A stretch of 64,000 nt of DNA from an uncultured Halomicronema sp. Lineage in GTDB: Bacteria; Cyanobacteriota; Cyanobacteriia; Phormidesmidales; Phormidesmidaceae. Shown here piece by piece: positions 1 through 64,000 of this stretch. Under the pieces are notes generated by a model. It was not told the DNA's origin. It did not search any database and saw nothing but the letters and a program-made list of their open reading frames with translations. The translations under genes and the position numbers were made by a program. The stretch is from contig CALCCA010000072.1 in assembly GCA_937899725.1 (NCBI GenBank), positions 1 through 64,000 of the forward strand, read 5' to 3'. Position 1 is the first letter of the stretch. Every line of letters starts with the position of its first letter.

Positions 1-90
1 CAAAATTCAGGTCGGCAAAGCTCTCTAAATGGCAGAAAACTTTATTTCCAAGGTATTTACCCTGAAGACAATTGAGCGGTCACTTTCAAG

Positions 91-537
91 ATGGGCAAAA
101 AACAACGCAAAAAAGCTGGACAGTTCGGCTATTTGCCACTTCAGCACAAATTTTTCTTAAACCCTCATGCGGATGCTCGCTTTACCTGTTGTCCCAAGTG
201 TGATGCCAAAACTAAGCTGCGGAAGAAGCCTCTGCTGATTTTGATTCACCCGGCCCAGCCGGTGAGTTTGAATAAAACCTGCCGCTATTGCCCCAGTTGT
301 GACTTGCTGATTCTCCATCAAAACGAACTGGAACCGCTGCTGGAGCGCATGTGTCAGCAATACTATCCTCAGCTAATTGGCAACGATTACTTGGTGGTGG
401 GCACGGTAGAACGCAAAGCCTGGAAGGAAGGTCGTCAAGACATCACTTCCTTGGATGACTTATTCAAAACGGTTCACGATTTTAAGCAGCATCTAGAGTT
501 TGAACCGGCTCGCTATGTGTGGGTCCAGGAGGATTGA
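91..537 (+). CDS. Hypothetical protein with cysteine pairs (zinc-ribbon-like)
   Basis: 148 residues, not assigned to a named family. The N-terminus is basic and lysine-rich. Cysteines are clustered as CCPKC (residues 33-37) and CRYCPSC (64-70), a spacing that suggests two zinc knuckles forming one zinc ribbon; this is inference from spacing only. The C-terminal half (about 80-148) is acidic and aromatic with no recognised motif. There is no signal peptide or membrane segment, so it is probably cytoplasmic. ATG at 91 opens the frame; no strong ribosome-binding site is visible. The next gene on the same strand begins 60 bp downstream, so the two may be co-transcribed. The regular codon use and conserved-looking cysteines make a real gene likely; the function is unknown. 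Confidence 0.7.
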   Translation: MGKKQRKKAGQFGYLPLQHKFFLNPHADARFTCCPKCDAKTKLRKKPLLILIHPAQPVSLNKTCRYCPSCDLLILHQNELEPLLERMCQQYYPQLIGNDYLVVGTVERKAWKEGRQDITSLDDLFKTVHDFKQHLEFEPARYVWVQED

Positions 538-597
538 GCCTAACCGCATGGAGAAGTCAGGACTTGCGGCATTGAGTGTTTGGGCGTTGGCGTCTTT

Positions 598-1248
598 ATG
601 GCCCTAGAGCTGGATCATGTGTTTATCTTGGTGGAGCCAGGGGCCCCGGTGGCCGATTTGCTGCTGGCCCACGGTTTCAAGGAAGGCACCGGTAATCGGC
701 ATCCGGGGCAGGGAACAGCCAACCGGCGCTTTTACTTTGCCAACGGCATGCTGGAGTTTTTGTGGGTACATGATGCGGCAGAGGCTATGAATGGCCCCGG
801 ACGAGAATTGCGCTTTGCCGATCGCACCCAATCCTCTACCGCGTCGCCGTTTGGGGTGATTTTGCTGAGCCCAGACCCCACCAATCTAGAGATGCCCTTC
901 CCCGGCTGGACTTACCAACCCGACTATTTTGCGCCGCCCACCGCCTTTCAGGTGGGAGCCAACTCCAGTGATTTGGCCCAACCGCTCTGCTTCTGTGCGC
1001 CCTTCATCAAGCCGCGAGCCGCCAGATCTAAATCTGCAGACACGAACGCTCAAGTCATGACTCAGGTGCGTATTCATACACCCGCCCGCGATCACTCAGG
1101 GGTTCTCAAAGTCGTCAATCAAGTGGACCGACTTGCCGTTGAGTTGGGGCACGAGCATCTGATGGAAATTACTTTAAACGGCAATGAATTGGACTATCGC
1201 GTAGACTTTCGCCCAGACCTGCCACTGATCATTCACGGATTGTCGTAA
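598..1248 (+). CDS. VOC/glyoxalase-like domain protein
   Basis: About 216 residues when started at the ATG at 598; an in-frame TTG at 580 would add six residues but the homologous region (ALELDHVFILVE) begins directly after the ATG. The pattern of an N-terminal beta strand with His, then glycine-rich turns and a FANGMLEFLWV strand, fits the vicinal-oxygen-chelate/glyoxalase-3-like superfamily. Members are metal-dependent lyases, dioxygenases or resistance proteins; the substrate cannot be told from sequence. There is no signal peptide. It follows the cysteine-pair protein on the same strand. Family assignment is fairly safe, the specific reaction is not. Confidence 0.7.
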   Translation: MALELDHVFILVEPGAPVADLLLAHGFKEGTGNRHPGQGTANRRFYFANGMLEFLWVHDAAEAMNGPGRELRFADRTQSSTASPFGVILLSPDPTNLEMPFPGWTYQPDYFAPPTAFQVGANSSDLAQPLCFCAPFIKPRAARSKSADTNAQVMTQVRIHTPARDHSGVLKVVNQVDRLAVELGHEHLMEITLNGNELDYRVDFRPDLPLIIHGLS

Positions 1249-1304
1249 CTGCGGTGTCTTTGATTAAAGCTGGCTAGATTGAACCCTGGAGGTCGGTCGC
1301 TCGC

Positions 1305-2011
1305 TCATCGCAATCGCAAGGGCTCGAGAGATTGGCTCTGGAGTCGGGTTGCACAGAGCATCAGAAGCGCCTCAGTGTAGGGACGGCGAGCGGCAATGCG
1401 AGTGCTGATGTGGATATGGCGCACCAACGTGAGCACCGTGTAAAGCTCGATTGTCCACCGGAGACGATCAGCTTGTCCGCCAGCCCTGGTCTCAATAAAC
1501 GCTGCTCGTAGGGCAGCTTCTTGTGCAACCATTGCTGCCGGATCCGCCAACTGCCGTAGGCTCTGTTCGGTGATGTGGGCGATGAAGTTGCCAATGTCGA
1601 GGGCCGGATCGCCCTGGCAGCAGCGGTCGAGATCCACTAGTCAGAGGCGATCGCCCTCCCCCAGCACCTAATCAGCGTAAAAGTCGTGGTGGATCAGGGT
1701 AAGCGGCAGAGGTGCGGCAAGTAAATTGGCCGGTCGGCTCTGCGTCAGGAGGTCGCAGGTCTTGAGGATGTGAGCGATACGAGTCTGCTATTGGGGGTGC
1801 GGCTGGGCGACCAGCGGTAGCCGTTCATGGAGGATGCGCAGTTCGTCGGCGAGGATGTGGGTTTTGGCTGTGGAAATCGGGATTTAGTGCAGCTTATCGG
1901 CCAGGCCCGCGATGCGGCCGGACAGGGCACGCCAGCCGAGGTGGTTAACAGCTGAGTGGCGAGCACGCCAGGCACCTTGCGCTGGAGCCACATGTGCCAG
2001 TGGGGAATCAC
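1305..2011 (-). pseudogene. Decayed APH-family phosphotransferase
   Basis: Reading the minus strand from about 2011 down to 1305 gives a recognisable aminoglycoside-phosphotransferase-fold (choline/aminoglycoside kinase-like) C-terminal half: LIHHDFYAD is the catalytic loop (HxDxxxxN type) and LVDLDRCCQGDPALDIGNF is the metal-binding DxD region. The frame is broken. TAG interrupts the catalytic loop after FYAD (near 1669), TGA lies just before LVDLDR (near 1640), TAG follows PHPQ (near 1794), TAA follows ADKLH (near 1887), and a frame change lies near 1920-1960, because the upstream piece containing WLQRKVPG reads in another frame. The N-terminal lobe is missing and the neighbouring DUF554 gene ends at 2008. 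Several independent lesions make sequencing error unlikely. The original substrate is unknown. Confidence 0.8.
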
Positions 2012-2769
2012 GCCCAGCGGTTCTGGGACGGAGTAGCCGTCTGGGCGATCGCCACCACCACTGGGCCAAGTACTAGCGCTGGCAGAAATGACGCGACGCG
2101 AATTTTGGCAATTTCTAGCAAACTGAAGCCGAGGCCGATAATCATCATGCCGCCAATGCCCGTGGTGAGTAAAACGTGGGGATCGGTGGCGGGGTCGGTG
2201 AGGCTAGTGGCTAGCATTCCTGCTAGGAGTGAGAGCCCGCCTTGCATCAGCAGTACCGTAATGGCCGAAAAGCCGACGCCAGTGCCGTAGGTGCTGGTGA
2301 GGGCGATCGAGGCTAAACCATCCATCGCCGATTTGAGGGTTAGCAGAGTGTTGTCGCCCGCTAGGCCATTGTTGAGGCTGCCGATGATGGTCATGGGGCC
2401 GATGCAAAAAAGCAAACTGGCGGCGACAAACCCCTCGGTAAAACGGCCGCCGCCTTTGACCTGAGCTTTGAGGGCATCACCGATCGCCCTCAGCTTTTTT
2501 TCAATCTGCCACCATTCCCCCAGCAGACCACCGAGTACGAGTGCGAGCAGACCCAAAATGACGCCATCAATGGGGCCAGCCTCAACTTCAAACAGGCTGC
2601 GCGACAGGGCAAAGCCAATCACGAGGGTCAGCAACCCAACGGCCTGAGTGATGATTTGCTGCATGGCAACCGGCAACCGATGCCGCAGCAGCAGCCCAAG
2701 GCCAGAGCCGATTAACACGGTAGCGACGTTGATCCAGGTGCCGCTGGTGCGTGCCCAAAAACTCAGCAT
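2008..2769 (-). CDS. DUF554 family membrane protein (YqgA-like)
   Basis: 253 residues from the ATG at 2769. A longer frame reaches 2820, but those extra codons overlap a terminator hairpin, so the internal ATG is preferred. The protein is almost entirely hydrophobic with about six to seven predicted membrane segments. It has the DUF554 hallmarks: an N-terminal GTWINVATVLIGSGLG segment, a central FCIGPMTIIGSLNNGL segment and a C-terminal TGIGGMMIIGLG segment. DUF554/YqgA proteins are inner-membrane proteins of unknown transport function. It lies downstream of the DUF2330 gene on the same strand but is separated from it by a strong terminator, so it probably has its own promoter. Confidence 0.85.
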   Translation of the reverse strand: MLSFWARTSGTWINVATVLIGSGLGLLLRHRLPVAMQQIITQAVGLLTLVIGFALSRSLFEVEAGPIDGVILGLLALVLGGLLGEWWQIEKKLRAIGDALKAQVKGGGRFTEGFVAASLLFCIGPMTIIGSLNNGLAGDNTLLTLKSAMDGLASIALTSTYGTGVGFSAITVLLMQGGLSLLAGMLATSLTDPATDPHVLLTTGIGGMMIIGLGFSLLEIAKIRVASFLPALVLGPVVVAIAQTATPSQNRWA

Positions 2770-2785
2770 AAAATCTGCGCGAATA

Positions 2786-2820
2786 AAAAGCCTTCCCCTC
2801 ACAATACTGGGGAAGGCCAT
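2786..2820 (-). terminator. Rho-independent terminator after the DUF2330 gene
   Basis: On the minus strand GCCTTCCCC pairs with GGGGAAGGC across a loop of about 10 nt, followed at once by TTTTTATT. It lies just downstream of the DUF2330 gene ending at 2878 and upstream of the DUF554 start at 2769, so it should end the RnfD/DUF2330 transcript. Confidence 0.85.
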
Positions 2821-2877
2821 CGGGCTAACTATTTTCCAGCTGGTTTGATCCGCAGCAGGCTGTTTGAGATCATGCCC

Positions 2878-4251
2878 TTAGCCCTGGTGAACGACAGGAC
2901 TGAGTAACTGGCTGGAGCGCTGCCAGAGGTCTTCCCACCAGGGATTGGGATCGAAGTTAGCTTCTCTGACATCTGGCAGGCGGCGGCGAATGTCGTTGAT
3001 ATCCCAACCGGTGAGACGGGCCAGGGTCTGCGCCTCTTGCTCAAACCGGGTAGGCAGCGATCGCCGATAGTCTGCCCCAGCCGAACAGGTGGCTTCGCCC
3101 AAAAAGGGCTGCTGCATCACATACCGCCCCTGAAAGAACTCTAGATTATTCGTCTGTTGAAACATCAGATCTTCGGGGAATTTGTCGCGGCTGTAGCGCA
3201 CGTGCAGGCGAGTTACATACACGTTGGTATCCCAAATGGAGCTGTTGGGAGCAAGCCAAAATACCCCAGCCTGGCGCAGTTCTTCAGGACTCAGCGGGTC
3301 TGCCGAGCAGGGGTCGCAGCCCGCCATGCTCCAGGCATATTCCAAAAAGGCGACCTCTTTGTTTTCACGCTCATAGCTGCGATCGAACATCGTGCCATAA
3401 AACTCGCCAAACTCCGCTTCTACAAACGAGGGAATGTTCGCATTCGAGGGAATTTTGACGGTGCGATAGTTGGTTAACTCGACCTGACCATCGGGCGTAA
3501 GCAGGTAGGCTACCAAATCTTGTGCACCCTGAGCATTCATCATGCCGAGACGAATCGGCAGCATAAAGCGCGGCGACTCGTAGGCGATTTGCAGTGGGCG
3601 TAATTGCTGAAAGCCGGTGCGATCGAACTCCTCTAGATTCACCTTGGCGACAAAAAACTTGAGACCCTGTCTTACATAGGGCTGCAGCAACTCACTCGCC
3701 CCAGTGGGAATTTGATAGCCGTTTTGAATCAGCCAGGTTTCTAGACCGTCCGATTCTTCGGCACTCAAAATTACGATGTCGTATTCGCCGACGGCAAACT
3801 GCGCTTCGACCGTGACGCCCAGCGCCCCATCGGCAGCGCGGCCTCGGGTGGTGGTCGCCTGGGGAGCGGCAGGCAACGCTTCGGCCTCATCAAACATCAT
3901 CATTGGTTCGCAGGGGTCGGGGTCAAAATATTCCACCAGGCGCGGGGCGCTGAAGTCATCGAGCCGCTGCACGATCGCCGGATCGCCCACATTCACCTGT
4001 CCTTCTTGCAGCACCGTGGGCACCGGTACCACCATGGCAAAATCGGCCACTTCGCCCTGATAGTCATTCGCCATTGTCAGCACGGTGCGATCGCCGTTGC
4101 GGGCAATGATCACCTGCGAGGCTTCGTTATACAAACTGGTATCGGCTTTAGCGACGTAGAAACCGCAGAAAGCCAGCGCGGTCGGCGTTAAAAATAGGAG
4201 CGCGGCGATCGCGCCCAACAGGCCAGTCCAAATCGAACGGTATTTAGTCAT
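2878..4251 (-). CDS. Secreted DUF2330 protein, copy 1
   Basis: 457 residues from ATG 4251; an in-frame ATG at 4278 would add nine polar residues ahead of the signal peptide and is less likely. A signal peptide (basic start, hydrophobic core, cleavage near ALA-FCGF) shows export. The mature protein starts with the DUF2330 pattern FCGFYVAKADTSLYNEASQV, then AMVVPVP and SAEESDGLETWL segments. Cysteines are few and placed as FCG near the start, DPCEP, GCDPC and ATCSAG. No transmembrane anchor follows. It is a clear paralogue of the next gene (4359-5780): the two share long identical stretches, so this is a tandem duplication. The function of DUF2330 is unknown; the conserved cysteines suggest disulphide or metal sites. 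It lies downstream of an RnfD-like gene. Confidence 0.85.
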   Translation of the reverse strand: MTKYRSIWTGLLGAIAALLFLTPTALAFCGFYVAKADTSLYNEASQVIIARNGDRTVLTMANDYQGEVADFAMVVPVPTVLQEGQVNVGDPAIVQRLDDFSAPRLVEYFDPDPCEPMMMFDEAEALPAAPQATTTRGRAADGALGVTVEAQFAVGEYDIVILSAEESDGLETWLIQNGYQIPTGASELLQPYVRQGLKFFVAKVNLEEFDRTGFQQLRPLQIAYESPRFMLPIRLGMMNAQGAQDLVAYLLTPDGQVELTNYRTVKIPSNANIPSFVEAEFGEFYGTMFDRSYERENKEVAFLEYAWSMAGCDPCSADPLSPEELRQAGVFWLAPNSSIWDTNVYVTRLHVRYSRDKFPEDLMFQQTNNLEFFQGRYVMQQPFLGEATCSAGADYRRSLPTRFEQEAQTLARLTGWDINDIRRRLPDVREANFDPNPWWEDLWQRSSQLLSPVVHQG

Positions 4252-4302
4252 CGTGGGGTCTCTTTCTAGGGGTGTCATTCAAAAAAATGGAATCGCAAGC
4301 CG

Positions 4303-4327
4303 GGGAACGATGCGTCTGACCGTTCCC
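4303..4327 (-). terminator. Hairpin between the two DUF2330 genes
   Basis: GGGAACG and CGTTCCC form a perfect 7-bp stem with an 11-nt loop. On the minus strand a run of seven T follows about 15 nt further on, not immediately, so it may be a partial terminator or a 3'-stabilising stem that sets the relative expression of the two paralogues. Confidence 0.4.
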
Positions 4328-4358
4328 TGAATGCGAGGTGATGCACATGTGCAACTAG

Positions 4359-5780
4359 TTAGGGCAATTGAGGCGGATAACGCAGTTGCCAAACCGAGGG
4401 CTGGGGCTGGGGGACCTCAGCACTGATGCGTCGCCGAATGGTGGAAAGGTCGCGCCCCGTCAAACGCGCCAGATTTTTTGCCTCTCGTTCAAACCGCTCG
4501 GGAACTTCATGGGCAATGTAGTTTTGATGTGATTGACGTAAGTATTCAATTTCTCTGTCGCTGAGAGCATAGCCGCGATATTCCGTCTTCTTAGCTAGAC
4601 AGGCTTGTTCGTTAGCATCGGCAAAGGCATGGTGCATCACGTAGCGCCCCTGAAACAAGCGACGATTGTTCGTTTCTTGAAAGGTCAAATCTTCAGGAAA
4701 TTTATCGCGGGTATAGCGCACGTGCAAACGCGTGATGAACACATTGAATTCCCACGGTTCCATGTCGTCTTCGAGCCAAAAGATACCGGCTTGACGCATC
4801 TCGTCCAAACTAGGCGGATCAGCTGCACAAGGGTCGCAGCCCCGCAAATCCCAGGCATATTCTAAAAACGCAATGTTGCGTCCTCGCTGTTCGTAGCTGC
4901 GCTGAAATAGCTCGCTATAAAACGGCCCAAATTCGTCCTGAATAAACAGGGGAATATCGGCGTTGCTGGGCACTTCCACCGTGCGGTAGTTAGTCACTTC
5001 GACCTGGCCTTGGGACGTCAGCAGATACACCACTAAATCTTGCGGCCCCTGGGCATTCGTCATGCCCAATCGAATCGGCAACATAAACCGGGGCGACTCG
5101 TAGGCAATTTGCAGCGGGCGTAGGCGTTGGTAGCCGGACTGGTCAAACTCGTCGAGATTCACCTTGGCGACAAAGAACTTCATGTCCTGGCGGATGTACG
5201 CGCCTAAGACTTCACTGGCACCGGTCGGAATCTGATAGTTGTTTTGTCGCAGCCAGGTTTCTAACCCGTTAGACTCTTCGGCACTGAGGATCAAGATGTC
5301 GTATTCCCCCGCCGAAAACGCCGCCTCAATTGTGATACCTAAGGCTTCTGCCAGACTCTGAAAAGCGCCCCCTGATTCTTCGGTGAGGCGATCGATAGTC
5401 GCCGAGGGATCTGCATCTATGCATTCAGCACAGGGCAGATAGCAGGGATCTTCATCAAAATATTCCACTAGGCGCGGGGCGCTGAAGGCATCTAGGCGAT
5501 CAATAATGGTTGACTCAGCGACATTTACCTGCTCCGGCTGAATCACCGTGGGTACCGGCACCACTAGGGCAAAGTCTTGCACCTCGCCCTGATAGTCATT
5601 GGCCATCGTCAGCACGGTGCGATCGCCGTTGCGCGCAATCATCACCTGCGAGGCTTCGTTATACAAACTGGTGTCGGCTTGGGCGACGTAGAATCCGCAA
5701 AAGGCCCAGGCTGAGGGCGCAAAGATCAGGCAGGCGATCGCAACAATTAACCCCGTCGCCAGGGGACGCAAACGTTTCAT
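4359..5780 (-). CDS. Secreted DUF2330 protein, copy 2
   Basis: 473 residues from ATG 5780, chosen because the preceding 34 codons of the open frame overlap the neighbouring gene while a typical signal peptide (MKRLRPLATG start, cleavage near AWA-FCGF) begins here. It is a paralogue of the gene at 2878-4251, with the same order of segments: FCGFYVAQADTSLYNEASQV, ALVVPVP, ILSAEESNGLETWL, SPRFMLPIRLGM, GCDPC. It carries an extra insert with CYLPCAEC and a longer C-terminal region (the YALSDREIEYLRQ segment). The mature protein is predicted to be periplasmic or extracellular. The RnfD-like gene ends 73 bp upstream, on the same strand, so the three genes are likely one transcript. Its role is unknown. 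Confidence 0.85.
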   Translation of the reverse strand: MKRLRPLATGLIVAIACLIFAPSAWAFCGFYVAQADTSLYNEASQVMIARNGDRTVLTMANDYQGEVQDFALVVPVPTVIQPEQVNVAESTIIDRLDAFSAPRLVEYFDEDPCYLPCAECIDADPSATIDRLTEESGGAFQSLAEALGITIEAAFSAGEYDILILSAEESNGLETWLRQNNYQIPTGASEVLGAYIRQDMKFFVAKVNLDEFDQSGYQRLRPLQIAYESPRFMLPIRLGMTNAQGPQDLVVYLLTSQGQVEVTNYRTVEVPSNADIPLFIQDEFGPFYSELFQRSYEQRGRNIAFLEYAWDLRGCDPCAADPPSLDEMRQAGIFWLEDDMEPWEFNVFITRLHVRYTRDKFPEDLTFQETNNRRLFQGRYVMHHAFADANEQACLAKKTEYRGYALSDREIEYLRQSHQNYIAHEVPERFEREAKNLARLTGRDLSTIRRRISAEVPQPQPSVWQLRYPPQLP

Positions 5781-5853
5781 AGATTTGGATAGGAAATCAA
5801 TTAAGTGAATTCGGAGCCCCGATTTGCGAAGCCTTAGGAGGCAAGAGCGATCG

Positions 5854-6765
5854 CTAGCTGACGATTGGCTTACGGGGCGCAAACACCTTCCAGTTAAAGC
5901 GTTCTGATTGCCACAATCGGTCGAAGAGAATGGTCAGCGGCGACAGCAAAAACAAGGCCCAAAAGACCGCCGTTGAGAGGTAAAAATAGTTGCGCAAGAT
6001 GAAGGTGAGCCCGGCCAAGCTCAGCGCCCAAATCAACCGTGCCGGTCGAGCATTGGGAATCGAGCGCGGATCGGTCACCATGAACAGGGCAAACAGCAGC
6101 AGCGACCCGCTCGACAGGCGATGCAGCCACACGTCCCAAGTCCACCCCAGGTAAAGATTGCGACCGGCTTCTAAAAGGGCATAGCTACCTAAGAACGCGG
6201 CGGTGGTATCCCAGCGGCCCACGCGCTTCAGCACCATGCCGCCCGCGCCGATAAAGATCAGGGCATACCAGACTTCTTCACCCCACTGGCCTGGCGAGAC
6301 CCAAGCGTCGTGAGTCAGGGTTAGCGCGGCGATAATGCCCAAGTTGGCGGGGTTAAAAAAGTGCTTGCCTTCTACCTTGCAGATAAACTTGCTGGCGATC
6401 GCCACGAACGCCGCCAACGCCATCGTGGGCAGATGATCGACTCGCAACAGCAGGCTTAGCCCCAAGGCCGAAATCAAGGGGCTGCGCCAGTTCAGCGGTT
6501 GGCTAGCCACCGCCCGCAGTCCCGGCATCACCGGCAGCGAACGGGCTGGGCTCAACACCGTAGCGGGCAACTTTAAGTCTGCAGTCGCCGGGGCGGCAGT
6601 GCCCCAGCGACTATCAATAATGGAAAAAATAAATTGTGTCAGCAGGCAAGTCGCGATCGCGACGCCAATCGCCGCTGGCTTCAGCGTCCAGTCGCGGGTG
6701 GCTAACCCCAACAACAAAAACAACGATAAAAATAAGATTTGATAATCACGGGCATCTCGCAACAT
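5854..6765 (-). CDS. Stand-alone RnfD/NqrB-family membrane protein
   Basis: 303 residues with about eight to ten hydrophobic segments. It has the NqrB/RnfD signatures: KFICKVEGKHFFNPANLGI in the middle and ALFMVTDPRSIPNARPARL near the C-terminus. In Rnf and Na+-NQR complexes this subunit is a membrane flavoprotein carrying FMN on a threonine of an SGAT-type motif; no such motif is visible here, so covalent flavin attachment is doubtful. No other Rnf or Nqr subunit is encoded nearby. Instead two secreted DUF2330 genes follow on the same strand. It is therefore likely to act outside a normal Rnf complex, perhaps in electron transfer or ion movement across the membrane with DUF2330 partners (inference). 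Confidence 0.8.
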   Translation of the reverse strand: MLRDARDYQILFLSLFLLLGLATRDWTLKPAAIGVAIATCLLTQFIFSIIDSRWGTAAPATADLKLPATVLSPARSLPVMPGLRAVASQPLNWRSPLISALGLSLLLRVDHLPTMALAAFVAIASKFICKVEGKHFFNPANLGIIAALTLTHDAWVSPGQWGEEVWYALIFIGAGGMVLKRVGRWDTTAAFLGSYALLEAGRNLYLGWTWDVWLHRLSSGSLLLFALFMVTDPRSIPNARPARLIWALSLAGLTFILRNYFYLSTAVFWALFLLSPLTILFDRLWQSERFNWKVFAPRKPIVS

Positions 6766-6885
6766 CGGCCAGCTCTCCAGTCAGTACACAGCTTGGTTGC
6801 TAGTATGACGAGGGTCACAGGCCAGCAGTTGCCCGGTTACAGCTTTCGTAACAGCCCTATTCAGTATTTGTACTAGTTGCTGTCT

Positions 6886-7416
6886 TCAGGCGATCGCCTG
6901 CATTGTCCACAGGGGCTGGTCGAGCCACGGCAAGGGGGGCTTGGCCAAAGGCTGGTTGACTAGCTCCTCAACGTGCCAATTTTGCGGATTCCAGTTAGTC
7001 GTAATCCACAGTTCGTTCACGGCATCATAAATGCAGGCTTCGCCGTCGCGATAGTTAAAGCTAAAGAACGAGGCATCAGTCGAGTGCGAGCCCGAGAACA
7101 GCACCTTGGCATGACCCAGTTCAAATTGGCCAAAGACATCGTCAAAGCCCATCATGAGACTACCTTCGGGGCTGAGGCAGAGGGCGGTAAGCGATCGCAG
7201 ATTAAAGGCAAAATCGGGTTGATTCGCGTAAACATCACCGACGATCGTGCCGACTAGCTTGTGCCCAGACTCAAAGGTGTAGGCAAAGCGAAAATGTTTT
7301 GTTCTTAGACGCAATATCATTGATGGAGGCTCGGTAAAGAACGCGCAGTTAGACATCTTGGTAGCGACCACAAGGAACCTCTTTGGGGGCAGGTTGCCCA
7401 ATGGCTGCTGACCCAT
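6886..7416 (-). CDS. Hypothetical protein
   Basis: Up to 176 residues; ATG codons at 7416, 7356 and 7320 are all possible and none has a clear ribosome-binding site. The most structured part begins near residue 33 (FRFAYTFESGHKLVGTIVGDV) and reads as a series of short beta strands with glycine turns, ending in WITTNWNPQNWHVEE. The region resembles beta-rich cyanobacterial hypothetical proteins but I do not recognise a named family. No signal peptide is evident with any start. It is separated from the RnfD gene by 120 bp on the same strand. A real gene is likely because of its length and protein-like composition. Confidence 0.6.
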   Translation of the reverse strand: MGQQPLGNLPPKRFLVVATKMSNCAFFTEPPSMILRLRTKHFRFAYTFESGHKLVGTIVGDVYANQPDFAFNLRSLTALCLSPEGSLMMGFDDVFGQFELGHAKVLFSGSHSTDASFFSFNYRDGEACIYDAVNELWITTNWNPQNWHVEELVNQPLAKPPLPWLDQPLWTMQAIA

Positions 7417-8103
7417 GCCAAGCTGAGACTTTCAGGTTTTGAACAATTGCGAACGTAACCGTTTGAGTAATTACGCGGTAACTCTGCACCCCTGCTTTCT
7501 AGAACTATAGTTTTGAGTAGGTAAAACTCAGTATTTATTCCGATGCAGTTTACAGAGGCTTGAAAAAAAGCCGCCTAAAACCGACGGAAATGTGAAAGCT
7601 TCACAAAGTTAGGTTGATAAATCCTCGAAAATTAGTCTTTGCACCTTCGCTTCAGTTCTCTGATTTCATTCTCTAAACCGTCGCAAACATCCGGAAAACG
7701 GTGCTCACTGTTGTCAGCGCTCGTTTCAGCCGCCGCTGCCTACCCGACTCAGAACTGGTCGGTGATGGCTGCGTATTTATACGACTTCACCCCCATGTTC
7801 GGCGCTCTTACACTCCTCATCCACCTCGAAGTGTTGGACGTAAACGAAACTGAATTTGTTGCATCGCGGCGGCAATTCAGTCGCCTCAGGATGAGCTGAA
7901 ACAGCGGTCGCGGCTGACCCAGGCGGATTGCTCGGTTCAGGGGGTGCGCAAAAGTCGTGTCCCGTAAGGATGTCAGATTTGTCAGCTCGGCTCAGGGCCT
8001 GTGGCCATTGGACATCTCCTAGCGGCCTGACCTTTACAGCGTTTAATAGTTGGGTGGCCCTCGATCCGGCAAGATCAAGGCATCCGGCAAATTGAGGTCC
8101 GTC
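7417..8103. other. Intergenic stretch, nothing recognised
   Basis: About 690 bp between divergent genes. The short open frames (for example 7639-7899) have no protein-like pattern. It must contain the promoters for both flanking genes, but none stands out. Confidence 0.5.
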
Positions 8104-9108
8104 ATGTATCGAGTGGTTGTGAAGGGGTTTGGCGATGTTGACCAGCTCACCATCGTCGAAAGCCCTGATCCGACGCCCGGCCCAGGGGAAGTGGTGGTGC
8201 GATTGACCAGTATTGGCATGAACCATGCTGAGCTGATGGCGCGGCGCGGTGAATACCGCTTAGTTTCGGGCAATCCGCCGTTTACACCCGGGTTAGAAGG
8301 TGGTGGCGTGATTGTGGCGGTAGGGGATGGCGTCAGCGATCGCACGTTAGACCAGCGCGTGATCCTCACTTTAGAGGCTCCGGCCAGTCGCGGCCTGGGG
8401 CAGGGCACCTACCAATCGCACTATGCCGTCGCCGCCAGCAAAACTGTCCCCGTTCCCGACGGCATTGATGACATCCTACTAGGTGCCCTTTGGCTACCCT
8501 TTCTGACTGCCTGGGGCTGTTTAGTGTGGAAACAAAACATGCAAATTGGCGATCGCGTGTTGATTCCTGCCGCGAGCAGCAGTGTGGCGATCGCGGCGGC
8601 TCAAGTGGTGAAATATTATGGCGGCACTGCCATTGGCACCACGACCCGTCCGGACAAGGTCGATCGCTTAGCGGCTTTGCCCGCTGCCTGTTTTGACCAT
8701 GTGATCGTCACCCAAGACAAAAACTGGTGGCGAGAAGCGAAGCAGCTGGTTCAAGGTAAAGGCTATGACATCATTTTTGATCCCGTCGCTGCCGGTGAAT
8801 TTCTCAATCAGGAGATTCGGCTGCTGGCTCCTCAAGGCACCCTGTGGATTTATGGCCTGCTGGGTCGGCCAGATACTGTCGATGTCACACCGCTGATTCG
8901 CAAGATGGCCTCAATGCGCGGCTGGCTGTTGAATGAAATCGCCGCCAGCGGCTCTGAGCAGGCCGCCTACCGTCACGTGCTCGATCGCGTGGCTGATGGC
9001 ACCTATCGGTTGCCGGTAGCAGAGACTTTTGCCCTCAGAGACGTGCAAACAGCCCATGCCGTAATGGCTGCTGGCGATCATATTGGCAAACTGATTTTGC
9101 TCCCTTAA
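8104..9108 (+). CDS. Zinc-independent MDR oxidoreductase (quinone oxidoreductase-like)
   Basis: 334 residues from ATG 8104, which has GAGG seven bases upstream; the open frame extends further up without homologous sequence. The order is MDR-typical: an N-terminal GroES-like catalytic domain (PGPGEVVVRLTSIGMNHAELMARRG, PFTPGLEGGGVIVAVG), then a Rossmann domain with AASSSVAIAAAQVVKYYGG, and a C-terminal IGKLILLP ending usual for quinone oxidoreductases. The cysteine cluster of the structural-zinc lobe is absent and the catalytic-zinc cysteine is replaced by Asn in GMNHAE, so this is the zinc-free NADPH:quinone reductase type. The substrate is probably a small quinone or enone. It stands alone on the plus strand, upstream of glnB. 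Confidence 0.85.
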   Translation: MYRVVVKGFGDVDQLTIVESPDPTPGPGEVVVRLTSIGMNHAELMARRGEYRLVSGNPPFTPGLEGGGVIVAVGDGVSDRTLDQRVILTLEAPASRGLGQGTYQSHYAVAASKTVPVPDGIDDILLGALWLPFLTAWGCLVWKQNMQIGDRVLIPAASSSVAIAAAQVVKYYGGTAIGTTTRPDKVDRLAALPAACFDHVIVTQDKNWWREAKQLVQGKGYDIIFDPVAAGEFLNQEIRLLAPQGTLWIYGLLGRPDTVDVTPLIRKMASMRGWLLNEIAASGSEQAAYRHVLDRVADGTYRLPVAETFALRDVQTAHAVMAAGDHIGKLILLP

Positions 9109-9201
9109 GAGGGTGTCATCAATTGAACTCGAAAGCCTGGCGGTACGGGCATTACTGCGCCCGCTCCGGAAACCTCGCTAGGGGCTGTTAATCGAGATTG
9201 A

Positions 9202-9768
<567 letters not shown>

Positions 9769-9987
9769 TTGGCAGCGAGCAGGGCATGACTCTTTGTGCT
9801 CATTTCACCGTACTCTGGCCTCTCGGATCGAGACGCGATCGCGTTAACGCAGGTTGTCATCATTCTCTTAATCACTGCCATCAGCGCGCGATCGCCACCT
9901 GAGCGTTAAGGCTGGGCAGATACTCACCTTCGTCTAGGCGAGTCAGCTTCCGATTAGACTGTTTGTCTGACCTGATATCGCTGATTG

Positions 9988-11352
9988 ATGTCTCTACCCC
10001 TGTCTGATGATGCAATTACCCAACGTCTTGCCGTCTACGGACGGTTTGGCGTTCACCTCGGATTGACACGGATTCAGCGACTGCTGACAGCACTAGCGCA
10101 TCCCGAACAGCAGGTGCCCATCATTCACGTTGCGGGCACCAACGGCAAAGGGTCGGTCTGTGCCTATCTCTCATCGGTATTGACCCAGGCGGGCTATCGG
10201 GTCGGGCGCTATACGTCGCCGCATTTGGTCAGCTGGTGTGAACGCATTAGCCTCAACGGCGAACCGATTGCGGTCGCCGACCTCGATCGCGTCCTCACCC
10301 AGGTGGAAGCCGCCATCACCCCTGAGCATGAGACGCCGACTCAGTTTGAAGTGTTCACTGCCGCTGCCTGGCTTTACTTTGCCCAGCAGGCGGTTGATAT
10401 CGCTGTCATTGAAGTGGGTCTGGGCGGACGATTAGATGCCACCAATGTCATTGACGCACCGCTGGTAACCGTTATTACGTCCCTCAGTCGAGAGCATTGG
10501 CAGCAGTTAGGCCCGACCTTGGCCGATATTGCTGGGGAAAAAGCCGGCATTTTGAAACCTCAGCGGCCGGCGGTGATCGGGCCACTGCCCCCGGAGGCGG
10601 AGACCGTTGTTTTAGCCCGCGCTGCCGCTGTGGACTGCCCCGTGATTCGTCCCCAGCCCGCGCAAATCAATGAGCAGGGGCTAGCGACCTACAATTTTTT
10701 GGCCTCTAGTCGAGGTCGCTTTCAGTCTCGCGTGCCGTTTGCCGGTGCCCACCAACTCACCAACTCAGCGATCTCGATCGCAGCCCTGCAAGCCTTGCGC
10801 GATCAGGGCTGGCAGATTACCGATCAGGCAATTCAGGCTGGGATCGAGCAGGCTCGCTGGCCGGGACGACTGCAATGGTTGACCTGGCCCATCCCAGGGG
10901 CACAATCGCCGCCGTGGCTGATTGATGGGGCTCACAACCCTGCGGCAGCGACGGTTCTCAGAGCCTATGTTGATGAAATTTCGCAGCCTCACCCCACCCC
11001 AGCGATCGCTGCCACACTGAAGCAACAGGGGCTCACGCGGCCACTGCCGCGTGAGGTGACCTGGGTGATGGGCATGCTCACCACGAAGGATCATGCCGAT
11101 GTGTTCACCGCGCTGCTGCGACCGGGCGATCGCCTGCACCTAGTCCCCGTGCCCGATCATTCCTCGATGACGCCAGCGGCCCTCCAAGAAATTGCCCTCA
11201 AAGTCTGTCCCGAGCTGGCCGACTGCACCCCCTATGACACCCTGGAGCAGGGATTGATCGGGGCGATCGCTGACCCCACGGCGCTCAAAATTCTGTGCGG
11301 CTCACTCTATCTGGTCGGCTACTTTTTTCGGACTCAGCTACCCAAGCGATGA
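9988..11352 (+). CDS. folC: Folylpolyglutamate synthase/dihydrofolate synthase
   Basis: 454 residues from ATG 9988 (a TTG three bases upstream is less likely). It is a Mur-ligase-type ATP-dependent amide ligase that adds glutamate to dihydropteroate and folates. The P-loop is HVAGTNGKGSV (about residues 47-57), followed by YTSPHLVSWCERI. The central domain has VGLGGRLDATN and GEKAGILKP, the latter containing the lysine that is carbamylated in the family. The C-terminal domain has LIDGAHNP. Length is near the family norm. It stands alone between glnB and the convergent sensor-kinase gene. Assignment is secure; whether it has one or both activities cannot be told. Confidence 0.95.
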   Translation: MSLPLSDDAITQRLAVYGRFGVHLGLTRIQRLLTALAHPEQQVPIIHVAGTNGKGSVCAYLSSVLTQAGYRVGRYTSPHLVSWCERISLNGEPIAVADLDRVLTQVEAAITPEHETPTQFEVFTAAAWLYFAQQAVDIAVIEVGLGGRLDATNVIDAPLVTVITSLSREHWQQLGPTLADIAGEKAGILKPQRPAVIGPLPPEAETVVLARAAAVDCPVIRPQPAQINEQGLATYNFLASSRGRFQSRVPFAGAHQLTNSAISIAALQALRDQGWQITDQAIQAGIEQARWPGRLQWLTWPIPGAQSPPWLIDGAHNPAAATVLRAYVDEISQPHPTPAIAATLKQQGLTRPLPREVTWVMGMLTTKDHADVFTALLRPGDRLHLVPVPDHSSMTPAALQEIALKVCPELADCTPYDTLEQGLIGAIADPTALKILCGSLYLVGYFFRTQLPKR

Positions 11353-11484
11353 CCTCATCGGCTGCGTGCCCCGCTCGTTACTACGGCTCACCCCTTTTGA
11401 TCAAGCGATAGGCGTGATGGGCAAAATCCGCTGGGGAAAGCGCAGCGCCCGCTGGAATGCAGAGCGGCTCACTTCGCCGGGCCG

Positions 11485-12903
11485 CTATTCCGCCTGATGC
11501 AACGGCAGCTTGACCTTGAAATGAGTGCCCACTTCTGGCTGGCTTTCAACACTGATATGGCCGCCGCACTGCAGCAACAGCTGCTGCACGATCGCGAGTC
11601 CCAAACCCGCGCCTTCCTCTTCGGCAGTATTTTGGCGACCGCGATAAAAATGGTTAAACACGTGGGGCAGCTCATTTTGTGGAATGCCAATGCCCGTGTC
11701 TCTGATATTGATCAGCAAGGTGTCGTCCTCATTCGCTTGAGCTGTGACCCAAACTTCGCCGCCGGGATTCGTGAAGCGAATGCTGTTGCTCAGTAGGTGA
11801 ATAACAATTTGCCGCACCCAATTTTCAGGACAGTCGATCGCGGGCAAAGTATTCGGCACGGTATAAGCCAGACGGATACCTTTTTCTTGGGCGAGGGGCT
11901 GATAGGTACTCACCACCCCCGGCAAAATGTCGAACAGCATGACCGGCGCTGAGGGCTCGGTCGTCAGCGTGCGCTCGATCTGCAACAGCTCTAACACGCC
12001 CTTAATCAAGTTCACCTGGCGATCGCACTCGCGGCTAATCATGTCTAAATAACGCTGGCGCTGCGGGGGTTTGAGATTAGGCGACGACAATAACGGCAAC
12101 GCGGTTTTGATCGATGAGAGGGGCGTGCGCAGCTCTTGTCCCACCGTGTTGAGAAAGTCATCCTTGAACCGCAGCGTATTCAACAGGGATTCGTTTTGCG
12201 TCGAGAGGCTCGAAGCATTCATCGCCTGCTGACGATACATGCGCGCCTTTTGCTGCATCTGATCTTGGTAGCTGCCGCCCTGCAGCAAAATGGCATCGAC
12301 TAACGCCGCATGGCAATGCTCTGGCAAAACGGTGCGCGCCTCCCACTCAGTGACCAGCTGCTCTAGCGCGGGTTGATCGCCATACTCATCCAGGCTGGCC
12401 TGCAAAACCAGCGCCAAGGTGTCAACTTTTTTTTGAATTAAGGGCCGCTGAAAGGTGATGTTGTAATTGACCTTGGGCAGCGTACCGGGGCTCCCAGCAG
12501 AATCTTCTGATACGGGTTTGGCGTTCCTTTCTGGGGTGGTCACGCTCACATTCTCGCGCTGTCCTTCCAGCAAAAAACTGACCGTCTCCGAGACGACCCA
12601 AACGAAATAGTGGCCCTGCATCGGGTAAGCAGTGGGAATTCTCACCGTCTGCCCCCAATCTAGGGTGGCCCCTGATTCACGGCTAAACAGATAGATGTCT
12701 GGGGTGGGATGAACCGCCTGGCTGTATTGCTGGAGATCGGCTGACCAGCTGCTACCTCGGGGTAGTTTGGCGAGCACGGTCGCCCGCAGCCGCAGCTGGG
12801 CTAAGGCCCCTAAAACTGTCTCCAACTGGCTCTTGAAACTTCTCGGGGAGACCTGAATCGGCTTGAGAATCAGGGTTGAGGGCTGCTCGGTCGGATGAGC
12901 CAT
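11485..12903 (-). CDS. DICT-domain histidine-kinase homologue lacking the phospho-acceptor His
   Basis: 472 residues. Residues about 10-120 match the DICT sensory domain often found with cyanobacterial kinases and cyclases; a linker region follows. A HisKA-like region begins about residue 255, where the H-box reads VGQELRTPLSS: the usual SHELRTPL histidine is Gln (codon CAA). The ATP-binding domain is complete, with an N-box (HLLSNSIRF), G1 DTGIGIP, an F-box region and G2 GAGLGLAIV. It is predicted cytoplasmic with no membrane segments. No response regulator is adjacent. It may bind ATP without autophosphorylating, acting as a pseudokinase or partner in a heterodimer (inference). A second ATG at 12892 is not needed; the first gives an intact DICT domain. 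Confidence 0.85.
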   Translation of the reverse strand: MAHPTEQPSTLILKPIQVSPRSFKSQLETVLGALAQLRLRATVLAKLPRGSSWSADLQQYSQAVHPTPDIYLFSRESGATLDWGQTVRIPTAYPMQGHYFVWVVSETVSFLLEGQRENVSVTTPERNAKPVSEDSAGSPGTLPKVNYNITFQRPLIQKKVDTLALVLQASLDEYGDQPALEQLVTEWEARTVLPEHCHAALVDAILLQGGSYQDQMQQKARMYRQQAMNASSLSTQNESLLNTLRFKDDFLNTVGQELRTPLSSIKTALPLLSSPNLKPPQRQRYLDMISRECDRQVNLIKGVLELLQIERTLTTEPSAPVMLFDILPGVVSTYQPLAQEKGIRLAYTVPNTLPAIDCPENWVRQIVIHLLSNSIRFTNPGGEVWVTAQANEDDTLLINIRDTGIGIPQNELPHVFNHFYRGRQNTAEEEGAGLGLAIVQQLLLQCGGHISVESQPEVGTHFKVKLPLHQAE

Positions 12904-13180
12904 AACAACAGAGGCCTGTGACGAGTGTGGTCAAGTGAGCAATAAGACTCAAGGCGAAATACAAAGCAACCTGAGGAGAATGCGTAAAATTTTGTCACTT
13001 TCTCAGATTATGTCGCTTGTCACCCGTCACAACACGCGGGTGTCATAAACTTATGTAATAACGGCCCAACAAATTGTGCTGACGGCCCCGAATTTTTGCG
13101 CCTGCTGCCCTATTTCCCGGTGCTCTGAGGCTGACGTACTCCGTTTTTGGGCGGTTTTAGTGCGCCATGATCAAGCGTGA

Positions 13181-14236
13181 TCAAGCTTCTAAATAGCCCC
13201 GAGTGGCAAAGGCGATCGCGACCACCGCTGCCGGATGTTCGGCGATCGCCACTGTGAGCCCCTCACCCCCGGCTTTGGTGCGAATGTAGCCTAATCCTAA
13301 AATCTCAGCGGGCGTCTCGATACAGCTGGTGAGGATGCCCACTTTTTGTTCGTCTAACAGAATGGGCGTTCCGGGCGCTGCCAGCGCCGTCAGCCGTAAC
13401 CCCCAAAGCTGTTGTTTCACCCCCTGATAGGTTTGGAGACGGGCAATCGTTTCCTGACCGATGTAGCAGCCTTTCTCAAAGGAGATGGCTTGCCAGAGGG
13501 CCGCCTCGAGGGGATTGTAATCTTCCGTCAGCTCGGCCCCAGGCAGAGGACGACCCTGCCGGACTCGTAGCTCTTGCCAAACCTGCTCGCCCAAAGGCGT
13601 GGCCCCCGCCGTCAGCAGCGCCTGCCACAAGTCAGCTCCCGCCGCGGCCTCAGCCATGAGCGTAAAACCGGGTTGAGCTAAACCGCTGCCGACGGCTAAA
13701 TGCGCTCTCACGCCACCCAGCGTGACCGGCCAATGACTGGCTGGTAATGCCTGTTCCAGATCAGTGATGCCCAACCCCGTCAAAAGCGGCAAACTCTCTG
13801 GCCCCAATAGCGTCAAGGCCACCGTGGTGTCGGTCTCATCTGCTAGGGTGACTTTATCGGCAAAGAAAATGTAGCGATCCATCCAGGCGCTCAACACCGG
13901 GGCCTGCCCCGGCGACACCAGCAGCAACACCGAGTCATCTTCGATGTAGGCCGTCACGAGGTCGAGGGTACGCCCGGTCGAATTGACAAAAACCGTGTCA
14001 CAGCCCTGCCCCGGCGCGATTGACTGCAGCTGGTTAGTGGTCTGGTTGTGTAAAAATCGTAGGCGATCATCACCGTTCACCCGCAACCGCCCCCAGTGGG
14101 AGCGATCGCATAATGCGACTCCAGATGCAGCCGCGGTACGAGCCGCAACATCATTGTCAAAACTGGTCGGTACCGCCAAGTCTGTGGCCCACACGGCCCC
14201 CTCAGCGGTTTGCATTGTCTTTAACGAGTTACCCAT
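13181..14236 (-). CDS. ygfZ: Folate-binding protein YgfZ/CAF17 family
   Basis: 351 residues. The family motif KGCYIGQE (with its essential cysteine) is present at about residue 252-259, followed by TIARLQTYQGVKQQL. The fold is that of the GcvT aminomethyltransferase: the N-terminal RSHWGRLRVNGDDRLRFLHNQTTN segment is also typical. YgfZ uses tetrahydrofolate and supports assembly or repair of certain iron-sulphur enzymes, including the radical SAM enzyme MiaB in E. coli. ATG 14236 is used; another ATG seven codons later is possible. It is monocistronic, facing the DICT kinase tail-to-head on the same strand with a 277-bp gap. Confidence 0.92.
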   Translation of the reverse strand: MGNSLKTMQTAEGAVWATDLAVPTSFDNDVAARTAAASGVALCDRSHWGRLRVNGDDRLRFLHNQTTNQLQSIAPGQGCDTVFVNSTGRTLDLVTAYIEDDSVLLLVSPGQAPVLSAWMDRYIFFADKVTLADETDTTVALTLLGPESLPLLTGLGITDLEQALPASHWPVTLGGVRAHLAVGSGLAQPGFTLMAEAAAGADLWQALLTAGATPLGEQVWQELRVRQGRPLPGAELTEDYNPLEAALWQAISFEKGCYIGQETIARLQTYQGVKQQLWGLRLTALAAPGTPILLDEQKVGILTSCIETPAEILGLGYIRTKAGGEGLTVAIAEHPAAVVAIAFATRGYLEA

Positions 14237-14537
14237 GATTGTGGAGACGTCTTTCTAAAAAGCGTTGAGCCAGGTTTATTAGACACTGTATCGGTTTTGG
14301 ATGAGCATCAGCCCAGGTTGACCCAACATCCTGAGGAAAAGTCGATGTGGCCCTCTTTCTGCCACAGCATTTATTCCAGACGGTTCCCTGCAATTTCATG
14401 TTCTGAGCCTATCTACCTCTCCCGGTTCCTAGCCTTCTCTCCCTAGTAATATCAAGAGTGCGATTCTGACTCAGGTCGCCATGACGCCAATGCCCTGCGG
14501 CTGACCGCTATACTGCCCCTGTGAATGGGAAAATCAA
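14237..14537. other. Intergenic stretch between divergent genes
   Basis: About 300 bp between ygfZ and the HAD gene. It should hold both promoters. I see no repeat, RNA or clear operator in it. Confidence 0.4.
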
Positions 14538-15194
14538 ATGCCGCTGCCGACTGCGCTGATTTTTGACATGGACGGGCTGATGCTCGACAGCGAACCCCTG
14601 TATCAAGCGGCTTGGCAGGCGGCCGCTCGCGAGCTGGGGTATGACCTCGACGCCGAGCTGTATCTCAGTCTAGTGGGTCGTAGCAGTGTTGAAGCCGATC
14701 GCGCTTTTCAACAAATCTTCGGTGAGCAGTTTCCGGTTGAAGCGTTTAACGACCGCTGGGATGAGCTGTGGCAGCAGCTGATCAAAACTCAAGGTGTGCC
14801 GCTGCAGGTGGGACTGCTACCGCTTTTAGATTGGATCGATCAGCAGGCCATCCCAAAAGCGATTGGCACTTCTAGCAACGCTGCTGAAGCGGAACTGTGT
14901 CTGTCGTTAGCGGGCATTCGCGATCGCTTCGAAACGCTGGTTACAGTCGATCAGGTGGCGGCAGGTAAGCCTGCCCCTGATATCTTTCTGGCCGCCGCTG
15001 CCCAGCTTCAGGTTAAGCCGGCTGACTGTTTAGTGCTTGAAGATTCCAACGCGGGCGTGCAGGCTGCCCAAGCTGCTGGCATGGCAGTGGTGATGGTGCC
15101 GGATTTACAGACGCCAACCGCGGCGTCAGGCGCGATCGCTCAGCGTATTTTGCCGTCGTTAAAAGCTGTTTTGGCCTGGCTGCAAAGCTTCTAA
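14538..15194 (+). CDS. HAD-superfamily hydrolase (subfamily IA, beta-phosphoglucomutase-like)
   Basis: 218 residues. Motif I FDMDGLMLDSEP supplies the nucleophile and acid Asp pair, motif II is the GTSSN threonine/serine region, motif III Lys lies in AAGKPAPDIF, and motif IV is LVLEDSNAGVQAA. The helical cap between motifs I and II places it in subfamily IA with beta-phosphoglucomutases and phosphoglycolate-type phosphatases. The substrate is a small phosphorylated metabolite and cannot be fixed further. Its 3' end overlaps the converging DUF2949 gene by 36 bp. Start ATG 14538 has a short AT-rich lead but no strong ribosome-binding site. Confidence 0.9.
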   Translation: MPLPTALIFDMDGLMLDSEPLYQAAWQAAARELGYDLDAELYLSLVGRSSVEADRAFQQIFGEQFPVEAFNDRWDELWQQLIKTQGVPLQVGLLPLLDWIDQQAIPKAIGTSSNAAEAELCLSLAGIRDRFETLVTVDQVAAGKPAPDIFLAAAAQLQVKPADCLVLEDSNAGVQAAQAAGMAVVMVPDLQTPTAASGAIAQRILPSLKAVLAWLQSF

Positions 15195-15365
15195 TCGGTC
15201 AAAAATCTGGTTCAACTGGTCAGTCGTGATCAATCCATACTCCCACAGGGCAATCGGTAGCAGGTTGGGTAAGGCCCCAGCTTGCCGCAGCCCCAAGGCG
15301 ATCGCCGCTTGCGATACGGCCATCTCTTGCTCTAAATATTGAATGAGGCTGGCTTGCCGACTCAT
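15159..15365 (-). CDS. DUF2949 small protein
   Basis: 68 residues. It has the pattern of the cyanobacterial DUF2949 family: LIQYLEQEMAVSQAAIALGLRQ followed by LLPIALWEYGLITTDQLNQIFDRLE. It is a short all-helical protein found widely in cyanobacteria, of unknown function. It converges on the HAD gene and the last 36 bp of both overlap. ATG 15365 is the only sensible start. The match rests on recall of the family pattern, but composition and length agree well. Confidence 0.75.
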   Translation of the reverse strand: MSRQASLIQYLEQEMAVSQAAIALGLRQAGALPNLLPIALWEYGLITTDQLNQIFDRLEALQPGQNSF

Positions 15366-15662
15366 GGCACAGTGAGCGAGGGTGAGGGTGCTTACCGATG
15401 TAGTGTAGCGGTGAAATCTCAGATCGGCTGATATTGTGCGAAATTTCCTGAGGATAGAGTGATGGCGATGTGAACAAACGCCCCTGAGCTTTAACCGTTT
15501 TCCACCGATGGGACGAACATTGCCCAGGCAGGGAAGGGGGGCGCGGTCAGGGTCACGCTACGATCATGCGCCACCACGGCACGACCAAACTGGCACCGGT
15601 CTCTTTACGCCCTAACATTGCTAGTGGCTCTCGGGCAGCTGATACCTATCTAGGTGTGAGCA
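15366..15662. other. Intergenic stretch, nothing recognised
   Basis: About 300 bp between two minus-strand genes. No repeat, RNA or terminator with a T-run was recognised. Confidence 0.4.
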
Positions 15663-16889
15663 CTAGTCCAAGACGATGGTCGGCAACCAATCGGGCCGTG
15701 ACTCATCACTAAAATCAGACTCGACCCAACCCTCAAAAGCCTGCACATATGGGCGCAGATCATTGAGCTCTTGCTCAACCCATTCCAAGTTAAACACCCG
15801 TCGATAGATGCGATTTTTGACTCGGAGGCACTGGTGGCGTTTTTCGACAATGCCGAGCAAGAGTAAGCCCAACTGAGCCACCGAGTTGTCCGCCAAAATA
15901 CAGGCGCGGGGTGACCGTTCGGCGGCTAACACTTGCTGATAGAGGCCCAACAGTTGGCCGATTTTGTAGGGCTGATGCCACAGGCGAGCGCGAATGGTGC
16001 GCAAATGTTCGGGTTCGTCTTGCATTTCCCAATTTTCTAAAATGCGCTTTTCGACAAGAGCATCAACCCACGCATCACTCAGTGTCAGCGACTCGCTCGA
16101 GTGATGGTTGCCGGCCTCAACCACATATTGACAGAGCTTTTGGGTCAAAAACGGTTGTCCCCCTGTCCAATACAAAATCCGCTGCAAAACGGTCTCGGCG
16201 TTGATTACCCTCGCGCTCAACCCCTGCGCCAACTGGCATGATCGCGCCTCGGTCAACCCCTGCAGCGCGATCACCTGACTGCCTTCAAAGGGCGTCCGAA
16301 TTTTATCCATAATCAGATCGAATGGCGTCGCGACGCCGAACAGCGCCAAAGTTAACCGTTGGTAGCGGGCGGAGCTAGCCCGGCGATCGCGGAAGGTACG
16401 CATCAGCCTAGACAGCTCATCGGTAGCAAACCGCAACCCAGTAATGCTGTCAATTTCATCAAGCAGGATCACGATCGGCGTTTGCACTTCGACTAAGAGC
16501 ACCTGCTCGATCAGTTCTGTCAATCGGGCCACGATCGATAAGTGGTGACGACAGCGCCACCACTGCGGCAACTCAATCGATAGTTCAAAGCCCTTCACAA
16601 TTGAAGCTGCTAGGGCGGCATACCATTGTTCGCCAGTGATCTGTTGGGTTCCCATGCTCGTCAGGTCAATCGCCACGCTCTTGATGCCGACCTGCTGCAG
16701 CCGGGCCATCGTCCGTACCCGCAGACTCGATTTGCCCGTTTGGTGAGCATCAAACACATAGCAAAATTTCCCCGCCAGCAGCGACTGAAACAGCATTTCA
16801 TCCGCGTCGCGATCAACGTAGGTAGTCGCCGTAGACGGTAAACTGCCACCGACTTGATAAGGCGATCGCGCCCTCGGTGCCCGCATCAC
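15663..16889 (-). CDS. AAA-like NTPase (AAA_35 type), second gene of a pair
   Basis: 408 residues matching the AAA-like domain common in cyanobacteria. An N-terminal YQVGGSLPSTATTYVDRDAD segment precedes a P-loop DAHQTGKSSLRVRTM (Lys53); the first Gly of the usual motif is Asp, but GKS is intact. Walker B is IVILLDEID (about 139-147). After the ATPase core comes a winged-helix-like region (WTGGQPFLTQKLCQYVVE) and a C-terminal segment YQQVLAAERSPRAC to EWVEQ. The usual downstream WD40 or CHAT effector domain is absent. The start codon overlaps the stop of the upstream paralogue (16886) by 4 bp, showing translational coupling. The likely role is signal-transducing ATPase; a conflict or defence role is possible (inference). 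Confidence 0.85.
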   Translation of the reverse strand: MMRAPRARSPYQVGGSLPSTATTYVDRDADEMLFQSLLAGKFCYVFDAHQTGKSSLRVRTMARLQQVGIKSVAIDLTSMGTQQITGEQWYAALAASIVKGFELSIELPQWWRCRHHLSIVARLTELIEQVLLVEVQTPIVILLDEIDSITGLRFATDELSRLMRTFRDRRASSARYQRLTLALFGVATPFDLIMDKIRTPFEGSQVIALQGLTEARSCQLAQGLSARVINAETVLQRILYWTGGQPFLTQKLCQYVVEAGNHHSSESLTLSDAWVDALVEKRILENWEMQDEPEHLRTIRARLWHQPYKIGQLLGLYQQVLAAERSPRACILADNSVAQLGLLLLGIVEKRHQCLRVKNRIYRRVFNLEWVEQELNDLRPYVQAFEGWVESDFSDESRPDWLPTIVLD

Positions 16890-18220
16890 GCCTCCAAGAC
16901 TGTGTCGAAATATTGGCGATACAGCTCACAACTGGGAATCGCCTGCTGCGCCTCAAAGCGAACTAATCCCAACCCTTGCAAATAGTGGGCATGCCGGGGA
17001 TACACCTTGGCCCCGGCCGGACTTTTAACGACTTGGGCCATGGCTGACAAAGCCTCAGGTTGCGCCTCTAGCAATTCCAGTTGCCGTCGCGAATGGCTAC
17101 TAAAAACACTATCTAGAGCACTCGCTGAGTCTGTCAGGGTTCTGATATCAGCCCCCTGACTCAAATAAAACAGGCTGAGCTGGGTGAGATAGGGATGCCC
17201 CCCCAACAGCTTTAAGAGCTGGTCAGCATCCGTTTCCGAAAAATCCAATTCATAACGAGAGGCAATTTCCTGCGTTTGATACCGATCAAAGCTCGGCAAT
17301 TCGATCGGTACCCCCACGTTGAAGGGCGATTGGTGCCGATTCAGCGGCAGCAAAACTTCCATCGAGTGCGCCACCACTAACCGCAAACGCTGCCAAATCT
17401 CCTGCTTGAGGCCATAGCGTCCCTGCTCATACCAAGCCCGCAGCAACCCACAAAAGTCAGTGGTGACATCGCTGCGGGCAAACAGCGCATCTAAACCGTC
17501 AATCATGACCACCAGCGGGCGATCGCAGCTGGGTAATAAATACGTTTCAAAATAGTCAGTGCAGCTATATGCCGCGCCAAACATGGGTTCCCAACGAGTT
17601 TTCAGCTCATTGGGCAGATTGAGCGATCGAGCGACCATGGCACAAAACCATCGCAAAAAAGCATCCGATCCTTCTAAGATCTGACCTTCAGCCAACTGCA
17701 GGTTCACTACCGCAACTTGTAACCCTTGTTCTTGGGCGTAGCCTAAAATCTGCGTCAATAGAGAGGTTTTGCCATATTGTCGAGGGGCTTTGATGCGCAC
17801 CAACGAGCCCGGATTCAAAAGCTCTTGAAAGCACAGCCGTTGCAACGGCGGTCGGTAGACATACAACGGTGAACCTAGGGGCAGTGGCCCTCGGGGTGGC
17901 TGATTTTGCTGAGAAAAGAATTGATTAGAGGCCCGCACGTGGACTTCAGGTGTCACTAGGTCGGTGGGTTCTAAGGCCAAATCGAACGTCCCGAAGTAGG
18001 TGTCAAGAGTGGCAAAATCAACGGGCTTTTGCCGCCGCCGCACCTTGGTCAGCGTATTCGGGCTTAAGCCCGTGGCCTCACTCAACTGTTCAAGCGTAAA
18101 GGGATTACCGCCATTGCGTTGAACCGCAACCAGCTGCTCCGCTGATTGCAAACGCTGCCACCCCTGAAAACTTAAAATGACACCTCGGCGACGCTTTTCA
18201 GAAACTCCAAGATCGTTCAT
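16886..18220 (-). CDS. HTH-AAA-like NTPase, first gene of a pair
   Basis: 444 residues. Residues about 10-85 form a helix-turn-helix-like domain (FTLEQLSEATGLSPNTLTKV), similar to the N-terminal domain seen in many cyanobacterial AAA-like/WD40 and STAND-type proteins. A second domain follows with PLPLGSPLYVYRPP, Walker A APRQYGKTSLL (Lys151) and Walker B LVVMIDGLDALF. The C-terminal helices (LLGGHPYLTQLSLFYLSQGA) resemble the winged-helix lid of the family. It shares its fold with the overlapping downstream gene, so the two may form a hetero-oligomer. No effector domain is fused. It lies beside a decayed AT-rich region with mobile-element remnants, which marks accessory DNA. Confidence 0.85.
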   Translation of the reverse strand: MNDLGVSEKRRRGVILSFQGWQRLQSAEQLVAVQRNGGNPFTLEQLSEATGLSPNTLTKVRRRQKPVDFATLDTYFGTFDLALEPTDLVTPEVHVRASNQFFSQQNQPPRGPLPLGSPLYVYRPPLQRLCFQELLNPGSLVRIKAPRQYGKTSLLTQILGYAQEQGLQVAVVNLQLAEGQILEGSDAFLRWFCAMVARSLNLPNELKTRWEPMFGAAYSCTDYFETYLLPSCDRPLVVMIDGLDALFARSDVTTDFCGLLRAWYEQGRYGLKQEIWQRLRLVVAHSMEVLLPLNRHQSPFNVGVPIELPSFDRYQTQEIASRYELDFSETDADQLLKLLGGHPYLTQLSLFYLSQGADIRTLTDSASALDSVFSSHSRRQLELLEAQPEALSAMAQVVKSPAGAKVYPRHAHYLQGLGLVRFEAQQAIPSCELYRQYFDTVLEA

Positions 18221-18326
18221 CTGTCTATTGCGATCTGCTTAAATAAACGGCTTGCAACATTTTCCTGCCTGGTGAGGTGCATTCATTTGCCTGCGAATAA
18301 GGGTTTCGAAGTGATTCTCGCACTTC

Positions 18327-18438
18327 ACTAGTACTCCAAAGCAGCAGTAAGACGGCTATTCCAGTTCTCTGGCCCCTTTGCCCCCAAGGCTCCCTAGTCA
18401 TTGGCAATGGTTGGTGAAATCACGCCTCAGTCTACTAG
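18327..18438 (-). repeat. 112-bp dispersed repeat, copy A
   Basis: On the minus strand this begins CTAGTAGACT and runs to GTGATTTCACC, GGGAGCC and GGAGTACTAG. It aligns over its full length, with a few substitutions and single-base gaps, to 46201-46312 on the plus strand. Neither copy has a shared open reading frame, so it is a non-coding or relic element. Confidence 0.85.
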
Positions 18439-19228
18439 CTTCAGAAATGCTGTATTTAGGTTGAACAGGAATCGCAGCCCCAATCTCACCAGCATGAAAC
18501 TCAATTTTTCATTCTAAAAACAAGTTTTTATTGGCCAAACCTGATCCCTAATAAGGCTATAGAGAACAATAGCATCAGGAATGATGGCAATGCCTAACAC
18601 CCTCTATCGTTGAATAACCAAGAATACTCGAGCAGTACAACCATAGATCGGACTAACATGCTTAAGATAGCCAATGCTCTGCCAGTAACATCATTTTTCG
18701 TTTCACAATTAAAACTCCGAAACACCTTGCAACATATTTCAAGAAAGCGCAAAAATACCTCAAAAGACTAAATTCTCTATGATCTTATACTCTTTCTCCT
18801 TTTTTGAATAGGTATTTGTAAGGGCTTGAATCCGTCGATACTGAATGAGTATTTTTGAGTCGATCTCCAAGATGCAGATCAACTTTTTCTGCCAAATCAC
18901 CATTTGTCATCAGGAGATTGATGGCAGACAAAGAGATTAAAACTTCTCAATTAGCTTGTATTTGTGATCTGATAATTCCGTATAGAATAATTCGAATCGC
19001 TGCCATTAATACCACTCAACAGTCAACGCTAAAAGTTTCACAGATTCTTTTGAAGAATATGGGGAATCTCACTCGAGTAAAGTATTTTTCTCGGCGCAAT
19101 ACAGAAGTGAATCTGCACAAAAATCATGAGCTACTGGCATCAATCACGACCGCCTCTCAGAGATTGTGTCTGCGAATCTTGGAATACCATTCCTGCTGAT
19201 TATGGAGAGAACAGACTAGCTAAAGCAC

Positions 19229-19495
19229 TCAGTATTGAAATCCGCGCCTTCGTGATTCCCACAACCGTATGACTGATGACAACTCCCCCACCCTCTCCAG
19301 GCACTTTTGCGAGGCGTCTAGGTCTAGGGCAGTAAATAAGTGAGTTATGGTGTTGTGCGACAGAATGCTATGGACGATTCCCAGAAATCCTCTTAACAGA
19401 CTGGGTGTAACCGGGCCATGATTTTTGATATCAGCCCATCTATCCGCGTAGCCAACGACAACAAAGATTACTAGACGACTCAGGTCCAACAGTTA
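19229..19495 (-). mobile_element. ISAs1-family transposase remnant (N-terminal part)
   Basis: The minus-strand reading GYADRWADIKNHG, LLRGFL, ILSHNTITHLFTALD and SQKCLERV follows the N-terminal DDE-associated domain of ISAs1-family transposases (typical pattern ...WxDIxxFG...WLxxFL...IPSHDTIxRVFxxLD...F..CF..W). The reading ends after about 80 codons, well before the catalytic DDE core, and no terminal inverted repeats are visible. It is a dead fragment. Confidence 0.65.
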
Positions 19496-20153
19496 ATGGC
19501 TACGCTGGTGTTCAGCCCGTCAATCAGCGAGATTTCGGCAATGCTCTAGCAGAAAAACTCGCTCGCTATGCTGGCACATCCTGTCCTGATTAAATCATGT
19601 CGCTTTATTGCCATATTTTTGAGTATGCGCTTGATCTGACACTATTCAAAAAGTTGAGCAATCATTTAGAAAAGAGACAGGTTGTTGAGGATTTCTGAGT
19701 ATTATCGTCCCTGAATGGATGAAAGTGGGTTCGATTAGGTTTAACCAAGAGGTTTTACAAACTGCACTCTCACGGTCTCCTGTACTCCTCAACCACATAC
19801 ATATCATGTACAGCTAGCAGGCACTAAATTTTTAGTCTGCAATTCTCAAACAGCGGAATTTCTTACGTCCCTTACCTCAGACATGAGAACAGTCGTATCT
19901 AATGATTCAAGATTTACGGTCTCTTATCAACATCTTGCTGTAAGAGTGTTCTACAGTGTTGTTTGTCTAGCGAGACGCAGATTCAGTGAGTCAATAGTCA
20001 TGTAATAATTAGTTGATAGACTTTATCGATTAAAGGAACCCTATAAATAGAAAGCATCTCGTTAGCTTTTCAAGGATAAAGCTGATCTAAAGGTGGCATA
20101 CAATCTCATGCCATGAATCCTGTTTGAAGTCTCAATGGAAATAGATATCGACA

Positions 20154-21308
20154 ATGAGAGCTAGAGTTGACTCTTTCAAGGCCTTTCTTAAAAAAACGTC
20201 GAACAATTTGACCTTTAAAAAGCCATTACTCACTCCGAAAAGTTATTTTAGAGACTGGATGGGTCGAAGCACCTACCTTAGGAAATATTCTGCTAAGTGG
20301 CATCGAAGCTACCGTGGTCAAAAGGTTTCCTGGCCCATGCCAAAAGCATATGGCAGTTCAAAAATAGATTTCAAATCTCAATTAACCTTTAAATATCCTG
20401 AGGTGGGATTATTAGAAATTCCCAATGGCAAGGTGATTGGGAAAAATGCATGGATTGTTGGGGAGAATGATACGCTTCTGCCCGAATTTTCCATTTTTGC
20501 AACTGATGTAGAGAGTCTCAACCGGAATATTCTGCTTCCACCAGCGGAGCCTCCGATCAAAAAGATAACTGGTAGATGCTTGTCTCTAGTCAGCACTTGG
20601 CCAGGCAACTACTATCATTTTCTGCTTGACTCTTTACCCAGGCATCACCTATTTGAAAAGGCTGGCTTTGAGCTCGCTGATATTGACTGGGTATATTGTC
20701 CGCCGACGAAATATCAAAATACTCAGAATTTGCTTGAAAAAGTTGGATTCAAATCTTCTCAATTAATCACTGCAGCGGATGATTTTGGGATTCAAGCTGA
20801 CTCATTGTTTGCACCCAGCTTTCCCGGAACGAGGGGAAATCATCCGAAATGGGTAACACAGTTCCTAAAGGAGTTGGCAAATTTACCCAATGAAGCGCCA
20901 ACAAGGCGCTTATATATTAGCCGTAAAAATTGGAAAAGAAAGTTGCTGAATGAAGAAGATGTTTTTAGTCAATTAAAAAGATATGGCTTCGAATTCTACG
21001 ATCCAGATCAAGAAGAAAATCAACCTTTAGATTTCAATCAAGCGGATATCATTATTGCACCTCACGGTGCTGCTCTAGCAAACCTGGTATTTTGCCAGCC
21101 AGGTACTAAAGTCCTTGAACTCATTCCCACGGATCATCCTTTTGGCTATTTCTACACGTTATCTCAGACAAATAATCTGAATTATGCGTACTTAATGGGA
21201 CAGAGTGAGCATGTCCGAAAAAAAATCACGTCGTCGCCAAGCAAATATGATTTTACAGTTGATCTGTCTGAGTTTGAAGCCACAATTTCTGAGTTTCTTG
21301 CGATTTGA
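20154..21308 (+). CDS. Glycosyltransferase family 61 protein
   Basis: 384 residues. The central and C-terminal parts match GT61 (DUF563): STWPGNYYHFLLDSLPR with the typical NYYHFLLD segment, then TRRLYISRKNWKRKLLNE, and DIIIAPHGAALANLVFCQPGTKVLEL, the hallmark PHGAxLxNxxF motif. GT61 enzymes transfer sugars such as xylose or GlcNAc in glycan assembly; bacterial members occur in capsule and exopolysaccharide clusters. No signal peptide or membrane segment is seen. It reads toward the opposite-strand GT4 gene. GC content is visibly lower than in housekeeping genes of the window and HIP1 octamers are absent, consistent with acquisition. Confidence 0.88.
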   Translation: MRARVDSFKAFLKKTSNNLTFKKPLLTPKSYFRDWMGRSTYLRKYSAKWHRSYRGQKVSWPMPKAYGSSKIDFKSQLTFKYPEVGLLEIPNGKVIGKNAWIVGENDTLLPEFSIFATDVESLNRNILLPPAEPPIKKITGRCLSLVSTWPGNYYHFLLDSLPRHHLFEKAGFELADIDWVYCPPTKYQNTQNLLEKVGFKSSQLITAADDFGIQADSLFAPSFPGTRGNHPKWVTQFLKELANLPNEAPTRRLYISRKNWKRKLLNEEDVFSQLKRYGFEFYDPDQEENQPLDFNQADIIIAPHGAALANLVFCQPGTKVLELIPTDHPFGYFYTLSQTNNLNYAYLMGQSEHVRKKITSSPSKYDFTVDLSEFEATISEFLAI

Positions 21309-21476
21309 CTACAGCTAAATCCCAAGAAGATTGCTGATAATAAACAGCTTTGCTTGAAGTTCTGACGTTATCTCATCTGCTCACAAATCAATGAAGACTT
21401 AAATAAGCAGTATTACTGCAGCTTTGCTAATGAGCCATTAGGCATCGCAGATTTAGCAGCAGCATACAGAACAACC

Positions 21477-22655
21477 TTATAAATTCTCCTTAATAGAATT
21501 TTGATGGCTTGAAGATGCAAGATATTCCTCAACCAACGACTGGATGCTTTCGGTAAAGTGCTTTTCTCCAAACAAATATTTTCTCTGTTCTAAGGATTTT
21601 GAGATTTTCTGTTGGAGTGCTGGATTGCTCAAAACATTGACTATCTTATCAACAGCTTCTTCGTGATCGTCAAACAAAAGCTCTCCGTTTTCCTCACCAA
21701 CAATTTCAATCTGTCCACCTCTTTTTCTTACAAAGGGAATGACGCCAGACTTAACCATTTCAGCAATAGAAATACCAAATGGTTCTGGTTTGTAATGCAG
21801 TCCATATCGACAACGGGATACTAAATCTAGGTAATCACAATAAGGTAAGTTTTCATGAATATAGATCCATTCAGAGTTCTTTTCAGCTAAAGAATAAATC
21901 TTTTTCTGGTATTTACGTTCTCCGCCACCGCCAGCTCCAGTAATATGGAGCTTTACATTAAATCCTTTTTCCCTGACAGACTTCAGAATGTTGATAACTC
22001 GATGAGGTTGTTTTGCAAAAACAAGACGTCCGCTACAGATAAACAGATCTTCTTTTTGCTCCCAAGGCAACGATTTCATTTCCGCAACTACGGGTGGAAA
22101 AACAATTTTTGATTGAATTCCATATTTTTTCGAGACGGCTTCAGACGTATATTTTGAATTGGATACAGAAACGTTCTGACGTATTCTCTCTGGAGAAAGC
22201 TGAACCCAATCCATTAATACTTTCTGCCAAAACTTTGCTTTTTCATAAGGACTTTCTACGACATGTGTCCAGTGTAAATATTGAACCCCTTGCTGTCCCA
22301 TATCTACTGCATTAAAGGCAGAAAATAGAACATCGTATTTCCTTGATGTGTTCTTTAGATTTTTGATGGTGAGGTACACAAGAGCCATTCTCAATATCTC
22401 GTTATTAGACATCAAGAAGTCGAGAGATCTGGCGAGCTTTCTGGGAAGTTCAGCATGGACTTTGATGCTTGTCTCAGAGAGGCTAGTACCATACATCTTA
22501 TTTAGCCACGAGAAATCGACTGGATATATCGTATGTAGAGTCACCTCATAATTATCCTTAAGAGCTTCGAGTATCCATAAAGCGACAGCTTCGGCACCCC
22601 CACCTAAAAAAAAGGGCTGCCAAACCGCAATTTTCTTTTTCGTATAAGAATTCAC
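21477..22655 (-). CDS. Glycosyltransferase family 4 protein
   Basis: 392 residues of GT-B fold. The N-terminal domain begins KIAVWQPFFLGGGAEAVALW, with the glycine-rich loop that binds the donor phosphate. The C-terminal domain has LFICSGRLVFAKQPHRVI and PEPFGISIAEMVKSG, the EX7E motif of retaining GT4 enzymes. The overall pattern is close to ALG11-like mannosyltransferases. It probably adds a sugar to a lipid-linked glycan in the cytoplasm. It lies in the AT-rich island, upstream of nothing on the same strand for 800 bp on its 3' side; the ABC exporter gene precedes it by 345 bp. Start ATG 22655. Confidence 0.88.
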   Translation of the reverse strand: MNSYTKKKIAVWQPFFLGGGAEAVALWILEALKDNYEVTLHTIYPVDFSWLNKMYGTSLSETSIKVHAELPRKLARSLDFLMSNNEILRMALVYLTIKNLKNTSRKYDVLFSAFNAVDMGQQGVQYLHWTHVVESPYEKAKFWQKVLMDWVQLSPERIRQNVSVSNSKYTSEAVSKKYGIQSKIVFPPVVAEMKSLPWEQKEDLFICSGRLVFAKQPHRVINILKSVREKGFNVKLHITGAGGGGERKYQKKIYSLAEKNSEWIYIHENLPYCDYLDLVSRCRYGLHYKPEPFGISIAEMVKSGVIPFVRKRGGQIEIVGEENGELLFDDHEEAVDKIVNVLSNPALQQKISKSLEQRKYLFGEKHFTESIQSLVEEYLASSSHQNSIKENL

Positions 22656-23000
22656 TTTCGAAACCCCTCAAGACTACTTTTCATAATTGAAGCTATTCCT
22701 AATTTTGACCAGTACTTTTTTCGGCACCATAAAAAGAGCATCATTTCTGTTGCCTTGATGATGAATGAAATTCTTGATTTATTAAACCTACATGGCATTT
22801 CTCAACCTAATGGAACATATGAAAATTGAGGATTTCTAAGGCTATTTAAATTTAAGATTTGTCTTACTAATTGGAGGTATGCTGCGAGTTTTCTCTGGAA
22901 TCGGATATCTTAGTTATTCGACTAAAATATTCAGATTTTGCTTTTTTTGACTTGTCTAAGATCTGCTCGAAAAAGTTGCTTTTAAGGTTCGAGTGAATTA
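22656..23000. other. AT-rich intergenic stretch
   Basis: 345 bp between two minus-strand genes of the island. It contains no open frame of note and no terminator I can recognise; it may hold the promoter for the GT4 gene. Confidence 0.4.
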
Positions 23001-25007
23001 TTATTTCTCTATTTTCTCTAGGGTTTTTATGATACTCGAAACCGAACGACTAAAGCGCTCTTTCAGGTGTTCCTCTTCCTCAGGGAAATCTTTGTCGAGG
23101 AGGCTGATCATACCCAGGATTTGATTCAACTCTGATCTAGTCTTATAAGAAATTTCTTCGATTTCGCCTCTTGATAGAGAACTGTTCTGCGGTACCTCAT
23201 TGCTATCCACCTGCTCTGTCGTTAGCTGCATTGAACAGAGTTCTGCATATTTACCTCCATTCCTCAATAGCTCGCTGTGACTTCCATGTTCAATAATTTC
23301 TCCTGCTTCTAATACTGCTATGCAATCGGCTTTTCTAACAGTTGACAGCCGATGTGCAATGACAAGGGTTGTTCTCTCCTGTCTAAGAAGCTCCAGAGCA
23401 TCCTGAATTAGTTTTTCAGAAACAGTGTCTAGGGCACTCGTAGCTTCATCAAGAATTAGAATTTCTGGATTCTGTAACAGTGCTCTTGCGATCGCTAACC
23501 TTTGACGCTGTCCACCGGATAGAATCACTCCCCTCTCTCCAATCCTAGTATCAAAGCCTTGTGGCAAGTTCTGAATGAAATCTAAGGCATTAGCCTGCTT
23601 GCAGGCTTGATATACATCCTCATCAGTAGCTTCAGAAAAGCCGTATTTGATATTTTCTCTTACGGAGCTATTTAGAAGAAATGTGTCTTGGCTGACAATT
23701 CCGATCTTCTTCCTAAAGTCTTTTAAGCTGTACTCTCTCAAATCAACGCCATTGACCTCAACGACCCCTTTTGTGGGGTCGTAAAAGCGTGCTAGTAAAT
23801 CAGCCAATGTAGATTTCCCAGCTCCTGATGAGCCTACTAACGCCAGCGTTTTGCCTCTCGACAAATCTAGATTGATGTTCTTGAGACTCCATTTATCACT
23901 TGTTGGGTAACGCAGCCAAATATTTTTGAAACTTATTCCATCTTGGACACCTTTAAATTCATATGAACCCGAGTTCATGATCGGCTTATTTGTTCGGTCA
24001 AGGAACTGTTCTAGAATATTAATACTGGAAGAGGCAACCGCAAGTTGATTACGCCCAGCATTGATACCGTTAATGAATGGCATCATCCTATTAAGAACAA
24101 ATAGATAAGTTAAAATAACAGAAGTGAAAGCCTGAATATTTCCTGTAAATAATAGTCGCCCCATGAAAATGACTAAAACTAGGGAAGAAACAGTCAGCAA
24201 TTCGTTGAAAGAAGAAACGGCTGCACCCACTTTTTGAGAACTCAACTCAGCGTGTTCTCTCTTCGCAATAAGCCCTTCAAGATTTGTACGTTCCTGTCCT
24301 TCATTTGCAACAGACTTTACTAACCGCATGCCTGATAAAACTTCTATAGCCTTGCTTGATAAGGCTCCGGCAGACTCGGACAGACCTCTGCCAATTGATT
24401 TGGATTTTTTAATAAAAAATTGATTCAATGATACATTTAAGACCACAATAACGACAGTTACCAATGTCAACTGCCAAGATATCAAAATTAAGATGCCAAG
24501 AAATACGAACGCATTAGCGAAGGAGATTGCTACTTTGATCAAAGATCGCACCCCAGCAGCGGCTCTGTTAACCTCTCCATTGGCATAGTTCATTAGGTCG
24601 CCAAGCTTGGCATCAGAGAAATACTGAATGTCCATCTCTAGTAACAGACCAAAACAAGACCTTCTGAGATCAGCTGAAAATCTGCTGCTTAAAATTCCTG
24701 ACGTTACTGTATTGCAATAGCTGACAAGGTTCTTTAGCACTATTGCAAGGATTATGCAGGAAATCATGGCAGTAGTGCTGTAGCCTTCCGGCAAATTGTC
24801 GAACGCAGAAAATATTCTATCTAATATTGGTGGAAGCCCTTTTGAATCGATAATATCAAGATCCAAAAGCTTAAGAATTAAAGGAATTATCAAGGTGACT
24901 CCGATACCATTGAAAATAGCACCGGAAAGGCCTAAAACTACAGATAGAATAACCCAGGAAAAATATTTTCTGAAAAGCCTTAAGATTAAGCTGTTGTTGT
25001 TTCTCAT
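23001..25007 (-). CDS. ABC exporter (fused permease-ATPase) with HisKA-like C-terminal tail
   Basis: 668 residues. About six membrane helices occupy residues 15-310. The nucleotide-binding domain has Walker A GSSGAGKSTL, Q-loop GIVSQDTFLL, signature LSGGQRQRLAIARAL, Walker B ILILDEATSALD and switch IAHRL. This is the MsbA/PglK type that flips lipid-linked glycans, which fits its glycosyltransferase neighbours. Residues from about 614 form an added helical tail, EEISYKTRSELNQILGMISLL and onwards, that resembles the histidine-kinase dimerisation helix with the histidine replaced by Tyr. One HIP1 octamer is present in the ATPase part; the gene is otherwise AT-rich. Start ATG 25007. Confidence 0.9.
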   Translation of the reverse strand: MRNNNSLILRLFRKYFSWVILSVVLGLSGAIFNGIGVTLIIPLILKLLDLDIIDSKGLPPILDRIFSAFDNLPEGYSTTAMISCIILAIVLKNLVSYCNTVTSGILSSRFSADLRRSCFGLLLEMDIQYFSDAKLGDLMNYANGEVNRAAAGVRSLIKVAISFANAFVFLGILILISWQLTLVTVVIVVLNVSLNQFFIKKSKSIGRGLSESAGALSSKAIEVLSGMRLVKSVANEGQERTNLEGLIAKREHAELSSQKVGAAVSSFNELLTVSSLVLVIFMGRLLFTGNIQAFTSVILTYLFVLNRMMPFINGINAGRNQLAVASSSINILEQFLDRTNKPIMNSGSYEFKGVQDGISFKNIWLRYPTSDKWSLKNINLDLSRGKTLALVGSSGAGKSTLADLLARFYDPTKGVVEVNGVDLREYSLKDFRKKIGIVSQDTFLLNSSVRENIKYGFSEATDEDVYQACKQANALDFIQNLPQGFDTRIGERGVILSGGQRQRLAIARALLQNPEILILDEATSALDTVSEKLIQDALELLRQERTTLVIAHRLSTVRKADCIAVLEAGEIIEHGSHSELLRNGGKYAELCSMQLTTEQVDSNEVPQNSSLSRGEIEEISYKTRSELNQILGMISLLDKDFPEEEEHLKERFSRSVSSIIKTLEKIEK

Positions 25008-25077
25008 GATTTGTTTAGGCTTTTAAGGGGCAATTATGAAAAGATTGAAGCCGCACTTTCTGAAGCATCAGGGCTTC

Positions 25078-26274
25078 CTAGGAAAATATGCTGTGTAGAG
25101 TCTTCTGCATTCTTTCAAAGCTATATTCCTCAACACAACGCTTTCTTGCTTCCGCTCCTGTGGCTAATGCCTGATCATAATTTTCGAAGATTTCCAGAAT
25201 TGATTTTGCCAACTGCTCTGGTTTTTCGGGTTCTACTAAATATCCTGTATTACTAAGAATGCTGGGAATGTCACCGACTCTAGTTGCTAAGACTGGTTTT
25301 GCCATAGCCATACCATCAGTGATTTTGAGCGGAAACTGTGCTCGAGTTACCGGCGTGTCTCTCTGTGGAACGATCAATACATGCGCTGCAGAAATATATC
25401 GTGGCATATCTCGGTAAGAAACTACTGGAAGTTTAATCAGACGATCGCTCCATCTTTTCTGAAGATAGTTGTCATAACTGTCGTAGGGACTTCCTCCAAT
25501 GACTACTAGCTTCAAAAGCGGGTCGTCTATAAGATTAAGAGCTTCAAGGACGTCTTCAACGCCTTTGTAAGGGCGAGGTGCTCCTGGAAACATCAGGATC
25601 TTAAACTCTGACAACCCTAATTCTTCTCGATTGCGTGATGGACTATGGTGAGATGGATCAAAAAGATGAATGTCTTTGCAGTTAGGCAACATGATTCCAC
25701 CAAAGCGGCTTTGTAGGAAAGAGTTGTGGGTGGTTATTCTATCTGCGAGAGGGATCAGTTTTTGCATACCCTGCAGATACGTTGGATGCTCTGGGTTGCG
25801 AAGACTACCCTCCGTTTTTAAGATGTCTCTGCCAAATTGCTTGAGGCTAGGCCTGTATTGAAACGAGTCGCCTCCATGCCAGCTTAGTTCCCAGTCATCA
25901 ATGTCTAGAAAAACTGCTCTTCGCTTGTGTAGTTTTGCGAGTAGTGCTAGGCCAAAACTAGTAGCTTTAGGCTTGTAGGCGTATACGATATCTCCCTTGA
26001 TTGCTGAGATGGCCTTTTGAAAAGATGCCCAAATTTTTCGCCCGCCTTCCCTGCGGATGATTTGGATGGAGGAATTTTCTTGGGTGTTTGAGTAGTCGAC
26101 ATCTCCCAAGCCGATAATCTCTGAAGTGTATCCGATGTGGTTCAATGCCTTACTGATCATAAATGGACGATCGCCACTATCCAATCCCCAACGTCCTGAA
26201 CCAACGGTGGATAAATCACTCACTAGAATCGAGACGACTGGTTTATCTACTTTGTTGCGTTTTTGAATATTCAC
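25078..26274 (-). CDS. Glycosyltransferase family 4 protein
   Basis: 398 residues of GT-B fold. The N-terminal half includes ISKALNHIGYTSEIIGLGDVDYS and KGDIVYAYKPKATSFGLALLAK; the C-terminal half includes ILMFPGAPRPYKGVEDVLEAL (donor-binding strand and Lys) and KITDGMAMAKPVLATRVGDIP, the usual nucleotide-sugar-binding helix in which the second Glu of EX7E is Asp. It probably acts at the cytoplasmic face on an exopolysaccharide or lipid-linked oligosaccharide. It ends 70 bp upstream of the ABC exporter start on the same strand, so the two are likely an operon. Start ATG 26274 is followed by a short basic segment. Confidence 0.88.
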   Translation of the reverse strand: MNIQKRNKVDKPVVSILVSDLSTVGSGRWGLDSGDRPFMISKALNHIGYTSEIIGLGDVDYSNTQENSSIQIIRREGGRKIWASFQKAISAIKGDIVYAYKPKATSFGLALLAKLHKRRAVFLDIDDWELSWHGGDSFQYRPSLKQFGRDILKTEGSLRNPEHPTYLQGMQKLIPLADRITTHNSFLQSRFGGIMLPNCKDIHLFDPSHHSPSRNREELGLSEFKILMFPGAPRPYKGVEDVLEALNLIDDPLLKLVVIGGSPYDSYDNYLQKRWSDRLIKLPVVSYRDMPRYISAAHVLIVPQRDTPVTRAQFPLKITDGMAMAKPVLATRVGDIPSILSNTGYLVEPEKPEQLAKSILEIFENYDQALATGAEARKRCVEEYSFERMQKTLHSIFS

Positions 26275-26692
26275 AATACTAAAGGTGAAATAACTCAGTA
26301 TTAGCCATTAATTTAGCTCACTACAGTTTCTAATCTATCGGTGCTGATGTTGGTGAGATTTTTCTCAATGATGCAAAGTAGTATTGCTGATTGCTTCTAG
26401 GCTAAACGGTCGTGCTTTTGGTTTATTTAGAGGCGATCAAAAAACTTCAAATGTGATTTATTCGTTATGATGCCTGGCGCTGAGATGCTGGCCTAAATGT
26501 CCACTTTTATCTCGAGAGGCCTGATAAGAATGTATGACTTGTGATCACTATTTCTATGGCTTTCTCAGTATCTACAGTGACCAATATGTGTGCTTCACCA
26601 GAATGCCCACATTTTTCGTCAAGTCAACGCTGGTTAAAGTAAAGTCCCGAGCTCTTCTCAGCTGGTGAAGGGGCTCAATGGAGACCGGCAAA
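26275..26692. other. Intergenic stretch at the island edge
   Basis: 418 bp between the last island gene and rbgA. GC rises toward rbgA. A CCGGC/GCCGG stem lies at the rbgA stop codon without a T-run. No integrase, tRNA or direct repeat marking an attachment site was seen. Confidence 0.4.
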
Positions 26693-27550
26693 TCACGCCG
26701 GCCATTCTAAGGGCAGGTGCCCGAGATGCCCGACTCGATAATCTCGGAGGAGGCTCCGCGCCGCTCGCTCACGATCGCCCTGATATCTGACCGCTGCCAT
26801 GTGCTGCAAGTACGATTCGCCAGTGAGTTCGGCGACGGGAAGGCTGTAGCGATCACTAAGCGCTGCTAAATAAGGTACTGCCTGACTGCGACTGTCTAAA
26901 GCTTTGAACAACTCGACGCAGTCCGCAGCGATGCGCTGGTTATCATAGGCCGCCTGACCAATATCGTTGCAAATCGCTAGCCTGAGAGCCGCTGCTTGGT
27001 CTTTCAACTGGGCCGGCAAAATTCCGGGGGCATCCAATAGTTCGAGATCATCAGCGATGCGGATCCAGCGCAGCTGACGAGTGACGCCGGGTTTACGAGC
27101 ACTTTCGACCACCTTCTTTTTGAGCAGACGATTAATCAGAGCCGATTTGCCCACATTGGGAAAGCCAATGACGACGGCGCGAACTGCTCGCGGGCGCATA
27201 CCGCGATCGCGACGGCGCTGATTCATGCTGGTGCCTGCCGTTTGGGCGGCTTTGGCAATGCCCGCCACGCCTTTGCCCTGTTGCGCATCCGTAAAATACG
27301 GGGTCTCTCCCTGTGCTCTGAGCCAGGTTTCCCAAGCGGTACGTGCCGCTGACGGAATCATATCGACGCGATTGATGACAAGAATATGCTCTTTGGCGCC
27401 AACCCAGTGGTCAATTCGGGGATGACGAGTCGCCAAGGGAATGCGAGCATCTCTCACCTCTAAAACCACATCTACCCGTTTCAACTGCTCGATGAGCGCC
27501 TTCTCAGCTTTGGCAATGTGACCGGGGTACCACTGAATCGCAGGTGTCAT
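26693..27550 (-). CDS. rbgA: Ribosome biogenesis GTPase YlqF/RbgA
   Basis: 285 residues from ATG 27550, chosen because IQWYPGHIAKAEK, the conserved N-terminus of RbgA, follows at once; the open frame extends 30 codons further without homology. It is a circularly permuted GTPase: G4 (NRVDMI, usually NKxD) comes first, then G1 GFPNVGKSALIN and G3 DAPGIL. The C-terminal helical domain ends with LLRDYRVGHLG, typical of the family. RbgA promotes a late step in 50S subunit assembly. It is monocistronic, preceded by 280 bp without a convincing gene. Confidence 0.93.
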   Translation of the reverse strand: MTPAIQWYPGHIAKAEKALIEQLKRVDVVLEVRDARIPLATRHPRIDHWVGAKEHILVINRVDMIPSAARTAWETWLRAQGETPYFTDAQQGKGVAGIAKAAQTAGTSMNQRRRDRGMRPRAVRAVVIGFPNVGKSALINRLLKKKVVESARKPGVTRQLRWIRIADDLELLDAPGILPAQLKDQAAALRLAICNDIGQAAYDNQRIAADCVELFKALDSRSQAVPYLAALSDRYSLPVAELTGESYLQHMAAVRYQGDRERAARSLLRDYRVGHLGHLPLEWPA

Positions 27551-27829
27551 GAGCAATGGAAAATCCAAAGAGTACGGCAAGCCAAAGAACAGTCTTGGGA
27601 TGAAGTGTTCACACACCGAAAGACTGTCCTTGGCGGGCAAGTTTCATCACCATAAGGCATTGCCAGGCATTGAGAAGAGCGGGCTGTGACAGCCAGTGCA
27701 TCTGAGCCAGAGGAGCGGCTTCTAGACTTCCCAGGGATGCAGAGAGGTTGGCATTGGGGTCGTGCGGACAAGCGGTACAGCCTATAGTCAATGCTAATAA
27801 GGGGAACGAGCCGAATTGTCAGGGGCTAG

Positions 27830-28231
27830 TTAAGGCACAATCAGAACCGGGCAAGGCGCAAGATTAATGACTCGATTTGTGACACTTTCGGCCATTGTTT
27901 CTTCAATGAGTCCGACGCCTCGGCAGCCCATCACAATCAGCTCCGCCTCAATTTCATCAGCGACGTCACAAATAACAAACGCCGGCTGGCCTTCACGTTC
28001 TAAGGTTTTGCTAGCCACCCCATGCTGGTTAAATAAAGCCTGAGCTTGAGCCAATAGCTTGGCAACGGCTTCGGCAGAAGATTGTTGGGGATGAGCGGGA
28101 TCTTCGTTAGCTTCGACAACTGAGAGCAATACGAGTTGACTTTGGTGCTGGTGCACTAAGTCAATGGCCAAACTCGCGACCTGTTGAGCTTCGGGGCTCA
28201 TATCAATGGGGAAAAGAATCGTCTTGAACAT
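27830..28231 (-). CDS. Universal stress protein (UspA family)
   Basis: 133 residues. It starts MFKTILFPIDMSPEAQQV, the standard Usp first strand with Asp, and ends with the ATP-binding signature LIVMGCRGVGLIEETMAESVTNRVINLAPCPVLIVP (GxxGx9S/T type). The motif is close to complete, so nucleotide binding is plausible. Usp proteins are small dimeric proteins induced by starvation or stress; the exact role is unknown. It is transcribed divergently from pgk, 190 bp away. Start ATG 28231 is the only one that keeps the first strand. Confidence 0.9.
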   Translation of the reverse strand: MFKTILFPIDMSPEAQQVASLAIDLVHQHQSQLVLLSVVEANEDPAHPQQSSAEAVAKLLAQAQALFNQHGVASKTLEREGQPAFVICDVADEIEAELIVMGCRGVGLIEETMAESVTNRVINLAPCPVLIVP

Positions 28232-28421
28232 GGCTCCTCAGACGAATACACAGACTCCGGTAGAATGATTCTCGGGCATGGCTGGTAGCACTGGCAACAA
28301 AAATGCGGCTTGCTTTACACCATGAGCTTGCGGACTCAATCTTAGAGTAGATCAAGGTTGGTCGTCTCTTTGCCAAAGCCATGCATAAACGTAATAAATG
28401 CAGTTTTAGGAGGTTTGACCT

Positions 28422-29627
28422 GTGGCAAAGAAGACAGTGGCAACGCTAACCGAAGCCGATGTGTCAGGTAAGCGAGTGCTGGTGCGGGCAGATTTCAACG
28501 TGCCCTTAGACGATCAGGGCAAGATCACCGACGACACCCGGATTCGGGCGGCATTGCCCACCATCACAGCGCTGACGAGCAAAGGCGCTAAGGTCGTTTT
28601 ATGCAGTCACTTTGGTCGTCCGAAAGGCAAAGTCGTTGAGGAAATGCGTTTGACTCCGGTGGCGGAGCGGCTGTCAGAACTGCTCGGCCAAGCGGTTGTC
28701 AAGTGCGATGATTGTGTCGGCGCAGCTGTCGCAACAGCGGTGAATGGTTTGCAAAACGGCCAAGTCGCGCTGCTAGAGAACGTGCGGTTTTATGCCGGCG
28801 AAGAGGGCAATGATCCAGAATTTGCCCAACAGTTGGCGGCAAATGCCGACCTTTATGTGAATGACGCGTTTGGCACGGCTCACCGAGCCCATGCTTCAAC
28901 GGCAGGAGTCACGGCATATCTCAGCCCCGCAGTCGGCGGCTATTTGATCGACAAAGAGCTGCAGTACTTGCAAGCGGCGATTGAAAATCCGCAGCGTCCC
29001 CTGGCGGCGATTATCGGTGGTTCTAAGGTTTCCAGCAAAATTGGCGTGATTGAAACCCTGCTCGATAAGGTTGACAAGCTGCTAATTGGCGGCGGTATGG
29101 TGTTTACCTTTTATCAGGCTCGCGGTCTCGGAGTCGGCAAGTCTTTGGTGGAAGCAGATAAGCTTGAACTTGCCAAATCTTTAGAAGCAAAAGCAAAGGA
29201 AAAGGGTGTCGAGCTGCTGCTGCCAACTGATGTGGTGGTTGCTGATAACTTCGCTCCCGATGCCAATGCTCAAACTGTGAGCGTTGAGGCGATCCCCGAC
29301 GGTTGGATGGGTTTGGATATTGGCCCTGATTCGGTGAAAGTATTTCAAGCCGCACTAAAGCAGTGCAAATCGGCGATCTGGAATGGCCCGATGGGGGTAT
29401 TCGAGTTTGACAAGTTTGCCGCAGGTACCGAGGCGATCGCCCACACCCTGGCAGAGCTGACACCCCAAGGCGTCATGACCATCATTGGCGGTGGTGACTC
29501 TGTGGCGGCGGTGGAAAAAGTCGGCGTGGCTGAGCAAATGAGCCACATCTCTACCGGTGGTGGGGCCAGTCTGGAACTGCTGGAAGGCAAGACCTTGCCG
29601 GGCATCGCGGCATTAGACGATGCCTAG
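28422..29627 (+). CDS. pgk: Phosphoglycerate kinase
   Basis: 401 residues from a GTG at 28422 with a strong TTAGGAGG ribosome-binding site 8-12 bases upstream. The sequence has the PGK signature [13 protein letters not shown] near the N-terminus, the [18 protein letters not shown] segment, [17 protein letters not shown], the hinge [16 protein letters not shown] and the nucleotide-binding [13 protein letters not shown] near the C-terminus. It catalyses the reversible ATP-dependent phosphorylation of 3-phosphoglycerate in the Calvin cycle and glycolysis. It is a cytoplasmic monomer of standard length. A terminator follows the stop codon. It stands as a single gene between the divergent usp gene and a convergent membrane-protein gene. 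Confidence 0.98.
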
Positions 29628-29638
29628 GTCAACTGCGC

Positions 29639-30355
29639 TTAGCGATGAGTAAATGCTTGTTCTGGCTGGGATGCTCTCTGGGAGTGTTCCAGCCTTTTTT
29701 GTTGAGACTGAACCGTTCTAAAAATCGAGTAAAAAGCCACAATCAGCAAAGCCTCAATAAAGACTTTGAGAGAGTCTTCTAAGTGATAAATGTGGAACTG
29801 CAGGGTATTTGCAGCGGCGGGATCAAGAAACAGCTCAAGCAATTTTTGACCATTGGCCAAAAAATCTAGAACAATCATGAAAAATAGAAGCACAAATGCT
29901 CGCTTTAACAAGGCGATCGCTTGCTTGTGAGATTTCAGCTCAAACCGATTAATCCAGAGTATCCAAGCACCGAAAATGCCGTAAAGCAGCACAATAAAAT
30001 CATCGATACTATCCGTCAAACTAGTTTCCTGGATATTGAAAATGTCGTGGATAAAGTGATCAGTCACTTCATGCAGCGCGAGAAACTCATCAGCCGCCAA
30101 GAAGATGAATCCCCAAGCGATAATGCGCCACAGCAAAGCACTCTGACGGTTGTCTGTTTTTGGGCTTGTCCGGCGAATCTGGGCTGTTTTATCCGATAAC
30201 CAGGCGATCGCCAGTAGCTGAAATGTGGATAAAAATGTGATGAACCCTCTTTCGCCAAAATGATCTCTGCCACCGTGATGATAGATGACTAGAGCCAAAA
30301 CAACGGCTAATGCATTCCCAACCAGCACCCAAGAGAATAGTGATTTTACGCTCAT
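29639..30355 (-). CDS. Hypothetical multi-pass membrane protein
   Basis: 238 residues with about six hydrophobic segments. Charged and polar residues recur within or at the ends of membrane helices: ADEFLALHEVTDHFIHD, SIDDFIVLL, and HLEDSLKVFIE. This ordered DE/HE/DH pattern is unusual for a structural membrane protein and may mark a metal or proton site, but I do not recognise the family. The 3' end converges with pgk and overlaps the pgk terminator, whose hairpin lies inside this coding region. A perfect DnaA-box sequence lies in its 5' part (30224-30232). ATG 30355 begins MSVKSLFSWVLVG. The gene is probably real given its length and regular helices. Confidence 0.65.
   Translation of the reverse strand: MSVKSLFSWVLVGNALAVVLALVIYHHGGRDHFGERGFITFLSTFQLLAIAWLSDKTAQIRRTSPKTDNRQSALLWRIIAWGFIFLAADEFLALHEVTDHFIHDIFNIQETSLTDSIDDFIVLLYGIFGAWILWINRFELKSHKQAIALLKRAFVLLFFMIVLDFLANGQKLLELFLDPAAANTLQFHIYHLEDSLKVFIEALLIVAFYSIFRTVQSQQKRLEHSQRASQPEQAFTHR
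29664..29702 (+). terminator. Rho-independent terminator of pgk
   Basis: GGCTGGGA pairs with TTCCAGCC (one G-T pair) across a loop of about 15 nt and is followed by TTTTTT. It lies 37 bp after the pgk stop and inside the last codons of the convergent membrane-protein gene. Confidence 0.85.
30224..30232 (-). promoter_or_regulatory. DnaA box (perfect match)
   Basis: Minus strand TTATCCACA, the consensus DnaA 9-mer, inside the 5' part of the membrane-protein gene. Confidence 0.45.
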
Positions 30356-30978
30356 TTAGTTTTAACGACGCCAGATGAAAAGTTGATTGATGAACAGGAA
30401 GTAAATCCATTCAAGAGTGGATACAAAGAGAGAGTTCGAGGCGGTAATTAGTCGATTCGCTTAACGTTTCTACTCATCAAATCTTGTGGATTATCCACAA
30501 TCCCACAGAAACCGCAGACCCGTTCTGAGCATTGATTCTGGCCACCTAAAAAATGGCTAGGGTAGAATGCCGCTCCACCCTCAAAAAGATGTGTTAACTA
30601 TATTAGAGGGTTTTGTTAATTTTGAGTTAATCCCAAATTAATCCGATGTTGACGTTACCCTGTCTGTCATCGCTGTCTCAGGGCCTGCTGGAGGCCACAG
30701 GAGCAAGCTGAGCCTGGATCGCTGGAGATAGTCTCTCGGGCGAGGTGCTGGCGCTGAGGCCTCTGAAGTCTTGACCTAAAAAGCTTGTGGCTGCTTTCTG
30801 AGGGGGCGATCGCGATCGCCGATACGCTGCTGGGCGAGTGTTTTCTCGATCTATCAAGTTTCGACGGTTGAGCGTGACCCGCACTGGGTCGATTTCTCCG
30901 GCTACGGCCGCGTCGACACTCACGGAGTACTCAGCTAAAGTCGATATCCTGAGAGAGTTCTCTGACTAGACGTGAAGG
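30356..30978. other. Intergenic region with a DnaA-box palindrome and AT-rich segment
   Basis: About 620 bp between divergent genes. It holds TTATCCACA at 30491-30499 overlapping a one-mismatch inverted copy at 30485-30493, and an AT-rich stretch at about 30590-30650 rich in TTAA. The part nearest selD is GC-rich and without a recognised gene. Confidence 0.5.
30485..30499. promoter_or_regulatory. Inverted pair of DnaA boxes
   Basis: TGTGGATTATCCACA: a perfect DnaA 9-mer on the plus strand overlapping an imperfect one on the minus strand, forming a near-palindrome. Confidence 0.45.
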
Positions 30979-33264
30979 ATGCCGGTGGCGCAACCGATTG
31001 TGAAGGATTTGGTGTTTTTAGGCGGTGGGCATACCCATGCGATCGCTCTGCGAAAATTTGGCATGCAGCCGCTACCAGGGGTGCGGCTGACGCTCATCAC
31101 CAATCTGACCGACACCCCCTACTCCGGCATGCTGCCCTGCCACATTTCGGGACTCTACGACTTTGATGAGTCGCACATTGACCTGCGACCTTTGAGCCAA
31201 TTTGCCCAGTGTCAACTATTAATGGATCGCGCGGTTGGGATCGATCCGGTCAACCAGCAAGTGATTTGCGCCCACCATCCCCCTGTCGCCTTTGATGTGC
31301 TGTCGATCGATACAGGGAGCACCCCGGCGACGCTAGACGTACCGGGAGCCGCCGCCTATGCGATTCCGGCCAAGCCCGTGCCCGATTTGCTCTCAGCCTG
31401 GGAGGCCTTGCTAACGCAGGTGCGTCACTCAGCCGCGCCCATCGCTGTCGCGGTGGTGGGGGGCGGGGTCGGTGGGGTCGAACTGACGCTCAATATGCAG
31501 CGGCGTCTGTGGCAAGTGTTAGAGGCGGCGGGGCGATCGCGCCAAGACCTCTCGATGCATCTGTTTCATCGGGGCACTGAGGTGGCTAATGGTCGCAATC
31601 ACACTACTCGTCGGCGATTGCACGAGCACTTTGTCGAGCGTGGGGTGCAGCTGCATTTGTCAGAGTCGGTATGCGCCATTGAAGCGCGGTCAGAGGGGCA
31701 GCAGCGAGTGCGCTGTGCATCGGGCTTGGCCATTGACTGCGATCGCGTCTTTTGGGTGACCAATGCGGCGGCTCCAGATTGGGTCCGAGCAGCGGGCCTG
31801 ACCACTGACGCATCGGGTTTTGTCCTAGTGGAAGACACGCTCCAGAGCTGTTCCCATCCGGCAATTTTTGCCGTGGGGGATGTGGCCACGATGAAACATC
31901 ATCCTCGACCAAAAGCCGGGGTGTTTGCGGTGCGCCAGGGTCAACCCTTGTTTCATAATCTGCAGGCATACTTAACGGGGCAGCCCCTCCGGCCCTTTCG
32001 GCCCCAAAAGCAATATCTCAACATTATCGACCTGGGCGACGGTTGTGCGATCGCCTCGCGGGGGCCATGCACCCTCGAATCACGCCTCATGCGCCGGTGG
32101 AAAGATCGTATTGATCGCCAGTTTATGGGGCTGTTTACTGATTTTCCGGCCATGCCGTCAGCACCCGCTGCGGGTGCCGCAACGGCAGCGGCCCTGCCAA
32201 GTCCTGCCCTGATGCCCTGTGCGGGCTGCGGCGCTAAGGTCGGCAGTGACGTGTTGAGTCAGGCGCTACAACGACTACAGCCATCGGAGTCAGGGCGGCA
32301 CCATCCTCCTCGCGAAGAGGTGCTGATCGGTCTCACCGCGCCGGACGATGCCGCCGTCGTACAAGTCCCGCCGGGCCAGCTGATGGTGCATAGCGTTGAT
32401 TTCTTTCCGGCCCTGGTGAACGATCCCTTTGTGTTTGCGCAGATTGTGGTGAAGCATGGCCTCAACGACCTCTACGCCATGGGGGCAACACCGCAGTCGG
32501 TGTTGGCGATCGCCACGCTGCCCCACGCGATCGCGGATAAACAGGCCGAAACGTTGTTTCAGCTACTCTCGGGGCTGCAAAAAGCCCTGCTCCCGGCCCA
32601 GGTGCCCCTCGTGGGGGGCCACACGACCAGTGGAGAGCAGCTGGCCTTGGGCCTTGCTTGCAACGGCTGGGTTGCGCCCGATGCCGTGTTACGCAAGCAG
32701 GGGATGCAGGTCGGCGATGCGCTGATTTTGACGCAGCCGTTGGGCACGGGCACCTTATTTGCTGCTGACATGCGCTATCAAGCCAAAGGTCGCTGGATTG
32801 AAGCCGCGATCGCTCACATGATTCAGCCCAGTGCGACGGCTCTCCGTTGTTTGCAGCAGCATGACGTGACCGCTTGCACCGACGTCACCGGCTTTGGGCT
32901 GCTGGGCCATCTGCTGGAAATGGTGACGGCCTCTCAAGTCACCGTGGCCTTGACTTTACAGGACTTGCCCATGCTCTCGGGGGCACGGGAAACGTTACGG
33001 CAGGGCATTGTTAGTTCTTTACAGCCGCAGAATTTGCAGGCGGCGCGATCACTGCAGAATGCGGCCACCTATGCGGGGCGGCCCGACTATCCGATTTTGT
33101 TTGATCCGCAAACGGCGGGCGGTCTGCTCGCCACCGTGCCCGGCGATCGCGCCGGCGACTGTGTGGCCCACTTGCGGCAGTTAGGCTATGGGGCTGCCAC
33201 CTGTATCGGTCGGGTCGAAATGGCCCGTCAGGCAGAGTCGCCCATTACAATCGAGTCATGGTAA
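30979..33264 (+). CDS. selD: SelD selenide,water dikinase fused to NADH-dehydrogenase-like oxidoreductase
   Basis: 761 residues. Residues 1 to about 370 are an FAD-dependent pyridine-nucleotide oxidoreductase: FLGGGHTHAIALRKFGM (FAD-binding GxGxxH type), AVVGGGVGGVELTLNMQRR (NAD-binding) and IFAVGDVA. Residues from about 410 are SelD: CAGCGAKVGSDVL, in which Cys417 and Lys420 match the catalytic Cys17 and Lys20 of E. coli SelD, while the Cys19 position is Ala. TAPDDAAVV and VGGHTTSGEQLALGL are also typical. SelD makes selenophosphate from selenide and ATP. The fusion of an oxidoreductase with SelD is known in cyanobacteria and other phyla; it may supply reduced selenium (inference). The stop overlaps the mnmH start by 7 bp. 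Confidence 0.95.
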   Translation: MPVAQPIVKDLVFLGGGHTHAIALRKFGMQPLPGVRLTLITNLTDTPYSGMLPCHISGLYDFDESHIDLRPLSQFAQCQLLMDRAVGIDPVNQQVICAHHPPVAFDVLSIDTGSTPATLDVPGAAAYAIPAKPVPDLLSAWEALLTQVRHSAAPIAVAVVGGGVGGVELTLNMQRRLWQVLEAAGRSRQDLSMHLFHRGTEVANGRNHTTRRRLHEHFVERGVQLHLSESVCAIEARSEGQQRVRCASGLAIDCDRVFWVTNAAAPDWVRAAGLTTDASGFVLVEDTLQSCSHPAIFAVGDVATMKHHPRPKAGVFAVRQGQPLFHNLQAYLTGQPLRPFRPQKQYLNIIDLGDGCAIASRGPCTLESRLMRRWKDRIDRQFMGLFTDFPAMPSAPAAGAATAAALPSPALMPCAGCGAKVGSDVLSQALQRLQPSESGRHHPPREEVLIGLTAPDDAAVVQVPPGQLMVHSVDFFPALVNDPFVFAQIVVKHGLNDLYAMGATPQSVLAIATLPHAIADKQAETLFQLLSGLQKALLPAQVPLVGGHTTSGEQLALGLACNGWVAPDAVLRKQGMQVGDALILTQPLGTGTLFAADMRYQAKGRWIEAAIAHMIQPSATALRCLQQHDVTACTDVTGFGLLGHLLEMVTASQVTVALTLQDLPMLSGARETLRQGIVSSLQPQNLQAARSLQNAATYAGRPDYPILFDPQTAGGLLATVPGDRAGDCVAHLRQLGYGAATCIGRVEMARQAESPITIESW

Positions 33265-34301
33265 AACGGCTCGAAATCAACGACTTTTTAGCAGCGCCAG
33301 GACCACTGTTAGATGTCCGTAGTCCGGCAGAGTATGCCCAAGGGCGGCTGCCAGAGGCGATTAGCTATCCCTTATTTGACGATGCCGAGCGGGCTCAGGT
33401 CGGCACCTGCTACAAACGTCAGGGGCGAGATGCAGCGGTCGAGCTGGGGTTTGAGCTGCTGGGGCCAAAATTAGGGGCCATGGTGCGACAGGCGCGGGCG
33501 ATTGCCCCCGATAAAACGGTGCGGGTGCACTGCTGGCGGGGGGGCATGCGTAGCGGCGGTGTTGCCTGGGGCCTACAGTTGGCAGGCTTTCAGGTCACGA
33601 CCTTGGTGGGGGGCTACAAGGCCTTTCGGCGGTGGGTGCGGCAGACCTTCACCACCCCACGCCAGATCATCGTTCTAGGCGGTATGACTGGCACTGGCAA
33701 AACCCAGATCTTGCATGCCCTTGCCGCTTTGGGAGAGCAGGTCTTGGATTTAGAGGGATGCGCCAATCATCGGGGCAGCAGCTTTGGCAACCTTGATCTG
33801 CCCCCGCAGCCCAGCACCGAGCAGTTTGAGAATTTGCTCGGCGATCGCCTCGCGACCCTCGATCCCCACCGCCCCCTGTGGATCGAGGCAGAGAGCCGCC
33901 GGGTCGGCACCTGCTGCGTGCCTCCAGAGCTGTTCCAGCAGATGGAAGCCGCTCCCACGCTGGAGATCGTACGTCCGGAAGCCGAGCGGCTAGATATTTT
34001 AGTGGCGGTGTATGGCCAAACCGATCGCGCCGAACTGATTGCCGCCACCGAACGCATTCGTAAACGCCTGGGCGGACAACGTACCCAGCAGGCGATCGCT
34101 CTGATTCGTCAGGAGGCTCCCCGCGAAGTCTGCCAGATCATGCTCGATTACTATGATCGCGCCTATCGCTACGATCTCGACCGACGCGAGCAGGTCATTC
34201 CTCAAATTGACGTGACGGGATACAGTGCCACCACCGCCGCCCAGCTGCTGATCGAAAAAGCTACTTTTTTAGCATTAGCCGACCGGCCGTCCAGCGACTA
34301 G
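33258..34301 (+). CDS. mnmH: tRNA 2-selenouridine synthase
   Basis: 347 residues. The N-terminal rhodanese domain has VHCWRGGMRSG with Cys92 as the catalytic residue; the C-terminal part is a P-loop domain with GGMTGTGKTQIL and LDLEGCANHRGSSFG. MnmH (SelU/YbbB) first geranylates and then selenates 2-thiouridine at the wobble position of tRNA-Lys, Glu and Gln, using selenophosphate made by SelD. The ATG at 33258 lies inside the selD 3' end, a 7-bp overlap that indicates coupled translation. No selA or selB is seen nearby, so selenium here may serve tRNA modification rather than selenocysteine. Confidence 0.96.
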   Translation: MVKRLEINDFLAAPGPLLDVRSPAEYAQGRLPEAISYPLFDDAERAQVGTCYKRQGRDAAVELGFELLGPKLGAMVRQARAIAPDKTVRVHCWRGGMRSGGVAWGLQLAGFQVTTLVGGYKAFRRWVRQTFTTPRQIIVLGGMTGTGKTQILHALAALGEQVLDLEGCANHRGSSFGNLDLPPQPSTEQFENLLGDRLATLDPHRPLWIEAESRRVGTCCVPPELFQQMEAAPTLEIVRPEAERLDILVAVYGQTDRAELIAATERIRKRLGGQRTQQAIALIRQEAPREVCQIMLDYYDRAYRYDLDRREQVIPQIDVTGYSATTAAQLLIEKATFLALADRPSSD

Positions 34302-34366
34302 ACGTGAGAAACCGAACTCAGTGCCTTACCCTGTATCGAAAGGATGAAGGGTAACTGGCGGCGTTC

Positions 34367-35473
34367 ATGTTCCTCAAAACGCTAGAACTGCGGCATTTTC
34401 GCAACTACGAAACGCAGCGGGTTGAGTTCACAGCGCCCAAAACAATTTTGCTAGGCGCCAATGCTCAAGGCAAATCAAACCTGCTGGAATCGGTGGAACT
34501 GCTGGCCACGCTGAAATCTCACCGCACCCGTCGCGATCGCGACCTAATTCAAGCGGGACAAAGCAGTGCACAAATTGTGGCGGCAGTTAGCCGGGCGGTC
34601 GGATACGCCGATTTAGCCCTCGTCCTGCGCGATAAAGGGCGGCGCACAGCTATGCGCAGTGGCGAAAAGCTGCGGCGACAGATGGATTTTTTAGGGGCAC
34701 TCAATGCGGTGCAATTTTCGAGCCTGGATTTAGATTTGGTGCGCGGGGGACCGGGCGAACGGCGCACTTGGCTCGATACGCTATTGATGCAGCTAGAACC
34801 GATTTACGCCTACATTCTGAGCCAGTATCAGCAGGCATTAAAGCAGCGCAACGCCTTGCTCAAGCGCGAGACGGGGACACCCGACCCGGCTCAATTAGCC
34901 CTCTGGGATGCTCAACTGGCCGCCCTGGGCACGCGGGTGATTCGGCGGCGATCGCGCGGCCTGGCCCGGCTCGTCCCCATCGCTCAAAGGTGGCATAGCG
35001 CCATTAGTGGGGCTACCGAGCAGCTCATCCTGAGCTATGCGCCCAATGTGCCCTTAGGCGAAGACGATCCGAGCTTGATTCAAGCGGCTTTTTTAGACAA
35101 AATTCAGCAGCGGGCAATCGCTGAACGGCATCAGCTCACCTCCCTGGTCGGCCCCCATCGCGATGATATTGACTTCACTATCAACTCGACGCCCGCCCGC
35201 CAGTATGGCTCTCAGGGCCAACAGCGCACTCTGGTTTTAGCCCTGAAGCTGGCGGAGCTAGAACTGATCGAGTCGGTCGTCGGTGAGCCGCCACTGCTAT
35301 TGCTGGATGATGTGTTGGCCGAGCTTGATTTGAACCGCCAAAACCAGCTGCTAGAGGCCATTGGCGATCGCTTTCAAACCCTGATTACGACCACCCATTT
35401 AGGGCTGTTTGATGCTGAATGGCTCAATACGTCCCAGGTGTTGACCGTGCAGTCTGGACAGCTGGCCGTCTAA
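34367..35473 (+). CDS. recF: DNA replication/repair protein RecF
   Basis: 368 residues. It starts [15 protein letters not shown], the conserved RecF N-terminus, with Walker [14 protein letters not shown] (about 31-43). The signature motif is [16 protein letters not shown] and Walker B is [12 protein letters not shown], both typical of SMC/ABC-type ATPases. RecF helps load RecA at gaps with RecO and RecR. Length is standard. It follows mnmH by 65 bp on the same strand and may be read from the same transcript. It is not next to dnaN or gyrB here. Confidence 0.96.
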
Positions 35474-36043
35474 TGCCACGACTCTGAAATCAGATAACCA
35501 ATCGGCTCCCCCTTGCCTCCTGAGCTCTTCTGCATGGCATTGCGATGGTCGCATTCCCGATGAGAAAGGCTAAGCCCGACAGCGTGCAGAGGTAGAAGTC
35601 CGCATTGCCAGGCTGGCCAGATCGCCCTCTCAGCCATCCCCAGCGACTTGTTCAACATGTCGCTGGACATAACAATCGATACCGAGGGGGGATGTATCCA
35701 AAAGTACTTTTATAAAGAAAATTCCATCTATGTATGAAGCTTTTTGCGTAAGTGTCAGATGGATGGACAGTTGCCAGAGGATATGGGGACATTGATCTTG
35801 TGTTCCCTCTGAGTAACTTATCTGAGGCTGATTGATCCCGCGTTGCTGTCGCGCGCTGTGATAGAAAACATCTGGAATTGCGGAATTTCTGTATTTTTCA
35901 TGTATAAAAAAGTACAAATCCTTCGCCTCGCGCTTTGACGAGATGTGGGGTTGAGCATCAGCCTAGAGGGTGACTGCTGCAGCTCGCTGCTAGCGGCCTA
36001 CTCTGAGGACGCTTCCTGACCAAATCGTCCTGTAGATTTAACA
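35474..36043. other. Intergenic stretch, nothing recognised
   Basis: 570 bp between recF and the response-regulator gene. A 95-codon minus-strand open frame (35630-35917) has no protein-like pattern. The segment around 35690-35740 is AT-rich and may hold the promoter of the signalling pair. Confidence 0.4.
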
Positions 36044-36502
36044 ATGATTATTGATTCTCGCAAAATGTTGCTTGTTGATGACGATCCTAACGATATTGAG
36101 CTAGTGCAGCTGGCGATCGCGGATCTCACCGTCATTCGCACCTTAGATGTCTTAACCGATGGGGCCCAAGCCATCCAATATCTCATCGGTTCAGCCGAAC
36201 AGTCGCCCGTTGCCGCGCTGCCCCGCTTTGTCCTGATGGATCTCCAGCTGCCCAAATGTACGGGGATTGAAGTTCTGCGAGCCATCCGTCAAAATGGGAG
36301 GACCCAGCATCTGCCAGTGATCATCATGTCCTCCTCCTCCGAAGATAGCGATCTGGAAGCTTGTTACAATTTGGGCGTTAATAGCTATGCTGTAAAGCCT
36401 CTCGATTTCCAGCGCTTTCAAGAGTTCGCTAAGTGTATTGGAGGCTACTGGATGACGATTAATCACCCTCCTCTTATTTCAAACCCCCCCCGGGAATTAT
36501 GA
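36044..36502 (+). CDS. Single-domain response regulator (Rcp1-like)
   Basis: 152 residues, essentially one receiver domain. VDDDPND supplies the acidic pair, LMDLQLPK contains the phospho-acceptor Asp, MSSSSED is the switch Ser region and VKPLDF has the conserved Lys. The pattern (IELVQLAI, long insert before the acceptor strand) is that of Rcp1-type regulators, which usually partner with phytochromes or other kinases. No output domain is attached. It precedes the GGDEF-EAL gene by 25 bp on the same strand, so the pair is probably co-transcribed and functionally linked. No kinase is encoded adjacent. ATG 36044 is the first in frame with the domain. Confidence 0.9.
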   Translation: MIIDSRKMLLVDDDPNDIELVQLAIADLTVIRTLDVLTDGAQAIQYLIGSAEQSPVAALPRFVLMDLQLPKCTGIEVLRAIRQNGRTQHLPVIIMSSSSEDSDLEACYNLGVNSYAVKPLDFQRFQEFAKCIGGYWMTINHPPLISNPPREL

Positions 36503-36527
36503 AGGCAGGCTAGGAATCTCTGCATTT

Positions 36528-38891
36528 ATGGCGAATTGTTTCTTCTCGGCTCCGAGAGTTGTTACCGATATTTCTGATGAAGGAGTGACTACCCTGGCTT
36601 CATCTCGGTTGCGGTTGCTGGTGGTTGAAGATGTTGCCGAAGATGTCGAGTTAATTGCGCTGTCGTTAGATGCGGGTGACGTTGACTATGAAATTCAAGT
36701 TGCCGATGCTTTCGAACCGTGTCGGCAGCTCCTGAGTGACGAATCGTTTGATGCGGTGCTAGCTGACTATCGCTTACCAGGGCTCCAGGCACCAGATGTC
36801 TTTCGCTTAGTGAGCGAGTATCAGCCTCTAACTCCCTTCATTTTGGTGACTGGCAGCTTAGGAGAGGAAGCGGCGGTCGACTGCATTAAAACAGGCATGA
36901 CTGACTATGTCTTAAAAGATCGGCTGTATCGTCTGCCGACGGTTTTGCGGCGGGCTCTAGATGAAGCCGAACTCAAACGTCAACAGCAAGCCGCGATCGC
37001 CCAAGTCGAGCAGCAGGCTTGGCGGGAGTCAATCATTAATCGGATTGTTCAGGCCATTCGCGAAACGCTGATTCTAGAAGAGGTTTTGCAGACCACTGTC
37101 GACCAGTTACAGGCCGCCCTGGAAGTGAGCCGCTGTTTATTTGTGCAGCCCACGGCCCATCAAGCCATGCAGGTCCAGTATGCGAGTTCAATAGATACTG
37201 AGGCGGAGAGTTTCCGCTTCAAATTTTGTCAGATCTGCCTGTATTACGAAGCGACACTCAAGACGGGACAGGCGGTTATGCTGCACCAGTCAGATGCTGA
37301 CATGCCAGCAGCAGTCGCTGAGTTTTTGAAGAAATACCAGCTGCAGTCGGTCTTGCTAACGCCGCTGAATTATCAGAAAGAATTTTTCGGCGCTTTAGTC
37401 CTCCACCAAAACACCGGCTATCGTCACTGGCAGGCGATTGAAGTTTCGCTGATTCAAACGGTGGCTGAGCAATGTGCGATCGCCATTTATCAATCCAACC
37501 TGTACGCCCAAGCTCAAGGCGAAATCGAGCAGCGTCGTCGCATCGAAGAGCAACTACGCCACGATGCCTTTCACGATGCCTTGACCGGGTTACCCAATCG
37601 CGCCCTCTTTTTAGATCGCCTTAACCATGCCCGGCAGATTGCCCGCCGCAATCAGGATGCCGAGAACAACTTCTTGCTCGGCAGTTTTGCCGTCTTGTTT
37701 CTCGATTTAGATGATTTTCGTATTGTGAATGACAGTCTGGGCCATGATGCTGGTGACTTTTTGCTTCAAGTGGTAGCGGCTCGCCTCGGTCAATGTTTGC
37801 GGGTTGGCGATACCTTGGCTCGCACCAGTGGCGATGAGTTTGCCATTTTGCTGGAAGATATTGAGCAGATCGAAGATATCCTGGCCGTCGTCGAAAATAT
37901 TCAGACCGTTCTCAAGCAATCAATTGTTCTAGAATCCCAAGCAATTTTTATTAGCTCTTGCATTGGCATTGTGATTGATGCCCCCACTTACCACGACGCC
38001 GCTCAGTTTTTGCGCGATGCTGACACCGCCATGTATCAGGCCAAAGATAAGGGGCGCAATAGCTATCAGATGTTTGACGGGGCCATGCATACCGAGGTGA
38101 AGCAACGCCTGCAACTGGAGAACGATCTGCGGCGAGCGTTTGACCAGGGTGAGTTTTATCTGGTTTATCAGCCCATCGTGCACTTGCCAAGCCACCAAGT
38201 GTGTGGTTTTGAGGCGCTGATTCGATGGCATGATCCGATCAGAGGGCTCCAAGCTCCGGATGCGTTTATTCCCGTGGCTGAACGTACTGGGCTGATTATC
38301 CCGATTGGGCAGTGGGTGATTCAGGCCGCCTGTCAACAATGGCGTCAATGGCTGCAGCGCTGGCCAGAGGCGATGCAGAGCTGGAATATCAGCATCAACC
38401 TGTCAGCCAAACAGTTTGTGCAAACCGACCTCATGGCTCAGATTGAGAAAATCCTACATAGCACTGGGGTTGATTGCCGTCACCTGCGGGTTGAGATCAC
38501 TGAGAGTGCACTGATGGAAAATGAAATCACATCACTGGCAACGCTCCGGCAGCTCAAATCAAAAAGCATTCAAGTGGCGATGGATGATTTTGGCACAGGC
38601 TATTCGTCTTTGAGCTATTTATTGCGGTTTCCCAATGACGTGCTGAAGATTGATAAATCCTTTGTTTCCTACCTAGACAACAACCCCAACAACCAAGAGA
38701 TCATTAAAACGATTTTGGCCCTCGGTAAAAACCTCGATATCGAGGTGGTCGCTGAAGGCATTGAGACCAGTCATCAGGCTCAATTTTTGCTGGAGCAGGG
38801 CTGTGTTTTTGGGCAGGGCTATTGGTTCTCGAAGCCGTTAACGCCGGATAAAGCAGAAGCTATGTTGGAGGCTCATTTCAACGATGATTAG
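36528..38891 (+). CDS. REC-GAF-GGDEF-EAL signalling protein
   Basis: 787 residues. A receiver domain (LLVVEDVAEDVELI, acceptor in AVLADYRLPG, Lys in YVLKDRLY) is at about 28-145, a GAF domain with TPLNYQKEFFGALVL at about 175-325, then GGDEF (FHDALTGLPNRALF; active-site motif SGDEF in RTSGDEFAIL) and EAL (GFEALIRWH, NISINLSAKQF, DDFGTGYSSLSYL, VVAEGIET). It should make or degrade cyclic di-GMP. The EAL catalytic residues look intact, so phosphodiesterase activity is likely; the GGDEF motif has Ser for the first Gly and may be weak or regulatory. It follows the Rcp-like gene. Confidence 0.93.
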   Translation: MANCFFSAPRVVTDISDEGVTTLASSRLRLLVVEDVAEDVELIALSLDAGDVDYEIQVADAFEPCRQLLSDESFDAVLADYRLPGLQAPDVFRLVSEYQPLTPFILVTGSLGEEAAVDCIKTGMTDYVLKDRLYRLPTVLRRALDEAELKRQQQAAIAQVEQQAWRESIINRIVQAIRETLILEEVLQTTVDQLQAALEVSRCLFVQPTAHQAMQVQYASSIDTEAESFRFKFCQICLYYEATLKTGQAVMLHQSDADMPAAVAEFLKKYQLQSVLLTPLNYQKEFFGALVLHQNTGYRHWQAIEVSLIQTVAEQCAIAIYQSNLYAQAQGEIEQRRRIEEQLRHDAFHDALTGLPNRALFLDRLNHARQIARRNQDAENNFLLGSFAVLFLDLDDFRIVNDSLGHDAGDFLLQVVAARLGQCLRVGDTLARTSGDEFAILLEDIEQIEDILAVVENIQTVLKQSIVLESQAIFISSCIGIVIDAPTYHDAAQFLRDADTAMYQAKDKGRNSYQMFDGAMHTEVKQRLQLENDLRRAFDQGEFYLVYQPIVHLPSHQVCGFEALIRWHDPIRGLQAPDAFIPVAERTGLIIPIGQWVIQAACQQWRQWLQRWPEAMQSWNISINLSAKQFVQTDLMAQIEKILHSTGVDCRHLRVEITESALMENEITSLATLRQLKSKSIQVAMDDFGTGYSSLSYLLRFPNDVLKIDKSFVSYLDNNPNNQEIIKTILALGKNLDIEVVAEGIETSHQAQFLLEQGCVFGQGYWFSKPLTPDKAEAMLEAHFNDD

Positions 38892-39013
38892 GCCTCATCC
38901 CCACACCCCGCAACGGGACTACACATGGCACCCGCTAGAGTGATTTTCCGGCCTCCATGGAGAACGGCAAGGCAGCTGCATGGTAATGAGAGCAACGCTG
39001 AAATCCATCTGGC

Positions 39014-40579
39014 TTAGGGTGGGGCGGTGGCAGTGCAGGTTTCGCCATCAGCGGTGAAGGCCAGCGGATAGTTGGGGCTGAAGGGATCAGCTGTGACGCC
39101 TTGGGCGCGAAACCCGTAGCCACGCACCAATGTGTAGGTCTTAATATCGATGCCTAATCGCTGCACCTCTAGGGTTGTGGGCGCATCGGTGCGCTCAAAC
39201 ATGGCTAGGTGAGTGGGACAGATGGGGTGCCAGCGATCGCCCACCAAAATGGCATCGCGACCCGCGAGAGCGGCGGGGTCATACCAAAAGTCGAACTGGT
39301 CGATGCGTCCCGATAAGGCAATGACTGAGGGCTCGCCCCAGACGTATGCTAGCGCCGAGGCGGAGCGATAGTCGGTAGTGAGCAACAGCGGCTGTTCTGC
39401 GAAGACAGCGGCCTCCCGCTTCACCCATTCGGCTACGGATTGCCAGCCATAGAGCATCCGAGTGTCGTCGTCGCCCGTGGGGGAGACTAGCGCCGAGAGC
39501 GGCAAGACCGTGTAGTGAATCACTAACAAGGCGGCGGCCACGGTGCCCAGGGTGAGCGTGCCATTGAGCAACCGGCGATCGCGCAGTTCATAAAGCCGAT
39601 CAGGGTTGAGAAAGCCCCCAACCATCAGGGGTAACAGTAGCGGATAGGCCAGAATGTTCCAGTAATAGAGCACGGGGGCTTGGCAAGAGAGCAGCGCCAA
39701 CATCAGCGTCGAGGTGCCAAAAATCACGAAGGCAACGCGCTGATAGGTTGCCCCAAAGCGAGTTGTGAACCCCCGCTGGGTCGCTTTCGCCGTGAGCCAG
39801 ACATGCATCGGCCCCAAAATTAGGCCGCTGAGCAGTAAAAAGCCGATCGGCCCCAACCAGTGGATGGTCGGGGTCTCGGCTTGCACACTGCGCCCGAGAT
39901 AAAAGCGAAACGAATAAAAGTCGTGCTGCCAGTTCCACCAAAATACGGGCGCCAGCATGAGTAAGGCGAGCCCGATCGCCCCATATAAATGCCCCTGCCA
40001 AAAGAGCGATCGCCAACGCCGCTGGGTGGCGATCGCCACCAAAAAGCCAATGCCCAAAAACAGCGCCACATACTTGCAAAGTCCGGCAAGGCCAATCAGC
40101 CCCCCTGCCCCATAGAGCCAAGGATAGGCGTCGAGGCGATCGCGGCTGAGAAACTGAATCAGGCAGTAGCTGGCAGCGGTGCCCGATAACACCAGCCAAT
40201 GGTCGTGCCAGGCCATCGCTGTAAATAGGAAAAACAGCGGTGAAGTGAGCATCAGCAACACTGTGAGCCCTAACGCGTTGGGGGCTTGTTGGCCATAAAG
40301 TTGGCGACAAATGTTCCCATATAGCCAGACTAAAAGCCCCGTTGTGGCCAAGGTGGGTAAGCGGAGGATGAACTGCGATCGCCCCAGCCCCGCCGCAAAA
40401 ATTCCCTGGATCCAGGCATGTAAGGGGGGATGGTCAAAATATGACCAGTCCCAATGCTGTCCCCACAGCCAGTAATAGGCTTCATCGGGATTAGGAAATG
40501 CCCCCATCCAAAAAATCAGCCTCAGTCCAACCAAAAGCGCTAAGACCGGGCCATAGCGCCACAGCAGGGTGGAATTCAT
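39014..40579 (-). CDS. Glycosyltransferase family 39 (PMT/ArnT-like) membrane protein
   Basis: 521 residues with about ten to twelve hydrophobic segments. The first extracytoplasmic loop has the GT39/GT83 signature PNPDEAYYWLWGQHWDWSYFDHPPLHAWI, containing the catalytic DE pair and the FDHPP motif. Such enzymes use polyprenyl-phosphate sugars to glycosylate proteins or lipids on the outer side of the cytoplasmic membrane. The C-terminal region is a soluble domain with several Cys and aromatic residues. It is a single gene converging with the signalling gene on its left and diverging from petE on its right. Family assignment is secure; substrate unknown. Confidence 0.9.
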   Translation of the reverse strand: MNSTLLWRYGPVLALLVGLRLIFWMGAFPNPDEAYYWLWGQHWDWSYFDHPPLHAWIQGIFAAGLGRSQFILRLPTLATTGLLVWLYGNICRQLYGQQAPNALGLTVLLMLTSPLFFLFTAMAWHDHWLVLSGTAASYCLIQFLSRDRLDAYPWLYGAGGLIGLAGLCKYVALFLGIGFLVAIATQRRWRSLFWQGHLYGAIGLALLMLAPVFWWNWQHDFYSFRFYLGRSVQAETPTIHWLGPIGFLLLSGLILGPMHVWLTAKATQRGFTTRFGATYQRVAFVIFGTSTLMLALLSCQAPVLYYWNILAYPLLLPLMVGGFLNPDRLYELRDRRLLNGTLTLGTVAAALLVIHYTVLPLSALVSPTGDDDTRMLYGWQSVAEWVKREAAVFAEQPLLLTTDYRSASALAYVWGEPSVIALSGRIDQFDFWYDPAALAGRDAILVGDRWHPICPTHLAMFERTDAPTTLEVQRLGIDIKTYTLVRGYGFRAQGVTADPFSPNYPLAFTADGETCTATAPP

Positions 40580-41042
40580 AACCTCACCGTCTCAAACCTG
40601 AAAGCTGCGCACATCCAGCATAAATCTGCGCCGTATCGCCCCGCCCATGGTCGGTGATTAAACAGGGGCAGCGCGTTGCCGCCAAATACTCGGCAAGAGG
40701 GCTCGGTCCGGCGACATGCGGTGGTCGGCAGATGGAGCTGCAAGGCTGGTCACATCACGCCTTTAGTCTGGAATGTCTTGACCTGACTACGGTTTGCGAT
40801 CGGCGTGTCCTGTTCTAAAGGACATCATCAGTAAGCACCTGAAAGCTTCACCGCATCCGCACCGACGCCCACAGTCAGCGCTGACAACCCAGCGTTGGAG
40901 TGAGAGGCGATCGCAATGATGACTGTCTCTAGAGGTAGACGAGGCCGTTTACAAATCTCCTGTTTCCAGGAGATGTAGTTTGCAGCGCTTCGCGGTAGAC
41001 TTTTAGCATTAGCAACATGAGTTCGCTTGTTTAGAGGTTCCT
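40580..41042 (+). other. petE upstream region
   Basis: 463 bp of non-coding DNA. It holds the hairpin at 40955-40974 and a possible promoter with TTGCAG near 40980 and TAGCAT about 18 bp later. AGAGG at about 41032-41037 is the likely ribosome-binding site of petE. Nothing else is recognised. Confidence 0.5.
40955..40974 (+). promoter_or_regulatory. Perfect hairpin upstream of petE
   Basis: ATCTCCTG and CAGGAGAT form a perfect 8-bp stem with a TTTC loop, about 70 bp ahead of the petE start. The second arm contains an AGGAGA Shine-Dalgarno-like sequence. There is no T-run, so it is not a usual terminator; a regulatory operator or a 5'-leader structure is possible. Confidence 0.4.
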
Positions 41043-41459
41043 ATGAAACAGATTGCACATTCTTTGAGTCGGTTGGGGCTGGCTTGCTTATCCCTGGTGT
41101 TAGTGGTAGCTACTTTTGCTGTGTCTGCGTCTCCCGCACTGGCAGCAGACTATGAAGTGAAAATGGGGTCTGATTCGGGCTTGCTGGTGTTTGAACCCGC
41201 TAAGCTAACGGTCAGCGCTGGTGATACGGTCACTTGGGTTAACAACAAGATGGCTCCTCACAATGTCATCTTTGATGCCAATCAAATTCCCGGCGGCGAC
41301 AAGGGTTTAGCCGACAAAATTTCTCACAATCAGCTCACCTTTGCCCCTGGCGAAAATTACGCCACCACGTTTAGTGCTGATATGCCCAGCGGCGATTACA
41401 CCTACTACTGTGCTCCGCACCGGGGGGCTGGTATGGTCGGCACAATTACCGTCGAGTAA
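41043..41459 (+). CDS. petE: Plastocyanin precursor
   Basis: 138 residues with a signal peptide of about 34 residues (cleavage near ALA-ADYEV), giving a mature protein of about 104 residues, the cyanobacterial norm. Copper ligands are all present: His in [10 protein letters not shown], and Cys, His and Met in [13 protein letters not shown]. It carries electrons from cytochrome b6f to photosystem I in the thylakoid lumen. In other cyanobacteria expression depends on copper. A strong terminator follows the stop codon, so it is monocistronic. Confidence 0.98.
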
Positions 41460-41497
41460 TCGTCCGCCCCTGTCGATAGAGTTTGTTCGAGATCGGC

Positions 41498-41538
41498 ATT
41501 CCCCTTCAGAGTTAACTGGAGGGGAATTTTTGTTTTTT
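41498..41538 (+). terminator. Rho-independent terminator of petE
   Basis: ATTCCCCTTCAG pairs with CTGGAGGGGAAT (one G-T pair) across a 6-nt loop, followed by TTTTGTTTTTT. It starts 38 bp after the petE stop codon. Confidence 0.92.
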
Positions 41539-41877
41539 CATCCGATTTAACGGCAATCTGCCAACCGTCTCATCGCACGCGGCACTTTAATTAAGTCATT
41601 CAGGATTGCTGAAATGCCCCCAATTAGTCCCTTGATTTCGGGCTCGATATTCTCCAGAGGCTTGGCCTTTCCCACCGGGCACTGTGCCACACCTCAAAAA
41701 ATGTGAATTTGAGGCAAGACATGAGTACTTTGAAGGTGGGTGATTACCTGCAAAGAAAAGCAACAAAAATGATGGCGAAATCGCTCTTTCTCAAGACTTC
41801 TTTAAGGCTTATCGCTGTTTTGATCTTCTCCCGATAGGGTTAGCCTAGGAAGTCTATTCCAATGAGCCAGAAGAGAA
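41539..41877. other. Intergenic stretch, nothing recognised
   Basis: 339 bp after the petE terminator. No gene or repeat is seen; the promoter of the following membrane-protein gene should lie here. Confidence 0.4.
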
Positions 41878-42543
41878 ATGAGCACATTCGAGATCGAAAA
41901 TCATAATTATGACTTCAAGATGGGTCAGTATTTTGGTCGTGGATGGGAGATTTTCAAGGCTAAGGCGATGCCTTTTGTCGGCTTTACGTTTCTCATTATT
42001 GCGATTGCGATCTTCTTGCCAGTGATTTTGCCCTATCCGCTGGGCAGCGGCGACCCCGAAGCCGGGCAGTTGGGGGGCAACGTCGTCGTCAATATTTTGT
42101 CGCCGCTGTTAAATGCCGGCTTCTACATTGTGGCGTTGCAAATTGCTCGCAATCGCCCAACGGCCTTCAGTGATTTTTTTCAAGGTTTTAAAGAGGCGAT
42201 ACCCATCCTGTTGTTATTTATCATTAGCACAGTCTTTACCGTTGTCGGTTTTTTTGTTTTGGTGCTGCCCGGCATCTATTTAGCGATTTCTTATGTGCTG
42301 AGTGTGCCACTCCTGCTAGATAAAAATCTTGATTTCTGGCCTGCGATGGAAACTAGCCGCAAGCTCGTGGGAAAAAAGTGGTTCGCTTTTTTCGGCTTTG
42401 TGCTGGTGCTAGGTCTGGTAAATATTGTCGGTGCCTTATGCGTGGGGCTGGGGCTGTTGGTCACGCTTCCTTGGACGGTGTGCACGATGACTGCCGCCTA
42501 TGAGGATATTGTGGGGCTCAACTCGGTGGCTGAGGCGGCATAG
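41878..42543 (+). CDS. Hypothetical polytopic membrane protein
   Basis: 221 residues with about five membrane segments. After a soluble N-terminus of about 30 residues (FKMGQYFGRGWEIFKAKAMPFVGF), hydrophobic segments include FTFLIIAIAIFLPVILPY, LLLFIISTVFTVVGFFVLVLPG and FGFVLVLGLVNIVGALCVGLG. The WEIFKAKAM start, the VLPGIYLAISYVLSVPLLLD segment and the PWTVCTMTAAYEDIVG ending resemble the DUF975/YciC-like membrane family; this is tentative. It lies alone between petE and a convergent MinD-like gene. ATG 41878 is preceded by AGAAGAGA, a plausible ribosome-binding site. Confidence 0.7.
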   Translation: MSTFEIENHNYDFKMGQYFGRGWEIFKAKAMPFVGFTFLIIAIAIFLPVILPYPLGSGDPEAGQLGGNVVVNILSPLLNAGFYIVALQIARNRPTAFSDFFQGFKEAIPILLLFIISTVFTVVGFFVLVLPGIYLAISYVLSVPLLLDKNLDFWPAMETSRKLVGKKWFAFFGFVLVLGLVNIVGALCVGLGLLVTLPWTVCTMTAAYEDIVGLNSVAEAA

Positions 42544-42647
42544 ATTTTTAGAGACTGCCGCCTGTTGAAGGGCTCAAGCATTGCCGTCGACAACTGAAGC
42601 TACGTTTCGTCGTGAGAGGCTAACTGCTGACAGACTGATGTGAATGG

Positions 42648-43457
42648 TTAGGGTGTTGATGGAGAAGAGAGCGCTTGACAAGCTTGCTCAAGTTGTTGGG
42701 CGATCGCAATCATCGTTTGCGTCAAAACATGATTGGGATGGTGCAAACAAAAGATGCCTCGACTGGCTAAACCGATCATCTCTTCGCTGTGATAGAGAAT
42801 GCCAGCGACAGGATATTGATAGGTGTTCTCCAACATATGTCTAACGACGTTGGTTTCGATTGTGGGGAGCACCAGGGTGGGCACGAGCCACGTTTTCGTG
42901 ATGGCTAACTGTTCGATCACCTCCAACAGTACGGCGGCGCGTTGCAAATCGTAGGTGTCTAATTGCAGCAGCAGCAACGAAATATCCGCAAAAGACAACC
43001 CGGTTAAATTGTCGTCACTCATTTCCGGTTGATTGTCGATGAGTAGTAAATCCAGGGCCAAATCTTGGCTCAACTGCTGCAAAACCTCGAACGGTTTAGC
43101 TTGGCCGTAGTGCTGCTGCAATGCTTGCAGCTGGTCACTGTGATGGGCGAAATGACAGCCTAAAGACGAGATGTAAATGCCAGCAGAGTCACGGTTATAG
43201 GCGGCACTATACCGACGCAAGTCCGCTCTGAGAAGTTTGGTGGTTTGGGTGTGGGGGCTCAACCACCAGTAGGCTGTCGCGTCGCCCTTAGCGGTGGCAT
43301 CTAAACCAAACAGCGTGCGAATGCCCCCCGCTTTTTGATCGGTATCTAACAGCCCGACTCGATAGCCATGATGCATCAAAATAACGGCTAAGTTAGCAAT
43401 CAAATGCGAGCAGCCAACACTGTGTCGACACGGTTGTAGGGCGATTATCCTGGCCAT
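42648..43457 (-). CDS. MinD/ParA-like protein with destroyed P-loop
   Basis: 269 residues following the SIMIBI fold of MinD/ParA ATPases: MARIIALQPCRHSVGCSHLIANLAVILMHHGYRVGLLDTDQ is clearly the first strand, P-loop region and switch-I strand, followed by GIRTLFGLD. In related cyanobacterial proteins the loop reads GGTGKS; here it is SVGCSH, with no lysine. LLLIDNQPEMSDDNL is the switch-II strand. ATP hydrolysis is therefore unlikely, and it may bind partners instead. The C-terminal half looks intact, so the gene is under selection rather than freshly broken. No ParB, MinE or chemosensory genes are adjacent. It lies between a membrane-protein gene and hisIE. Confidence 0.8.
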   Translation of the reverse strand: MARIIALQPCRHSVGCSHLIANLAVILMHHGYRVGLLDTDQKAGGIRTLFGLDATAKGDATAYWWLSPHTQTTKLLRADLRRYSAAYNRDSAGIYISSLGCHFAHHSDQLQALQQHYGQAKPFEVLQQLSQDLALDLLLIDNQPEMSDDNLTGLSFADISLLLLQLDTYDLQRAAVLLEVIEQLAITKTWLVPTLVLPTIETNVVRHMLENTYQYPVAGILYHSEEMIGLASRGIFCLHHPNHVLTQTMIAIAQQLEQACQALSSPSTP

Positions 43458-43697
43458 CGACTCATGTCACCACGGCAGATTTAACTGTGCGTATCGCAAC
43501 TCTCAACATTCTCAAACAGTGAGGGGATTAATAACTAAGTGATGCCGCGGCCGCAACCCTTGCTAGCCGGAATGGTTTTGCCGCTCATGCTAAAAGTCCA
43601 CCGTTAGCAGGGGAGTTTGACGATCAAAGTTTTAATCTGAGAGTGGCTTTAGTGTATCCCCATCTTGCTGAATCTCTATCAAAGTGTTGATATTGTC

Positions 43698-44333
43698 TCA
43701 TCGTCGCCGCTCTTGCAGCTTGCGGTAAACGGCTTTGATGTCGACGTTATGGTGCGCCAGAGCCACCAGCGTATGGTAGAGCAGATCAGCCGCTTCACCA
43801 GCGATCGCCTCCGCATCATCATCTTTGCAGGCCATCACCACTTCAGCGCCTTCTTCACCAATTTTTTTGAGAATGCTATTGTCGCCCCCTGCAAGGAGTT
43901 TGCTGGTGTAGGAACCTTCGCGCGGATGCTGCTGGCGCTCTCGAATCACCCCGAAGACTTGAGAAAGGGTGTCGGCGGGGGGCGGCTCGACTTGACCGGC
44001 AATCTGGTGAAAGCAGCTGCGCTCACCGGTATGACAGGCAATGTCGCCCAGTTGCTCAACGGTGACTAACAGGGCATCACTGTCACAGTCGTAGCGAATC
44101 GCGTGGACTTTTTGCAAATGGCCAGAACTCGCTCCTTTGTGCCACAGTTCCTGCCGCGATCGACTCCAAAACCAGGTCTCGCCGGTGGCTAACGTTTTCT
44201 GCAACGAGGCGGCACTCATCCAAGCCATCATCAGCACCGTGCCGTCCAAATAATCCTGCACGATGGCGGGCACGAGTCCTTGCTCGTTGTAGCGGATCGC
44301 ATCTAGCGGAACTGCACTCTCAGATAGGGACAT
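43698..44333 (-). CDS. hisIE: Bifunctional phosphoribosyl-AMP cyclohydrolase/phosphoribosyl-ATP diphosphatase
   Basis: 211 residues. The N-terminal HisI domain has [28 protein letters not shown], the metal-site region DCDSDALLV and CHTGERSCF with the zinc cysteines. The C-terminal HisE domain begins near residue 118 ([13 protein letters not shown]) and has [15 protein letters not shown]. It performs steps two and three of histidine synthesis. Length and domain order are standard. It appears to be a single gene; the cyclase gene upstream ends 56 bp from its start on the same strand, so co-transcription is possible. Confidence 0.96.
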
Positions 44334-44388
44334 GGGTGCTCAAGCATAGAAATAACTCTCCAATTATCCCCCGGTGGCGACGCCTTCA

Positions 44389-45954
44389 CTAAGCATTTGG
44401 CCCAGCCAGCGCAAAGAGGGGCTGAGGGCGGGCTTTTCCTTTCAGGCTAAAGTCGCCCAAAGCCTCGGTTGTAAAGGTGGCACTAATGTTGTCATGCAGG
44501 GACTTGTTGACCCAAATTTCGTTTTCCCCGGCCCGGCTCATGATGCGAGAGGCGGTGTTAACGGTATCGCCCAGAATGTTAAATTCCCGACGGCCGCGCC
44601 GCTCACCAATTTCGGCCGCAAATACCGGACCGTAGGTGAGGCCAATTCGGCAAGTCAGCTGAATCGGTTGGCCTTTGACCGTGGGGGGAGCGATCGACTG
44701 CACCAAGTCGCGAATGTGACACATGGCCGCCGCCGCCCGATGGGGATCACTGGGGTCAGGGTTGAGCACCCCAAAGTGAATCAAAATCTCTGAACCCATG
44801 GAATGGTAAGTGACCTTCTGCAAAATGCCGCCTTTAAGCTCAACGACGCCATTGATCAGCGAGAAGGCATCAGAAAAACACTGCACCAATGCGGGGGTCT
44901 CTTCCGGCAGGGCATCGTCCACCGCTTCCGGGAGACCAATCAGGTTAACGAACGCTACTGCAATGGTGGGAAAAGCCGGCGGAATTCGCCGGTCTGAGGC
45001 CGTTTCCACAATCAACTGCAGTACCGAACGCGGCATGTAGCTGGTCAAGGGCTCAACCCGCTGAATCGCCAGATCAATTTCTTTGAGCAGGCCAGGAATG
45101 CTGCGGTCGAAAAACATGTAGGTGCTGCGTCGCCGCGCTACGGTGATTTCGTATTCTCCCAGCTCTTCGTGACTGAGGTTGTCGATGACGAGCCAGTGGT
45201 CGTTGTCGGTGGGCGTGAGGGAAATGCGATCGCCCAATTTTGCCTTCACATCTGGGGTTAGTGAAACATGCCGGATACTGCCGCAGCCCTCTGCCTGCTT
45301 AGCCACTGTGACGGCACGCCCCAGCAGCACGTGCGCCATCCGTTGGGGCGTCCCAATGTCGGCGGTCACAAACTGCCCAGAATGGATGCCCACCCGCATG
45401 CCTAACGAGAGTTCGCCGCGATAGGTGGCAATTTTTTGAAACGACTGCATGGCTCGCTGCATGCGCAGCCCGGTATTGATCGCTTGGGTAATGTCGCGCT
45501 GCGGATCGCCCGTGGTGAACTGTACGAGCAACGCATCGCCCGTAAACTCCAGTAGGTTGCCGCTGGACTTACTGACGATTTCAATCATTTCTGAAAAGTA
45601 ACTGTTGAGCACCTGCAGCAACAGTTCTGCGCCGTCGAGCCCTTCAGAGGCACAGGCTTCGAGGAGGGGGGTGAATCCGGCTAAATCGGTGAAGAGTAGC
45701 GTGCCCTCTTGCCAGCTGTAGCGGGGGTGGCCGGGCGTGGGGGGATGGTCGTACACATCGCGGGGCACATAGTCGATTAAGACATGCTGCAGGGTGCGCA
45801 GATGCTCGAACACCTTCATCAATTTGGCAGGGGTCGGATCGATCCAGGCGGCGGCGTAGAGATCAGCCGGCAACAACCACCGCAACTGTCGTTCAAGTGA
45901 TAAGAGGGGGTTGGTAGGCGTATCTGTCACCGTGTGAGCTAGTGGAGCACTCAT
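44389..45954 (-). CDS. Tandem class III nucleotidyl cyclase
   Basis: 521 residues carrying two class III cyclase domains with no membrane segment. Domain 1 (about 83-230) has LLFTDLAGFTPLLE and LEFTGDALLVQF, giving both metal-binding aspartates (Asp90, Asp140), but its GRAVTVAKQ segment lacks the Asn and Arg that stabilise the transition state. Domain 2 (about 330-500) has the reverse: FVNLIG and HSMGSE replace the metal aspartates (Asn337, Ser388), while GDTVNTASR keeps Asn466 and Arg470. This layout matches mammalian C1/C2 cyclases and soluble adenylyl cyclase, with one complete site. The base-specifying positions read His384 and Asn459, so ATP or GTP preference is unclear. Confidence 0.9.
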   Translation of the reverse strand: MSAPLAHTVTDTPTNPLLSLERQLRWLLPADLYAAAWIDPTPAKLMKVFEHLRTLQHVLIDYVPRDVYDHPPTPGHPRYSWQEGTLLFTDLAGFTPLLEACASEGLDGAELLLQVLNSYFSEMIEIVSKSSGNLLEFTGDALLVQFTTGDPQRDITQAINTGLRMQRAMQSFQKIATYRGELSLGMRVGIHSGQFVTADIGTPQRMAHVLLGRAVTVAKQAEGCGSIRHVSLTPDVKAKLGDRISLTPTDNDHWLVIDNLSHEELGEYEITVARRRSTYMFFDRSIPGLLKEIDLAIQRVEPLTSYMPRSVLQLIVETASDRRIPPAFPTIAVAFVNLIGLPEAVDDALPEETPALVQCFSDAFSLINGVVELKGGILQKVTYHSMGSEILIHFGVLNPDPSDPHRAAAAMCHIRDLVQSIAPPTVKGQPIQLTCRIGLTYGPVFAAEIGERRGRREFNILGDTVNTASRIMSRAGENEIWVNKSLHDNISATFTTEALGDFSLKGKARPQPLFALAGPNA

Positions 45955-46429
45955 CCCTAGATTTTGTCCTTCGCGCTAACAGAGTCTACAGCCTCTAGGG
46001 CATGTAATCCGGCCATTGCCACCCTGATGTCATCAGAGTTTGTGTACCCAGGGCGATCGCCACAATTGTCATCTAGGCGAAAAGTGTCGCAAGATTCAAA
46101 CTGAGGGACATCAGCTCAAAAGCCCGGCTACCGACCGCTAAAAACACGATGGCATAAGCACTGCTCAAGGGGCCGCCCGATCACGTCTTAGCCCATCAGC
46201 CTAGTAGACTATGGCGTGATTTCACCAACCATTGCCGATGGCTAGGGAGCCGTGGGGGCAAGGGGGCAGAGAGACTGGCATGGTCGTCTTATCTTCTGCC
46301 GTGGAGTACTAGGAAAATTTATTGCTGAGTGGGCGACCCTACCAAAGTTTAGGCCACACTCAGAAAGTTTAAGGAGCTGCCTGCTAGGGTTGAGCATACT
46401 TTGCCCTCGTCGTTACGAAGCCTCGCCTT
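45955..46429. other. Intergenic stretch with dispersed repeat copy B
   Basis: 475 bp between divergent genes. The repeat at 46201-46312 fills its centre. The remaining sequence has no recognised gene; the radical SAM promoter probably lies after the repeat. Confidence 0.5.
46201..46312 (+). repeat. 112-bp dispersed repeat, copy B
   Basis: Plus-strand partner of the repeat at 18327-18438. It starts CTAGTAGACT, shares the stretch GCGTGATTTCACCAACC with copy A and ends GGAGTACTAG. It lies between two unrelated genes, with no open reading frame shared by the two copies. Confidence 0.85.
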
Positions 46430-47509
46430 ATGCCTCAACTAGACCGCATTCATATTGAAGTGACGAATGTCTGCAACTTTAAATGTGAGTTTTGCCCCGA
46501 TGCTATCATGCAGCGGCGACGCGGCCACATGGACTTTGCTCTGCTAGAAAGCATCTTGGATGCGATCGCGGCGGACGACTTGGCCCGCATCGTCGCTTTT
46601 CACCTGATGGGGGAACCGTTGATTTATCCCCACATCTTTGCGGCAATTCAAGGGGCCGTCGAGCGCTCGATTTGCCTCCATCTCACCACCAATGGCAGTA
46701 CGTTTCAGCTGTTTCCCCAACAGATTGAGCAGCTTGTGCGATCGCGCGTGCCCAAGGTCACCATTTCGCTGCAAACGCCTGATCCTGAGACCTTTCAGCT
46801 CCGCGGTGCGCCCCCCGCCTTGTCACCGAGCGACTACTTCAAGGGCATCACGCAGTATGTGCAAGCCAACCTCAAATCGACAGCCTCACCGACACGAATA
46901 CATGTCAAATTTCTCGACACGACGCCCCATCCTTTTTTGGTGCCCCACCGACCCATGGCGGTGGTCGATGACAAGGCTCAGATGACCGCTGAGTTGACCA
47001 GCTGGGCTCATCGCTTGCTGCACGGGATCACCGATGCCGCTGTGAATTGGCCCCGCATCGAACAGGCGATTGAGCGCTTTCGTCCGGGCCGCTGGCAGCT
47101 GATTCCTCTGCATCCCAAGCTGGTATTGGAAACGTTTCCGCTCGATAGCTGGGGCAATGTCGAAGCCCCGACAGTGATCCCGGCGCAGTTTGGCTATTGC
47201 AATGGGGCAGCTCAGCAGGCGGGCATTCTTTATGACGGCACAGTGGTGCCCTGCTGCAAAGATTTTGACGGGCAAATCCCTCTCGGCAACGTCACGGCAA
47301 CACCGTTAAAGGCCATTCTCACCGGCGCGACCGCTCAGGCTTTGCGGCAAGATTTCAATCGTTTGCGGGTCAACAACCCGGTCTGTCAGCGCTGCATGGG
47401 GGCCGACACCCCGGCCAAGTCTTGGCTGCGACAAATCGGTTCGGTGGCCTATTTCAAGGCTTACAGCCCCCTGATGCGCAGATTGAATCCCGACTGGGGA
47501 GAGGTGTAG
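46430..47509 (+). CDS. Radical SAM/SPASM domain protein
   Basis: 359 residues. The N-terminal CNFKCEFC (residues 14-21) is the CxxxCxxC motif that binds the radical SAM 4Fe-4S cluster. The TIM-barrel region follows with AFHLMGEPLIYP (GE motif) and LTTNGST. The C-terminal SPASM-like region has GYCNGAAQQAGILYDGTVVPCCKDFDG and NPVCQRCMG, able to hold an auxiliary cluster. SPASM proteins often mature peptides or modify enzymes; no precursor-peptide gene is visible next to it. It is a single gene upstream of nblA with 98 bp between them. ATG 46430 begins the conserved sequence directly. Confidence 0.9.
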   Translation: MPQLDRIHIEVTNVCNFKCEFCPDAIMQRRRGHMDFALLESILDAIAADDLARIVAFHLMGEPLIYPHIFAAIQGAVERSICLHLTTNGSTFQLFPQQIEQLVRSRVPKVTISLQTPDPETFQLRGAPPALSPSDYFKGITQYVQANLKSTASPTRIHVKFLDTTPHPFLVPHRPMAVVDDKAQMTAELTSWAHRLLHGITDAAVNWPRIEQAIERFRPGRWQLIPLHPKLVLETFPLDSWGNVEAPTVIPAQFGYCNGAAQQAGILYDGTVVPCCKDFDGQIPLGNVTATPLKAILTGATAQALRQDFNRLRVNNPVCQRCMGADTPAKSWLRQIGSVAYFKAYSPLMRRLNPDWGEV

Positions 47510-47554
47510 GACCGTACCAAAGCCGTATCAACACCGCTTTGTCAGTCAACATAA

Positions 47555-47580
47555 ATTAATGTTAAGTTAATATTTGTAAC
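47555..47580 (+). promoter_or_regulatory. nblA: nblA promoter region with TTAA repeats
   Basis: An AT-rich stretch with three TTAA cores (about 47556, 47562 and 47567) and a TAATAT -10-like element at about 47568-47573, 35-40 bp ahead of nblA. The spaced TTAA cores resemble PhoB/SphR-type half-sites but do not fully match the Pho-box consensus. Confidence 0.3.
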
Positions 47581-47607
47581 GACGTTGCTTTGGCAAAGGA
47601 ACTCACT

Positions 47608-47823
47608 ATGAACATTCGTCAAGAGCTTTCCCTTGAGCAGCAGTTTGAGCTGCGAGTGTTTGAGGAGGAGGTTCATCAGCTGTCTCAGGCCGATGCTCAG
47701 GCGTTGCTGGTGCATCTGCGAGAAGCCATGATCTATCAGACCAATTCCTTTCGAGATATTTTGAAAGAAACTTGGGGCATTGAGCGCAGTACAGATGACT
47801 TGGTCAACGACCTGTTGGCCTAA
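47608..47823 (+). CDS. nblA: Phycobilisome degradation protein NblA
   Basis: 71 residues from ATG 47608, which has AAGGA seven bases upstream; an in-frame TTG at 47590 adds six residues without homology. The sequence ELSLEQQFELRVFEEEVHQLSQADAQALLVHL is the NblA/Ycf18 core, followed by the usual REAMIYQTNSFRDILKETWGI. NblA is a small helical adaptor that binds phycobiliproteins and directs them to Clp protease during nitrogen or sulphur starvation. Its presence shows that the organism has phycobilisomes. It is monocistronic; a structured repeat begins 42 bp after the stop codon. Confidence 0.93.
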   Translation: MNIRQELSLEQQFELRVFEEEVHQLSQADAQALLVHLREAMIYQTNSFRDILKETWGIERSTDDLVNDLLA

Positions 47824-48184
47824 TTCTCGATCTTGAAATATACCCTGCTGTCAGGTTGTCTTGTCCCAATCCTCTGAAACTGGGCTCCAGATCTTCCTTT
47901 CGACTCCGCTCAAGGAACGTCGGCTTAGCGGAGTCGTCAGCCCGACGGGCAGGCCAGGCCAACACGCAGGGTCTCCTACTGGGAGAGAGCCGGTTTGCAT
48001 GGGTAGCTGTAATTCGTAGAACTGGTATTACTTTCCTCTGTCGGCTCTGACTCACGACATGAGTCGGCAAACGGAACAACACTACCCCAGGTTATTGAGC
48101 CCGGGCTGAAAACCCCATTGCCGCTGTGACTGTTTAGAAGGTTCAGGTCGCCAAACATCGGCCAGAGGGCTTTTCCAGCACCCT
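47824..48184. other. Intergenic stretch with structured repeat copy 1
   Basis: 361 bp between convergent genes, mostly filled by the 166-bp structured repeat. Beyond it lies a short GACTC/GAGTC stem near 48050. No gene is recognised. Confidence 0.5.
47865..48030 (+). repeat. Structured intergenic repeat, copy 1
   Basis: About 166 bp, running from CCCAATCCTCTGAAACTGG to AGAACTGGTATTA. It aligns along its whole length to 54508-54672, with substitutions but almost no gaps. It contains a perfect 10-bp hairpin (47901-47910 with 47927-47936, 16-nt loop), a GCCC/GGGC stem and a TCTCC/GGAGA stem. The copies lack a common reading frame. Confidence 0.88.
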
Positions 48185-50350
48185 CTAAACCACGTATGTC
48201 GAGGCGATCGCGGGCAAGCGCTGTAGCGCCACCAGAGCTTGGTAAATCGCCACACACACCTCTGCCCTGGTAGTGACCTGATTAGGGCGCAGAGCCTGCC
48301 GGTCGGGATAGTTGGCGATTAAATGCTGCGTGATGGCCACTGAGGTTTGTTGCAAGCCGTAGCGCGGTAGCGTGGAAGCGTCAGCAAAGGGGCTGAGCAC
48401 GAGCGCGTCGGTGGGGAGGGTGGCCCAATCGAGGCCGTTGACGAGGGCCACCCAGGTTTGCACCCGCAATAGAGGATGTTCGGGAGCAAAGGTGAGATCA
48501 GGAAAGCCTGCCATAAATTCACCTCGACAGGCTTGTTGAATGGCGGCGGCGGCCCAGTAGTCCGACGGCACATCTTTGAACTGCAGTGCTGGTTGTATGG
48601 GTACCGGCTGAAACGCGTTGACGATCAGAGTGGCAAACTGAGCGCGAGTGATCGCGTCGTCAGGAGCAAATCGACCGTCTTGCCGGCCCGTGACTAGATT
48701 GACTGCGGCTAATCCTTGAATAAAATCGCGGGCCCAGTGTGCTGTCAGGTCGCTAAACAGCGGCTGCGTCGTATCGGGTCGAACGATGTAAGGCGAGGCG
48801 ATCGCGGTTGATGTGCCAACGGCGACTCGCCCCTGATAAATCAACGCCGCAACGGCACCGCGAGTCATCGTTTCTAATGGTCGCAGCTGTATCGGGTCAG
48901 GATAGTTAACCACGAGTCGCTGACGGGTTGCGGTTGAGAGGGCATCGACGGCATAGCTAGGAATCTGCGCGCGATCGCGATAAATGCCCACATCATCCAC
49001 CCGGCCACCCGTGAGTTGGAGGCCATTCGTCACCGCCACGATGGCTTGAATCCGCGTGATTGGTTCATTGGGCCGTAAGGTGCCGTCTGGAAAACCGCTA
49101 AGAAACCCCCTCCGCTGCGCTTGAGACAGCGCTGTATAGGCCCAAAAGTTGGGGGAGACATCGGTAAAGCGCTGGGGCGCGGTTTGCTCGGGGACATCGG
49201 GAAAGTTGGCCACGATCAAGGCCGCAAACTCGGCGCGAGTGAGCGATCGCTCCGGCCGAAAGGTCCCATCAGTAAAGCCTGCGACCGTTCTCGCCTGGGC
49301 CAAACCATCGACGAAAGGCCCAGCCCAGTGTCGCGCCATATCGCTGAATTGGATAGACCCTTGAGGGAGTGACGGCGACTCCGAAGCCTCGGCTCCGCCG
49401 GGCTCAACTGGCTTGCCAGCGGCCCAACTCGCGGGCTGATCAAACAGTATCGGGGGCACCGCTGCGGGGTCGGGTCGGGCGCTGGCGATCAGGTCAACGC
49501 GCCCCTGAATGCGTTGGGGCAACACGTCATTCCCGCAGGAGACCAGCGATCGCCCGCTGTCGTTTTTAATATCCACCGTGCCATTGCGGTGCACAATGTT
49601 GTGGCCGAGGTCTTCAGCTTGGCCAAAGTCGGCGGTGGCTTGGCCCGTCAGCGTCAGGCCCACCGTCTGATTTTGCCGAATCCGATTGTGGCGGAGCACT
49701 GGGTTGGCGGTATCGGCGATGGCGATGCCGGTTACATTACGTTCTAGGCCGCAGGACAGAATCAGCGGCGCGGCGGAATCTTGAATCAGCAGAGCCGTCT
49801 GATTTTTTTGACAAAAGACCCGTTCAAACTGGCCCTTGCTCTGGGTAAACCAGGCGATCGCCGTCCCGCAGTCTTCAAACACACAGTCTTGAACCAAGGG
49901 CAGCGCTTTACCCAGCGTCACGGCGCCATACTGCGGACATTTCATCACGACCACCCCGGCCAATTGAGGTCGCCCCTCGGTGAGCAACAGGCCGATGCCC
50001 TGCGCCTGGGTGTTAATGATGGTTACCTGGTTGAGTTTGGCCCCATCTTGCAACACGCTGGCGGCGACCTGGCTACCCAGCACCGGATGCTGTACCGGGC
50101 CACTGCCCTGCACGATCGCGGTAGGCCGGCCCCCCCCCGGTTGACCCACCAGTTCACACCCCGACGGAATGACTAAGGGAAACTGTTCACCACTGTTAGC
50201 GGTGTAGAGCCCTGCTTGGAGCTGTATCTGCGTGTCACCCTGGCTCAGCCGTAATGCGGCAGTAATGGTTTTGAGGGGTTGATTGGTCGATCGCCCCTCG
50301 CGATTGTCCTGTCCCTGAGCGGGATCGACGTAGAGCACCTGCTGAGCCAT
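48185..50350 (-). CDS. DUF1565-SLH protein (beta-helix plus S-layer homology repeats)
   Basis: 721 residues from ATG 50350; a longer frame starts at 50422. Residues about 1-300 are a right-handed beta-helix-type region (DUF1565): YVDPAQGQDNREGRSTNQPLKTI opens it and repeated short strands follow. Residues about 325-720 are several SLH repeats: FSDMARHWAGPFVDGL, GFTDGTFRPERSLTRAEFAALI, FTDVSPNFWAYTAL, FSDLTAHWARDFI and FKDVPSDYWAAAAI. SLH repeats usually tie proteins to the cell wall, but neither start gives a signal peptide, so the location is unclear. It converges on nblA; deoC lies upstream on the same strand. Confidence 0.9.
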   Translation of the reverse strand: MAQQVLYVDPAQGQDNREGRSTNQPLKTITAALRLSQGDTQIQLQAGLYTANSGEQFPLVIPSGCELVGQPGGGRPTAIVQGSGPVQHPVLGSQVAASVLQDGAKLNQVTIINTQAQGIGLLLTEGRPQLAGVVVMKCPQYGAVTLGKALPLVQDCVFEDCGTAIAWFTQSKGQFERVFCQKNQTALLIQDSAAPLILSCGLERNVTGIAIADTANPVLRHNRIRQNQTVGLTLTGQATADFGQAEDLGHNIVHRNGTVDIKNDSGRSLVSCGNDVLPQRIQGRVDLIASARPDPAAVPPILFDQPASWAAGKPVEPGGAEASESPSLPQGSIQFSDMARHWAGPFVDGLAQARTVAGFTDGTFRPERSLTRAEFAALIVANFPDVPEQTAPQRFTDVSPNFWAYTALSQAQRRGFLSGFPDGTLRPNEPITRIQAIVAVTNGLQLTGGRVDDVGIYRDRAQIPSYAVDALSTATRQRLVVNYPDPIQLRPLETMTRGAVAALIYQGRVAVGTSTAIASPYIVRPDTTQPLFSDLTAHWARDFIQGLAAVNLVTGRQDGRFAPDDAITRAQFATLIVNAFQPVPIQPALQFKDVPSDYWAAAAIQQACRGEFMAGFPDLTFAPEHPLLRVQTWVALVNGLDWATLPTDALVLSPFADASTLPRYGLQQTSVAITQHLIANYPDRQALRPNQVTTRAEVCVAIYQALVALQRLPAIASTYVV

Positions 50351-50784
50351 TATGTGTGGATTAACCGCGCGAAGTAAGCAAAACTGCCGCCAGTCTGGTG
50401 TCAGCGATCGGACTGGCAGCATCTAAAACCGACGAGAGGGCGTCAAGGTCGACCACTCTGATTCAGCGGCTGGCCACTTTCATCCGCCGCCCGCGATCAC
50501 TCCCGCCGGGGCCGCTAACTGACGTTGCGGAGTGATCACGTCAATGCGCCAAAATTCTACTGCAGGTTCTCTCATCCTCGCCTGGGCGGTTCGGTAAATC
50601 TACAAACTTTATCGACATCAAGCTTTGGGAACCCAGTTGGCGGAGCGTTTTGGCAATATCGTCATGACCGTGAGCGACATGACCGTGAGCGATGCCGAGC
50701 GGCAAAACCAACCACAGGTGCTGCAAAGGTCAACCAGACGGCAAGTGCAGGCATGGGGAGCACTCTGGGTGAGCGTTAACGGAT
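50351..50784. other. Intergenic stretch with a short tandem repeat
   Basis: About 430 bp between two minus-strand genes. It holds two perfect tandem copies of a 15-mer (50663-50692). No gene recognised. Confidence 0.4.
50663..50692 (+). repeat. Tandem 15-bp duplication
   Basis: CATGACCGTGAGCGA occurs twice in direct succession without mismatch. Confidence 0.9.
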
Positions 50785-51477
50785 CTACCGCTCAGCTAAG
50801 GCGGCCTGCTGCTGCACCAATTCTGGCCCTCGTGAGGTGCCAATGCGGGTGGCCCCCGCCTGCACGAGTTGTAGCGCCTGCTCAGCGGTGCGAATCCCCC
50901 CCGAGGCTTTAATGCCCACCTGGCCGTGACCGATTTCGCTTAGTTGGCGCACCGCTTCGACCGTAGCGCCCCCCTGCCAACCGGTGCTGGTTTTGAGAAA
51001 GCTGGCACCCGCATCTAAACAAATATCAGCGGCAATTTTGATCTCTTTTGGCGTCAACAAACTCGTTTCCAAGATTGTTTTGACCAGCGTGCCCGTGGCT
51101 TCGCAAATTTCCGCAATTTCACGATGCAGGCGGTCATGCTGCCCCGACTTAAGCCAGCCTAGGTTGATCACGACATCCAATTCCGTCGCCCCTTGCTCGA
51201 CCGCATCTTGGGCTTCGTAAAGTTTGCTGGCGGCGGTCGTGGCTCCAGTGGGAAAGCTAATCACCGTACAGATGGCCACGCCTTTGCCCTGCAACTGCTC
51301 GCGGGCAAGGGCCACGTGGGTCGGCGCGATGCAGACCGCCGCGAATCGGTAGCGATCGCACTCCCGACACCAATGCATCACTTGCTCGGGTGTCGCGGTG
51401 GGAATCAAGAGAGAATGGTCGATGAGGGGGGCCAAATCAACTTGGGGCAACTCTGTATAAGCGCGATAGCTATCCAT
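50785..51477 (-). CDS. deoC: Deoxyribose-phosphate aldolase
   Basis: 230 residues. The class I aldolase barrel is complete: [17 protein letters not shown] at the start, [55 protein letters not shown], the Schiff-base lysine in SFLKTSTGW, and [10 protein letters not shown] near the end. The enzyme cleaves 2-deoxyribose-5-phosphate to glyceraldehyde-3-phosphate and acetaldehyde in deoxynucleoside breakdown. ATG 51477 precedes the conserved sequence by about 13 residues. No other deo gene is nearby; it is transcribed divergently from the glycosyltransferase cluster. Confidence 0.96.
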
Positions 51478-51640
51478 CCACCACCTGCGAGGAAGAATTG
51501 GTTATCCAACGGATATTAATTTACCGTGAATCTTCGGGCACAAGACCGACCGAATTCGTCGTCATTGAAGAGAATGCCAGCCGCAACGGGAATGCTTAAG
51601 GCGAGCTGACCCGCTTTTGAGCGAGAGGAGTAACCACCCT

Positions 51641-52567
51641 ATGCCCCCGACTCGGATCTCAGCCATTATCTGTACGCACAACCGCGAAGATTATCTCGGC
51701 GCGGCGATCGACAGTTTGCTGGAGCAAGATTTTGCCGACTACGAAGTGCTCGTGGTGGATAATGCTTCTACCGACAGCACGCGGGCCATTGTTGAAGCTC
51801 GCCTGCCTCATCCCCGGCTACAGTACGTCTATGAAGCCAACCTCGGCCTCTCTGTCGCGCGTAATGCCGGCGCGGCAGTGGCCACAGGTGAAATTCTCGC
51901 TTACCTAGACGACGATGCCGAAGCGAGCAGCGGCTGGTTGACGGCCCTGGCACAGATTTACGAGCAGGACACCACGGTGGCGATCGCGGGCGGCAAAGTG
52001 ACGCTGATCTGGCCCCCCAACTGCACCCCACCGAAATGGATGTCAACGGGGATGACGGGCAACCTGGGCGCTTATGACCTCGGGGATGAGCTCGTTTACA
52101 TCGAGCAGCCGGGACTGACCCCGAGAGGCCTCAATTATTCCATCACCGCTGACTTTCTTGAAAAAATCGGCGGCTTTGACGTCAACTTGGGCCGCGTCGG
52201 CAAAAACTTGCTGTCAAACGAAGAGCTTTACATGACCGAAAAAGCTCTCAACATGGGCTACCGCGTTGCCTATCTACCCGACGCCCTAGTGGCCCACAAC
52301 GTCGCCCCGAGTCGCATGGTGCCGACCTGGTTTATCCGGCGTAGCTGGTGGCAAGGCATTAGTGAGTGTTACCGCGAACGGGTGGCCGGTCGTTCGGGCT
52401 GGAAGCAGCTGCAATCAGGGGGAGAGCGACTGATTCGCGGTCTCTACAAAACGGTTAAATATCTGCCCGATCCGGCCCAGCGGTTTGAAAACATGCTCTA
52501 TGCCTACGGCCAAGTTGGGTATCTTATCAGTGCTATTCGTGGTTTGCTGCGCCCAGCCTCAGGCTAG
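51641..52567 (+). CDS. Glycosyltransferase family 2, polysaccharide cluster gene 1
   Basis: 308 residues from ATG 51641, with GAGGAG about 10 bases upstream (a TTG at 51617 is less likely). GT-A fold: ISAIICTHNREDYLGAAIDSLLEQ starts the nucleotide-binding domain, VLVVDNASTDSTR follows, YLDDDAEAS is the DxD metal-binding motif, and GRVGKNLLSNEE lies near the catalytic base. There is no membrane anchor. It begins a plus-strand run with another GT2 and a WcaF-type acetyltransferase. The arrangement resembles the hormogonium polysaccharide (hps) genes of filamentous cyanobacteria, where HpsE is a GT2 of this kind; this is inference. Codon use and HIP1 sites match the host genome. Confidence 0.9.
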   Translation: MPPTRISAIICTHNREDYLGAAIDSLLEQDFADYEVLVVDNASTDSTRAIVEARLPHPRLQYVYEANLGLSVARNAGAAVATGEILAYLDDDAEASSGWLTALAQIYEQDTTVAIAGGKVTLIWPPNCTPPKWMSTGMTGNLGAYDLGDELVYIEQPGLTPRGLNYSITADFLEKIGGFDVNLGRVGKNLLSNEELYMTEKALNMGYRVAYLPDALVAHNVAPSRMVPTWFIRRSWWQGISECYRERVAGRSGWKQLQSGGERLIRGLYKTVKYLPDPAQRFENMLYAYGQVGYLISAIRGLLRPASG

Positions 52568-52681
52568 GCAGGCTCACTGGCATGGGCTTAGGCGCTATCG
52601 GCCCCCTACATTAACTGCCAAATTGACTGCCACCCAGTGGCTATTCGTTCAACCCCTATCCTAATTACTTCAAAATCTGCT

Positions 52682-53638
52682 ATGTCCTCTAAAATCCCCG
52701 TTTCTGTTCTCATTCCTGCCAAAAATGAGGAGTCTAACCTCCCGGCCTGCCTAGAGAGCGTAGCCCGCGCCGATGAAGTATTTGTGGTGGATTCGCAAAG
52801 CGAAGATCGGTCGATCGCCATTTCTGAGGAGTATGGCGCTCAAGTGGTGCAGTTTCATTTCAACGGTCGCTGGCCCAAAAAGAAAAACTGGTCGCTTGAT
52901 AACCTGCCCTTTAAGAATGATTGGGTGCTCATCGTCGATTGCGACGAGCGCATCACGGAGGAACTGTGGGACGAAATTGAGCAGGCCATTCAAAAGCCTG
53001 ACCACAGTGGCTACTATCTGAACCGCCGGGTGTTTTTCCTCGGTAAATGGATTCGCTTTGGCGGCAAATATCCCGATTGGAATCTGCGCCTATTTCGCCA
53101 CGCCAATGGCCGCTACGAAAACCTCAATACCGAAGAAATTCGTAATACCGGTGACAACGAAGTGCATGAGCACGTCATCGTAGAGACGGGTGAAGTCGGC
53201 TATCTGAAAGAAGATATGCTACATATCGACTTCCGCGATCTCTATCACTGGCTGCAGCGCCACAATCGCTATTCCAACTGGGAGGCGCGGGTTTACTACA
53301 ATATTCTCAACGGCATGGCCGAAGATGGCACCATCGGTGCCAATCTGTTTGGCGACTCGGTTCAGCGTAAGCGGTTTCTGAAAAAGATTTGGGTGCGCTT
53401 ACCCTTTAAGCCATTCCTCCGGTTTATTCTGTTCTATTTCATTCGCCTTGGGTTTTTGGATGGCCAGGCTGGCTACATCTACGGTCGCTTGCTGAGCCAG
53501 TATGAATATCAAATTGGCGTCAAGTTGTTTGAACTCCAAAAGTTTGGCGGACAGCTCAACGTCAAACAAGGTGCCGACGACGCGGCGGCGACGACTGATG
53601 AGTCACCCGCGATCGCACCCGCCAACGTGCAAAGCTAA
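52682..53638 (+). CDS. Glycosyltransferase family 2, polysaccharide cluster gene 2
   Basis: 318 residues from ATG 52682; a GTG at 52637 would add 15 residues outside the conserved domain. VSVLIPAKNEESNLPACLESV begins the GT-A domain, FVVDSQSEDRSIAISEEYG is the donor-binding region and VLIVDCDERIT contains the metal-binding DxD motif. The middle part, RLFRHANGRYENLNTEE and HIDFRDLYHWLQRHNRYSNWEA, is typical of WaaE/KdtX-like and related GT2 enzymes that glycosylate lipid-linked cores. It follows the first GT2 by 114 bp and precedes the acetyltransferase by 8 bp, so the last two are tightly coupled. Confidence 0.9.
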   Translation: MSSKIPVSVLIPAKNEESNLPACLESVARADEVFVVDSQSEDRSIAISEEYGAQVVQFHFNGRWPKKKNWSLDNLPFKNDWVLIVDCDERITEELWDEIEQAIQKPDHSGYYLNRRVFFLGKWIRFGGKYPDWNLRLFRHANGRYENLNTEEIRNTGDNEVHEHVIVETGEVGYLKEDMLHIDFRDLYHWLQRHNRYSNWEARVYYNILNGMAEDGTIGANLFGDSVQRKRFLKKIWVRLPFKPFLRFILFYFIRLGFLDGQAGYIYGRLLSQYEYQIGVKLFELQKFGGQLNVKQGADDAAATTDESPAIAPANVQS

Positions 53639-53646
53639 CCGTTGTC

Positions 53647-54294
53647 ATGGCTTCTTCTTCTGACCGTTCTCCGTCTGACCGTTCTCCGTTGCCGGACGCA
53701 AAGTCCATCCCTGACGAACCCTGGCAGCCCGGGATTGGGGCCCCAGCGCGGATTGATTTGCGCCAGTATGACCAGTCTTGGTACTCACCGGGCCGCTCGA
53801 AGCCTTGGATTCTGCTGTGGTGGCTAGTGCAGGCAGTGGTTTTTCCCCTCACGCTGCATGCTCACCACGCCCCTCGGCGTCTGTTGCTGCGCTGGTTTGG
53901 GGCTCGCATTGGCCGCGGGGTCGCCATTCGACCCTCAGCCCGGTTTCACTATCCTTGGAAGATTGAAATTGGTGACTACAGCTGGGTGGGCAGCGGCGTG
54001 GAGTTTTACAGTCTGGGTCCAATTCGGCTCGGCAACCACACCGTCGTCTCGCAAAACACCTATCTCTGCACCGGCTCGCATAATCCCGCTGATCCGGCTT
54101 TTGGGCTGCAGGTAGCCCCCATCGTGCTCGAAAATGGGGCCTGGATAGCGGCGAATTGCTTCATCGGTCCCGGCGTGACGGTGGGGGCCAATAGCCTGGT
54201 CGGGGCGAGAAGCAGCGTGTTTACGGATCTGCCTGCTGATTCCATTTGCCTGGGCAGCCCCTGCAAGCCTCGCAAGCCTCGCGTTTTCAATTAG
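53647..54294 (+). CDS. WcaF-type serine acetyltransferase of polysaccharide synthesis
   Basis: 215 residues. The C-terminal two thirds is a left-handed beta-helix of hexapeptide repeats (VAIRPSARFHYPWKIEIGDYSWVGSGVEF and IAANCFIGPGVTVGANSLVGARSSVF), with the putative catalytic His in TGSHNPADPAF. A hydrophobic stretch (WILLWWLVQAVVFPLTL) lies before it, as in WcaF homologues. It likely acetylates a sugar unit; cyanobacterial hps loci carry a similar gene (HpsU), which is an inference here. The N-terminus holds a SDRSPSDRSP repeat made by a perfect 15-bp duplication (53659-53688), so the first 20 residues are probably disordered. It starts 8 bp after the GT2 gene. Confidence 0.9.
   Translation: MASSSDRSPSDRSPLPDAKSIPDEPWQPGIGAPARIDLRQYDQSWYSPGRSKPWILLWWLVQAVVFPLTLHAHHAPRRLLLRWFGARIGRGVAIRPSARFHYPWKIEIGDYSWVGSGVEFYSLGPIRLGNHTVVSQNTYLCTGSHNPADPAFGLQVAPIVLENGAWIAANCFIGPGVTVGANSLVGARSSVFTDLPADSICLGSPCKPRKPRVFN
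53659..53688 (+). repeat. Tandem 15-bp duplication in the acetyltransferase 5' end
   Basis: TCTGACCGTTCTCCG occurs twice in direct succession, encoding a repeated SDRSP motif. Confidence 0.92.
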
Positions 54295-54793
54295 AGCGTG
54301 TCGCGATCTAGAAAACGCCCTTCATTCAGTCCGGCTGCCAGTACAAATCGACTGGGAACTTTCATGAGCTGAATCGGACTTAACCTGACGGTGAGTTGCT
54401 GAAATCAACGGCTTCAGACTCTGTACCTATCTTTCCATGATTTAAGCATTGGCATGATTAGAGGCGATCGAAATCTGTACCCAGATTAGGAAATCCCTCC
54501 TTAAATCCCAATTCTCTGAAACTGGACTACAGCCCTTCCTTTCGACGCTGCTCAAGGAACGTCGGCTGAGCGGCGTCGTCAGCCCGACGGGCAGGCCAGG
54601 CCAACCCGCAGTGTCTCCGACTGGGAGAAAGCCGACTTGTCTGGGTAGCTGTCATTTGTAGAATTGGTATTAGTGGATGCGGTTATCGCTTGATAGACAT
54701 CCCTGATGAAGCGGTCATAGATGCCTGCGAGTGCTTGATGATGGCAGCCGTAATCGGTCCGGTTCGCCGCACACATCGGCAACCTCATGGTCA
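54295..54793. other. Intergenic stretch with structured repeat copy 2
   Basis: About 500 bp between convergent genes, with the second copy of the structured repeat at 54508-54672. Nothing else recognised. Confidence 0.5.
54508..54672 (+). repeat. Structured intergenic repeat, copy 2
   Basis: Partner of 47865-48030 in the same orientation. Its hairpin (54543-54552 with 54569-54578, same 16-nt loop) keeps pairing although both arms changed: T-A in copy 1 is G-C here and C-G is T-G. The smaller TCTCC/GGAGA stem is also kept. It lies between two convergent genes, as copy 1 does. Confidence 0.88.
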
Positions 54794-56662
54794 TCATGCA
54801 CTTTCGCTAGTAACTGTTCGGCGAACCGGAATTTGAATAATAAACTCGGCCCCCTCACCGAGCGAAGAACGGCAGGTTAATTGGCCGCCATGTCTCTCAG
54901 TCACAATTTGGTAGCTGACCGCTAATCCCATTCCCGTGCCTTCGCCAACAGACTTGGTGGTAAAGAACGGGTCGAACATCTTTTGCTGCACCTCTGAAGA
55001 AATGCCTGGCCCGTTATCGGCGATCGTAATCTGCACCCACTGCTCGTCAACGAGAGCAGTCTGCAGGGTAATCTGACCGAGTCTGTTCGTCGGCGCTTGT
55101 GATGTTGGCGGCGTCCTCTCGGCGCTGAGCACTTCGATCGCGTTAGTCAGAACATTCAGAAATACCTGGTTCAGCAATCCGGCATAACATTCAACCAGTG
55201 GCAGGATTGCGTAATCTCGATGAACTCGAATTTCAGGTCTATCGGCTTCCGCTTCCAGTAGATAGCCCAAAATCATCAGCGTGCTATCGAGCCCTTCGTG
55301 GATGTCAACCAGTTTGATATCAGCTTCATCAAATCGGGAAAAGCTGCGGAGCGAAAGCACAATTTCACGAATGCGATCGCTGCCAGTCTTCATAGAATCC
55401 AGCGTTTTCGGTAAGTCGTTTTGAATAAATTCTAAATCAACGTCTTCAGCTTCAGCTCGGATTTCTGTGGTGGTGATAGGACACTGAGCTTGATACATTT
55501 TCACCAAACCCAATAAAGCTTCTACATAATTCTGAACATAAGCTAAATTGCCGTGAATAAAATTGACCGGGTTGTTGATTTCATGGGCGATGCCAGCAAC
55601 AATTTTTCCCAAGCCAGACATTTTTTCACTCTGGACTATTTGCGCCTGAGTATGACGTAATTCTGCTAACGTAGATTCCAACTGCTGATTCGTAGTTTCA
55701 CGCTGAGCCAGGAGCTGATTGACAAACTTGAGATGGGTATTAAAAGTCTGAGCTAAGATACCGGTCTCATCATGACTACTCACCGGCACTTGAACATCAA
55801 AATTAGCCTGTTGAATTGACTGCTGAACAGTGTGCGTCATGGTTTGAAGAGGTCGTAATAGAACACGACTGATGAGAATCATCAACAAAACGCCAATCAT
55901 TCCAGAGATGATCGTGCTCGCTAATATAATTTGAAGCTGTGTTCTGCTGGCTTGTTGAAAAACCGCTGCCGCCTCTGCCTGTTCATCGGCTGTGGCGTTG
56001 GCCAACTCTGTCACTTTATCGATGAAACCGTTTAGATTAGTAATGAACTCGTTTTGATTTAACTCTAGTAATTTTGGTTGCAGTGAGAGTAGCTGATCCG
56101 GCGTGTATCCGAGCAGATCGGTTTGCTCAAACAGTGTATTGGCCTGTCGAATGTAGTTAGTGACAATAACCTCGTAATCTTCTAAAAGATCGGCGGCAAT
56201 TTTTGCTTCCGCCTCAGTGACTTCGTCAGATTCCTCGGCTTCATTAAATTCATCAGAGTCTTTGAACTCTTCCCAGTTTCTTTTGAATCTTTCATGGGCA
56301 ACTCTGAAATCAGATAAATCTGCTTGGCCTGCCTCAAGATTGCCTGCTTGAAAGTTTTTTAATGTTTCATCTTTGTGAACTAGAAGGGTTAACAGGCTTT
56401 CCTTCAAGCTAATAACGTTTTCTACATCCTCAATTGCTTCGGCTTGCATGTCACGAGCGGTTTGTTCAATATTCCTGCCTACGAAAAAGCCGGTCGCAAT
56501 CCCCGTGGATGATACTAAAAATGCCGAAATATATCCGGCAACAATTTTTTTGTTTAATGACCAATGACTAAAGCCAGAGAAGACGCTGGTATGAGGACGA
56601 TAAAGCGAGTGCTTTATTTCAGGCTCAATTGGAATTTGCAGGACGGTAGACTTGTTGGTCAT
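54794..56662 (-). CDS. Membrane sensor histidine kinase
   Basis: 622 residues. Two membrane helices, at about 38-60 and 243-266, flank a helical extracytoplasmic sensor domain of about 180 residues rich in Glu, Asp and Gln. A HAMP-like region and a coiled coil ([19 protein letters not shown]) follow. The H-box is [12 protein letters not shown], with an intact His, in the style of HisKA kinases with a HEINNP motif. The ATPase domain has [21 protein letters not shown], and [12 protein letters not shown]. It should autophosphorylate and signal to an unlinked regulator. No response regulator is adjacent. Stimulus unknown. It converges with the polysaccharide cluster across the structured repeat. 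Confidence 0.92.
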
Positions 56663-57668
56663 AGGAAACAGAGTGGGCTCGAAGAGTGGTAGATCTTATG
56701 CCAGCGAGTGTTAACAGCGCTTGATTAAAGGGAAAAACTTTGAGCTTTTAAGTAGATTTATGACTAAGTTCAGCATTTTGTCTAAGCGGAGAATCAAGCA
56801 GCGCTAGTACGGGTGACCACTGCAATGTCGTCGGCTAATTCGAGGGCATATGAGTCATAGAATCCGTTTAGGGTTGAGCGATCGCTTGAGCCCCGAGGCC
56901 CTTATTTTCATCGGGTAAAGTCACTCGACCTCAATCAATCATGAAAGTGTTGCCAAGCCAAATCACAATTCACTTTTTTATTGAGGCAACTAATACTTAC
57001 GCTAAGTTTCCCTCAACCGTGGTTTAGCTAACCTCAAAGCTTGCTAGCTGAATCCTCTATTGGCAATGATTGCAGCGTTTGACGTTGCGACTGCCGTCAC
57101 CAGCTTGACCGTTGGGCAAATCAGATTTCGCCAAGGTCTGTTGTCTAAGCCCGCACCTTAAGGAGACTACTTTCTCAATTCGGGCAGACAACCATGGAAA
57201 GGGTCGATCACGGGTGAAGTAGTCCCAGCATCGCGATCAATTAGCCTCAAGCGGTACAGCAAGATGACGTTATCAATGTGTCTCGCCAACCAGATGATAG
57301 AGTCGCTGACCTGGTTTAACTTGCGGCTCATTTTGGTTGATACGTGCGATCACCTCTTCGAGGCGATCACTATCCGCAAATGGGGTGTCCTGTACTGTAG
57401 TGTTTAGAACATTCCCAATGTTCTAGGGTTCGGTGTAGCTTTAAACTCTAACTAAGACAGCTTGTTTTAATGCCCGGCTGTTAGCAGAGTGGGCTGGGCT
57501 GTTGGCCTGAGGCGATATCAGAATGTGATGTGCTCGTCGGGAGTCTGGGCAGGCAAAACCGCTCCGCCAATGCTCGCGGCTAGTTGACTGGATGCGGCTA
57601 GTGGTAAGACCGCTGACTCTAATCCGGTGCACCCGTTGGTCTTAACCCTTTTTTTACAAAGTTCTGCC
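56663..57668. other. Intergenic stretch with a palindromic site
   Basis: About 1 kb between divergent genes. No protein-like frame or RNA was recognised. A perfect 9-bp inverted repeat lies at 57405-57425 (listed separately). Confidence 0.5.
57405..57425. promoter_or_regulatory. Perfect 9-bp inverted repeat (possible operator)
   Basis: TAGAACATT and AATGTTCTA are separated by CCC. It lies about 245 bp ahead of the lipase gene. It does not match a regulator consensus that I can name with confidence. Confidence 0.4.
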
Positions 57669-58388
57669 ATGCTAAATCAAAAAACGGCCCTCCATTGCGC
57701 TCGCCTTAGCCAAGAAGTCTACAAAAGTTTTGCTGAGATTATTTTTGACAGCATGCCAGGGGTGGAGGCAACGCTGATTGAAAGTGATGATGGCGGCAAA
57801 ACCGATACCCAGGCGGCATTGCTTGAGCAGGCAAGCCCTAAAGCGCTGTATATCGTCTTTAGAGGGAGTGACAAAAGCACTGACTGGATCAACAATTTTC
57901 AGATGCGCAAGCAGATTTATCCCTATGGTGACGAGTCCACAACGGATGTCCGTTTCCACCAAGGGTTCATGGACGCTTATTTGGCGGTGCGCCAGCCCCT
58001 CTTAGAAACGATTAAGCAGTATCCCGATTATGCCCTCACCCTTGCTGGACACAGTTTGGGTGGTGCGATCGCGACGATTGCCGCGCTCGATCTGCAATAC
58101 AACCTTACTCAACATACCGGTCAGGCGATCGAGCTTTACACGTTTGGGGCACCGCGGGTCGGTAATCCCGCCCTGGTCAATTCCTTTCGCCAACGGGTGC
58201 CCCGGAGCTATCGCTTTGTCTACGGTTGGGACATCGTGACGCGGACGCCCCGACTGTGGCAAGGTTATGAGCATGTGTCCGAGCTGCAGCGATTGGGGTC
58301 AATGTGGTCGTGGCAGGTAGTGAGTCGACGCATCAACGACCATAAAATAACAAATTACGTCGAGGCTTTAGAAGACGCCGTCGGGTGA
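57669..58388 (+). CDS. Class 3 lipase family protein
   Basis: 239 residues from ATG 57669; the open frame extends 14 codons further but without homology. The lipase class 3 fold is clear: IVFRGSDKSTDWINNF (oxyanion-region strand), HQGFMDAYLAVRQPLLETI, the nucleophile elbow LAGHSLGGAIATIAAL, TFGAPRVGNPALVNSF, YGWDIVTRTP (catalytic Asp) and NDHKITNYV (catalytic His). No signal peptide is present, so a cytoplasmic or membrane-associated acylglycerol or galactolipid lipase is most likely. It is a single gene with long flanking intergenic regions. Confidence 0.92.
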   Translation: MLNQKTALHCARLSQEVYKSFAEIIFDSMPGVEATLIESDDGGKTDTQAALLEQASPKALYIVFRGSDKSTDWINNFQMRKQIYPYGDESTTDVRFHQGFMDAYLAVRQPLLETIKQYPDYALTLAGHSLGGAIATIAALDLQYNLTQHTGQAIELYTFGAPRVGNPALVNSFRQRVPRSYRFVYGWDIVTRTPRLWQGYEHVSELQRLGSMWSWQVVSRRINDHKITNYVEALEDAVG

Positions 58389-58726
58389 TGTCAGTTGGGG
58401 TTGAGCCCAGTTGGCCGCCTGAAGTCATCAGCACCGGGCAGTTTACTTGTAATCGCCCGATGCTGAGGTGACTCATCTAACTCGACCAGATGCGATCGCA
58501 CCAATTTGGAGACGCGTGCCGCATCACACTCAGACATTAAAGTAGCCAGTCTGTGTGCTGCACTGATTGAGACAAAGCAACTAAGATCGCAAAATACGGG
58601 TCTGCGGCACTGCCAGTCTTCCGCATCAGGCCCAGTTACGGCCCATCGCAAAACCTTCGCCACAGCAAAGCAAGCTGTTGCAAAGTCTAATAATCATGGG
58701 CCGCAGTTCGCAAGACCTAATATGAT
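58389..58726. other. Intergenic stretch, nothing convincing
   Basis: 338 bp with overlapping short open frames on both strands (for example 58391-58663 minus) that show no recognisable protein pattern. Confidence 0.35.
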
Positions 58727-59026
58727 ATGTGGACACAATTATTCGGAGTGTTTGCTGGGATGGGAATCAGTCCTGCGGTTGCCTTTACAACAATTTTGTT
58801 AGCGCTGATGGTGGGGGCCGGGGTGGTGAGTTCTTCGTGGGGCTATGCTCTAGGCCGACAAGCACTAACGGGTGTCCGTCAGCCCGATGCCCGGCCCGCC
58901 AGTAGTGCCGCTTCGAATCAGGCGTCTCCTGCCTCGGGCGATGGCTCGATGCTGCAGGATGAGCAAGAAATTATTCGCGAAGTCCAGTTGCGCATGTCAG
59001 GCGGCTCAGTTGATGGTGGCGAGTAG
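58727..59026 (+). CDS. Small single-span membrane protein
   Basis: 99 residues. Residues about 8-42 are hydrophobic (FGVFAGMGISPAVAFTTILLALMVGAGVVSS), giving one or two membrane helices, followed by WGYALGRQALTGVRQPDARP, then a disordered Ser/Ala/Pro-rich linker and an acidic C-terminus (DEQEIIREVQLRM). I recall this WGYxLGxxALxGVRQPD pattern from conserved cyanobacterial hypothetical proteins but cannot name a family. Start ATG 58727; an overlapping ATG at 58722 is in another frame. It precedes the CNNM/HlyC gene by 234 bp on the same strand. Function unknown. Confidence 0.65.
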   Translation: MWTQLFGVFAGMGISPAVAFTTILLALMVGAGVVSSSWGYALGRQALTGVRQPDARPASSAASNQASPASGDGSMLQDEQEIIREVQLRMSGGSVDGGE

Positions 59027-59260
59027 TTTCTCCGGTGGTTTTTCCTGCGGGGCTGTCCATCTCTGCTTTGGCAATGTGGCCGGGCTCGCAGCCAGGATTG
59101 CGAGGCGGGTTTACGGGCGGATGCTCGCCCCGATTGATCAGGTGAGGGCCTGGAGGCAACGGCACGGTAAGCCAACACTCACGGTTGCAGAGCTAGGCTC
59201 AGTCCGCGTCTTCTCGAGTGTTCGCGTCTTCGCTTTAAGCTCATCTTTTTCAAATCTGTA

Positions 59261-60634
59261 ATGCTTGCTCAGACGGATGTGCCGCTGCTTGTGACTGCCC
59301 CAGGTTTGACCGGGGTGGCGATCACGGTGAGGGTGTTGTCAGTCCTCGCCTTGATTGGCATCAATGCCTTCTTTGTGGCCGCTGAATTTTCAATTGTGTC
59401 GGTGCGGCGATCGCGCATTAACCAATTGGCCGCCGCCGGTGACATTCAAGCCCGCACGGTGCAAAGCTTTCAGCGCAGTCTCGATCAGCTACTGTCGACG
59501 ACGCAAATTGGCATCACGCTGTCTAGTCTGGCCCTCGGGTGGATTGGCGAATCTACCATTGCCACAGTTTGGCTGCAGCTATTAAATCAGTTGGCGATCG
59601 CCGTGCCTTACGTTGGCGCGATCGCCCATTCCATCGCGATTCCCCTCGCCTTTTTTCTGATTGCCTATTTGCAAATCGTGTTGGGTGAGCTCACTCCAAA
59701 GGCCGTGGCAATGCTCTATCCAGAACGGCTAGCGCGGTTATTTGGCCCCCCGAGCCTGACCATTTCTCGACTCTTTATGCCCTTTGTGTGGGCGCTCAAT
59801 CAGTCTACCCGCTGGCTGCTGCGGCTGTTTGGCACGCAATATGCTGGTAGTCAGAGTTGGTATAGCCGCATCACGTCAGAAGAACTGCAGCTGATTATTA
59901 GCACCTCGACCGAATCTCAGGGTTTAGATGAGGAAGAACGCGAACTGCTGAACAACGTGTTTGAATTTCGCGATGTCGTGGCTGAAGACGTCATGATTCC
60001 CCGCACTCAGATCACCGCCCTGCCTCGCACGGCCACGCTGCAGCAAGCCTTAGACACGATTGCGGAAACCGGCCACTCGCAGTTTCCGGTGGTGGGGGAG
60101 TCGTTAGACGATGTGTCGGGTATTTTGTCGCTCAAAGATTTGATTGGCCCGCTGGCCCGACACGAAGTGACTGCTGATAGCGATATCGACGACTGGATTC
60201 GCCCGGCTCGCTTTGTGCCGGAGTACACGCAGTTGCGCGATCTGCTGCAGATTATGCAAAAGTCGGGCAAGTCAATGGTGATGGTAGTCGACGAATTCGG
60301 GGGGACAGCCGGACTCGTGACGCTGGCCGACATCACGGGCGAAATTATTGGTGACAGCAGCGAACCAGAAGAAGATGTCGAGGTGCTGGTTAGTATGCTG
60401 GATGACCAGTCTTATCGTGTGCGGGCACAAACCTATATCGAAGAAATCAATGAGTTGTTAGAGGTTGACCTACCAGTGGAAGAGGATTATCAAACCCTGG
60501 CGGGCTTTCTTATTCATCGGCTGCAAAAGATTCCGATTATTGGCGATCGCGTCTCCTACAACGGGTTTGAATGGACAGTCACCGAGGTGGATGGCCCCAA
60601 AGTCATCGAGGTTTTGGCCAAACGATTGACCTAA
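59261..60634 (+). CDS. CNNM/HlyC-CorC family membrane protein
   Basis: 457 residues. An N-terminal DUF21/CNNM membrane domain (about 20-200, four helices, with NAFFVAAEFSIVSVRRSRI) is followed by a pair of CBS domains (about 215-345: EDVMIPRTQITALP and MVMVVDEFGGTAGLVTLAD) and a C-terminal CorC_HlyC domain (LVSMLDDQSYRVRAQTYIEEIN). The family is called hemolysin-like, but its members are Mg2+/Co2+ or Na+-linked transporters. It starts at ATG 59261. The MscS-type gene follows after about 90 bp on the same strand, suggesting a common membrane-ion role (inference). Confidence 0.93.
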   Translation: MLAQTDVPLLVTAPGLTGVAITVRVLSVLALIGINAFFVAAEFSIVSVRRSRINQLAAAGDIQARTVQSFQRSLDQLLSTTQIGITLSSLALGWIGESTIATVWLQLLNQLAIAVPYVGAIAHSIAIPLAFFLIAYLQIVLGELTPKAVAMLYPERLARLFGPPSLTISRLFMPFVWALNQSTRWLLRLFGTQYAGSQSWYSRITSEELQLIISTSTESQGLDEEERELLNNVFEFRDVVAEDVMIPRTQITALPRTATLQQALDTIAETGHSQFPVVGESLDDVSGILSLKDLIGPLARHEVTADSDIDDWIRPARFVPEYTQLRDLLQIMQKSGKSMVMVVDEFGGTAGLVTLADITGEIIGDSSEPEEDVEVLVSMLDDQSYRVRAQTYIEEINELLEVDLPVEEDYQTLAGFLIHRLQKIPIIGDRVSYNGFEWTVTEVDGPKVIEVLAKRLT

Positions 60635-60727
60635 GCCATGCGGCTCGATGCCAGACCACAATCAGCGCTAGAACCGCCCTGCACCGCAATCTGTGATTGA
60701 AGTATTTGCTCATTGGCGCAAGAACTC

Positions 60728-62566
60728 ATGCGATTGAAAGCCTGCTCAGTATCGACATTTGGTTATCGCAATCGGTGGATCGCTTGGGGTGTAGCCTTTT
60801 TGCTAGCGCTCAGTGTCACCCTCTGGGTGGGACAACCCAGTTCCGCCCAGTTTCTCTTGCCAGACGGCTTGGGGCCAGAAGAACCTGCGGGGCCGCCGCC
60901 GGGCATTACCCGCTATGGGAATTTAGAAGCCGTGACGGTGCAATCGCCTCTAAGTACCCACACCTTATTCACCATTGCCGCACCGACCGTCTACGATCGC
61001 ACCCCTGCCGCCATTGGCGATCAGCAACCGGTTGAGCAGCGCGCCCAAGAAATTCGCGCCAAGCTCTTGCTCTTGCTCAGTCGTCCGATGGATCCAGAGA
61101 CCATGACGTTTGAAGTCTCGCAGCTCAACAACGTCACCGTGGTTGGCGTGAGAGATGCGCAATATCCTCGGCCCTTAGTTTTAGTGTCTGTGACTCGGTT
61201 GGACGCAGACTTTAACGGTCAACCGATTGATCAACTGGCGACCAGCTGGCGCAACACCCTAGAGCAAGAACTTCGCCAGGGGTTGCAAAAGCTGCCCCGC
61301 GATCAACGGCGAGTGTTGCAGATCGTGAGTGGGCTACTACTACTGACGCTACTCCTCGCCGGTTTAAAGTACGGCTTATATCAACGTCAAAAACAGCTGC
61401 GGCAGCAAAAGCGGGCCATTAGCACGACCGCCTCTGCAGCGATATCTGACCCCGATCATCCAGAAGGGTCGGCCACTGCTGCCCCTGACCAGATGACGCA
61501 AGCTCGAGCCACCTTTTTACAAGCGTTGCAGCAGGTGTTTAGCCTCGATCGGCAATTGGCAGCGCTCGATCTAGGGCAATGGCTGATGTTTTGGCTATTG
61601 GTTTTGGCCTGGTTTGGTGGCATTGCTTGGATTTATTGGGTTTCCCCCTATCTACTAGATCAAGAATTCCGTTTCCTCCGAGGTTTGCCCAACTTGTTCC
61701 TCGTGTGGTTTTTAGCTGGGTTGGCCATTCGTCTCAGTCGGCGGCTCATCGATCGGTTCACCACTAGCTGGGAAGGGCCTGATCTCGCCGATTTTGTGCA
61801 TTTGGGCGATGCGCAAAGGGGGCAACTGCGGGCCTCGACGATTTCTCAAGCCGCCAAGGGATTAGCCACCGTGGTCATTCTGATCGTGGCGATTTTGTCG
61901 GCCCTGCGATCGCTCGGTGTACCTACCGCCTCGACGGTGGCGATCGGCAGCTTGGCCGGTTTGGCGATTACCTTTGGCTCGCAAAACCTGGTCAAAGATT
62001 TGGTCAATGGCTTCTTGATTTTGTCGGAAGATCAATACGCGATCGGCGACGTGATTGACGTGGGCACGGCGGCTGGCCTGGTGGAAAATCTCAACCTGCG
62101 GGTCACCCAACTGCGCAGCGCTGCTGGTGATTTAGTGACGATTCCCAACTCTGGCATTACCCAGGTCAAAAACCTGACTCGCAGCTGGTCGCGGGTTAAT
62201 TTCAGCATTGATGTGGCCTATCAAACCGACCCCAAAGCCGCACTAGCGGTGATGCAAACCGTGGCCCAGGCTCTCTACGACGATCCCGAATGGCACGACC
62301 AAATCGTCTCTGAACCCAGCGTTTTAGGGGTCGACAGCGTCTCGCACAGCGGCCTGACCCTCACCACCTGGATTCAAACTGAACCGGGGCAGCAGTGGGC
62401 CGTCGGGCGAGAGCTGCGCTTGCGGGTGCGCCAAGCGCTTGCGGAAAACGGGATCGAAATTGGCACCCCCCGACAAACCTTCGCGGTGGAATCAGCGTCT
62501 GGTGTAGTCAAGGGCCTGTCGCCAGATCGCGCTCAGCAGGCCCAGGCACCGGATGAGATCCGGTAG
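60728..62566 (+). CDS. MscS-family mechanosensitive channel
   Basis: 612 residues from ATG 60728 (a TTG at 60713 is also possible). It begins with a signal peptide-like segment (GVAFLLALSVTLWVGQPSSAQ) and an extracytoplasmic N-terminal domain, then several membrane helices. The pore and beta domain is canonical MscS: VPTASTVAIGSLAGLAITFGSQNLVKDLVNGFLIL and DQYAIGDVIDVGTAAGLVENLNLRVTQLR, then VTIPNSGI. It should open under membrane tension in hypo-osmotic shock. The long N-terminus is typical of large cyanobacterial MscS homologues. It follows the CNNM-type gene on the same strand. Confidence 0.93.
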   Translation: MRLKACSVSTFGYRNRWIAWGVAFLLALSVTLWVGQPSSAQFLLPDGLGPEEPAGPPPGITRYGNLEAVTVQSPLSTHTLFTIAAPTVYDRTPAAIGDQQPVEQRAQEIRAKLLLLLSRPMDPETMTFEVSQLNNVTVVGVRDAQYPRPLVLVSVTRLDADFNGQPIDQLATSWRNTLEQELRQGLQKLPRDQRRVLQIVSGLLLLTLLLAGLKYGLYQRQKQLRQQKRAISTTASAAISDPDHPEGSATAAPDQMTQARATFLQALQQVFSLDRQLAALDLGQWLMFWLLVLAWFGGIAWIYWVSPYLLDQEFRFLRGLPNLFLVWFLAGLAIRLSRRLIDRFTTSWEGPDLADFVHLGDAQRGQLRASTISQAAKGLATVVILIVAILSALRSLGVPTASTVAIGSLAGLAITFGSQNLVKDLVNGFLILSEDQYAIGDVIDVGTAAGLVENLNLRVTQLRSAAGDLVTIPNSGITQVKNLTRSWSRVNFSIDVAYQTDPKAALAVMQTVAQALYDDPEWHDQIVSEPSVLGVDSVSHSGLTLTTWIQTEPGQQWAVGRELRLRVRQALAENGIEIGTPRQTFAVESASGVVKGLSPDRAQQAQAPDEIR

Positions 62567-62724
62567 CGGTCTGCTTGACTGCGTATGGGGGATGAGGGGG
62601 GTGAATCAGCTGCGGTAAGGGGGTGGCATTGCCCCGTCCCGAGCCATCCGGAGACGCTATTTTCAAGTCACTTCCTGATCTCAAGGGGGCTCGGTCGCCC
62701 CTCTCAACCCTTTTTAAGAACACC

Positions 62725-63954
62725 ATGAAACGGATTAACTATCTTGCGATCGCGGTTTTGAGCGCGCTCCTACTGTGGGGCGTCTCAGGCCTGATGGCAG
62801 TCATCTCAGAGCCCGCCCGGGCCGATGCTCCCACCGAAATTCGCGGCGTTTGGCTGACCAATGTGGATAGCACCGTTTTGTTCTCGGATCAGGCCGTGAC
62901 GGCGACGCTGCAGCAGTTAGCCGATCGCCATTTCAATACGGTGTATCCGGCGGTGTGGAGCTGGGGCTACACTCTGTATCCCAGCCAGGTGGCGGAACAA
63001 GCAATGGGCTACCAGCAGGGACTCTATCCTGATTTAGAAGAGCAAGGCCGCAATGAAGCCTTGGAAGCCGCCCAGGGCGATCGCGACTTGCTGCTCGGGC
63101 TAGTTGCCCAGGCCCATGACCGGCACCTCAGCGTGATCCCTTGGTTTGAGTTTGGCTTTATGCTGCCGGCCAACGCGCCCTTGGCCCAGCGCCATCCCGA
63201 TTGGCTGACCCAAAAGCAAGGTGCTTTGCCTGCGGCCCGCCGCTATCAAGAGGGTCGGCATCCGCGCGTGTGGCTCAACCCATTTCATCCCGAGGTGCAG
63301 GCGTTCATTCTGGATCTGATTGCGGAGCTGATGGCCAACTATGACGTCGATGGGCTGCAGTTCGACGATCACTTCGCTTTACCCGTCGCGTTTGGCTACG
63401 ATCCTTACACAATCAACCTTTACCGGCAAGCGCATGGCGGGCAATCGCCCGCCACCAACCCCTACGATGCCGAGTGGACGCGCTGGCGAGCCGCCCAGAT
63501 CACGGATTTTATCGACTCAGTGTTTCGGGTGGTGAAGGCGAAACGTCCCAATGCCGTGCTATCGGTGGCACCCAACCCGGCTACCTTTGCCTATCGGGAG
63601 TCGCTACAAGACTGGCCGCGCTGGCGCGAGATGGGCTACATCGAAGAGCTGATTGTGCAGGTTTATCGCGATAGCGTCGATAACTTTCGGCACACCCTGC
63701 GCGATCGCACCATTCAGCAGGCGCAAGGCCATATTCCCACTGGGGTCGGCATTCTCACCGGCCTCAAAAACCAGCCCGTGCCGATTGGCCTGATTCAGCA
63801 GCAGGTGCAGGTAGCGAGAGACATGGGTTTTGCGGGCGTGTCGTTCTTCTTTTACGACACCGTGTGGACGGTCGCGAATGGGGAAACCTGGCGCGATCGA
63901 GATCGCGCCATTCAACAATTGTTTGCGCAACCAAGAGAACGCTCTCAGCTTTAA
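62725..63954 (+). CDS. Secreted glycoside hydrolase-like protein (GHL10/DUF187)
   Basis: 409 residues from ATG 62725; the preceding 34 codons of the open frame do not match. A signal peptide (MKRINYLAIAVLSALLLWGV, cleavage near ARA) shows export. TEIRGVWLTNVDSTVL opens the TIM-barrel, with FNTVYPAVWSWGYTLYPS, DGLQFDDHFALP (acidic active-site residues) and ELIVQVYRDSVDNF following. GHL10-family proteins act on cell-wall or extracellular polysaccharides; the substrate is unknown. It is a single plus-strand gene after the MscS channel with a 158-bp gap. Confidence 0.9.
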   Translation: MKRINYLAIAVLSALLLWGVSGLMAVISEPARADAPTEIRGVWLTNVDSTVLFSDQAVTATLQQLADRHFNTVYPAVWSWGYTLYPSQVAEQAMGYQQGLYPDLEEQGRNEALEAAQGDRDLLLGLVAQAHDRHLSVIPWFEFGFMLPANAPLAQRHPDWLTQKQGALPAARRYQEGRHPRVWLNPFHPEVQAFILDLIAELMANYDVDGLQFDDHFALPVAFGYDPYTINLYRQAHGGQSPATNPYDAEWTRWRAAQITDFIDSVFRVVKAKRPNAVLSVAPNPATFAYRESLQDWPRWREMGYIEELIVQVYRDSVDNFRHTLRDRTIQQAQGHIPTGVGILTGLKNQPVPIGLIQQQVQVARDMGFAGVSFFFYDTVWTVANGETWRDRDRAIQQLFAQPRERSQL

Positions 63955-64000
63955 TTGGCTGGCAGTCAGTGGCTCAGTCAACGGCCTTCGAGTAAGCTGC

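Follow-up and report, generated by a model that had tools for sequence, protein, structure and literature searches.

Hairpin-bearing repeats of an uncultured Halomicronema sp. are very probably old insertions of a MITE family with IS630-type ends

The window analyzed here (64,000 nucleotides of contig CALCCA010000072.1 from an uncultured Halomicronema sp.) contains two copies of a noncoding repeat in which a hairpin is kept despite differences in its arms, which raises the question of whether the repeat is a structured RNA or a mobile DNA element. The answer developed below is that the two repeats very probably represent old insertions of a noncoding, nonautonomous transposable element (a MITE), belonging to a family that is probably moved by an IS630-type transposase with the same ends.

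Two insertions in the window

The two repeats are in direct orientation and are 88% identical over 167 nt (47864-48030 versus 54506-54672). As noted in the preliminary description, both lie between convergent genes, i.e., ORFs 47590-47823 (+) and 48185-50422 (-) around copy 1 and ORFs 53647-54294 (+) and 54794-56662 (-) around copy 2. An ORF heuristic instead places copy 1 within a 92-aa ORF that spans it (47804-48082, -), which we take to be spurious. The ORFs of at least 70 aa that overlap copy 1 differ from those overlapping copy 2.

The element proper is 164 bp long in both cases. Copy 1 (47864-48027, +; hairpin end on the left) is bounded by a left terminal inverted repeat at 47864-47893 (+; TCCCAATCCT..., decayed TACCAATTCT) and a right one at 47998-48027 (-), which reads TACCAGTTCTACGAATTACAGCTAC on the - strand. 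Its right target-site duplication is TTA (48028-48030), and the left one (47861-47863), whose register was taken from the family alignment and the sequence, has decayed to TTG. Copy 2 (54506-54669, +) has a left terminal inverted repeat at 54506-54535 (+), placed by the family alignment, and a right one at 54640-54669 (-; TACCAATTCTACAAATGACAGCTAC on the - strand), followed by TTA at 54670-54672. Its left junction (54501-54505) is a decayed duplication consisting of TTA and two extra bases, AA, where the unoccupied site of a sister species reads TTC. A point against the MITE reading is that in both window copies the left end has decayed and the duplication is imperfect (TTG/TTA in copy 1; AAA, or TTA plus AA, versus TTA in copy 2). 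The 10-bp stem with its 16-nt loop occupies 47901-47936 (+; arms 47901-47910 and 47927-47936; core motif TTCGACTNCGCTCA) in copy 1 and 54543-54578 (+; arms 54543-54552 and 54569-54578) in copy 2. The differences between the stems are as originally described (T-A to G-C at pair 5 and C-G to T-G at pair 7), and the second stem, TCTCC/GGAGA, is present in both copies.

A genome-wide family with a TNA duplication

A search of the genome with copy 1 (40 of 168 first-look candidates scored) yielded at least 45 matches, including copy 1 itself and fragments, so the repeats occur far beyond chance expectation; one of these matches lies just beyond the window in the same contig (64103-64265). The copies have in common bipartite terminal inverted repeats of approximately 30 bp, composed of TACCARTTCTC, about 9 bp, and then GCTACAGAT, which are adjoined by a 3-bp TNA target-site duplication. 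Such ends beside TNA, as well as the genome-wide spread, were beyond the view of the preliminary description. The sequence TNATACCARTTCT occurs 177 times in this genome (100 of the places listed) versus 0 times for its reversed control. From 103 unique end-pairs, we used the 95 with element-like lengths, of which 86 were flanked by TNA on both sides. The two TNAs were identical in 75 of these 86 pairs and nonidentical in 11, whereas 20,000 shuffles gave a mean of 29.3 and a maximum of 45 identical pairs. For the Halomicronema genome alone, the corresponding counts were 74 end-pairs used, 65 with TNA on both sides, and 56 identical. The identity is confined to three bases: 74 of 93 flank pairs were identical over 3 bp and none of the 93 over 4 bp or more.

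One insertion can be compared directly with its empty site. The sister species G002 reads GGAGC-TTA-ACGGCG where the Halomicronema genome reads GGAGC-TTA-[164 bp]-TTA-ACAGCG. Window copy 2 is likewise missing from the homologous site of G002. The G002 comparison covers these two sites, its contig ending inside the neighboring gene at window copy 1, and for copy L024 no usable empty site was obtained. For copy 1, the corresponding region in G001, G004, and G005 has flanks of 66 to 73% identity and an intervening stretch only 76 to 86 bp shorter than here. A TA duplication was ruled out: 12 identical duplications are of the TCA or TGA type, which cannot arise from TA, and the empty site contains no extra TA.

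Elements with these ends fall into length classes of 164, 140, 114, 188, and 100/101 bp, the last having the same ends around an unrelated interior; G002 is rich in the 114-bp form. The classes lie within the range of MITEs (70 to 300 bp) and appear to lack coding capacity, as judged from ORFs of at least 70 aa in the two window copies. Terminal inverted repeats and a target-site duplication are both present, and the ends are shared with autonomous elements (IS630-type elements in relatives, together with three contig ends of the Halomicronema genome). The earlier suggestion of a mobile noncoding element is supported, and MITE status rests on common ends, the TNA duplication, and insertions absent from the sister species. 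Placement between convergent genes, which holds for both window copies, is not a rule of the family: among 30 copies classified with the ORF heuristic, 14 lay between tandem genes, 8 between convergent genes, 1 between divergent genes, 6 inside short ORFs, and 1 at the edge of a contig. That divergent sites are so few (1/30) is only suggestive, given that the same heuristic produced the count.

IS630-type elements with the same ends

A larger element that shares these ends probably supplies the transposase that moves the MITE. A 1,141-bp element of Leptolyngbya SIO4C5 has matching ends, a TAA/TAA duplication, and helix-turn-helix (HTH) and DDE_3 domains; it scores 147 bits against an NCBIfam IS630 cutoff of 100, and the partner transposase matches PF13358 (DDE_3), as IS630 membership entails. 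With NF033545, the DDE parts of L105 and L107 exceed the cutoff, and the HTH part of L107 falls below it (82 versus 100). We examined 13 cyanobacterial transposase loci from five genomes. An end lies 16 bp past the end of the matched ORF in 12 of them, L187 being without a 3' end, and the other end is present in 7. Of 17 cyanobacterial IS630-type elements with both ends found, 12 carry identical TNAs, TCA and TGA included. Published IS630/Tc1/mariner elements duplicate TA, and a DD34E-like spacing is a feature of the IS630 family. The partner elements instead duplicate TNA and have 31 residues between the second D and the E (L105, L107, and L108); another IS630 of the Halomicronema genome, L091, has 34. 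For one IS630 element, PMC9977792 gives DD34E.

In the Halomicronema genome itself, contigs C9, C26, and C171 end 51 to 54 bp inside a MITE-type end and encode (R)DSILDALSVAGI-stop, which resembles the transposase C terminus and runs into the same end. These three contig ends point to a candidate resident IS630 element with ends TACCAATTCTCTAGATTCCGGCTACAGAT. The assembly contains no intact partner transposase, only three weak matches (34 to 38% identity), around which a pattern scan found no paired ends. Paired ends of this type were also not found for the transposase relatives L090, L091, L092, L109, L110, and L111, and G002 (fragmented assembly, 90% complete) gave no transposase match at an E value of 1e-10. 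Among non-cyanobacterial loci, 8 of 11 distant ones were rescanned for ends. In L189, from Phycisphaerae, the ends are of the TAC type (TACGGATTC) with TGA/TGA, L190 has TACC ends with nonidentical TTA/TAA, and the other six showed nothing callable as ends.

We propose that the DDE transposase of an IS630-family element would bind the approximately 30-bp MITE ends in trans, move the MITE, and insert it at TNA, which would become duplicated; mobilization in trans is inferred only from the ends that the MITE and the IS630-type elements have in common. The interior, including the double-hairpin core on TTCGACTNCGCTCA, would be cargo. A different transposase (e.g., of the IS5/PIF type) with ends resembling those of IS630 by convergence is very unlikely. 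In its favor are the TNA duplication, unusual in an IS630 element but of a 3-bp type known from IS5/PIF transposases, and the lack of an intact partner in the assembly; against this, IS630 elements themselves bear such ends, with identical TNA in the 12 cyanobacterial cases above, and the IS630 transposase ORF ends inside or beside the element end.

What is unusual about the MITE is TNA in place of the TA of published IS630/Tc1/mariner elements. In searches of openly licensed papers, the titles and abstract openings listed contained neither a TNA-duplicating IS630 element nor the present MITE. Tentatively, the partners may form an undescribed IS630-family clade, with TNA replacing the TA target, a shortened DD31E catalytic spacing, and TAC-starting ends, that is widespread in cyanobacteria and, given the ends and TGA/TGA of the Phycisphaerae element, perhaps extends to other phyla. 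By their published descriptions, several systems are comparable. MITEPlu5 of Photorhabdus luminescens is a noncoding, structured 123-bp repeat with hundreds of copies, whose ends resemble a subset of the resident IS630-type elements (PMC6267812); the present family is alike in these respects by description, but MITEPlu5 duplicates TA rather than TNA. RUP of Streptococcus pneumoniae (approximately 107 bp; 110 copies in one genome) has ends like those of IS630-Spn1 and is likewise proposed to move in trans (PMC3049150), a likeness by description only; RUP is AT-rich and from another host, in contrast to the GC-rich double-hairpin core found here. Nezha is, also by description, a similar case of a cyanobacterial MITE with a proposed IS partner, in this instance ISNpu3-like elements (PMC3049150, PMC3733652).

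The hairpin and its pairing

The remaining question is what the hairpin signifies. The preliminary description took changes that keep pairing as a sign of selection on an RNA or cruciform and anticipated compensatory changes across the family. We compared 67 hairpins of the Halomicronema genome (no gaps and agreement with the consensus at 40 or more of 52 bases, a selection that favors intact stems). Only pair 5 is associated between the arms (47 T-A, 9 G-C, 7 T-C, and 4 G-A; n = 67; Fisher P = 1.2e-4). At the other nine pairs, the sole double change is in one copy at pair 7. A set of 103 hairpins drawn from every locus (no gaps, 36 or more of 52) agreed with this, with no covariation beyond shuffles at nine of the ten pairs, and the copy tree, with three supported pairs, is too star-like for counting independent compensations. 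The expectation thus holds at one pair of ten, not at several as a structured RNA would require, and the argument from pairing is not supported.

A structured RNA family under selection (a bidirectional terminator or regulatory RNA) with the hairpin as its functional part is accordingly highly improbable. All ten pairs are intact in 41 of the 67 copies, pair 5 is associated, and 8 of 30 copies lie between convergent genes; however, one or more pairs are broken in the other 26, and variation is lower in the loop (0.028) than in the arms (0.043 and 0.063). For 147-nt pieces, three of the four strands tested have unremarkable folding energies (z = -0.3, -1.2, and -1.5; the fourth, -2.0), no T run directly follows the stem in either window copy, and no Rfam family reaches its gathering score in the window (the best weak match near copy 1, the one copy searched individually, has 14.8 bits versus the 39 required). 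Copies are also missing from the sister species at both comparable sites. At the sequence level, nothing pointed to nuclease processing or to termination. The RNA or terminator reading was rejected on the covariation counts and the missing T run.

The core motif offers another origin for the pairing. As TTCGACTNCGCTCAR, it occurs in 38 of 59 genomes, including this one, and forms inverted doublets in several examples. Inverted doublets of palindromes resemble REPINs, in which a single palindrome is the mobile unit, the partner is a RAYT (an HUH tyrosine transposase), and there is no duplication; HUH elements are not known to make a target-site duplication. That the whole repeat is such an element, with the hairpin as mobility signal, is exceedingly improbable, as what moves here is delimited by terminal inverted repeats with a 3-bp duplication, and the same ends also enclose unrelated interiors (the 100/101-bp class). 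The core motif by itself may have a RAYT origin. Cyanobacteria contain dispersed short palindromes, described as small dispersed or REP-like repeats (PMC3733652). By description, the core motif may be one of these, but the mobile unit here is set by terminal repeats and duplication, not by the palindrome.

For the MITE, the core would then be a dispersed palindromic motif, found also without this element, from which the pairing of the arms would mostly be inherited. The concerted change at pair 5 could arise by copying or inversion between the arms rather than by RNA selection, and two copies contain traces of such events. The pair 5 association is genuine but lacks a detailed explanation; the hairpin, mostly inherited sequence, makes a poor case for a functional RNA.

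A suspected RNA is thus recast as a mobile element, and the case carries a caution: when a repeat is built on a palindrome, two copies whose differences affect pairing offer little support for RNA function. Where insertions at known sites vary from species to species, they can serve as markers of strain history, and several unrelated MITE interiors appear to use one kind of end. Should the TNA target of this IS630 clade be real and undescribed, a comparison with its TA-specific relatives would make it possible to test what determines target choice across IS630/Tc1/mariner elements.

A MITE family and its insertion signature

The preliminary description placed two similarly oriented repeats between convergent genes, and analysis of the window bore this out: the copies (164 bp each; 47864-48027 and 54506-54669) are 88% identical across 167 nt, and their alignment reproduces the described stem, loop, and arm differences. 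Because selection and shared ancestry are inseparable from two copies, the whole family was sought. Searching the 7.0-Mb own genome (216 contigs) with copy 1 gave at least 45 match rows, itself and fragments included (40 of 168 first-look candidates scored). Copy 2 had matches in 5 of 39 genomes, namely, the own genome, three same-genus genomes (G002, the sister species; G004; and G005), and one same-family genome (G011). In 41 aligned own copies, similarity ends at TNA on either side, and the two ends are mutual inverted repeats. The end TNATACCARTTCT has 77 + 100 occurrences in the own genome versus 0 for the reversed control and is present in 9 of 10 relatives tried (70 in G012 and 33 in G002); it was not clearly above this control in G003 (1 versus 1) or G006 (6 versus 3). 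The 164-bp form, which includes both window copies, shares the hairpin half with 140-, 114-, and 188-bp forms, their middles being different, and the 100/101-bp forms have nothing but the ends in common with the other lengths. Two own-genome loci (L077, in the core, and L118, in the 5' arm) carry an inverted internal segment between short inverted repeats, which suggests arm-to-arm inversion or template switching.

Pairing left and right ends at a 70- to 420-bp spacing in all loci collected by then yielded 113 pairs and, with duplicates removed, 103 (one pair, in L144, is absent from these). Eight pairs with lengths judged not element-like were dropped, among them a 112-bp pair in L139 that is perhaps a genuine element; in the remaining 95, no own insertion is counted twice. 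TNA flanked both sides in 86 of the 95 and was identical in 75 of those 86, versus a mean of 29.3 and a maximum of 45 in 20,000 shuffles; identity over 4 bp was found in 0 of 93 flank pairs. Of the 74 pairs from the own genome, 65 are bordered by TNA left and right, and in 56 the two TNAs are identical; for the 21 pairs from other genomes, the corresponding counts are 21 and 19. The G002 site matching a copy on own contig C187 is unoccupied and has a single TTA. Copy 2 is also absent at its homologous G002 site, which reads CCTCC-TTC-GTGGATGCG and has 13 further bases beside it; the own genome reads CCTCC-TTA-AA-element-TTA-GTGGATGCG.

The window holds other repeats. A second dispersed repeat has 91-nt arms at 18348-18438 and 46201-46291 (opposite orientation, 27.8 kb apart, 84% complementary) and seemingly spans CTAGTACTCC to AGTCTACTAG by eye. 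A tandem duplication at 3103-5730 (~1,520-bp spacing; pieces 71 to 79% identical) is probably a duplicated gene.

Origin and covariation of the internal hairpin

The hairpin had been proposed to vary in ways that preserve pairing, and this held for one pair of ten. Among 67 ungapped own-genome hairpins (55 distinct; at least 40 of 52 bases as in the consensus), pair 5 was the only one clearly associated between arms, all ten pairs formed in 41, and the loop was the least variable part. Across all loci (103 ungapped hairpins; at least 36 of 52 consensus bases), pair 5 was paired in 86 versus a shuffled mean of 70.4, and the other nine pairs stood at the shuffle level. The pair 5 association could reflect weak selection, an inherited allele pair, or copying between arms. 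The second stem, TCTCC/GGAGA, is indeed kept, being mostly invariant with no double change among its commonest forms, as judged with a permissive pattern that picked up unrelated sequences as well.

The core motif TTCGACTNCGCTCAR is present in 38 of 59 genomes, including the own genome (control, 0 to 1 matches per strand), with up to 258 matches in G004, where the MITE search gave 2. Ten inspected stretches (L219 to L228, from G008, G037, G051, G005, and G033) contain [stem]TTCGACTNCGCTCA[stem] hairpins, mostly as inverted doublets; these are dispersed, and their stems vary while the loop stays almost the same. In G037 and G051, they lie, as judged by eye, within a different repeat whose ends are near GGAGATTTC. 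Since the motif is abundant without matching MITE numbers and its doublets occur inside another repeat, the simplest reading of the MITE's internal hairpin is a dispersed palindrome that was captured.

The probable partner, an IS630-type element

Through one end variant of the own genome, TACCAATTCTCTAGATTCCGGCTACAGAT, a 1,141-bp element was identified in Leptolyngbya sp. SIO4C5 (G022) with two overlapping frames and HTH and DDE_3 domains, the DDE part scoring above the NCBIfam IS630 cutoff. At transposase locus L105, of the partner type, two frames overlap at a seven-A run (ATAAAAAAACTC); such an overlap resembles elements using programmed frameshifting. Own contigs C9, C26, and C171 end 51 to 54 bp inside a MITE-type end, and their reverse strands encode (R)DSILDALSVAGI-stop, resembling the G022 transposase C terminus, ASILEALSVAGI-stop. 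The transposase body is likely unassembled through collapse of a multicopy element at contig ends. At a fourth place, on C8, the end is present and the adjoining frame is different.

Public genomes contain 24 loci related to the G022 transposase, including 13 cyanobacterial loci at ≥60% identity, which are not all independent because they come from only five genomes (six from one Microcoleus MAG and four from Leptolyngbya Heron Island J). With ends located by a TNATACC pattern, allowing one end mismatch in a few places, an end lies 16 bp beyond the matched open reading frame in 12 of the 13 (not in L187). The other end is present in seven; the contig runs out in five, and no such end was found in L185, which starts close to the expected place. 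Both ends occur in six loci, four of which have identical TNA. Of two same-genus loci, L107 has TGA/TGA and L108 has nonidentical TTA/TGA. Ten plasmid matches of 407 matching records were examined, and nine were scannable, the tenth (Salinibacter) lying too close to the beginning of its record. Seven of the nine have TACC ends and identical TNA; in L242 and L247, the TNA reading adopted scored below a longer repeat whose end was shifted. Inverted repeats and duplications were scored jointly in these plasmid scans, so single cases can be overread. L241 has nonidentical TAA/TTA, and the scan found no such ends in L245. Taken together, 17 cyanobacterial elements had both ends located, and TNA is identical in 12 of them. 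Scanning six further transposase matches revealed no such end pair. Two distant IS630-type loci, L189 (Phycisphaerae; TACGGATTC ends, TGA/TGA) and L190 (Deltaproteobacteria; TACCATTTTCG ends, TTA/TAA), hint that TAC/TNA elements reach beyond cyanobacteria.

The partner falls within the IS630 sequence definition and departs from the TA target, which is the rule given for the group in the available text of PMC8533490 and is also seen in Photorhabdus in that of PMC6267812. As far as the accessible descriptions of RUP and MITEPlu5 extend, the MITE here resembles both: each is a short passenger whose ends are those of an IS630-type element residing in the genome. It has the MITE features examined, and the shared ends suggest that it would move in trans.
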